36,956 nt of DNA from Acidobacteriaceae bacterium (GTDB taxonomy: Bacteria > Acidobacteriota > Terriglobia > Terriglobales > Acidobacteriaceae), in NCBI GenBank assembly GCA_030037635.1, contig JASHQH010000095.1:1-36956 (forward strand). The letters run 5' to 3'. This document shows, one piece after another, positions 1 to 36,956 of the stretch. The notes under the pieces were generated by a model that was given only the letters and a program-made list of their open reading frames with translations, was not told the origin of the DNA and ran no database searches. How positions within the stretch are numbered: position 1 is the first letter of the stretch; every line of letters starts with the position of its first letter. The position numbers and the translations under genes were made by a program.

Positions 1-50
1 TTCGCTATCGCGATTCCTGAGTTGCTGTGTCCGAAGCCACAATCTGCCGC

Positions 51-854
51 CTAGAGGAGCACCGAATCTTTGGTCTCACACTTTGGAGCCAGAAGCGCCC
101 TTGTCAGAGCCAACAGAGACGGCAGTCCCATCGTGAAAACTGCCACCATTTGCAAGGCGACAAAGCGGTTGTATGTTACGTAGCGCGCGGCGAAAAGCGC
201 GTAAACAATCACGGGCAGTAGCTGGAACCAGCGTTCCTTCGCGTCGTTGCCGTCCGGTGTTTTCCATAGGAAGGCCGCGATCAGGTAAACAAGAAACGTC
301 GTCATCAGCCAGCCCGGGTAGTTATGACGGGGCACACCGTAGTAGGCTCCGCCGTTCTCCCACACCCAGTTGCCGCCCGCGGCCATCCCGGGATCCATCA
401 CCACATCCCACGCGGTCATCGTAACTGCGGCAACCGCTGCCTGCAGCACAATTCCCAACGCCGACCGCCTGTTCAATCCCTGCATCAGGACCCGCGCCAC
501 CATCCAGGATGGGTATATCATCATGAACCAGCCCAGCGGAATCAGCACGGGAACATGGCCCAGCTTCGGCCCCAGCAAATCGCTGTAGTGATAGGCGCCA
601 AAGACCCATCCAGTCCGCACCCCGACCTCCTCCATCACATACGTCACAATTGCGGACTCAAAGAAGAAGATCGCCGTCCGCTTCGCGCCCTCCAGCGCCG
701 CGCAGTGTAAGACGGAGAAAAGCACAAAGACCAGCGTGAAAAGGATATTTCCGCCACCCGGCAGCTTGACCCATGGGTGCACGGCTTCAGCAACGATCAG
801 GTAACTGATGGCTGCAAACAGCAACCACACGATTCCCTTCAGTGATCGCAACAT
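51..854 (-). CDS. carotenoid biosynthesis protein, CruF/DUF422 family
   Basis: Predicted multi-pass membrane protein of 267 residues. The family includes CruF-type carotenoid 1',2'-hydratases and related carotenoid-modifying proteins that act in the cytoplasmic membrane. Visible are several hydrophobic segments and polar patches typical of the family: an EEVGVRTGWVFGAYHYS stretch near residue 80, a PVLIPLGWFMMIYPSW segment near 105, and AWDVVMDPGMAAGGNW near 150 with conserved Asp residues. A GTG codon lies 9 nt upstream in frame at 863. ATG 854 was chosen because GAGAG sits just 5' of it, but the choice is not firm. The gene is divergent from the microcompartment operon and has no visible functional link with it. 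No other carotenoid gene is in the window, so the exact substrate cannot be assigned. Confidence 0.8.
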   Translation of the reverse strand: MLRSLKGIVWLLFAAISYLIVAEAVHPWVKLPGGGNILFTLVFVLFSVLHCAALEGAKRTAIFFFESAIVTYVMEEVGVRTGWVFGAYHYSDLLGPKLGHVPVLIPLGWFMMIYPSWMVARVLMQGLNRRSALGIVLQAAVAAVTMTAWDVVMDPGMAAGGNWVWENGGAYYGVPRHNYPGWLMTTFLVYLIAAFLWKTPDGNDAKERWFQLLPVIVYALFAARYVTYNRFVALQMVAVFTMGLPSLLALTRALLAPKCETKDSVLL

Positions 855-1043
855 GTCTCTCACTATATCTATCGCCGTTCCAACACGGCTGGAGATGGAA
901 ACTTGCCTTATGAGTTTGACTGCCGCGGGAAAACCCGCGCCTCCGGCGCCGACAATGCCCAGCTCCTCGATATCGGGCTCAGAGAGATTCGACCGATGGG
1001 TCCTGCCTCGAAAATGCCAGATTATGGCTTAATCCTGTAAATA

Positions 1044-1123
1044 TCAATCAAAATCATCCATCTTTTACGATTGACTTGGCTCTATGTAATGCTATATCAT
1101 CCAAATTCAATCAAAAACGTCCA
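1044..1123 (+). promoter_or_regulatory. candidate DeoR operator array upstream of BMC operon
   Basis: Two 17-nt direct repeats start at 1044 and 1107 and match at 15 of 17 positions (TCAATCAAAATCATCCA and TCAATCAAAAACGTCCA). Their spacing of 63 bp equals six helical turns. The first repeat is also half of an inverted repeat: TCAATC at 1044-1049 and GATTGA at 1069-1074. A third partial copy, ATCATCCA, lies at 1096-1103. The array straddles the likely promoter, as expected for a repressor that binds several sites or loops DNA. The DeoR-family gene at the end of this operon is the obvious candidate ligand, but that link is inferred. Confidence 0.6.
1071..1098 (+). promoter_or_regulatory. sigma70-like promoter for the BMC operon
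   Basis: A TTGACT -35 box (1071-1076), a 16-nt spacer and a TATATC -10 box (1093-1098) preceded by TG at -14/-15 give an extended -10 promoter. The -35 box overlaps the GATTGA half site and the -10 box overlaps ATCATCCA, so bound repressor would block polymerase. Transcription would start near 1105. Confidence 0.55.
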
Positions 1124-1158
1124 CAAATGACAGTCTTCATTCACGTACCAGGGTGGTT

Positions 1159-1833
1159 ATGGCAAGCGCAGCGAATCCGGTGATTGACAGGGCCACAGTG
1201 GAGCGTATCGTGCGCCAGGCAGCGCTGGAGTTCCTCGGCCGTGGCGACAGGGGTAGGACGCCGGAGCTTGTAGTTCAGGCCTCATCACGCCACATGCATG
1301 TGTGCCGCGAAGATATGGACGTGCTGTTCGGCCCCGGCTCTGAACTTACCGTAGAGCGCCCGCTCTACCACGAAGGCTTTTACGCGGCCAGGGAGACGGT
1401 GACCATTGTGGGGCCGCGCAGCCGCATCATTTCGAACCTGCGCATTCTAGGGCCGATGCGGAAGCAGTCGCAGGTAGAACTGGCCTTTTCCGATGCCATG
1501 ATGCTGGGCCTCAACGATCTCCCCGTCCGGCTATCGGGCGACCTGAAGGGCACGCCGGGCGCGGTCGTTATCGGTCCCAAGGGCGTGGTGGAGCTGAAGG
1601 AGGGCCTGATTCGCGCCGCCATCCACGCGCACATGAATCCCGAGGAGGCCGCCTACTTCGGCGTGAAGCAGGGCGACACGATGAAGCTGCGCGTCGGCGG
1701 GCCTTCGGGCGTGACGTTCAACAACGTGCACGTGCGCATCGATTCCGGCTCGCGCCTGAATGTGCACATGGACACCGATGAGGCCAACGCCTGCGGCCTG
1801 CACCTGACCAAGGACGTGGAGCTGTTCAAGTAG
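1159..1833 (+). CDS. pduL: PduL-type phosphate acyltransferase (PTAC)
   Basis: Converts acyl-CoA to acyl-phosphate and free CoA inside the microcompartment, recycling the CoA used by the aldehyde dehydrogenase. The 224-residue protein has the duplicated barrel hallmarks of the family: SSRHMHVC with zinc ligands His45 and His47, IHAHMNPEEAA with His156 and His158, and HMDTDEANA with His203. Residues 8-27 (DRATVERIVRQAALEFL region) form a short amphipathic helix followed by a Gly/Arg linker. This is the usual form of an encapsulation peptide and marks it as a lumen enzyme. ATG 1159 is preferred over GTG 1153 because AGGG at 1150-1153 is correctly spaced only from the ATG. It is the first gene of the BMC operon. 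Confidence 0.93.
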   Translation: MASAANPVIDRATVERIVRQAALEFLGRGDRGRTPELVVQASSRHMHVCREDMDVLFGPGSELTVERPLYHEGFYAARETVTIVGPRSRIISNLRILGPMRKQSQVELAFSDAMMLGLNDLPVRLSGDLKGTPGAVVIGPKGVVELKEGLIRAAIHAHMNPEEAAYFGVKQGDTMKLRVGGPSGVTFNNVHVRIDSGSRLNVHMDTDEANACGLHLTKDVELFK

Positions 1834-1911
1834 AAGCGGGGAGCAAGGGAGCAAAGGGCGCAAGTCGATTAGGAATAACCGTTGGAATGCTATGCAACAG
1901 GAGAGGAAGCG

Positions 1912-2202
1912 ATGAAACAAGCGCTTGGGATGGTTGAGACAAAAGGCCTGGTCGCGTTGTTTGAGGCGACTGACGCCATGCTGAAATCGGCAAGTGTGAC
2001 TTTCGCGGGCTGGCAAACCGTGGGAGCGGGGCTGGTGACCGCATTCGTGGAAGGAGACGTGGCGGCGGTGAAGGCCGCAACGGACGCGGGCGCGGAAGCG
2101 GCGTCGCGGATTGGCGAGGTGGTAAGTGTGCAAGTCATCTCGCGGCCTCACGACGAGCTTCCGTCGTTTGTGCAGAACAGCAAAGCGGCGGCGAAGAAGT
2201 AA
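1912..2202 (+). CDS. BMC-H shell hexamer protein 1
   Basis: Single-domain shell protein of 96 residues (Pfam BMC fold) forming hexameric tiles of the microcompartment facets. It shows the canonical opening [20 protein letters not shown], the pore-loop region TVGAG near residue 41, and VQVISRPHDELP at the end, followed by a Lys/Ala-rich tail. An in-frame TTG at 1882 would add ten residues not seen in the family. ATG 1912 is chosen because AGGAGAGG ends 5 nt upstream. Closely related in sequence to BMC-H3. Confidence 0.95.
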   Translation: MKQALGMVETKGLVALFEATDAMLKSASVTFAGWQTVGAGLVTAFVEGDVAAVKAATDAGAEAASRIGEVVSVQVISRPHDELPSFVQNSKAAAKK

Positions 2203-2352
2203 AGGGTGGCTCTTAGCTTTTGGTCAGGCAACGCTGCAACGGGCGTTGGTAAAGCACCAGCGTTTCACGGAGATGGCAAATCGGGCAAATGCAGCACGAC
2301 GGAGCTAATAGCGAAAAGCTAATGGCTAATCGCTGCAATTCGAGGAGACGAA
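2203..2352 (+). repeat. 150-nt spacer with inverted repeat and heptamer repeats between BMC-H1 and BMC-H2
   Basis: No credible gene. TTAGCTTTT at 2213-2221 is an exact inverted copy of AAAAGCTAA at 2314-2322, so the spacer could fold back on itself in the mRNA. The right arm lies in a run of 7-nt units: AGCTAAT (2303), AGCGAAA (2310), AGCTAAT (2317), GGCTAAT (2324), CGCTGCA (2331). This is the longest internal gap in the operon and lies just before the BMC-H2 ribosome binding site. Confidence 0.6.
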
Positions 2353-2622
2353 ATGAGTCAAGCGATCGGGTTGATTGAGACCAGAGGGATGGTTGGGCTG
2401 GTGGAAGCGAGCGACGCGATGGTGAAAGCGGCCAGCGTGGAATTGGTGAAGACGGTGCCTATCGGCGGCGGCTACGTGACCGCGATTGTGCGCGGCGACG
2501 TGGGCTCAGTGCGTGCGGCGGTGGATGCGGGTGCGACAGCGGCCAAGGTGGTGGGCGAGTTGGTGTCGTCGCACGTGATTCCGCGGCCCCACGACTCGCT
2601 CGTGGAGCAGATGTTGAAGTAG
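2353..2622 (+). CDS. BMC-H shell hexamer protein 2
   Basis: Shell protein of 89 residues. It opens [19 protein letters not shown] and ends [18 protein letters not shown], as in other BMC-H proteins. It differs from its two paralogs in the middle: it lacks their aromatic AGW segment and has PIGGGYVT at the pore, a Gly-rich loop that in known hexamers lines a small central pore. A strong GAGGAGACGAA ribosome binding site precedes ATG 2353. Divergence at the pore suggests different metabolite selectivity from BMC-H1 and H3, which is inference. Confidence 0.95.
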
Positions 2623-2723
2623 GACGAAGCCCAACTGTCTTAAAAGGGCACGGTTTCGGCCGTGCGGCTGTCGGCTTCAAAATTCGGCGGGCTTTGGCCC
2701 CTGAGGGAATTCGGAGACGGTAC

Positions 2724-2996
2724 ATGGCGAATGAAGCAGTGGGAATGATTGAGACCAAGGGGCTGGTGGCCCTGGTGCAGGCGACTGACGCGATGCTGAA
2801 AGCGGCCAGCGTGAAGTATGCGGGCTGGAGCAAGGTGGGCAGCGGTCTGTGCTCGGTCTATGTGACCGGCGACGTGGGCAGCGTGCGCGCGGCAGTAGAC
2901 GCGGGGGCGGCGGCGGCGCGCGCAGCCGGCGAAGTGCAAAGCGTGCACGTGATCGCCCGTCCCCACGATACGCTGGGAACCGTGTTGCCGAAATAA
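2724..2996 (+). CDS. BMC-H shell hexamer protein 3
   Basis: Shell protein of 90 residues, opening [19 protein letters not shown] and ending [17 protein letters not shown]. The pore region reads WSKVGSGL. It is more like BMC-H1 than BMC-H2, sharing the YAGW/FAGW segment, so H1 and H3 look like a duplication flanking H2. An upstream in-frame ATG at 2694 would add ten residues absent from the family. ATG 2724 is used because GGAGACGG lies just before it. Confidence 0.95.
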
Positions 2997-3043
2997 GGCG
3001 GCGTGTCGATTGATGAGCGCTGCGGCGCAAAGAGGGAGCCGGC

Positions 3044-3340
3044 ATGTTCATAGCGAAAGTCATTGGCAACGTGGTCTCCACGCAGAAAATTGAAAAGTTC
3101 CGCGGCATGAAGCTGCTGCTGATCCAGCCCTACATCAACAAGGAAGGCAAGCTGGAGATTTCCGGCAGTTCCGTGGTGGCTGTGGACAGCGTGGGAGCCG
3201 GTGCGGGTGAGTGCGTGCTGTTTACGCAAGGCAGCTCCGCACGCCTCACACCCACAACCAAGGATGCGCCCGTCGACGCAGTGATCGTTGGGATCGTGGA
3301 CACCATTGAAGTAGGCGGCGCGATGGTCGCGAAGCCCTAG
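3044..3340 (+). CDS. BMC-P shell vertex protein 1 (EutN/CcmL family)
   Basis: Protein of 98 residues forming pentamers that cap the vertices of the microcompartment. Family features are MFIAKVIGNVVSTQK at the N-terminus, a GMKLLLIQP strand, the AVDSVGAGAGECVLFTQGSS loop and DAVIVGIVDTIEV at the end. It follows BMC-H3 after 47 nt and has AGAGGGAG upstream. It is the first of three BMC-P genes, the other two lying after the aldehyde dehydrogenase. Confidence 0.95.
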   Translation: MFIAKVIGNVVSTQKIEKFRGMKLLLIQPYINKEGKLEISGSSVVAVDSVGAGAGECVLFTQGSSARLTPTTKDAPVDAVIVGIVDTIEVGGAMVAKP

Positions 3341-3362
3341 AGCGGTTTCGGGAGTTTTCGAG

Positions 3363-4822
3363 ATGCAGGCACAACAGCAAGTGTCGCCGCAGATCATCGC
3401 GGAGATTGCCAGGGAAGTGGTGGCGCGCCTGCGCGTGCAGATGCAGGCCGCGCCTGCTGCGAGAGCAGCACCTCCGGCCCGCACCACGAGCGCGCGTGAC
3501 GGCGTGTTCGCCACCGTAGACGAGGCTGTAAGCGCTGCGTTCGAGACGCAGAAAAAGATTGCGGCCATGAGCCTGGCCGAGCGCGGACGCCTGACGGACA
3601 TTATTGTGCGCATCTGCAACGACCGGCGGGAAGAGCTGGGAAAGATGGAGCTTGACGAGACCAAGGTCGGCCGGCTCGATCACAAAATTTTGAAACTGAC
3701 GAACATGCGCTTCGTGCTGGGCGTGGACGCCATGCGCAGCGATGCACGCAGCGACCGCTCCGGTTTGTGCATCATCGAGCGCGCGCCGTGGGGCGTGATC
3801 GGCATGATGCTTCCCGTCACGCATTCGGTGCCTACGATGGCTTCGAATGCGATCAACATTCTGGCCGCGGGCAACACCGCTGTCTTCGGGCCGCATCCTT
3901 CAGGCGCCAAAGTGGCGCAGTACGCGCTGCAGGTGTGGAATCGCGAGTTTGAGCGCGAGCTGGGCGTAACAAATGTTCTGACCACCATCACCGAGCCCAG
4001 CATCGAAGCCGCCGACCAGATCTTCAACCATCCCAAGGTTGCGCTGTTGACGGTTACGGGCGGCTCGGCGGTGGTGAAGGCTGCAGCGCAGTCAGGCAAG
4101 CGCGTCATTGCCGGCGGCCCGGGCAATCCCCCGGTGGTGGTGGACGAGACGGCGGACCTGGATCGGGCGGCGCGCTGCATCATCGAAGGCGCGGCCTTCG
4201 ACAACAATTTGCTGTGCATCGGCGAGAAAGAAGTCTTTGTGGTGGCTTCAGTGGCAGAGGCGTTTATCGCGGCCATGAAGCGAGCCGGCGCATATCAACT
4301 GGATGCGGCAGCCATCGATCGGCTGACCAAGGCTGCGTTCACGTTTGAAGGCGGCGGAGGCGGCTGCGCCCGCGCGCATGTGAAGAAGGATCTGGTGGGC
4401 AAAGACATAGCCGTGCTTGCCAACGCTGCCGGCGTGCAGGCGCCGCCGGGAACCGATCTGCTATTTGGTGAGACCGAGGAGAACCATCCCTTCGTCGTGG
4501 AGGAGCAGATGATGCCGTTCATTCCTGTGGTGCGCGTGAGAGACGTGGATGCGGCAATTGCCGCCGCGGTGAAGGCTGAGCACGGATACCGGCACACGGC
4601 CATCATTCACACGCAAAATGTCGACACCGCGACGAGCATGGCGCGCGCCATGAACACCACGCTGTTTATTCAAAACGCAGCATCGCCCGCATCGTTGGGG
4701 TGGGCGGGCCGGGATATTTCAGCCACACTGTGGCCACGCCGACAGGTGAGGGCATCACCACCCCGATGACATTCACGCGTGAGCGGCAGATGGTGATTGG
4801 GAATGCGCTAAGAATCATTTAA
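3363..4822 (+). CDS. CoA-acylating aldehyde dehydrogenase (PduP-like), apparent frameshift near 3' end
   Basis: Oxidises an aldehyde (probably lactaldehyde) to its acyl-CoA with NAD+ in the shell lumen. Residues 6-25 form an amphipathic encapsulation-type helix (VSPQIIAEIAREVVARLRV) joined by an Ala/Pro linker to the catalytic domain. The catalytic Cys is Cys285 in DNNLLCIGEKEV; cofactor-loop and Gly-rich FEGGGGGCARA segments are present. As written, the frame ends at 4769 with an unrelated tail. The expected family C-terminus (GGPGYFSHTVATPTGEG, then TFTRERQMV) is encoded from about 4700 in the -1 frame and stops at 4820-4822. Adding one G to the run at 4697-4700 restores a 486-residue protein. 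This is a real mutation or a sequencing error; programmed shifting is less likely. Confidence 0.88.
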
Positions 4823-4868
4823 AGGCAGGGATTAGGGATTGGAAAAACGAGGGACGGACTGAAGGACC

Positions 4869-5156
4869 ATGTTTTTGGCGAGGATTGAAGGCACGGCGGT
4901 GGCGACAGTGAAGCATCCTTCGCTGGATGCGTGCCGGTTTCTTGTCGCGCGGCGCATCGAGCGCGACGGAAGCGTGGCTGAGGAGCCGAACGTGGTCGTG
5001 GATTGGCTGGGCGCCGCGCGGGGCAACACGGTGATGATCTCGACCGACGGCGATATTGCGCGCGAGAGATTCGGAAACAACACGCCGGCGCGCATGGTGG
5101 TGGTAGGGATCGTCGACGCCGTGCAGACGCCCAAAGCATCGAGGAGCGCCGCATGA
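4869..5156 (+). CDS. BMC-P shell vertex protein 2 (EutN/CcmL family)
   Basis: Vertex pentamer protein of 95 residues. It begins MFLARIEGTAVATVKHPSL and has the VVDWLGAARGNTVMISTDGD loop and ARMVVVGIVDAV final strand of the family. Its last four bases overlap the start of BMC-P3 (ATGA at 5153-5156), so the two pentamer proteins are probably translationally coupled and made in fixed ratio. The start lies 46 nt beyond the frame-corrected end of the aldehyde dehydrogenase. Confidence 0.93.
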   Translation: MFLARIEGTAVATVKHPSLDACRFLVARRIERDGSVAEEPNVVVDWLGAARGNTVMISTDGDIARERFGNNTPARMVVVGIVDAVQTPKASRSAA

Positions 5157-5455
5157 GACTGGGCATCGTTCGCGGGCACTTAACACTGACTCCGGCGGTG
5201 GAGTCGTACCACTCGAGGACGTTTGCCATTCTGGAACCGGTGACGATGCAGAATCTGCGCGCGGGGAACGGCAAGGGCGGAGGCAAGGCGCTGATCGCTG
5301 TGGACGAATTGGGCGCGGCGACGGGACAGATGGTTGCGTTTACCGAAGGGCGCGAGGCGTCGAATCCGTTCTGGCCTACGCCGGTGCCCGTGGATGCGTA
5401 CCTGGCGCTGATCGTGGACAGGATTGAGGTAACGCAAGGGCTGGATGGGATCTGA
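5153..5455 (+). CDS. BMC-P shell vertex protein 3 (EutN/CcmL family)
   Basis: Vertex pentamer protein of 100 residues: MRLGIVRGHLTLTPAVESYH, then an AVDELGAATGQMVAFTEGRE loop and YLALIVDRIEVTQ at the end. The loop between strands carries NPFWPTPVPVDAYL, longer than in the two paralogs. The start is fixed by the ATGA overlap with BMC-P2 and by GAGGAG 7 nt upstream, which lies within the preceding gene. Confidence 0.93.
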   Translation: MRLGIVRGHLTLTPAVESYHSRTFAILEPVTMQNLRAGNGKGGGKALIAVDELGAATGQMVAFTEGREASNPFWPTPVPVDAYLALIVDRIEVTQGLDGI

Positions 5456-5464
5456 GGTGCGGCA

Positions 5465-6574
5465 TTGAGGAACGCGGGGAAAAGCATCGATCTTGCAGGC
5501 CGCAGGCTGCTGGCGATGCGCGATGCGCAGGACGCGTTGGCGGCTGGCGCCACGAGCATTGTGGCCGCCGCAAATTGCGTGGTAACGCCCTCGGCCCGCG
5601 ATTTCCTGCAGCAGCACGGCATCGAGCTGGTGATGAGCGGCCGGGAAACGGGAGCCAGGACTAATGCCAATCCGGCTGCGGACGCAAGCGCGCATGAAGG
5701 CCGCACGCCGAATGCGCGCCTGTATTCCACACCCGAAGCCGAAGCCATCAAGAAGGAAATCTGCACTGTGGGCCGCAAGCTATGGTTGCGGCAGTTTGTC
5801 GACGGTAACGGCGGCAATATTACTTATCGCATTGGGCCAAACGAAGTTCTTTGCACTCCGACACTGGTGAGCAAATACGATCTGACGCCGGAGGATATCT
5901 GTCTTACCGATCTCGAAGGCAACCAGATCGCCGGCCCCAAGCCGCGTACCAGCGAGCTTCTGCTGCACCTGGAGATTTTCAAAGCGGTGCCCGAGGCGAG
6001 GGCGGCGGTGCATTGCCATCCGCCGCATGCCACGGCGTACGCAATCACCGGCCGTGTGCCGCCGAACATGATTATTCCGGAATTCGAGGTGTTTGTGGGC
6101 AAGGTTGCTATCTCGCCCTACGAAACACCGGGCACAAAGGCGTTTGCCGAGACGGTTCTGCCGTACGTGAAGGATCACAACACGGTGCTGCTGGCGAATC
6201 ACGGCATCATTTGCTGGGCCGACACCGTGACGCATGCCGAGTGGTACGCCGAGGTGCTTGAAACGTACTGCTGGACTCTGATGCTGGCTGCGCAGCTGGG
6301 TGTGCCCATCGCGCGCATTTCAGAAGAGCAAGGGACCGACCTGCTCGAGCTGAAGAAGAAGCTCGGCCTGCCGGATATTCGTTTTGATACATCGCGCATG
6401 AAGGAGTGCCAGTTATCCGATCTCGAAATTCCGAGTTCGATCGCGCTGGAGCCGACTCCATGCGATGGCTGCACCAACAATGACAACACCGTTGGCGCTC
6501 TGGGATCGCACGCGGATCTGGATGCGCTGGTCAGGTCAGTGACAGACGCGGTGATGGAAGCGATTGGGAAATAA
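5465..6574 (+). CDS. class II aldolase (fuculose/rhamnulose-phosphate type) with BMC-targeting extensions
   Basis: Zinc-dependent aldolase, likely cleaving a deoxyhexulose-1-phosphate to DHAP and lactaldehyde, which feeds the aldehyde dehydrogenase. The catalytic domain (about residues 90-310) shows GNGGNITYR, Glu164 in RTSELLLHLEIF, HCHPPHATA with His183 and His185, and His246 in LANHGIICW. The protein has 369 residues against roughly 210-270 for simple family members. An N-terminal domain of about 65 residues carries VVTPSARDFLQQHGIELV, a motif seen in other microcompartment-associated proteins. A C-terminal amphipathic helix (DLDALVRSVTDAVMEAIGK) after a Cys-containing linker resembles an encapsulation peptide. 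The start is TTG, 9 nt after the BMC-P3 stop, with GAGGTG overlapping that stop. Sugar specificity cannot be read from sequence. Confidence 0.88.
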   Translation: MRNAGKSIDLAGRRLLAMRDAQDALAAGATSIVAAANCVVTPSARDFLQQHGIELVMSGRETGARTNANPAADASAHEGRTPNARLYSTPEAEAIKKEICTVGRKLWLRQFVDGNGGNITYRIGPNEVLCTPTLVSKYDLTPEDICLTDLEGNQIAGPKPRTSELLLHLEIFKAVPEARAAVHCHPPHATAYAITGRVPPNMIIPEFEVFVGKVAISPYETPGTKAFAETVLPYVKDHNTVLLANHGIICWADTVTHAEWYAEVLETYCWTLMLAAQLGVPIARISEEQGTDLLELKKKLGLPDIRFDTSRMKECQLSDLEIPSSIALEPTPCDGCTNNDNTVGALGSHADLDALVRSVTDAVMEAIGK

Positions 6575-6641
6575 CAGGGACCGAGGAGCAGGAACACAGG
6601 ACCAGGGGCGCGGGGCGAAGTGGCTGGCGCGCCGCAGACAC

Positions 6642-7403
6642 ATGATGAAGGCAGCCGAACGGCAAATCAGAATCCGCCAGATGTTCGAGACCCGCGACTT
6701 CATCGACTCGGAGACACTTTGTCGCGAGCTGGAGGCGTCGGAGTCCAGCGTACGGCGCGATCTGGACGCCCTGGAAAACGAAGGTGTACTGAAGCGCGTG
6801 TACGGCGGTGCGGTGGGCGTGCAGCCGGCGCCCAATCGCGCCTTCGATTACGCGGCCGAGAGCGTACGCCTGAGCGGCGAAAAAGATCGCATCAGCAGAT
6901 TGACGGCGAGCCTGATCGAGGATGGGCAAACCGTGATTCTCGACGGCGGTTCCACGGTGGCTGCGGTGGCGCGCGAGTTGGCCGCAAAATCGCTGCACAT
7001 CGTCACCAACTCGCTGCCCATTGCCGAAAGCCTGGAGACGCTTCGCAACATCGAGCTGACGCTGACTGGCGGATATCTCGATCCGCGGCTGCGCGTGATG
7101 CTCGGCCCATTTTGCGAGCAGATGCTCGGCGCGATCCGCGCTGACACTGTGATCATGGGCATCGGCGGCATTACCGAGACCGGATTCAGCAACAACAACA
7201 CACTCGTAGTAGGCTCCGAGCAAAGAATGATCGAGGTTGCCAGCCGCGTCATCATCGTGGCCGACCACTCCAAGTTCGGACGCCGCGCCATGATCCCGGT
7301 GGCTCCGCTCAGCGCCGCGCACATCGTGGTATCTGATGCGGGGTTGAGCCCCGAGCACGCAGCTCTGCTGCGCCAAAGCGGCATTGAGGTTCTTCTGGCA
7401 TAA
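6642..7403 (+). CDS. DeoR-family transcriptional regulator of the BMC operon
   Basis: DNA-binding repressor of 253 residues. The N-terminal winged helix-turn-helix (residues about 5-58) has the family pattern RQIRIRQMFETRDFIDSETL, then SSVRRDLDALENEGVLKRVY. The C-terminal sugar-phosphate sensor domain shows VILDGGSTV and ADTVIMGIGGI segments. It is the last gene of the microcompartment operon, so it probably represses its own operon and responds to a phosphorylated intermediate of the same pathway. ATG 6642 is used; 6645 is an equal alternative. An upstream in-frame TTG at 6564 would overlap the aldolase and add a non-conserved Gly/Arg-rich stretch. Confidence 0.9.
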   Translation: MMKAAERQIRIRQMFETRDFIDSETLCRELEASESSVRRDLDALENEGVLKRVYGGAVGVQPAPNRAFDYAAESVRLSGEKDRISRLTASLIEDGQTVILDGGSTVAAVARELAAKSLHIVTNSLPIAESLETLRNIELTLTGGYLDPRLRVMLGPFCEQMLGAIRADTVIMGIGGITETGFSNNNTLVVGSEQRMIEVASRVIIVADHSKFGRRAMIPVAPLSAAHIVVSDAGLSPEHAALLRQSGIEVLLA

Positions 7404-7436
7404 TCGGGACGGTTGCCAAGGCCCCAAGGAACTGCC

Positions 7437-8066
7437 ATGCAGATTGACACGCACGACGTTCTGCTCGTGATCGACGTGCAAAACGATTTCTGCCCGGGCG
7501 GCGCGCTGGCCGTGCCGGGCGGCGACGAGGTGATCGCGCCCATTCTCCGCATTGCGCCGGAGTTTGAGCACATCGTCCTCACCCAGGACTGGCACCCGGC
7601 AAACCACACTTCGTTTGCCACTTCGCATACGGGCAAGAAGCCCTTCGATTCCGTCGAGCTTGGTTATGGAGCGCAGACGCTGTGGCCGCCGCATTGCGTG
7701 CAAGGCAGCGCTGGAGCAGAATTTCATCCCGCTTTGCACTTGCCGCAGGCCGAGCTTGTGCTGCGCAAAGGCTTTCGTCCGCAGATCGATTCGTATTCCG
7801 CATTTTTCGAGAACGACCGCACCACGCCCACCGGCCTCGCCGGCTATTTGCACGAGCGTGGGCTCAGCCGCATCTTTTTGGCCGGCCTGGCCTACGACTA
7901 TTGCGTGGGCTACTCCGCGTTGGACGCGCGCCGGCTCGGACTTCCGGCATTCGTGCTGCGCGATGCATGCCGGGCCATCGACCTAAAGGGATCGGTGGCG
8001 GCAATCGAAAGCGAGTTCAATCGAGCAGGAGTTAGTGTGGCGGATACAGCCGATCTTTTCGCGTGA
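7437..8066 (+). CDS. pncA: nicotinamidase/pyrazinamidase
   Basis: Cytoplasmic amidohydrolase of the isochorismatase fold that converts nicotinamide to nicotinate in NAD salvage. The 209-residue length fits bacterial PncA. The triad is visible as Asp13 (IDVQNDF), Lys111 (LRKGFRP) and Cys156 (YDYCVGYSALDA). The metal site is Asp51/His53 in QDWHPANH plus a later His. ATG 7437 has CAAGGA six bases upstream. It follows the DeoR gene by 33 nt and may be cotranscribed. An NAD-salvage enzyme beside an NAD-dependent aldehyde compartment is suggestive but may be chance. Confidence 0.93.
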   Translation: MQIDTHDVLLVIDVQNDFCPGGALAVPGGDEVIAPILRIAPEFEHIVLTQDWHPANHTSFATSHTGKKPFDSVELGYGAQTLWPPHCVQGSAGAEFHPALHLPQAELVLRKGFRPQIDSYSAFFENDRTTPTGLAGYLHERGLSRIFLAGLAYDYCVGYSALDARRLGLPAFVLRDACRAIDLKGSVAAIESEFNRAGVSVADTADLFA

Positions 8067-8116
8067 ACGCGGCTGGCCTAGAATCACTTCAGGCTTAGTT
8101 GGTCAAACTCGGTTTG

Positions 8117-8386
8117 ATGGGTATGTCGCGCAATTTCTACATACTGGCCGCCACGCTCGGTTTGTTTGCGGTTCTCTCAGGCGGCATGGCGCTGGTGCCG
8201 TCAAGTTTTCAGCCCGGGCTGCCCGCCAATGGCACGCTCTGGCGCACCACGGCGTTGATTCTGGCACTGGCCGGGCTGGGGTCTGCGCTGGTCGGCGTGT
8301 TGAGCAATCTTTTTGAGCAGGTCGACCGGCACAGTGACGAAGCGCGGCGTGCGGCAAGGCGAAGGCGGCGCGGCGAGAGGAACTAA
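8117..8386 (+). CDS. small two-helix membrane protein, unknown function
   Basis: Predicted 89-residue protein with two hydrophobic segments (about residues 8-25 and 44-65) and a strongly basic C-terminus ending in an Arg run (RRAARRRRRGERN), consistent with an inner-membrane protein whose tail faces the cytoplasm. I do not recognise the family. No clear ribosome binding site is seen; ATG 8117 and ATG 8123 are both possible, and a TTG at 8099 is in frame. It lies between pncA and queD on the same strand. Confidence 0.55.
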   Translation: MGMSRNFYILAATLGLFAVLSGGMALVPSSFQPGLPANGTLWRTTALILALAGLGSALVGVLSNLFEQVDRHSDEARRAARRRRRGERN

Positions 8387-8431
8387 AATGTGGAGAGGGG
8401 CGCTTCCCCGCAAAGAATCGAGCAGAAACCG

Positions 8432-8809
8432 ATGTACGAAGTTACCGTGGAGGCAGATTTTTCGTCCGGGCACTATCTGCGCAATTACAAAGGCAAATGC
8501 GAGAATCCGCACGGCCACAACTACAGGGTGCGCGTGACGCTGGCCGGCGAAGTGCTGGACGAGGCCGGCCTGCTCCTCGACTTCAGGCTGCTGAAGCAGG
8601 TGCTTCGCCCGCTGATCGAGCGTATCGACCACCAGATGCTCAACGATCTGGAGCCGTTCACCACTCTCAATCCCTCCGCCGAAAACATCGCCAAATACTT
8701 CTATGACCAGACCAACCAGCAGCTCAAGGGAATGACCGCGGGCCGTGTGCGCGTGAAGGACTGCACGATTTGGGAGACCGACACGACTACAGCTACGTAC
8801 TACGAGTAA
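8432..8809 (+). CDS. queD: 6-carboxy-5,6,7,8-tetrahydropterin synthase (QueD/PTPS family)
   Basis: Zinc enzyme of queuosine/7-deazaguanine synthesis, turning 7,8-dihydroneopterin triphosphate into 6-carboxytetrahydropterin. The 125-residue protein has the three zinc ligands His14 (SSGHYL), His27 and His29 (PHGHNY), and the family Cys at position 23 (KGKCENPHGH). Later motifs are LLLDFRLLK, DHQMLNDL and the C-terminal TIWETDTTTATYYE. ATG 8432 is used; an in-frame upstream start at 8390 would add a non-conserved 14-residue leader. No other queuosine gene is nearby. A pterin-synthase paralog with a different product is possible. Confidence 0.9.
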   Translation: MYEVTVEADFSSGHYLRNYKGKCENPHGHNYRVRVTLAGEVLDEAGLLLDFRLLKQVLRPLIERIDHQMLNDLEPFTTLNPSAENIAKYFYDQTNQQLKGMTAGRVRVKDCTIWETDTTTATYYE

Positions 8810-8872
8810 GTCCGTTATTCAAGGGGCTCGCCGCCAGGTGCGCAGCGATATTGGGCGTGGGCTCTTGCGCAA

Positions 8873-11287
8873 TTATTGCGGTGCAGGAAGATTCCCTGTC
8901 ACCTCCGCCGGCGGGACGGCGGCCAGAGTTTCGGTTTCGGCGGGAAGCGCGGCGGCAGGCAGCGGGCGCTCCAGCGCCAGCGTCAGCACCTCGTCCATGT
9001 TGTCGACAAAGTGCAGTTTCATGGCGTTCTTGATGTTGTCGGGCAGCTCGGAGAGATCCTTCTCGTTGGCGCGGGGCAGAATGGTCTCAAAGATGCCGGC
9101 GCGCAGAGCCGCCAGCAGTTTTTCTTTCAAGCCCCCGATGGCCAGCACCTTGCCCCGCAGCGTAATCTCGCCCGTCATGGCGATGTCGCGGCGAACAGGA
9201 ATTTTGGCCAATGCGCTGGCCAGCGCTGTCGCCATGGTGATGCCCGCCGATGGACCGTCCTTGGGGATCGCGCCCTCGGGCACGTGCAGGTGCAGGTCGA
9301 CGTTGCGATAAAACTCGCGTGTAAGACCCAACGCCTGCGCTTTGCTGCGGATGTAGGCTAGCGCCGCCTGTGCCGACTCCTGCATCACGTCGCCCAGCTG
9401 GCCCGTGACGGTCATCTTTCCCTTGCCGTCGAGCACTTGCACCTCGGTCGTGAGGATGCTGCCGCCCACTTCGGTCCACGCCAAGCCCGTCACCAGGCCC
9501 ACCTCGCTCTTTTCGTGCGCCTCAGAATCGCGGAACTTGGGCACGCCCAGAAACTCGCCGATGTTCTGCGCGGTGACCTCTTCTTTGTGCTTGGAGCCGC
9601 TCTTGACTACCTTGCGCGCCACCTTGCGGCACACGTTGCCGATTTCGCGCTCCAGGTTACGCACGCCCGCCTCGCGCGTGTAGAAGCGGATGATCTCAAG
9701 CACGGCATCGTCAGTAAAGACGATATTCTTGTCGCTTAGGCCGGTCTGCTCGCGCTGCTTCTTGATCAGATACTGGCGCGCGATCTCCAGCTTTTCCGGC
9801 TCGGTGTAGCCCTGCAGGCGGAGAATCTCCATGCGATCCTGCAGCGCGGGCGGAATCGTGTGCAGCACGTTGGCCGTGGCCACGAACAGCACCTGCGAAA
9901 GATCGTAATCGACGTCGAGATAGTGATCCTGGAAGGTTACGTTCTGTTCGGGGTCGAGCACCTCGAGCAGCGCTGACGCCGGATCGCCGCGGAAATCGGA
10001 CGAAATCTTGTCGACCTCATCGAGCAGGAACACCGGATTCTTGGTGCCCGCGCGCTTCATGTGCTGGATGATCTGGCCGGGCATGGCGCCGATATAGGTG
10101 CGGCGATGGCCGCGAATCTCGGCTTCGTCGCGCACGCCGCCCAACGACAGGCGCACGAATTTGCGTCCCGTTGCCTTGGCGATGGACATGCCCAGCGAAG
10201 TTTTGCCCACGCCGGGAGGGCCCACGAAGCAGAGAATCGAACCCTTCGGGTTCTTTACCAGCTGGCGCACGGCAAGGAATTCCAGGATGCGCTCCTTGAT
10301 CTTTTCCAGGCCGTAGTGGTCGGTGTTCAGAACCTTCTCGGCATAATCGATGGAACGGGTTTCTTTGGAACGCTTGCGCCAAGGCACGGCCAGCAGCCAG
10401 TCGATGTAATTCCGGCTGACCGTCGATTCGGCCGACATGGGCGGCATGGCCTCGAGCTTCTTGAGCTCCTGAATGCACTTGTCGAGCACGTCCTTAGGCA
10501 TGCCCGCGCCCTCGATCTTCTTGCGCAGCTCGTCAAACTCGCTCTTTTCGCCGCGGCCGAGCTCTTTCTGGATGGCCTTGATCTTCTCGTTGAGGTAGTA
10601 CTCTTTCTGCGCGCGCTCCATCTGGCGCTTTACACGCGACTGAATATTGCGATCCAGGTCGAGTTTCTCGATCTCGATGTCGAGCACGTCGGCCAGCCGG
10701 GCCAGTCGTGCGGCCGGATCGAAAATGGCCAGCAGCTCCTGCTTCTCCTCGATGCCGATCTGCAAGTTCGAGGCGATTACATCGGAAAGCTTGGCAGGCT
10801 CGTCCAGGCGGACGGTGGCGATGATGGTTTCGTAATTAAGCGACTGTTGTAGCTTGACGTAATTCTCAAACAGCGTGGTCACGCGCTGCATCAGTTGCTC
10901 GACAGCAGGGCTCATCTCGAACTCGCGCTTGCCCATGCGCACTGTGGCTACAAAAAAGCCGTCACGATCGGAGACATCGACGGACTTGGCGCGCTCTACG
11001 CCTTCGACCAGGACCTTGATGTTGCCATCGGGCATCTTCACGCTCTGAACGATGTTGCAGATGCAGCCCACCTGATAGATGTCTTTGGCGCGCGGTTCGT
11101 CGATCGAGGCATCATGCTGCGTGGCGAGAAAAATCTTGCGGTCGCCATTGAGAGCTTCCTCCAGGGCGCGCACGCTCGACTCGCGGCCCACCACAAAGGG
11201 CGTCATCATGTAGGGGAAGATGACCATGTCGCGGATGGGCATCATGGGCAGCTTGCGCGGCTCGTTCTTCTCGCGGGTCGTGGTCAT
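8873..11287 (-). CDS. lon: Lon ATP-dependent protease
   Basis: Homo-oligomeric AAA+ serine protease that degrades misfolded and some regulatory proteins in the cytoplasm. The 804-residue protein has the N-terminal substrate domain ([15 protein letters not shown] start), the AAA+ module with Walker [12 protein letters not shown] and Walker [12 protein letters not shown], and the protease domain with the Ser680-Lys723 dyad in [10 protein letters not shown] and [11 protein letters not shown] Pro/Ala tail ends the protein. A GTG at 11314 would add nine residues. ATG 11287 is preferred because GGTGA lies just upstream. It is downstream of tig-clpP-clpX on the same strand, the classical bacterial order. 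Confidence 0.97.
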
Positions 11288-11445
11288 CTGTTCACCATTT
11301 ACGAAAATGGCCACGCAACAGTCCGCCCCGGCTGCGGAGCGGGTCGCGTGTCATAGAGGGATTGTACAGCGAAGCTGTCGACAAGGGAACGAGGCAACGA
11401 ATTCCATGGCGCTGATCCGGACAATGGCCCGTGTGTGCAATTTTC

Positions 11446-11465
11446 TGCATGACTAAAGTCATGCA
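11446..11465. repeat. 20-nt palindrome TGCATGACT-AA-AGTCATGCA
   Basis: Perfect 9-bp arms around AA. No T run follows on either strand, so it is not a standard terminator. It could be a dimeric regulator site for lon or a copy of a dispersed REP-like intergenic palindrome. The window contains only this copy. Confidence 0.55.
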
Positions 11466-11486
11466 CCAAGGGAACTGCATACGCTC

Positions 11487-11519
11487 AAAAGCCCCTTCCA
11501 CCACACGGTAAAAGGGGCT
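11487..11519 (-). terminator. rho-independent terminator after clpX
   Basis: AGCCCCTT at 11490-11497 is complementary to AAGGGGCT at 11512-11519 with a 14-nt loop. Read on the minus strand the 3' arm is followed by TTTT. It lies 24 nt past the clpX stop, so it probably ends the tig-clpP-clpX transcript before lon. Confidence 0.65.
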
Positions 11520-11543
11520 CCTGAGAAAAAGCTGGACACAGAC

Positions 11544-12815
11544 TTAGCCGGCTTTTTCCAGCAAACACAGCGACAGGTCACGCCGCTCCACCATGTCCTT
11601 GGTAATTTCAAGGTCGCGCACGCGCTTGTTCGAGGGCAGGTGATACATGAGGTCGAGCATGAGCTCCTCAAGGATCATGCGCAATCCGCGGGCGCCCACC
11701 TTGCGCGCCATAGCCTCGCGAGCAACAGCACAGGCAGCCTCCTGCGTAAAGTGCAGGCGTACATTCTCGTACTCGAAGAGGCGCTGGTACTGCTTGAGGA
11801 TGGCGTTGCGCGGCTTGGTGAGAATCTCGATCAACGCGGCTTCGTCGAGCTCGTCGAGCACGCCCACCACGGGCAGGCGGCCGACGAACTCCGGAATCAG
11901 GCCGTACTTGATCAGATCCTGCGGCTCGGTCTGGCGCAACAATTCGGTGTCGCGATGCGAGCGCGAGGTGGCCTGGTCGGCTTCGGCATCTACGGTCCTG
12001 AAGCCGAGAGCTTTCTTGCCTACGCGGCGGCCGACAACGCGCTCGAGGCCGACAAAGGCCCCGCCGCAAATGAACAGAATGTTGGTGGTGTCGACCGCGG
12101 TGAACTCCTGGTGCGGGTGCTTGCGGCCGCCCTGTGGCGGCACGTTGGCCACGGTGCCTTCCAAGATCTTGAGCAGCGCCTGCTGCACGCCCTCGCCGCT
12201 CACGTCGCGGGTGATGGAGGGGTTCTCGTCCTTGCGGCCGATCTTGTCTATTTCGTCGATGTAGATGATTCCTTGCTGGGCCCGATTGACGTCGCCGTCG
12301 GCGGCCTGCAAGAGCTTGAGAATGATATTCTCCACGTCCTCGCCCACGTAGCCTGCCTCGGTCAGCGTGGTAGCGTCCACAATGGCGAAGGGAACGTCGA
12401 GCATCTTGGCCAGCGTGTGCGCCAGCAGCGTCTTGCCTGAGCCGGTGGGGCCGATGAGCAGAATGTTGGACTTGGTCAGCTCCACTTCGCCTGACCGCGA
12501 GCGATTCATCTGGATGCGCTTGTAGTGGTTGTAAACGGCGACAGCAAGCTTCTTCTTGGTTTGGTCCTGGCCAATGACGTATTCGTCGAGAAAACTCTTG
12601 ACCTCGGTGGGCTTAGGGAGATGGCCTGCGGTGGTGGCGGGAACTTCGCCGCCGCGGTCGTCTTCGAGGATGGAATTGCAGACGGCCACGCATTCGTCAC
12701 ATATGTAAGCCCGTGGATAATCGCTGGGCGATGAGATCAGCTTGGCGACCGCGTCCTGCGACTTATGGCAGAACGAACAGCGCAAAGCTTCTTCAGGCCC
12801 GGTGCGCGTTTTCAT
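11544..12815 (-). CDS. clpX: ATP-dependent Clp protease ATP-binding subunit ClpX
   Basis: Hexameric AAA+ unfoldase that feeds tagged proteins to ClpP. The 423-residue protein has the N-terminal C4 zinc domain (CSFCHKSQ and CDECVAVC), Walker [16 protein letters not shown], Walker [16 protein letters not shown], the sensor regions and the IPEFVGRLP motif of the family. The IGF-type ClpP-binding loop appears as KKALGFR. Its start is 48 nt after the clpP stop, with AGGGAGAAAAC upstream, indicating one operon. Confidence 0.97.
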
Positions 12816-12863
12816 TGTTTTCTCCCTATGGACGAGATGGTACCACTACTTAACGAATTCCGG

Positions 12864-13454
12864 CTACCGGAGCGGCCGGTCGATGATTTCGTCCACAATC
12901 CCGTATTCCTTGGCTTGTTGCGCGTTCATAATGAAGTCCCTCTCCACGTCGCGCTCGATCCGTTCGAGGGGCTGCCCGGTGTGCCGGGCGATCAGGTTGT
13001 TGGTGATTTCGCGGATGCGCAGGATTTCACGCGCGTGAATGTCGATGTCGGTCGCCTGGCCGCTCAAGCCTCCCATCGAAGGCTGATGAATGAGGATACG
13101 CGAGTTGGGTAGCGCGAAGCGCTTGCCCTTGGCGCCGGCCAAAAGCAGAAAGGCGCCCATGCTGGCGGCCTGCCCGATGCAGTAGGTCACCACGTTGTTC
13201 TTGATGAACTGCATCGTGTCGTAGATGGCGAGTCCCGAGGTAATGGAGCCGCCCGGAGAATTGATATACAGCGAAACGTCCTTTTCGGGGTCCTCGCCCT
13301 GCAGAAAGAGCATCTGGGCGACCACGAGATTGGCCACCTGATCGTCGATGGGCGTACCAAGAAAGATAATGTTGTCGCGCAGCAGACGGGAATAAATATC
13401 GTAGGCGCGCTCGCCCCGGCTCGTCTGCTCAACCACCATGGGAACCAATGCCAT
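12864..13454 (-). CDS. clpP: ATP-dependent Clp protease proteolytic subunit ClpP
   Basis: Serine peptidase forming the tetradecameric chamber used with ClpX. The 196-residue length is normal. The catalytic Ser98 lies in GQAASMGAF and His123 in LIHQPSMGG, with an Asp around residue 170 in the IERDVERDF segment. Gly-rich SPGGSITSG forms the oxyanion region. The gene lies between tig and clpX on the same strand. Confidence 0.97.
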
Positions 13455-13460
13455 TCTTTT

Positions 13461-13500
13461 CTTAGCTCCTAGCTGTTCGCCTTTCAGCTCTTAGTTAGCC
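13461..13500 (-). repeat. heptamer-type short tandem repeat upstream of clpP
   Basis: Read on the + strand the gap has 7-nt units CTTAGCT, CCTAGCT, GTTCGCC, TTCAGCT, CTTAGTT. On the minus strand these are variants of AGCTAAG/AGCTGAA. They resemble the AGCTAAT units between BMC-H1 and BMC-H2, which suggests a dispersed heptamer repeat family. The block lies where the clpP ribosome binding site should be, and AGCTAAGAAAAG is the only upstream purine-rich stretch. Confidence 0.45.
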
Positions 13501-13554
13501 GTGCTTGTTTCTCCATGCGCGAACCCCGGGGAGGAGTCTGCCGCTCGCATTTCC

Positions 13555-14958
13555 TCATCCGGGCAGGCGTTCGTACAAAGTCGAAGCAGTCTTTTCACGT
13601 CGCAGTTGTTCCCTGATCTTAGCTATTCCTCCGTCCTTGGTCAATCGCGCTTTCAGGGCATCGAGCGGCTCGCGGGACTGGAGAGCAGCCAATTGCAATT
13701 CCTTGTCCAGATCCTCGTCGCTCACGGTGATATTTTCTTCGCCGGCGATGCGATCGAGCAGGAGGTTGGCCTTCACTTCGGCAAGGGCCCCGTCGCGCTG
13801 GGCCGCGCGCAGACGCGTGAAGTCGAGCTTGCGCATCTGCTCGGCCTGCATGCCTTGTGCGGCCAGGGCACGCAATCCACGTTCGAGCCGCGTGTCGATT
13901 TGATCTTGCACCATCGATTCCGGAATCGGGAAGGTATACCGCTCTGCCAGGGCCGCCATCAGACGGTCCTTGGTCTCGCCCTCCACGCTGCGCCGCTTGC
14001 GTGCGGCCAGATATTCGCGCACGCTCTTCTCAAGATCGGCAAAACTTTCGTAATGGCCGAGTTCCTTGGCGGAATCGTCGTTCAGCTCGGGCAGCGTGCG
14101 CCTCTTGATCGCCTTCACCGTCACGTCGTAGGCCACTGTCTTGCCGGCCAGCCGCGCTTCGGCGTAATCGGCGGGATAAATCACTTCGACCTTCAGCTCC
14201 TGGCCGGGCTTGGCGCCGCGCAGCGCGTTATTAAAAGCTTCCACGGTGTCTTCGCCGCCGATTTCAACCAGCGTGTCTTCGCCGGAAATGGGCCTGGGCT
14301 CTGCGGGCGCGGACTCCGCATCCGCCCCCTCGGCCGGGGGCGCGGCCGGCTCCGGCGCAATCTGCCCTTTATAGCTGATCTGCGCCCAGTCGCCGTCGCC
14401 GAGCGGCCGATCTTCCTCAACCGGCTCAATCACGGCGCGCGACTCGCGCAGGTGCTTCATCTCCTGCTGGAACTCTTCTTCAGTGATTTCGACGGGAGGT
14501 TTGGGGACTTTCACATCCTTGTAGCCGTCGATGGAAAACGCCGGAATATATTCGAAGACGGCCTTGACGTGGAGCGGAGAGCCTTCTTCGACGGTCAGCT
14601 CAGTCACCTGTGGCTGGCCCACCGGTCGAATTCCCAGCTCGGCGACTCCTTTGTTGAAGCGCTCGGGAAGCAGTCTGTCGATCACTTCCTTACGGATGTC
14701 GGCGCCGAAGCGGCGCCGGATCACCGATTCCGGCACCTTGCCGGCTCTGAATCCGGGAATCTTGGCGTATTTGCGGTATTCCGCAGCCACTCTTTGCCAA
14801 GCCTTGGATACTTCTTCGGCAGGCACGTCGATCACCAGCTCGCGAGTGCACTCGGGGTTCAGAACCGGGCCATGCGCGTGCTGTTCTTCGGGGTGATCGG
14901 GCTCGCCCTGGGGTCCGCTGGTTTGAGGATTGCCTTCGAGGGTGCTGCTGGGAGTCAA
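13555..14958 (-). CDS. tig: trigger factor, ribosome-associated chaperone
   Basis: Binds the ribosome exit tunnel and shields nascent chains; its middle domain is an FKBP-type prolyl isomerase. The 467-residue protein shows the ribosome-binding signature IPGFRAGKVP in the N-terminal domain, the FKBP-like domain from about residue 160, and the helical C-terminal domain. A low-complexity Ala/Pro/Glu insert (PEPAAPPAEGADAESAPAE) interrupts the FKBP domain, and about 30 extra residues precede the usual start. The start codon is TTG, supported by GGAAGG seven bases upstream. First gene of the tig-clpP-clpX-lon group. Confidence 0.95.
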   Translation of the reverse strand: MTPSSTLEGNPQTSGPQGEPDHPEEQHAHGPVLNPECTRELVIDVPAEEVSKAWQRVAAEYRKYAKIPGFRAGKVPESVIRRRFGADIRKEVIDRLLPERFNKGVAELGIRPVGQPQVTELTVEEGSPLHVKAVFEYIPAFSIDGYKDVKVPKPPVEITEEEFQQEMKHLRESRAVIEPVEEDRPLGDGDWAQISYKGQIAPEPAAPPAEGADAESAPAEPRPISGEDTLVEIGGEDTVEAFNNALRGAKPGQELKVEVIYPADYAEARLAGKTVAYDVTVKAIKRRTLPELNDDSAKELGHYESFADLEKSVREYLAARKRRSVEGETKDRLMAALAERYTFPIPESMVQDQIDTRLERGLRALAAQGMQAEQMRKLDFTRLRAAQRDGALAEVKANLLLDRIAGEENITVSDEDLDKELQLAALQSREPLDALKARLTKDGGIAKIREQLRREKTASTLYERLPG

Positions 14959-15120
14959 CGTAATACCTTCCGGGCGCGTGCGCCGATGGGGTAGCAGCCA
15001 TGGGCTGCTGTCAGGAGAGAACTCAGCGCCGATTGGCCGGGGGAATACCTCGTCTTATGGTATGTGGCTTTGCGCGGGCGGGTCAAACCGCCCTGCGGCA
15101 GAGGGACCGGCGAAGGCACG

Positions 15121-15402
15121 TTACTTTTCGTCGGGATTCGGCTTACGAACGTAAGGAAGAAAGCGCGGGTGGGCGGCGCCGCATTGCATGTAATATGTGC
15201 GGGCATCATTCAGGCTCAGTTGGCCGTTCACGGTGAGTCGCACCTCCGAGGCGTCTTCGTCTTCCTGCCCGTCATCCTCCCACCAGCACACGGGACACAG
15301 CTGCAACGCCCCGGGCGCTTTGAGAGTTTTGTATCCACAACAGGGGCAACGAAAGCGGACTTCGACTGCGGCACTCACGTCGGAATGGACGGCAAAAAGC
15401 AC
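15121..15402 (-). CDS. CPCC-family cysteine-rich protein
   Basis: Small protein of up to 93 residues with the CPCC zinc-ribbon-like pattern: RCPCCGYKTL, then CPVCWWEDDGQEDEDASEV, then LSLNDARTYYMQCGA. The Cys pairs would bind one metal. Molecular function is unknown for the family. GTG 15402 is the longest start; a second GTG at 15378 is possible and would leave about eight fewer residues. It stands alone upstream of tig on the same strand. Confidence 0.75.
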   Translation of the reverse strand: MLFAVHSDVSAAVEVRFRCPCCGYKTLKAPGALQLCPVCWWEDDGQEDEDASEVRLTVNGQLSLNDARTYYMQCGAAHPRFLPYVRKPNPDEK

Positions 15403-15514
15403 AGCGAAGATTACGGGCCAAGAGAGTCGGCGCCTTGCTGCAACCAGCTCGAGCGCAAATCCGGGAAACGAATTCAGTTCGGGAACTCGAAGTGCGCTCG
15501 CCGGAGAATTTGCT

Positions 15515-15800
15515 CTACGGAGCGGTATTCAGACGTGTGTACCCGAAGCCGGACGGTGTGGACGAGTTCGAACCCACCACGTTGCCGCTCGAATCGATCC
15601 AGTAGTAGTTGTAACTGACATCGTGGGGAACCTCGTATTCGGTTCCGGTGCGAGGATCGACATACGTGTGGACGTAGCCATTCCGTATGTCCCAGCCTCC
15701 CATGATGATGTTGGAGATCTCGTTGTTGGTCCGGGTGGCGATTTGGGAAACCTGGGCCGCCGTTTGCGACTGGCGCGCCAGCCACCATTCGCTTCGTGCC
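15515..15800 (-). pseudogene. C-terminal fragment of a secreted/hypothetical protein
   Basis: The minus-strand frame reads about 95 residues with protein-like composition: TAAQVSQIATRTNNEISN, then MGGWDIRNGYVHTYVDP, then YNYYWIDSSGNVVGSNSS, ending at 15515. The central Tyr/Trp/Gly-rich block looks like the C-terminal part of a longer exported protein. There is no upstream start: the frame is open only back to a stop near 15839, and its 5' end overlaps the RibD-like gene. An ATG at 15703 would give 62 residues. I read it as a remnant left by deletion of the N-terminal part; a short real gene from 15703 is the alternative. Confidence 0.45.
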
Positions 15801-15809
15801 GTCTGGCAA

Positions 15810-16334
15810 TTACACCGGCTGCGGTTCGACTGCGTACCTCAGCATCAGCACGCCGCTCTTGAGTGGGCTGTTGCTGTTCAATCTGAGGCGCACGCGGCTT
15901 CCCTCAGGCAAAAGCGGTGTTCCCGCTGCAAGCAGGACGGGGAAAACCGAGACGTCAATCGTGTCCACGAGCCTTGAATCGAGCAGACTGCGAAACAGCA
16001 CGCCGCCGCCCATAAGCCAAATATCTCTGCCTGACTCTGCTTTGAGTGCGCGGACCACCTGAGCTACATCGCGATTGATCACCCTAATGCCGGGAGCGGT
16101 CGCCGCACCGAGGGTGGTAGAGACGACCACGATGCGCATCCCCATGCCCTTCAACAGATCGCCGCGGGTTTTTGCCACCTCGTAAGTGCGGCGGCCCATC
16201 AGCGCCGTGTCGAACTTGCTGTATATCGCTCGAAAATCGATGCCTGAGTCGGGAAAAATCCAGTCGTACTCCCCCTTTGGTCCGGCAATGAATCCGTCGA
16301 GACTCGCGGCCACCCCGTAAACGAGCTGACGCAT
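15810..16334 (-). CDS. dihydrofolate reductase-like protein (RibD C-terminal domain family)
   Basis: Protein of 174 residues with the RibD C-terminal/DHFR-like fold: start MRQLVYGVAASLDGFIAG, LMGRRTYEV, DIWLMGGGVLFRSLLD and a final strand-rich segment. These stand-alone proteins are NAD(P)H-binding reductases of mostly unknown substrate. ATG 16334 was chosen because the family begins there; reading further upstream enters acs coding sequence. It starts 11 nt after the acs stop and is probably cotranscribed with it. Confidence 0.85.
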   Translation of the reverse strand: MRQLVYGVAASLDGFIAGPKGEYDWIFPDSGIDFRAIYSKFDTALMGRRTYEVAKTRGDLLKGMGMRIVVVSTTLGAATAPGIRVINRDVAQVVRALKAESGRDIWLMGGGVLFRSLLDSRLVDTIDVSVFPVLLAAGTPLLPEGSRVRLRLNSNSPLKSGVLMLRYAVEPQPV

Positions 16335-16345
16335 AGCCGGCCAAC

Positions 16346-18337
<1,992 letters not shown>

Positions 18338-18513
18338 GTACAGTCCTTTAGCGAGGCAAGTTGGATACGCTACGCGGGCCGCTGGGGCAACGGCACTTGC
18401 GCGCGAGGCCTAGGTTGCCACTTTAGCGGGCGGGAGGCGACGGAGGCAAGTGACGGGGCGCAGAGCCGGCGAGCGCAGCTCTCTGCTAGCATGTTCCACG
18501 CAAGGGGGAAACG
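18338..18513. other. divergent promoter region between acs and the repeat-domain protein
   Basis: A 176-bp region between divergent starts. No gene or strong promoter match is evident to me. A CAAGGGGGAAACG ribosome binding site lies just before ATG 18514. Confidence 0.5.
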
Positions 18514-19230
18514 ATGAAAGGTTCCAAGATTTTTCCCTGGGCATTGCTTGTGGGATTGGCCGCGATCCTTGCTCCCGTGGGCCGGGCGCAGGCGCCAGTG
18601 GCGGGCGACTGGAAAGGCACGTTACAAGCGGGGGGCGCGCAGCTGCGTCTCGCCCTGCACATCAAAGCCAATAACGATGGCACGCTGACGGGCACTCTCG
18701 ACAGTCTTGACCAGAGTGCGTATGGCATCCCGGTCAGTGCAATTTCGCTGAAGGACTCGAAGTTCGACATGACGGTGGACGCCGTCCATGGGACTTATAC
18801 GGGCACAGTGAATAAGGACGGCACCGAAATCGACGGCACCTGGTCGCAGGGAACGCCGCTTGAGCTGAACTTCAAGCGCGCAACGGCGGCAGAGGTCGCG
18901 CCGCCGCCCCCTCCCAAGCCTGCGCCGCCGTCGGATATCGACGGAACCTGGGCGGGCATGCTGGATGCAGGTACCATCCAGCTGCGCATCCTATTCAAGA
19001 TTGTGAACACACAGGACGGTTTGTCAGCGCAGATGCAGAGCCCCGATCAAAACCAGGTCTGGGTGCCCGCCACATCGGTCAAGCGCAACGGTTCGTCGCT
19101 GACCATCGAGGTCAAAGGGTTGGGCTTAGTGTACGAGGGCAAGATTGCCGATGGGCTGGCCTCGATTGACGGCACATTCACCCAAATGGGCAACGCCAAG
19201 CCGCTTGAATTGCAGCGCGTAAAACAGTAG
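18514..19230 (+). CDS. secreted protein with two tandem copies of a beta-rich domain
   Basis: Protein of 238 residues with a signal peptide (hydrophobic WALLVGLAAILAP, cleavage likely after GRAQA). It is followed by two homologous blocks of about 95 residues split by a Pro-rich linker (APPPPPKPAPP). Repeat 1 begins GDWKGTLQAGGAQLRLALHI and repeat 2 GTWAGMLDAGTIQLRILFKI. Both continue with a DSLDQ/SPDQ segment, a YTGTV/YEGKI strand, an IDGTWSQG/IDGTFTQM turn, and end PLELNF or PLELQR. The single block also occurs in front of some secreted serine hydrolases, but here no hydrolase follows. It is probably a periplasmic binding or scaffold domain; function unknown. Confidence 0.8.
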   Translation: MKGSKIFPWALLVGLAAILAPVGRAQAPVAGDWKGTLQAGGAQLRLALHIKANNDGTLTGTLDSLDQSAYGIPVSAISLKDSKFDMTVDAVHGTYTGTVNKDGTEIDGTWSQGTPLELNFKRATAAEVAPPPPPKPAPPSDIDGTWAGMLDAGTIQLRILFKIVNTQDGLSAQMQSPDQNQVWVPATSVKRNGSSLTIEVKGLGLVYEGKIADGLASIDGTFTQMGNAKPLELQRVKQ

Positions 19231-19272
19231 CGGCGTTTTAAGCGCCACGTTTGAGCGATAAGAACGGCATGA

Positions 19273-21252
19273 TCACTGCGCGCGCAGTTCTCCTGTAGGC
19301 AGAAACGACAATCCAGCAATCTCGCGTCCCGACGCGAGCACATCGCGCACGCGTTCCGGGTTGGCGCCGCCGCGCGTGGCAGCCTCTCGCAGCATGCGCA
19401 ACGCCGTCGCAGGCGTGGTAGCGGCGGGAAGTCTGAAAATCCACGGAACATTGGCCGAGGTGAGCGAACGATCGTTGCTCAGCGCGATGACCGGAACGAA
19501 GCATTTGAGCGCCAGTTGCTCCGCCAGATGCGCGGAGTCGCGGTCGAGGGCCACAATCGCCAGGGCGTGTTCGTCCATGAGTGCATGGACCAGTTGGGTT
19601 GAAGCTACGCCCCAGCTTTGCCCGCTTTCCACCGGCAGCAGCGACCACTCGCGGCCCTTCAAAGGTGGCCCGCCGAGGGCGGCAACAACCTGCGGCGACT
19701 GCGCGACCTGCGCTGCCGCAGGACCGAATAGAATCACCTGCACCGGGCCCGGCGGCACATTCGCGGCGCGGGGGCCTGCGTAATCCACGCCGTCTTCGCC
19801 CACGCGAGCGTAAGGCGCCGGCGACGCGGCGGGTGCAGGCACCTGCGCTGCGGCTGGAGTCTTGTTCATGGTCGCGGGCCGGTAACTGATGGCGCCGTTG
19901 TGCACCGTGCCGAAAAACATGGGGGCCACGTTCTTCTGATTGGGATCGAAGATCATGTGCCCGGTCACGCCGTCATATTGCTCAAGATCGGCCAGCGCAT
20001 CGTGGATGCGGGCGCGGTTCAGCCCTGCTTTGCAGATGGCGTCGAGCAGGATATTCATCTGATCGTAAGCCAGCGCGGCAAACTGCTCCGGCGCTACCCG
20101 GAAGCGCACCTGGAAGCGCCGATTGAAATCTAGCCAGGTCGCGTCGTTGCGCGTGGGGTCGTAGGGAAACACGGCTTCGAATCCTTCCGCCGCGGGGCCT
20201 GCTTCAGCCAGCAGTTCGGAGCCCAGGGTGCGATGCGAGCCGAAGACGCGCTGCTTCATTCCCATGGCGCGCATCTGCTTCAGGATGCCGGCGGCCTCGG
20301 CTTCGTCGGCCCAGATCACGATGGCATCGGCGCGCGAGTCCTCGATCACTTGCAGTTGCTTTGAGAAATCGGTATCGCCGGGCAGAAACTTCTGCTCGAT
20401 CACAATGGGATGGCCGAGACGGCGCGCCGCGTCGCGCAGCTTGGGAACGCCGAAGCGGCCGTAGCGGTTGTTGATACGCAGAATGGCCACGCGCTTGAGC
20501 CCCAGCTCGGTAAAGATGTGCCGCGCCAGGGTGAAACATTGCACGCGGTCGTCCTGAATGTCGGTGAAGTACCAGGGAATGTACGTCTCGGGGATGGTGA
20601 AATCGGTAGAAGCCGAGTTGACTACCGGGATCTCCGCGCGCAGCGCCACGCGCAGCACAATGTGAGTGGTTTCCGAGCTGATGGCTCCGAAGATGGCCCA
20701 GTCTTTGTCGTCGTAGACCATCTTGACCGTCTCGTCCGAGGTCGAACCCCAGATGGCCGGATCGGTGGGCCGGTCGTCGCCGGAGTAGGCCTTGGCCTGC
20801 CAGTTGTTGTAGTCGTTGTGCAGCATCAGGCGAAAGGGTTTGCCGCCATAGCCGCCGCGCGCATTCCATTCCTCCAGGGCCAGTTGCGCTCCGTGAAGCA
20901 TGCGCGCGCCGAACATCGCCTCGGGATTCGGTTCGACTGGGCCGATGAAACCGATGCGCACCTCGGTCAGGTCGTTGGGCTCGGGAATGTCGCGCCCCGC
21001 GCCCATATAAATGTTGGGACGAATGTAATTGACGTCGTAGGGCGAGGCAAATTTTGCCCAGGGGCTCAGATCTTGAGGCTCGCCGGCGTATGGCGTCACT
21101 TCGCGATCGCGCGGAGGCCCTGGCGGGTGCGCGCCGCACTCACACACATGCCCACTCTGGTTAGGGCTCTGGCTTCCGCCTTGGCCGGCAAGATTCGCTG
21201 CGGCGCCCAAGGCCGCTATACATGCCGCCCTCAGCATCCAATCCATTCGCAT
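19273..21252 (-). CDS. periplasmic ligand-binding protein (Peripla_BP_6 type) with extra C-terminal half domain
   Basis: Predicted exported protein of 659 residues. After a signal peptide (MRMDWMLRAACIAALGAAAN) and a Cys-containing HVCECGAHPPG stretch, residues about 75-450 form a branched-chain-amino-acid-type binding protein: VRIGFIGPVEPNPEAMFG, QLALEEWNARGGYGGKPF, IFGAISSETTH, IPVVNSAST, RVAILRINNRYGRFGV, and ADAIVIWADEAEAAGIL. A linker rich in Ala/Pro follows. The last 155 residues look like only the first lobe of a second such fold (VQVILFGP, ALMDEHALAIVALDRD, FVPVIALSNDRSLTS). No permease or ATPase gene is nearby. ATG 21252 is fixed by AGGGAGGT upstream. Last gene of the cluster; it starts 34 nt after the RidA gene. 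Confidence 0.82.
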   Translation of the reverse strand: MRMDWMLRAACIAALGAAANLAGQGGSQSPNQSGHVCECGAHPPGPPRDREVTPYAGEPQDLSPWAKFASPYDVNYIRPNIYMGAGRDIPEPNDLTEVRIGFIGPVEPNPEAMFGARMLHGAQLALEEWNARGGYGGKPFRLMLHNDYNNWQAKAYSGDDRPTDPAIWGSTSDETVKMVYDDKDWAIFGAISSETTHIVLRVALRAEIPVVNSASTDFTIPETYIPWYFTDIQDDRVQCFTLARHIFTELGLKRVAILRINNRYGRFGVPKLRDAARRLGHPIVIEQKFLPGDTDFSKQLQVIEDSRADAIVIWADEAEAAGILKQMRAMGMKQRVFGSHRTLGSELLAEAGPAAEGFEAVFPYDPTRNDATWLDFNRRFQVRFRVAPEQFAALAYDQMNILLDAICKAGLNRARIHDALADLEQYDGVTGHMIFDPNQKNVAPMFFGTVHNGAISYRPATMNKTPAAAQVPAPAASPAPYARVGEDGVDYAGPRAANVPPGPVQVILFGPAAAQVAQSPQVVAALGGPPLKGREWSLLPVESGQSWGVASTQLVHALMDEHALAIVALDRDSAHLAEQLALKCFVPVIALSNDRSLTSANVPWIFRLPAATTPATALRMLREAATRGGANPERVRDVLASGREIAGLSFLPTGELRAQ

Positions 21253-21286
21253 CACACCTCCCTGACTGCAACCGCCGCGCGAAAGC

Positions 21287-21778
21287 CTATGAGCCGCTCT
21301 TCTCCGCGCGGAACATGGCAATAGCCTCGATCTCGATGAGCAATTCAGGCCGGCAAAGTATGGCCTGGATGCCGGTGGACGCGGGTAGCGGATCCACCCC
21401 CTGCTCCTTGTAAAAAGCAGTGCGCTCTTCATTGAATGCCTCATAGTCGCGCTCAATGTCGCGCAGATAGCAGGTGGTGCGCACAATATCGTGCCAGGTG
21501 CAGCCTTCGCTGGCCAGCAATCCGCTGATGTTACTCAGAGTGCGCCGCATCTGGGCCCGGAAATCGCCGATGTGCACGCTGTTGCCGTTTTCGTCAATCG
21601 AAGCTGTGCCCGAGATCAGCAGAATGGTCAGGCCGTTCAAGTCGATCCTCATGCCTCGCGAAAACGAACTCGGCTTGGCGTAGGCGAAGGCTTCATTGAG
21701 AACTTCGCGATTGGTCACTGCGCGCTTTTCAACCGGAGCGTGGGCAATGGCTTCAAGAATTTCAGCAAATGCGCTCAT
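21287..21778 (-). CDS. RidA/YjgF-family protein
   Basis: Protein of 163 residues with a Rid fold: LNGLTILLISGTASIDENGN, MRRTLSNISGLLASEGCTWHDIVRTTCYLRD, and a C-terminal CRPELLIEIEAIAMF. Family members hydrolyse reactive enamine/imine intermediates or have related roles. The CRPELLIEIEA strand keeps the Arg and Glu typical of active RidA subgroups. An N-terminal extension of about 40 residues precedes the core. ATG 21778 lies 2 nt after the preceding gene's stop with AAGGAG eight bases upstream; an ATG at 21784 is less well spaced. Being inside a redox gene cluster suggests it removes an imine by-product, which is inference. Confidence 0.85.
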   Translation of the reverse strand: MSAFAEILEAIAHAPVEKRAVTNREVLNEAFAYAKPSSFSRGMRIDLNGLTILLISGTASIDENGNSVHIGDFRAQMRRTLSNISGLLASEGCTWHDIVRTTCYLRDIERDYEAFNEERTAFYKEQGVDPLPASTGIQAILCRPELLIEIEAIAMFRAEKSGS

Positions 21779-21780
21779 GA

Positions 21781-22971
21781 TCATGGCTCCTTACGGTCTT
21801 GGGTTGCCGATGGTTGACGAATTCCATGGCTCAACCCCTTGGCGGTCGCGACCCAGATGTCGCTGCCCTGAAAATCGATGCCGAGGATGTAGTTGTGCGC
21901 CGGCGCACTGGTAACGGGCGCCGCCGCAACGTGCCCTTGCGCGTCGCGCACCGTCATCTCTGGTTTGCCGGTGCTAAGCGATGGGCGGTAAACCGCCCAA
22001 TTCGCGCCATCGTAGTAAGCCAGCCCCTTGTCGGTACAGAACCAGGCGCGATTGGCGTCTACGCCTTTCACAAAATTGGTGAAGTTCGAGGGCAGCCCGC
22101 TGTCTTTGGTGAGAAAGTTATGCCAGTAGCGGCCGTCGTAGCGGCTATCGCCAAAGTAAGTGGCGGCCCACACGATCTTGTCGACATAGCTGACCGAGGT
22201 GACAATCTCGTGAATCAGCCCCTGGTCCTTGAAGAGCACCATCTCGTTTTCGCCGTCGGGGTCGTCGTACTTGTCCCAACGGCCGGTCTTCTGGTCGTAC
22301 TCCAGCAGCCCGCTGCCCCACACACCGTAGTAAACTTTGTCGGGCGCGGCGCTCACCGCGTAGGTCCAGATCTCCGCCATGGGCGTGTTGCGCTCGTTAT
22401 AAAGCGACCACTGACCGGTTTTCAGGTCGAGCCTGCATGCGCCGGCGGCCGTCGCCACCCACACGTTCTCGCCTTCGACCGATACGCCATAGACCACATC
22501 GTTGCTCAGCCCCGAATTCAGTTGTGTGTAGGTGTCGATGCGCCCCGCGGAGATGCGGCTGAGTCCGGCCATGGTGCCCGCCCAAACATCGCCGGTGCGC
22601 TTATCGAGCGCCAGCGAAAGCACGGCGCGATGGGCGAGGCCGTCTTTGGGCGTGTAGGTCTTCCACCTCCCGTTCTCGTAGAGCCCCAGGCCGTTCTCAG
22701 TGCCTGCCCAGATGCGATCCCCATCCACCAGGACCGCGAAGACGTGATTGTCGGGCAAACCGTTGGCGGTGGTGAAGTTCTCGAAGCGGAAATGGGGAAG
22801 AGCCCGGGCGGCAGCGGAGACCTTCGCGGTGGAGGCATTGGCTGCTCGCACCGTAGCCGGAGCAGCTGGGCTTTTTTGTCCGATTGCCGCCGGTTGCGCC
22901 AATATCGTCCCTGCCGCTGCGGTCACCGCCAGCGCCAGCGCAAAACCTCTCATCCGCGTGCCTTCCGTCAT
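21781..22971 (-). CDS. secreted Reg_prop-type beta-propeller protein
   Basis: Protein of 396 residues with a signal peptide (FALALAVTAAAGTILA) and at least seven propeller units of the two-component-regulator propeller type: FTTANGLPDNHVFAVLVDGD, IWAGTENGLGLYENGRWKTY, VWAGTMAGLSRI, VWVATAAGACRLD, GVWGSGLLEYDQ, WFCTDKGLAYYDGANW and IWVATAKGLSHG. In most proteins this propeller is the sensor half of a hybrid histidine kinase. Here there is no membrane segment or kinase, so it probably acts as a free periplasmic binding module. Its start overlaps the preceding stop (ATGA at 22968-22971), so it is coupled to the cytochrome gene. Confidence 0.83.
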   Translation of the reverse strand: MTEGTRMRGFALALAVTAAAGTILAQPAAIGQKSPAAPATVRAANASTAKVSAAARALPHFRFENFTTANGLPDNHVFAVLVDGDRIWAGTENGLGLYENGRWKTYTPKDGLAHRAVLSLALDKRTGDVWAGTMAGLSRISAGRIDTYTQLNSGLSNDVVYGVSVEGENVWVATAAGACRLDLKTGQWSLYNERNTPMAEIWTYAVSAAPDKVYYGVWGSGLLEYDQKTGRWDKYDDPDGENEMVLFKDQGLIHEIVTSVSYVDKIVWAATYFGDSRYDGRYWHNFLTKDSGLPSNFTNFVKGVDANRAWFCTDKGLAYYDGANWAVYRPSLSTGKPEMTVRDAQGHVAAAPVTSAPAHNYILGIDFQGSDIWVATAKGLSHGIRQPSATQDRKEP

Positions 22972-24878
22972 CGCATCCTCAAATACTCGATCAGATCGTT
23001 GAGTTGGTTCTTGGTCAGGTCGTTGGTGCGCCCGTGCTTGTCCGCAGGGTTATTCACAGTCCAGATTTCTTCGAGCGTGGGCGCCGAGCCGTCGTGCAGG
23101 TAGGGCGCTGTGAGCGCGACATTGGTCAGTTGCGGCGTCTTCAACAGCCCGGAACTGTCAGTGGGCTTTTTCGATCCCACATCAAAGAGCTTCCGGTTCG
23201 TTCCTTGAACTCCGCTGTGGCAATACGAGCAGCGGTTCTCTTCAGGAATGGGCTTGCCGAAGTTGTCCTGGGTGCGCTCAAAGATCTGCTTGCCGCGCTC
23301 CTGGGCCGCGGATAGCTGGTTGTCTGTCGATTGCCAGCGATTGGGCCGCGGCTGCAGGCTGCGAATGTACAACACGAGATCGGCGAGAGTCAGATCGTCG
23401 AAGCTTTCGGAACGCCAGAAGTACTTTTCCGTGCGCGGGCCGCACTCGGTGGGCAGGTTGGGGTTGGCTCCGTTCCACTTATAGGGCGCGAGGTCCTTGA
23501 CGCCCTCGAGCATCTTGTTTTCTACGATGTCGACTCCAAAGCCATCCGGCTCGAGGTCCCACGTGAGGCCGTCGAAGGTTGAGTCGATATGGCAGTTGGC
23601 GCATCCAATCTGACCTTGAAACGAGTAGCGCGCGGTGTAGAATGTCTGCTCGCCATAGCGGAGAACCGAAATCTTCTTTGGCCCATCCAGCGGAATCGTT
23701 GCCGCCAGGCGATTGGTGCGTGTGTCGATCACGCTGATGGTATCGTCGAGCCGGTTGGCGACAAACAACCGGCGCCCGTTGGGCGTTAGGGTCGCGCCGC
23801 GAGGGTCGTGGCCTACGGCGATGCGCGCCACGACGTAATTCGCGCTGGCCGAAAGATCCTCGACAAACGACTGGCCCCGCGCCTGCACGGTTCGCAGCAG
23901 GCGCGACACGTCGATGGCGGTTACCATCTCCGATCCGCCGTTGCTGACGTAGAGGCGCGACTTGTCGGGCGTGATGGCGATGCCGAAGGGCCGCGCCGCG
24001 TAACGCTCCAGTTCGTCGAGCGGAATCTCAATCGGTTGGGCTCCCACGTCCGCGCCAAAAAGTGTAAGCGTGTCCTCGAAGGCCCAGCCGTGTTCCAGAT
24101 GCGCGAGCGGCACAAGGTTCTTGGGATGCAGCTCGGCGACTGCTCCCAGCCGTCCATCGGCGGAAATGGCGACGTGAAAAACACCTGCGACGCTGTGGAG
24201 AGGGATGCGATCGGCTACCACCGCGCGCGCCGTGTCGATGACCGTGATTTCCGACTCCGGCGGCGTGCGATTCCCCAGCGCGCTGCCGTGCGCGGGCAGA
24301 ATGGGATAAACATGCGTGACGTAAAGCCGGCTGCCGTCGGCCGAAGCTGTCATATAACTGGCGCCGCGCCCAGCTGCCAGCCGCTTCTCTTCCGTTCCCG
24401 TCTGCGCGTCCAGCACGGCCACGTCGTTGGAGATGCGATTGGTCACGAACAGGAATTTGCCAGCGGGGTCCGCAGCCAGGGCAGAAGGCTCCGCGCCCAC
24501 TGGCCAGGTGGCCGTCACCTGCAACGATCGCGTGTCGATCACTGAAACCGAGTCGTCCCATGAATTGGCCACAAAAAGCCGCGCGCCGTCGGGCGACAGC
24601 GCGAATCCGCGCGGCACGTTGCCCACGGCCACCGTGGCCATTGGCTTGAATGTCGCCGCGTCGAGCACGCGTACCTCGCCGCTTTGTTGGCAAAGCACGT
24701 AAAGGCGCCCGCCGTCGGGCGAAAACAGGATCTCGACCGGAGACGCGTAGACCAGAGGCTCGCTAGTGGTTGCGCCGGCAGACGCGCGAGCCGTCTTCCC
24801 GGCCCAGGGCCCGGCGCCGAACTGCGCGGCCACGAGCAGCGATACAGCCAGCAAACGGCCTTGTGCGCCCCAACTCAT
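22968..24878 (-). CDS. YVTN beta-propeller fused to diheme cytochrome c peroxidase/MauG-like domain (hydrazine synthase beta-gamma-like architecture)
   Basis: Exported protein of 636 residues. After a signal peptide, about residues 40-400 form a YVTN-type seven-bladed propeller (VEILFSPDGGRLYVLCQQSG, FALSPDGARLFVANSWDDSV, RGATLTPNGRRLFVANRLDD). A c-type diheme domain follows: heme sites CANCH (Cys426, Cys429, His430) and CSYCH (Cys550, Cys553, His554), and the MauG/peroxidase LTNVALTAPYLHDGS stretch with His595. Hydrazine synthase has a propeller beta subunit and a diheme gamma subunit, reported fused in some anammox bacteria, so the layout is similar. Propeller-MauG fusions are also common elsewhere. 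ATG 24878 is set by an ATGA overlap with the previous stop. Its activity is unknown. Confidence 0.85.
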   Translation of the reverse strand: MSWGAQGRLLAVSLLVAAQFGAGPWAGKTARASAGATTSEPLVYASPVEILFSPDGGRLYVLCQQSGEVRVLDAATFKPMATVAVGNVPRGFALSPDGARLFVANSWDDSVSVIDTRSLQVTATWPVGAEPSALAADPAGKFLFVTNRISNDVAVLDAQTGTEEKRLAAGRGASYMTASADGSRLYVTHVYPILPAHGSALGNRTPPESEITVIDTARAVVADRIPLHSVAGVFHVAISADGRLGAVAELHPKNLVPLAHLEHGWAFEDTLTLFGADVGAQPIEIPLDELERYAARPFGIAITPDKSRLYVSNGGSEMVTAIDVSRLLRTVQARGQSFVEDLSASANYVVARIAVGHDPRGATLTPNGRRLFVANRLDDTISVIDTRTNRLAATIPLDGPKKISVLRYGEQTFYTARYSFQGQIGCANCHIDSTFDGLTWDLEPDGFGVDIVENKMLEGVKDLAPYKWNGANPNLPTECGPRTEKYFWRSESFDDLTLADLVLYIRSLQPRPNRWQSTDNQLSAAQERGKQIFERTQDNFGKPIPEENRCSYCHSGVQGTNRKLFDVGSKKPTDSSGLLKTPQLTNVALTAPYLHDGSAPTLEEIWTVNNPADKHGRTNDLTKNQLNDLIEYLRMR

Positions 24879-26710
24879 TGCGGCTCCTCGATGCTGAGCA
24901 CCCGATCCACGCTCTGGTTTTCCAGCGTCTGCTCGCGCCCGCTCGGCCAATGCACCACAATCCTGTCCGCGACCGTTGCCGCGCCCAAACCGAAATGCAG
25001 CCGGCCATCGTTTTGCGACAGGTAGCCCGACGCGGCTACCCGCTCCTGGAGGGAATGCCTGCCGCCCGCAAACACTTCAACCCGCGCGCCGATACCGTCG
25101 CGGTTGCTTCTTGCGGTGGGGCCGGGGACGGCGCCGCGATCACCGGCGTGCATGGCGCCCACCAGCTTTACATCGATCCAGTGCCCGGTGTTCGTCGAAA
25201 CATTCCGCAGCAGCGTCCCTCGTGCGCCAAGGTTCACAACAAACGCCCCCACTTTGCCATCGTTCATGTAGTCGGCAAAGCAGGCGCCGCGCGCCACTGT
25301 GCGCTGGCTCAGCGCCGGCCCTGCCTCAAGCGATACATCGTCAAACTTGCCGTTGCCCTGTCCGCGAAGCAGCGTGTGCTCCTGCGGGATGAGGTGAATC
25401 AATCCGCCATGGAAAATGAGGATGTCGAGATATCCGTCATTGTCGAAGTCGTAAACGCCGGTGCCCCAGCTGACGTATTGCGCGTTGGCCTGCGAGATGC
25501 CGTTACCTGCTCCCACGTCGTCAAAGCTCATCTGGCCCGTATTCTCCAGCATGCGGTTGTATCGCGCGTCCGACACCCACAAGTCGAGCATCCCCCGGTT
25601 CTCGAAGTCGGCGAACACTGGGCCCATGGCGGAGGTAGACTCGCCATTCTGTCCAAAGGCCGTGCCGGTGTCGGGTGCGATGTCTTCGAAGGTTCCGTCG
25701 TGCCGGTTGTGAAAGAGAAAATTCTCCGTGCGGTCGTTGGCCACATAGATGTCGTCCCATCCTGCACCAGCGAAATCGGCGGCGGTGACGCCCATGGTGC
25801 GGCCCACATAATTGCCGATGCCCGACTTTTCGGTGACGTCGGTGAACGTGCCGTCGCAGTTGTTGTGGAACAGCATGTTGGTCTGGCCCGCGTAATCGAG
25901 CGGCCCTGGATAATTGTCCGCCGCGTAATAAGCGCGATATTGGGGATCGAACTTCACATAGCGGCCGACGAAGATGTCCAGGCAGCCGTCCCGGTCGTAA
26001 TCGAGAAACGTGGAGCTGATCGCCCAGCCGTCCACCTTGATGCCGGCTTTCTCCGTCACGTCGGTAAAGTGCCCGTTGCCGTCGTTTTGGTAGAGGATCA
26101 CCTTGCCGTAGCCAGTCACGAGCAAATCTTCGTTGCCGTTGTTTAAGTAGTCGCCGGCGGTCACAGCAACGGAATACATGTCGGGATTCAGCCCGGCCTT
26201 ATCGGTCACATCGGTAAAGCGTCCATTGCCATCGTTGCGATAGAGGTGGTTGTGCGGCGGAGGATTCGGCTTCTCCTTCAGTGGATAAGGATGCATGGAG
26301 TCGTCGAGCGGGCGGCCGTTGACAACGTACAGAGAGGGAAGGCCGGAATTGTTGTAGTCGAACCACACGCATCCGGCCCCAGTGCCTTCGAGCAACGATC
26401 CCAACTGCGCCGAACCGAAGCTGTGTACAAAGTCGATCCCCGAAGAGCCGGTAGCGTCGTCAAAGCGGATTGCCGAAGCAGTGGCGCCAGCGGCGCCGGC
26501 CTGCGCCGCCGTGGGGGCGGCAGCTTGAGGATTGGGCGGCGCTGCGACTGGCGTATCGGATGGCTTGGCAGCGCCGGAAGCAGGCTGATCCTGCGCGCTG
26601 GGTGCAGCCGCCAAACGGGGCGAAGCGGCCGAATCTGTTTGCGCGAAAAGGCTCGTGTGCAGCGCCGCGAAAACAGCGATCGCCATATAAACGGCCGCGC
26701 GCAGATTCAT
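24875..26710 (-). CDS. FG-GAP/VCBS repeat protein with C-terminal ASPIC/UnbV domain (CRTAC1-like)
   Basis: Exported protein of 611 residues. A signal peptide (MAIAVFAALHTSLFAQ) leads into a low-complexity Ala/Pro/Gln region to about residue 80, then seven or more FG-GAP-like repeats with Ca-binding-type loops (DYNNSG, DYLNNGNEDLLVTGYG, DYDRDGCLDIFVGRY, DFDNDGYLDILIF). The last 90 residues are an ASPIC/UnbV domain (GIGARVEVFAGG, ASGYLSQNDGRLHFGLG, VVHWPSGREQ). Such propellers are secreted, ligand- or protein-binding modules. The start and stop both overlap neighbours by 4 nt (ATGA), placing it strictly between the two cytochrome genes. Confidence 0.9.
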   Translation of the reverse strand: MNLRAAVYMAIAVFAALHTSLFAQTDSAASPRLAAAPSAQDQPASGAAKPSDTPVAAPPNPQAAAPTAAQAGAAGATASAIRFDDATGSSGIDFVHSFGSAQLGSLLEGTGAGCVWFDYNNSGLPSLYVVNGRPLDDSMHPYPLKEKPNPPPHNHLYRNDGNGRFTDVTDKAGLNPDMYSVAVTAGDYLNNGNEDLLVTGYGKVILYQNDGNGHFTDVTEKAGIKVDGWAISSTFLDYDRDGCLDIFVGRYVKFDPQYRAYYAADNYPGPLDYAGQTNMLFHNNCDGTFTDVTEKSGIGNYVGRTMGVTAADFAGAGWDDIYVANDRTENFLFHNRHDGTFEDIAPDTGTAFGQNGESTSAMGPVFADFENRGMLDLWVSDARYNRMLENTGQMSFDDVGAGNGISQANAQYVSWGTGVYDFDNDGYLDILIFHGGLIHLIPQEHTLLRGQGNGKFDDVSLEAGPALSQRTVARGACFADYMNDGKVGAFVVNLGARGTLLRNVSTNTGHWIDVKLVGAMHAGDRGAVPGPTARSNRDGIGARVEVFAGGRHSLQERVAASGYLSQNDGRLHFGLGAATVADRIVVHWPSGREQTLENQSVDRVLSIEEPQ

Positions 26711-28131
26711 CTGGATAGCCCTCCCGCCGTGGTGCTCGGCACGGATGCCGATTGCTTCCCGGTCAGATCAACCGGCGTGGTGGTGCGCAGCAATACCTGC
26801 GGCACGCGGTTTTCCGGTGCGCGTTCCGGCCCTGCGTGACATCCCACGCAGATGCGCTGCTCGCCGCTCCGAATCCAGAACCAGCCGCGCTCCTGGCGCA
26901 GAACTTCACCTTTGGAGTCGAGCAGCGCGAAGCGGATGGGCCTATCGGAGGGAACCTGCACGAAGAACGATCCGTCGCGCTCCACCGGCGCCTCTCCCAT
27001 CGTCTTTGCGTGGCCTGCCGCGTCCTGCGACTCCAACCGCACCGACGCGGGAACACCGTGCAAAGCGCCGTCGCGGGAAACGCGCGCGTCCAGTGCAAGC
27101 AGATTCGCGTAATTCCAAGGGTGCAGGCCCGAGGGATGCCGGTTAGGGCGGTTGCGCGGCGCAACCATGACCGGCTCAACCAAATCCATTCCGCTCTGCG
27201 CCAGCACCGTTTGCATCTGCGCTGAACCCGGCTGCCAGCTCCTGATGACATAGTGCGCGTCCGTCGCAGTGCGTGCGCTCAGCAGCCACGCACCCGACGG
27301 AGTTTCCGCAATGGCGCCGGCAAAAGTGGCCTGCGGCGCCCCAACCGGCTCCTCGTGTGCCATCGGCGAAGTGAACCGCGCCAGCGATGTCCCATGCGTG
27401 AAGATCACGTCGCCCGATCCAAGCTGGGTTCCACCCCAGCGAGCGCGGCCGTGGTCGCAACGCACCGATTCCACCCCCGATCCATCGGCGTATACCAGGT
27501 ACAACTCTGGTATCGCGCCCTGGCCGAGTGGGTAGCCGGCTTCAAACAGAATTCTTCCGTCGTGCAACACATCGGCGGGAAACGCGTTTCCGCCCACGTA
27601 GGTGAGCGGCAGCGTCCCCGGCCCTGCGGTGGGATTCCACGGCGCGGCCGCCATGGGGTGGCCGTCTTCGGCAGATTGCAGTTGAAATCCCGCGGCCGTG
27701 CGCTGCGCCCACACCATGCGTCCGCCGGGCAGATAGAGCGGGCGCTCCGCGTCGCCAGCCGTCGTGATCACCCGGCGTACCGAGCGATCGTTGAGCGCCA
27801 ACTCCCAAATCTGCCAGGGATCGCTCGCGTTGCGCTTGCCGGCGAAGAGAACGGTTTGCGCATCGAACGAAACGTTCGCGTCTGCCGAGGCCGCAAAGCC
27901 GTCGATGAGCGGCTCAGCCTTCCCCGAATGAATGAGCAGCAACTGAGCGCCCTTGGGAAATCGTTCGTGGCCGCGCAACTCGGCCCGCGGAACGTAAACG
28001 GGCGCAGCGGTCACGATAACGTCGCCTCGGATCTCCGCGTTCTGATTGGCTCCTTCCGTCGTAAAACCGCAAATCAGAGTCAGAAAACCAATCGGCACGG
28101 CAGCCACCAGCACTCGAAACAGAAGCGTCAT
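26707..28131 (-). CDS. monoheme propeller protein resembling hydrazine synthase alpha subunit (HzsA-like)
   Basis: Exported protein of 474 residues. A hydrophobic N-terminal segment ([20 protein letters not shown]) precedes a PD40/WD-like propeller of about residues 60-300 ([23 protein letters not shown]-type turns). Next is a beta-rich domain with [20 protein letters not shown], then [20 protein letters not shown] with the only heme motif at Cys428/Cys431/His432, then a short tail. This propeller, middle domain, CxxCH order is that of the HZS_alpha middle-domain family. Known HzsA is near 800 residues and has a longer heme-bearing C-terminus, so this protein lacks at least one heme region. 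ATG 28131 is fixed by an ATGA overlap with the DAHP synthase stop. Confidence 0.75.
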
Positions 28132-29030
28132 CCTCTCGCCTCCGCGCAACCGAGGCCGGCGCATTCGAGGGGCTCGTGTTTCTCTGCGCGCAGCGCTGTT
28201 GCGCGCCATTCCATCCATGGTTCGAGCGCGTTCATCATGGCGTCGAAGCCGGCAAAGTCCAGTGACTGTTCGCCGTCGCTCCACGCCTTGTCGGGGTCGG
28301 GATGTACTTCCACCAGCAGGCCATCGGCGCCGGCGGCCACCCCGATGCGCGCCAGCGCTGGAACCAGGTCGCGATTTCCGGCCGCGTGGCTGGGATCGGC
28401 GATTACCGGCAGGTGCGTGACTTGCTTGAGCAAGGCGATCCCGGCCGCATCGAAGGTGTTGCGTATCGCCGTTTCAAAGGTGCGAATGCCCCGCTCGCAA
28501 AGGATCACGTTCCGGTTTCCGTTGTCGAGGATGATCTGCGCCGAACGCAGCAGGTCGGCAATGGTGGCCATCATGCCGCGTTTCAAGAGAATGGGACGCC
28601 CCGATCGCGCCGCCGCTTCGAGAAGCGAGTAGTTTTCCATGCTGCGCGATCCGATTTGGAGAATGTCGGCGTACTCGGCCACCAGAGAGACATCATCTTC
28701 CGACATCACCTCGGTTACGATCGCCAGCTCGGTCGCTTCGCGCGCGCAGGCGAGCAGCTTCAGTCCCTCGAGACCGAGTCCTTGAAAGGAATAAGGAGAA
28801 CTGCGCGGCTTGAACGCCCCGCCACGCAAGACGCGTGCCCCGGCGCGGCGAACATGATGAGCCGCGGCCATGAGCTGGCGCTCGCTCTCCACCGAGCACG
28901 GCCCCGCCATAACGACGAACTCGTCACCGCCGACGAGTACATCGCGGACTTGTACAATCGTTCGCCGGCCATCCACGCCCAGCAGAACATCCGGGCTTTC
29001 GGCAAAATGTTCCTGCCAACTTTCGCGCAC
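28128..29030 (-). CDS. 3-deoxy-7-phosphoheptulonate (DAHP) synthase, type I beta, no ACT domain
   Basis: Condenses phosphoenolpyruvate and erythrose-4-phosphate, the first step of the shikimate pathway, in the cytoplasm. The 300-residue protein has the conserved set [86 protein letters not shown] and [20 protein letters not shown]. There is no ACT regulatory domain, so feedback control is not expected from that source. The start is GTG 29030, without a strong ribosome binding site. Its stop overlaps the start of the HzsA-like gene (ATGA), tying a cytoplasmic enzyme to exported cytochromes. Confidence 0.92.
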
Positions 29031-29203
29031 CCGTGGCGCTCCGTCCGGCCTCCACTTTTTGGGGAAGCGCCAGTGTAGCGCGATACGTGGAGCCGCGCCT
29101 CAATCGAAAGGTGGATGCGGGCGGGGCTTTGCCCTGCCGCCCCTTGACGCTTTCTGGAATAGACAAGCGCTTGTCTGCTGGTCGTTCTTTTCTGAATGGC
29201 GGC
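29031..29203 (-). promoter_or_regulatory. gap with perfect 16-nt palindrome between amidase and DAHP synthase
   Basis: The only real gap in the cluster apart from short junctions, 173 nt. AGACAAGCGCTTGTCT at 29161-29176 is a perfect palindrome, of the form used by dimeric regulators such as TetR-type proteins. A hairpin GGCGGGGC-TTT-GCCCTGCC (29120-29138) lies on the DAHP synthase side without a T run. I could not identify a convincing promoter between them. A regulatory role at this internal boundary is inferred. Confidence 0.45.
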
Positions 29204-30628
29204 TCATTGGGCCCGCGCTATGGCCGGCGGCCGATATCCGAAAGCCGCATCGACGATGGCGCCCACCCCCAGTGCAACTTCATCCTCGAAGGGCCGCGCA
29301 GCAATCTGCACACCGATCGGCAATCCCTCCGCCGAACGGCCGACAGGAATCACCGCTGCAGGCGCACCGAGCGTGTTGAACCATTGCGTGTAGCGAACCG
29401 CATCGAGGTAGTCAACTTGTACGCCATCGACCGTCCAGCTGCGCTCTTCGTGACGAAACGCGGGAATGGCGGCTGCCGGGCATAATAAGATCGGAAACTC
29501 TTTCATCTCTTCCAGCATCGTTGAACGCTGCAGGTCCATCTCTGCCCAGGCATTCAGCAATTCCGTCGCGCTGAGCGGCGCAGCGGCTTCGGCAATGGAG
29601 AGGAACTCCTTGAAGATGGGGCTGAGCCGATGGTGCTTGCCACGGATCTCCGGCTCGTAAAACATGGCTCCGCACTGGACAAAAAACGTCCACCACAACT
29701 TGCGCAGACGTTCCAGTGAGCGGGGCCGGAACGGCTCCACGCGAAAGCCAGAATGGCGTAGCGCCTCCGCCACGGCGTTCACCGCGGCGCGCGTCTCCGG
29801 CGTCACGGGAGTGAGGCCATCATCTTCGAAGAGCCCGATGGTGCGCGCGCGCAATTCACCTGGACTGCGTTCCCGATACACAACAGGCGGGCTGGCCGGG
29901 TCGAGCGTGTCCTGCCCGCTGAGCGCGCGAAACAGGAGCGCAACATCGTTGACAGTGCGCGCCATCGGACCAATAGCCCCGAGAATCGCAAACGGACCCA
30001 CGCAAGGCGGAAGATGCCCGCGCCCCGGAATACGCCCTGGCGTGGGTTTGAGCGAACAGATACCAGTGAAGTGCGCGGGAACCCGTACCGATCCGCCGCT
30101 GTCGCTGCCCAACCCTCCCGCCGACATTCCTGCAGCAATGGCCGCTGACTCGCCTCCGCTCGATCCGCCCGGCGAGCGAGCCAGGTCCCACGGGTTGCGC
30201 GTGCGGCCGTGGAGCAGATTCGCTGTCTCGTAAGCCATCAGGAACTCAGGGCAATTGGTCGTGCCCAGAATCAATGCCCCTGCGGCGCGCAGCCGCGCGA
30301 CGACCACTGCGTCCTCAGCCGGCACATCGCCTTTGTGCAACAGGCTGCCGATCTCGCAGCGGTATCCGGCGGTGGCAATCGACGACTTGACCGTGACCGG
30401 CAAGCCGTGCAAAGCGCCGCGAGGCCCGCGTATGGCGTCGAGGCGCCGCGCCTGCGCGCGCACGCGCTCGGCATCAAAGTCGGCAAAGACGTTGAGCTCA
30501 GGCTCAAGCCGTTCGATCTGGCGTATGTGCGCTTCAGCCAGTTCAGCCGCCGAAATCCGGCCTGAGCGAACGAGATCCAATTGTTGCGCTGCCGAAGCCA
30601 GCACCACATCATCGCCGCAATCGCTCAA
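29204..30628 (-). CDS. amidase-signature family hydrolase
   Basis: Protein of 474 residues of the amidase signature family, hydrolysing a C-N amide bond with a Ser-cisSer-Lys triad: Lys81 (LPVTVKSSI), Ser156 (SPGGSSGGESAA) and Ser180 (GSDSGGSVRVPA). No signal peptide, so it is probably cytoplasmic. GatA is one family member, but no gatB or gatC is adjacent and the C-terminal half differs, so a dedicated small-molecule amidase is more likely. It begins with TTG 30628 in a TTGA overlap with the preceding stop, with CCGGAGAA eight bases upstream, supporting translational coupling. Substrate unknown. Confidence 0.9.
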   Translation of the reverse strand: MSDCGDDVVLASAAQQLDLVRSGRISAAELAEAHIRQIERLEPELNVFADFDAERVRAQARRLDAIRGPRGALHGLPVTVKSSIATAGYRCEIGSLLHKGDVPAEDAVVVARLRAAGALILGTTNCPEFLMAYETANLLHGRTRNPWDLARSPGGSSGGESAAIAAGMSAGGLGSDSGGSVRVPAHFTGICSLKPTPGRIPGRGHLPPCVGPFAILGAIGPMARTVNDVALLFRALSGQDTLDPASPPVVYRERSPGELRARTIGLFEDDGLTPVTPETRAAVNAVAEALRHSGFRVEPFRPRSLERLRKLWWTFFVQCGAMFYEPEIRGKHHRLSPIFKEFLSIAEAAAPLSATELLNAWAEMDLQRSTMLEEMKEFPILLCPAAAIPAFRHEERSWTVDGVQVDYLDAVRYTQWFNTLGAPAAVIPVGRSAEGLPIGVQIAARPFEDEVALGVGAIVDAAFGYRPPAIARAQ

Positions 30629-33600
30629 CGCTGGTTCTCCGGCATCGATTTCGGCGCGCGATCGTCCAGCGGAGTAGACGGAAGCAACTGATAGTTGAAC
30701 CTGTAGGACCGGACCGGCTCACCCGAATCAAAGCGGTCGTTCCAATTCAACTGGTAGTCGAGGGACTGCGCATCCAGCGGCCGCTCCTCAAGTTTGGGAT
30801 AGGGGTAGGTGCTCATACCGTGAAATGGCATCTGCGCCACGGTGAATGGCGTCGCATCCCACCAGTCCATGTCTTTCACGTAGCCATTGGCGTAGAAAAA
30901 GTAGTCGCGCTTCCAATGCGGCGGCAGAACCGGCAGATTAGCCGCATCAAACTCTGCTGCAATCTCCTCGCCGCTACCAAAAACCACATAGTGGTCGCTG
31001 ATGTTCTTCAAAAGCGGCCTCACGTCGCCCATGTGCGTGTAGCTGCCGCGCTCATGCTGGAACGGGCCAGTCAGGCTCACGAGATTGTAGTCGAAGTCCA
31101 GGTCGCCGGGGCTTGCGCCTTCAATCTGTTTGGGGAAACCACGAAATCGAAGGGTCGCGCTCGACAGCGGAATCTCCGTGGTGCGCGCCGTTGCATCCGC
31201 ACTTTGGTCGATCAAAACCTGGTCCCAATAAATCTGCAGATTGCTCATCAGCCGGATGCGGCGCGTGCCTGCGGGCAGCTTGCCCGTCAAGTCCACGACG
31301 ATCGTCCGCTCCAGCCCGGCGGGAAATCCCGCGTCGCCCGGGATCCGTTGCCAGGTCCCGTCAGGCAATTCCGCCTCAACGTAGGGCGGAATCTCCTTCA
31401 GTCCGGCCTGCCAGGCCGCATACAGCGAGGTCGCGCTGAAATAGTTCACATAGCCGGTCATCAGCAGACGCAAAGGCGCCCCGGGCTTGAGATCGCCCAA
31501 GTCGAGCGTGAGAGCATGCAGGTTGGCAAATCCATCGTAGGGCAGTGGGATGAAACCGCTCGCAAACCGGTGATCGCGCCGGCTGAGGGCGTCGAGCACA
31601 TCGTGCCCCTCGCCGTCCCAGGCGTCGCGCGGCAACCGCGCGCCTTCGCTCGCCACCACGCGGCCCGAGGCAAACGGCGGATCGTCGAGAAAGCGCTCGT
31701 CGGGATTCACCTCGACATTGTCGGGATGGTCGACCGCAATCATGCGCAGCTGATCGATGTAGTTCACCTCCTCCATCGGTTCCATAAAGCGCGCGCTGAT
31801 CTTCCCGTTCACCAGTGTTACATTCGCGCCATCCACCTTCACCCATTCGCCGGGATTCGGTATGTTGCGCCGCGTGGGCGTGAACCAGTGCCCCACTACT
31901 GCCGCACCGATCACATCGGTGACGAACTTGTAGCGTTGACCGTTCCAAACAAAAAGTACCGGACACGAGCTGCCGCGGCGGTCGGTTTCTTTCATCGCAA
32001 TCACGCGCGTGTGCGGCAGGTCGATCTCGTCCTGCAGCACGCCGGTGGGCCATAGAATTCTCAGCAGGTCAATGCCTGGCGCACTGCCCAGGCCCACAAG
32101 AATCTGCGGCGGAGCCTGCGTCTGGTAACCCGAATCCCCGGCTAGCTCCCACTTCTGCCACAGCCCGTTCGCGAACACCTCCACCTTCACCCCAAGCGCC
32201 GTCTTGTTATCTGCAAAGCCGGTCAAGTCGAGGCGCGCAAAGTGATTCCTGTTCGCTCCCACATTGTGCAGCAGCACTGGCGGAGCATTCGCCTGCGTCA
32301 CAATCAAATCGGCAGCGCCGTCGCCCTCCACGTCGGCCGCTATCACCCCGCGCGGCGCAACCAGCCGGATGCTGTCCAGGCCCAGTTCGTGACTCACATC
32401 TTCGAATGTGCCATCTCCGCGGTTGCGCAAGACGCGCACCTGCGGGCCGGTTTTCGTTTCCACAATCGCCGCCAGGTCGATCCATCCATCGTTGTCGATA
32501 TCGATCGGCGTCAAGCCCCATCCGCGCAACGCGTCGTGCAGGGGCAGATCAACGCGCTCGAACCGCCGCCCAACGTGGTTAGGGGCTTCGATATTTCGCC
32601 ACAAGGTCAGCCCCGGCGCGCCGGCGTGCGTCACGGCCATGTCCATCCAGCCGTCTTTGTTGTAGTCGAGCACCGCGATACCCACAGTGGGCGGCAGCTT
32701 GACGCCTTCATAGAGCGGCTGCGTAGGATACTTGCCCTCGCGCGGATTCACGTAGATCAGCGGCGCAGGTCCATCGCCTGTCACCGCCAGATCCACGGCG
32801 CGATCATTATTAAAGTCGGTCAGGATCGCCGACGCCGTCTTGCCGCTTCCACCCAAGCCGGTCGCATCGGTCTGCTCGGTAAATGTGCCGTCGCCGTTGT
32901 TGCGCCAAAGCACGTTGGGCGAGCCGCTGTCTTTAAGTGGCGAGCCCGTCAGCAACAGGTCCAGATCGCCGTCGTGATCGTAATCCACAAACGTTATGCC
33001 CGAGGGCCGATTGCGCGGCGCCAGTCCCGATCCCGCGGTCACGTCCTTGAAATGCCCATGCCCCAGGTTGTGAAACAGCAGCACCGCGTCATCCATCGCC
33101 ACGGCCAGGTCATTCAGCCCATCGCCGTCGTAGTCGCCCACGGCGCATGCCACCGCGTGGCCGCTCGCTTTCAGGCCGGCTGCCTTTGCATCCACTTCCT
33201 CAAAACTTCCGCTGCCGCGATTGTGCAGGACGCGAATGGCCTGCTCTCCTGATTGCATCAGCACGAGATCCATCTGCCCGGAACCGGTGACGTCCATCAT
33301 GCAGGCGCCGCCTGTGGTGGTGAACGCGTGCGCATCGGCCGCGGAAACCAGCGGCTGCGCCACTAAGCGCACCGGGATCATCGTTCGCTCAATCGTCTGC
33401 GGCTCCTCCACCGGGGTCGCGGTGGAGTAATGGCCCTCTTCGCCGTAAGCCAATCCCAGCGCCGAAGAAATCTTGGCGCCCGTCACATGCTGAAAAACCC
33501 TGAAATGCTCCCTCGCCTCCGCGGAGCGGCCGGTGCGTTGCAGCGAGCGCGCCAGCCCGAACTCGGCCGATGCGTGCAGCGGATTGATCGCCAGCGCCGC

Positions 33601-34065
33601 TTCGAAGGTCGCGATGGCTTTGTCGTACTGGCCCAATTCCTGGTAGCAGGCGCCCTCGAAGTACAACGAGTCTGCGTCGTGCGGATCGAGCTTCGCCGCC
33701 TGCTGAAAGCTGGCCAGCGCGTCCGCAAGCTCGTTGCCCGCATGTTGCGCCAGGCCAAGGTTGTACCATGCCTGCGCGTTGTCAGGATCGAGCGCCAGGC
33801 CCGAGCGCAATGCTGCTTTGGCCTCGTCCAGCTTTTGCAATGTGAGCAGCGCAATGCCTTCGTTGATGGCGGCCTGCGCCAGACGGGGATCTTTGCGGAA
33901 CGCTTCGGCGAAGCTCTCGGCGGCGCGCTGGGTAAACTGCTGGCCCATCAGCGCCACGCCGCGATTGTTGAGCGTGATCGCCTCAGTGTCGAGCCGCGAT
34001 TGCACCTGCGCTTCTGCAGCCATGCCCGCAGCAAACACGAGCGCCAAGCCCCAAAACCTTCGCAT
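30625..34065 (-). CDS. large secreted TPR / FG-GAP repeat / UnbV-like protein
   Basis: Exported protein of 1146 residues, first gene of the cluster. After a signal peptide (FWGLALVFAAGMAAEAQ), about residues 25-185 carry four or five TPR units (AQAWYNLGLAQHAGNELADA, DSLYFEGACYQELGQYDKAI). FG-GAP/VCBS repeats follow to about 640 (DYDGDGLNDLAVAMDD, DYDHDGDLDLLLTG, DIDNDGWIDLAAI), then a UnbV-like segment (LGVKVEVFANGLW, LRILWPTGVLQDEI). A long C-terminal region of about 420 residues (VLFVWNGQRYKFVTDVIGAA onward) is unassigned. ATG 34065 is the preferred start; ATGs at 34110 and 34080 are in frame. TACACT just upstream of 34110 could be a -10 box, which would exclude that start. Confidence 0.85.
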   Translation of the reverse strand: MRRFWGLALVFAAGMAAEAQVQSRLDTEAITLNNRGVALMGQQFTQRAAESFAEAFRKDPRLAQAAINEGIALLTLQKLDEAKAALRSGLALDPDNAQAWYNLGLAQHAGNELADALASFQQAAKLDPHDADSLYFEGACYQELGQYDKAIATFEAALAINPLHASAEFGLARSLQRTGRSAEAREHFRVFQHVTGAKISSALGLAYGEEGHYSTATPVEEPQTIERTMIPVRLVAQPLVSAADAHAFTTTGGACMMDVTGSGQMDLVLMQSGEQAIRVLHNRGSGSFEEVDAKAAGLKASGHAVACAVGDYDGDGLNDLAVAMDDAVLLFHNLGHGHFKDVTAGSGLAPRNRPSGITFVDYDHDGDLDLLLTGSPLKDSGSPNVLWRNNGDGTFTEQTDATGLGGSGKTASAILTDFNNDRAVDLAVTGDGPAPLIYVNPREGKYPTQPLYEGVKLPPTVGIAVLDYNKDGWMDMAVTHAGAPGLTLWRNIEAPNHVGRRFERVDLPLHDALRGWGLTPIDIDNDGWIDLAAIVETKTGPQVRVLRNRGDGTFEDVSHELGLDSIRLVAPRGVIAADVEGDGAADLIVTQANAPPVLLHNVGANRNHFARLDLTGFADNKTALGVKVEVFANGLWQKWELAGDSGYQTQAPPQILVGLGSAPGIDLLRILWPTGVLQDEIDLPHTRVIAMKETDRRGSSCPVLFVWNGQRYKFVTDVIGAAVVGHWFTPTRRNIPNPGEWVKVDGANVTLVNGKISARFMEPMEEVNYIDQLRMIAVDHPDNVEVNPDERFLDDPPFASGRVVASEGARLPRDAWDGEGHDVLDALSRRDHRFASGFIPLPYDGFANLHALTLDLGDLKPGAPLRLLMTGYVNYFSATSLYAAWQAGLKEIPPYVEAELPDGTWQRIPGDAGFPAGLERTIVVDLTGKLPAGTRRIRLMSNLQIYWDQVLIDQSADATARTTEIPLSSATLRFRGFPKQIEGASPGDLDFDYNLVSLTGPFQHERGSYTHMGDVRPLLKNISDHYVVFGSGEEIAAEFDAANLPVLPPHWKRDYFFYANGYVKDMDWWDATPFTVAQMPFHGMSTYPYPKLEERPLDAQSLDYQLNWNDRFDSGEPVRSYRFNYQLLPSTPLDDRAPKSMPENQR

Positions 34066-34227
34066 CGTTCTATTTCCCATGGTCGCAATGAACGGGATTT
34101 GCGAACGCATCCAGTGTACGGTAACCGATGGAATCGCGGTTACGCCTCGAGTGAGCTTCTGCGTCGCGTTGGTTCCGACCAGCCCCCGGATCGCCGCCCT
34201 TATCGAGCTTGCGCATTCTCCTGCTGC

Positions 34228-34256
34228 TTGACAACACGCTCAAGTTCTGCTGTGAT
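34228..34256 (+). promoter_or_regulatory. sigma70-like promoter for the GH30 gene
   Basis: TTGACA (34228-34233), a 17-nt spacer and TGTGAT (34251-34256). The -35 is a perfect consensus and the -10 matches four of six. The start point would be near 34263, about 110 nt before the GH30 start. Confidence 0.5.
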
Positions 34257-34292
34257 CGTTGCGATTCGGACAACAGTTCAATGAACCTTGTA

Positions 34293-34304
34293 ACAATCGA
34301 TTGT
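34293..34304. promoter_or_regulatory. candidate LacI-family operator
   Basis: ACAATCGATTGT is a perfect 12-bp palindrome with a central CG, the usual layout of LacI-family operators. It lies about 30 bp past the inferred start site, where a bound repressor would block elongation. The LacI-type gene downstream at 35917 is the natural candidate; the link is inferred. Confidence 0.45.
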
Positions 34305-34372
34305 CTTCCGCCACTGCGCCCGATGCCCGAGCCTGCGCCACGAACGGCTTCGGCCCGAAAGTAGGAGAAACC

Positions 34373-35773
34373 ATGCCACGCGCTCTTCTCTTGTCGATCG
34401 CAATCATCTTTCCTTCTGTCTTCTCGGCCGCGCAGGACCCTTCCCGCGCGCAACTTTGGTTGACTACCGTCGATCGGTCGGCATTGCTCGGCCCGCAATC
34501 TCCGCCCCTTCAATTTGCTCCTCCTGTCGACAAGCTCCCCACCATCACAGTCAACGACATGGAGCAGTATCAGACTATCGAAGGCTTTGGCTTTGCCCTC
34601 ACAGGCGGAAGTGCGCAGCTTTTGATGCGCATGGCCCCGGAGCGGAGAGCCGCACTCCTCAAGCAAATCTTTTCAACAGAAAACGATGGCATCGGCGTCA
34701 GCTACCTTCGCCTGAGCATCGGATCCTCCGACATGAACGATCACGTTTATTCCTACGACGACATGCCGGCGGGAGAAGCCGATCCCGACCTGGCCAGGTT
34801 CAGCGTCGCGCCTGACCGCGCCGACGTTATTCCCGTGCTTAAGGAGATTCTCGCCATCAACCCTCACATCAAGATCCTCGGCTCGCCCTGGTCCGCGCCG
34901 GCCTGGATGAAAACCAACGACGCTGTGAAAGGCGGAAGCTTAAAGCTGGAGTACTACGGTGCCTACGCTCAATATCTCGTGAAATATATCGACAGCATGA
35001 AGGCCGAAGGCATCACCATCACCGCGATTACGGTTGAGAATGAGCCGCTGAATCCCAAGAACACGCCCAGCATGGTCTTCCTTGCGGCAGATGAAGATGC
35101 TTTTATCGCCAAATACCTGGGGCCGGCATTGCAAAGGGCCGGAATCACCACCGAAATTCAGGTTTACGATCATAATCCCGATGTCACGTCCTATCCTCTA
35201 TCCATCCTTGCCGATCCTGCTGCCAGCAAATACGTCTCCGGAACCGCATTTCACCTTTACGGCGGTGACAGCAACGCTTTGAGCTGTGTCCACCAGCAAT
35301 ATCCGAATAAGAACCTCTATCTGACCGAGCAATCCATCGGTGGCTCTCCTGGCGGAGCAACCATCGATATCGCCGAACCCGTCGCCCGCGTGCTCATCGG
35401 CGCCACGCGTAACTGGAGCCGCAACGTGCTGCTCTGGAATCTGGCCGCCGACCCGCACGCTGGTCCGCACACCAGCAACGGGGGCTGCACGGGCTGCTTC
35501 GGCGCCATCACTCTCGACGGCGACAAAGCGACCTTCAATGTTGCCTATTACGCCCTCGCGCATTTTTCAAAATTCGTTCCGTCCGGCAGCGTGCGCATCG
35601 GATCCAGCCAGATGGAGCAGTTATTTACAGTGGGTTTTCTTACTCCCCAAGGCAGAGTGGTGCTGGTGGCAGACAATACTGGCAACTTTCCCAAAACTTT
35701 TCAAATCCTCTATCACGGCCGGAGCGTAACCACAACTCTGCCCTCCGAGTCAGTGGGCACGTATGTGTGGTGA
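34373..35773 (+). CDS. secreted glycoside hydrolase family 30 (glucosylceramidase-like)
   Basis: Exported retaining glycosidase of 466 residues. After a signal peptide (LLLSIAIIFPSVFSAAQ) the (beta/alpha)8 barrel shows YQTIEGFGFALTGGSAQLL, ISYLRLSIGSSDM-like GVSYLRLSIGSSDMND, KILGSPWSAPAWMKTN, the acid/base Glu224 in ITAITVENEPLNP and the nucleophile Glu319 in NLYLTEQSIGG. A C-terminal beta domain includes FSKFVPSGSVRIGSS. GH30 enzymes act on beta-glucosides, beta-xylans or related glycans; the subfamily cannot be set here. AGGAG at 34363-34367 fixes ATG 34373. It is transcribed away from the redox cluster. Confidence 0.93.
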   Translation: MPRALLLSIAIIFPSVFSAAQDPSRAQLWLTTVDRSALLGPQSPPLQFAPPVDKLPTITVNDMEQYQTIEGFGFALTGGSAQLLMRMAPERRAALLKQIFSTENDGIGVSYLRLSIGSSDMNDHVYSYDDMPAGEADPDLARFSVAPDRADVIPVLKEILAINPHIKILGSPWSAPAWMKTNDAVKGGSLKLEYYGAYAQYLVKYIDSMKAEGITITAITVENEPLNPKNTPSMVFLAADEDAFIAKYLGPALQRAGITTEIQVYDHNPDVTSYPLSILADPAASKYVSGTAFHLYGGDSNALSCVHQQYPNKNLYLTEQSIGGSPGGATIDIAEPVARVLIGATRNWSRNVLLWNLAADPHAGPHTSNGGCTGCFGAITLDGDKATFNVAYYALAHFSKFVPSGSVRIGSSQMEQLFTVGFLTPQGRVVLVADNTGNFPKTFQILYHGRSVTTTLPSESVGTYVW

Positions 35774-35916
35774 CCGAGCACAGAGACCCACTCGCATGAT
35801 CGGGGAAAGCTTCGGCGTCCGCATTCTCAAGAATGGCTTTGTTTTACCCGCCTTAGGGGCCTCGTGAAGCAAGGTAAAATGGGGGTTCAGAGCAAGGCCA
35901 GGAGATCGGTGCCTCA
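35774..35916. other. GH30-lacI intergenic region
   Basis: About 143 bp. It contains CTTTGTTTTACCCGCC and other mixed sequence but no clear terminator or promoter that I can support. CCAGGAGATC before 35917 is the likely ribosome binding site for the regulator. Confidence 0.4.
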
Positions 35917-36956
35917 ATGAAGGATCGGACATCCGGCAAGCAGCGCAGGGAGGGTGCGGATCCTCGCCACGCGCGGCCGGTGAGCCTGAAACAATTGGCA
36001 GAGCATCTGGGGCTGAACCCAGCCACAGTTTCCGTGGTTCTGAACGATGTACCGGGCCGGTCGATTCCACAGTCTACACGCGATCGCATTAAAGCAGCCG
36101 CCCGGCAGATGAATTACCAGCCTAACCTTCTGGCGCGTTCGCTGCGCAGCCGCCGCACCCTAACCATCGGTATTTTGGTTCCCGAGCTGGGCAACGGCTA
36201 CCATACGCAAGTCATGAGCGGTATCGGCGACCATCTCATGAAGGCGGGCTACTTTTACTTCACGGCCCACCACCGGCACAAGTCCAACCTCATCGAAGAC
36301 TACACACGCATGCTCATCGGGCGGGGCGCCCAGGGAATCATTGCCATTGACACGCTGCTTGAGCACCCCCTTGGTGTTCCTGTTGTCGCCGTGGCCGGGC
36401 ATCGCCACATTCAGGGCGTTACCAACGTATTGCTCGATCATGTGCGCGCTGCCGAACTTGTCTTGACCCACCTCCATTCCCTGGGCCACCGCAAGATTGC
36501 CTTCATGCGCGGGCAGCCCTTCAGTTCCGATTCCGACGCGCGCTGGGAAGGATTGGTCGCCGTCGCGCGAAAACTCCAAATCGACATCCAGCCTGAGCTC
36601 GTGGTCAGTCTGGATCGCGATCTGTTTTCGCCCGAGCTCGGATACCCTGTGGTGCAGCAGTTGCTGGCCACCGGCAAGCCCTTCACGGCTCTGGTGGCAT
36701 TCAACGATGTTTCGGCCATGGGCGCCATTCGCGCCCTGGAGGATGTGAATCTCCGTGTCCCCGCCGATGTCTCGGTCATCGGCTTCGATGACATCAAGGC
36801 TGCTTCCTTCACCATGCCTCGACTTACGACCATTAACCAGCCTCTGGAGGAGATCGGCCGCATCGCGACACAAAGCCTGCTCAACCGCCTTCACGATACC
36901 GTCCCGCCGCAAGACCAGATCACTGTCGAGCCGGAGCTCATCATCCGTGAATCAAC
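35917..36956 (+). CDS. LacI-family transcriptional regulator (3' truncated by window end)
   Basis: Open frame of 346 codons with no stop before the window end. Residues 22-75 form a LacI helix-turn-helix and hinge: PVSLKQLAEHLGLNPATVSV, VLNDVPGRSIPQSTRDRI and AARQMNYQPNLLARSLRS. The sugar-binding domain follows (TLTIGILVPELGNGYH, SLGHRKIAFMRGQPF, FTALVAFNDVSAMGAIRALE, VPADVSVIGFDDIKAASFTM, LTTINQPLEEIG). A polar 20-residue leader precedes the DNA-binding domain. It sits after the GH30 gene and probably controls it and/or genes beyond the window in response to a sugar. Confidence 0.92.
   Translation, partial: MKDRTSGKQRREGADPRHARPVSLKQLAEHLGLNPATVSVVLNDVPGRSIPQSTRDRIKAAARQMNYQPNLLARSLRSRRTLTIGILVPELGNGYHTQVMSGIGDHLMKAGYFYFTAHHRHKSNLIEDYTRMLIGRGAQGIIAIDTLLEHPLGVPVVAVAGHRHIQGVTNVLLDHVRAAELVLTHLHSLGHRKIAFMRGQPFSSDSDARWEGLVAVARKLQIDIQPELVVSLDRDLFSPELGYPVVQQLLATGKPFTALVAFNDVSAMGAIRALEDVNLRVPADVSVIGFDDIKAASFTMPRLTTINQPLEEIGRIATQSLLNRLHDTVPPQDQITVEPELIIRES

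Follow-up and report, generated by a model that had tools for sequence, protein, structure and literature searches.

The window, a stretch of 36,956 nucleotides, makes up the whole of contig C159 in an acidobacterial MAG of 4.77 Mb and carries the operon of a bacterial microcompartment (BMC) for sugar degradation. In this genome the operon is now headed by pduL (1159–1833, + strand), a phosphate propanoyltransferase matching PF06130 (9.1e-64) and scoring above the cut-off of the NCBIfam phosphate propanoyltransferase model. The remaining operon (1912–6574, + strand) comprises three BMC-H genes, a BMC-P, an aldehyde dehydrogenase, two more BMC-P and a class II aldolase, all assigned by profile matches except the third BMC-P (5156–5455, + strand), which was assigned by conservation in orthologues. 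The gene for a DeoR-family regulator, the predicted repressor, follows at 6642–7403 (+ strand; PF00455 8.8e-44, PF08220 4.9e-10). The aldehyde dehydrogenase gene (3363–4769) differs from four relatives by a 1-bp deletion near its 3′ end (4715–4725) and has an unrelated tail, which could reflect real decay or a sequencing error.

PduL orthologues were identified in 16 of 99 sampled genomes (including that of the window), 15 of them in the genus, and at 45 loci in a named collection, where the named relatives are Acidobacteriaceae and Terracidiphilus MAGs. The usual gene order is bmcT-pduS divergent from ackA-pduL-BMC-H (three copies)-BMC-P-aldehyde dehydrogenase-BMC-P-BMC-P-aldolase-deoR. The window retains a divergent pduS/RnfC-like remnant of 37 codons (894–1004, − strand), corresponding to residues 11–47 at 57% identity (E 4.4e-5). 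No close homologue of the BMC ackA was found in the genome, the best match having 34% identity. The sequence ATGACAGTCTTCATTCA at 1127–1145 (+ strand), where the relatives have ATGAAGATCTTGATTCC, is probably the decayed start of ackA, as judged from position and letters compared by eye. Together with the loss of ackA and of the PduT-type shell gene, the pduS remnant marks a decayed divergent side of the locus in this genome. A CruF-like carotenoid gene (51–863, − strand) adjoins the operon and was not found beside it in the loci of the relatives.

PVM and PVM-like loci that include a DeoR regulator are known, and Candidatus Solibacter usitatus is listed among them (Axen et al., 2014, PMC4207490; Sutter et al., 2021, PMC8217296). 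The window resembles these in combining a class II aldolase, an acylating aldehyde dehydrogenase, PduL, shell proteins and a DeoR-family regulator, and differs in having lost ackA, the PduT-type BMC gene and most of pduS. Acetate kinase, absent from this locus and present in those of the relatives, is a PVM ancillary gene and hence not strictly defining (Axen et al., 2014, PMC4207490). ACI-type loci share the class II aldolase, the three BMC-P and the acidobacterial host, but have a hydroxyacid dehydrogenase and place the aldehyde dehydrogenase on a satellite locus (PMC8217296), while here the aldehyde dehydrogenase lies within the operon.

Direct half-sites around the operon promoter

As the preliminary description had stated, two 17-nt repeats, TCAATCAAAATCATCCA (1044–1060) and TCAATCAAAAACGTCCA (1107–1123), start 63 bp apart, and a third copy, ATCATCCA (1096–1103), lies over the −10 hexamer. 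The two 17-mers are 88% identical. Their pair did not hold as the unit, since the conserved element consists of three 7-mers at 10-bp spacing on the downstream side of the −10. The repeat unit is a 7-base half-site, TCAWYCA, in direct orientation with a 10-bp period, and half-sites at 1044, 1054, 1097, 1107, 1117 (weak) and 1137 surround the promoter TTGACT-18-TATCAT. This promoter is sigma-70-like and lies between and under the repeats. Its conserved −35 region, GATTGACT (1069–1076, + strand), contains the hexamer TTGACT (1071–1076) and is followed, after an 18-bp spacer, by the −10 hexamer TATCAT (1095–1100, + strand), found at the same place in most relatives of class 1. This class (C1) is that of the orthologues of the window's DeoR, 20 of the 42 rows of the DeoR tree. 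The word GATTGA at 1069–1074 is the reverse complement of TCAATC, as described earlier, but its reading as an inverted operator arm was ruled out: GATTGACT is retained in class-2 and distant loci and, because it is present whatever the operator class, is on sequence grounds promoter rather than operator.

Half-sites were scored with a matrix built on 14 orthologous class-1 promoters, the window being left out, with a maximum of 12.0. All of those described here are on the + strand. In the upstream pair, U1 (TCAATCA, 1044–1050) scored 11.6 and is strong in this genome only, and U2 (TCATCCA, 1054–1060), 10 bp further on, scored 8.0; the relatives carry at the U2 place a weak, position-conserved CCTCA-N5-YGYCA. 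Downstream, D1 (TCATCCA, 1097–1103) overlaps the −10 and scored 8.0, with TCATTCA at its position in most class-1 orthologues. D2 (TCAATCA, 1107–1113) lies 10 bp past D1, scored 11.6 and is identical in most class-1 orthologues. D3 (ACGTCCA, 1117–1123) is a degenerate third copy that scored 1.0, the same place scoring 7.4–12.0 in the orthologues. An extra half-site, TCATTCA at 1137–1143, reached 12.0 on the 10-bp grid of D1–D3; it was noticed post hoc and may be fortuitous.

The five strong half-sites between 1030 and 1160 are on the + strand in every case, and at least five on one strand occurred in 0.07% of local-composition simulations of this interval. Two tandem 10-bp pairs occurred in none of 20,000 such simulations, and a scan of both strands found no tandem 10-bp pair in the remainder of the window. 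Across the 4.77-Mb genome, TCAWYCA-N3-TCAWYCA has two exact matches, and both belong to this array, so that a search for a wider regulon with the exact pair found no further site in the genome. Matches with one mismatch are present elsewhere in the genome, some of which may be due to chance.

Conservation of the array in related acidobacteria

The PVM-like operons of the relatives contain three half-sites of the form TCA-N-TCA, extending from the −10 box as far as the beginning of ackA, which headed the ancestral operon. In the 14 class-1 loci used for the matrix, the sequence of the divergent region as far as the start of ackA is TTGACTCTG...TATCGTATCATTCATTTTCAATCAAGATCATTCA. The preliminary description had proposed looking for the same words before orthologous pduL genes and had taken a lack of conservation upstream of the orthologous operons as evidence against its reading. 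Such conservation was found, as three half-sites at 10 bp, with the difference that the array stands before ackA; it is not directly upstream of pduL in the relatives because ackA precedes pduL there, and it now precedes pduL in the window because the BMC ackA has been lost from the locus.

In a set of 35 upstream regions, 64 TCA pairs had a spacing of 10 bp where 5.2 were expected (z 27.6), and a further peak appeared at 20 bp (28 pairs, 4.0 expected). Counted from the −35, the half-site grid falls at +30/+40/+50 in class 1 and at +40/+50/+60 in class 2 and Granulicella. More distant acidobacteria often have two or three NNTCA words at 10 bp with different flanking letters, and a clear 10-bp pair was not found in the upstream regions of loci L059 and L061. 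The triple, allowing up to 3 mismatches, matched only BMC promoters in 5 of 12 genomes. About thirty related acidobacteria retain an array of the same kind.

The strong upstream copy is peculiar to this genome, the pair scoring 19.6 against at most 10.4 in class-1 relatives. It is possible, although we consider it less than probable, that DeoR acts on the downstream array only and that 1044–1060 is functionless drift in the former ribosome-binding site and leader of pduS. At the place of the upstream pair class-1 relatives score from −3 to 10.4, close to the range of the null, whose 95% quantile is 6.2. Read on the pduS strand, the conserved CCTCA gives TGAGG, a Shine-Dalgarno word 11–13 nt before the pduS start that is likely to be the pduS ribosome-binding site in class-1 relatives; in this genome pduS is a remnant. 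Drift is countered by the score of 19.6, which has a chance of 0.0003 per 42-bp segment, and by the arrangement of the pair, which is direct, has the 10-bp period and is separated by 53 bp from its downstream counterparts. Upstream TCA pairs at 10 bp are moreover enriched across the relatives (12 against 1.2), and in locus L052 an insertion of 11 bp shifted the pair by about one turn. This insertion of about 11 bp lies upstream of the −35, near the upstream pair, and keeps the helical phase; locus L041 has a deletion of about 11 bp, likewise upstream of the −35 and near the upstream pair.

Association of the array with deoR

Half-sites of the form (G/A)TTCA occupy the corresponding place, on the same 10-bp grid, in five loci (L040, L041, L043, L044 and L047). 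The DeoR of this class 2, known for four of them (for L040 through genome G035), is 47–48% identical to that of the window and forms its own clade (support 97), outside class 1 and most of the distant BMC DeoRs. Its recognition helix reads SRATVRRDL against SESSVRRDL in class 1, with R replacing E. In L040, L043, L044 and L047 the exchanged deoR gene keeps the same position in the operon or one close to it; in L044 it is inverted, and for L040 (G035) it is located on a different contig. The BMC enzymes of these loci group among class-1 loci. Operator class matched DeoR class at 18 of the 18 loci where both are known, which represents one well supported exchange, or at most two, and hence few independent events for a test of co-change over the tree. 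Shell genes have been lost in G050 and G047, where array, aldolase and deoR are retained. G050 has five half-sites at 10 bp before aldolase-deoR (L088, contig C138, about 9986–10032, − strand), and G047 has three half-sites and short ackA fragments, followed by aldolase-deoR (L090, contig C335, 7622–7782). In G046 a related class-2 deoR is preceded by half-sites of the class-2 type.

The array thus very probably serves as operator for the DeoR-family repressor that the operon encodes, because it is kept with deoR and its half-sites differ where deoR has been replaced. The earlier suggestion of repression by the operon's DeoR protein is partly supported, in that the array tracks the deoR gene across loci, from which we infer the link between protein and DNA. 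PhoB/OmpR-type response regulators also use direct repeats of 10–11 bp, and a regulator of this or another direct-repeat type could bind the array while DeoR acts elsewhere. This is improbable given that the array stays with deoR and aldolase after the loss of every shell gene and changes in sequence where deoR was exchanged, and that a conserved response regulator was not found in the operon, either in the annotation of the window or at orthologous loci. Local duplication of the 17-mers without regulatory meaning, which their 88% identity might suggest, is ruled out almost completely, as the place of each copy aligns to relatives in its own flanks and neither is newly inserted.

Proposed regulation and relation to known operators

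Binding, repression and release by a phosphorylated sugar are here inferred from knowledge of the DeoR family. In the absence of a sugar-derived inducer, neighbouring DeoR subunits would line up along a single face of the helix, covering the −10 and the start point and so shutting off transcription of the microcompartment operon. The ligand that releases DeoR would be a phosphorylated sugar, probably derived from L-fucose or L-rhamnose and bound in the DeoRC domain. The upstream pair, 53 bp or five turns away and now strong here, may strengthen repression from the other side of the promoter. A search of the PDB by sequence found only a ligand-domain structure for this DeoR family.

The history of the array can be outlined tentatively, at slightly less than an even chance. 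A distinct DeoR homologue may have taken the place of the repressor, with the operator rewritten one half-site after another at constant position, copy number and 10-bp period, while in the lineage of the window the loss of flanking genes may have freed sequence that gained the in-register half-sites at 1044, 1054 and 1137.

The E. coli DeoR, of the GlpR/AgaR/DeoR family, loops DNA between several operators around one promoter, and its operators are palindromic and far apart. The present array shares the protein family and the several operators around one promoter, but in place of distant palindromes it has direct repeats at a spacing of one turn. A parallel in repeat structure is RhaR, a DeoR-family regulator of deoxy-sugar catabolism for which two imperfect direct repeats with a 10–11 bp period are reported in four lineages, with a motif that varies between non-orthologous RhaR groups (Rodionova et al., 2013, PMC3870299). 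Repressors of the DeoR family are marked by sites that cover a promoter or 5′ leader (PMC8579813). The array shows the corresponding features: direct half-sites with a 10-bp period, a linked DeoR-family gene (PF08220, PF00455) and predicted sites that overlap the promoter and 5′ leader from the −10 to the start codon. The likeness to RhaR operators was judged on repeat architecture, and the array differs from them in its three, or up to five, half-sites, in belonging to a PVM-like BMC operon of Acidobacteria, and in the exchange of repressor inside one genus. No published description of this operator was found in a library of open-access papers.

As DeoR operators with direct repeats of 10–11 bp are already known, the array is best regarded as a well-supported predicted operator of a known kind. 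Its interest lies in a repressor and its operator apparently having been exchanged jointly, and in the number of sites, three to five, that the natural arrays contain. The pairing of two DeoR classes with two types of half-site in such arrays would provide a natural test set for how DeoR-family proteins read direct repeats, and the PVM-like microcompartments of Acidobacteria, known mostly from MAGs, gain a predicted operator and regulator for in vitro tests.
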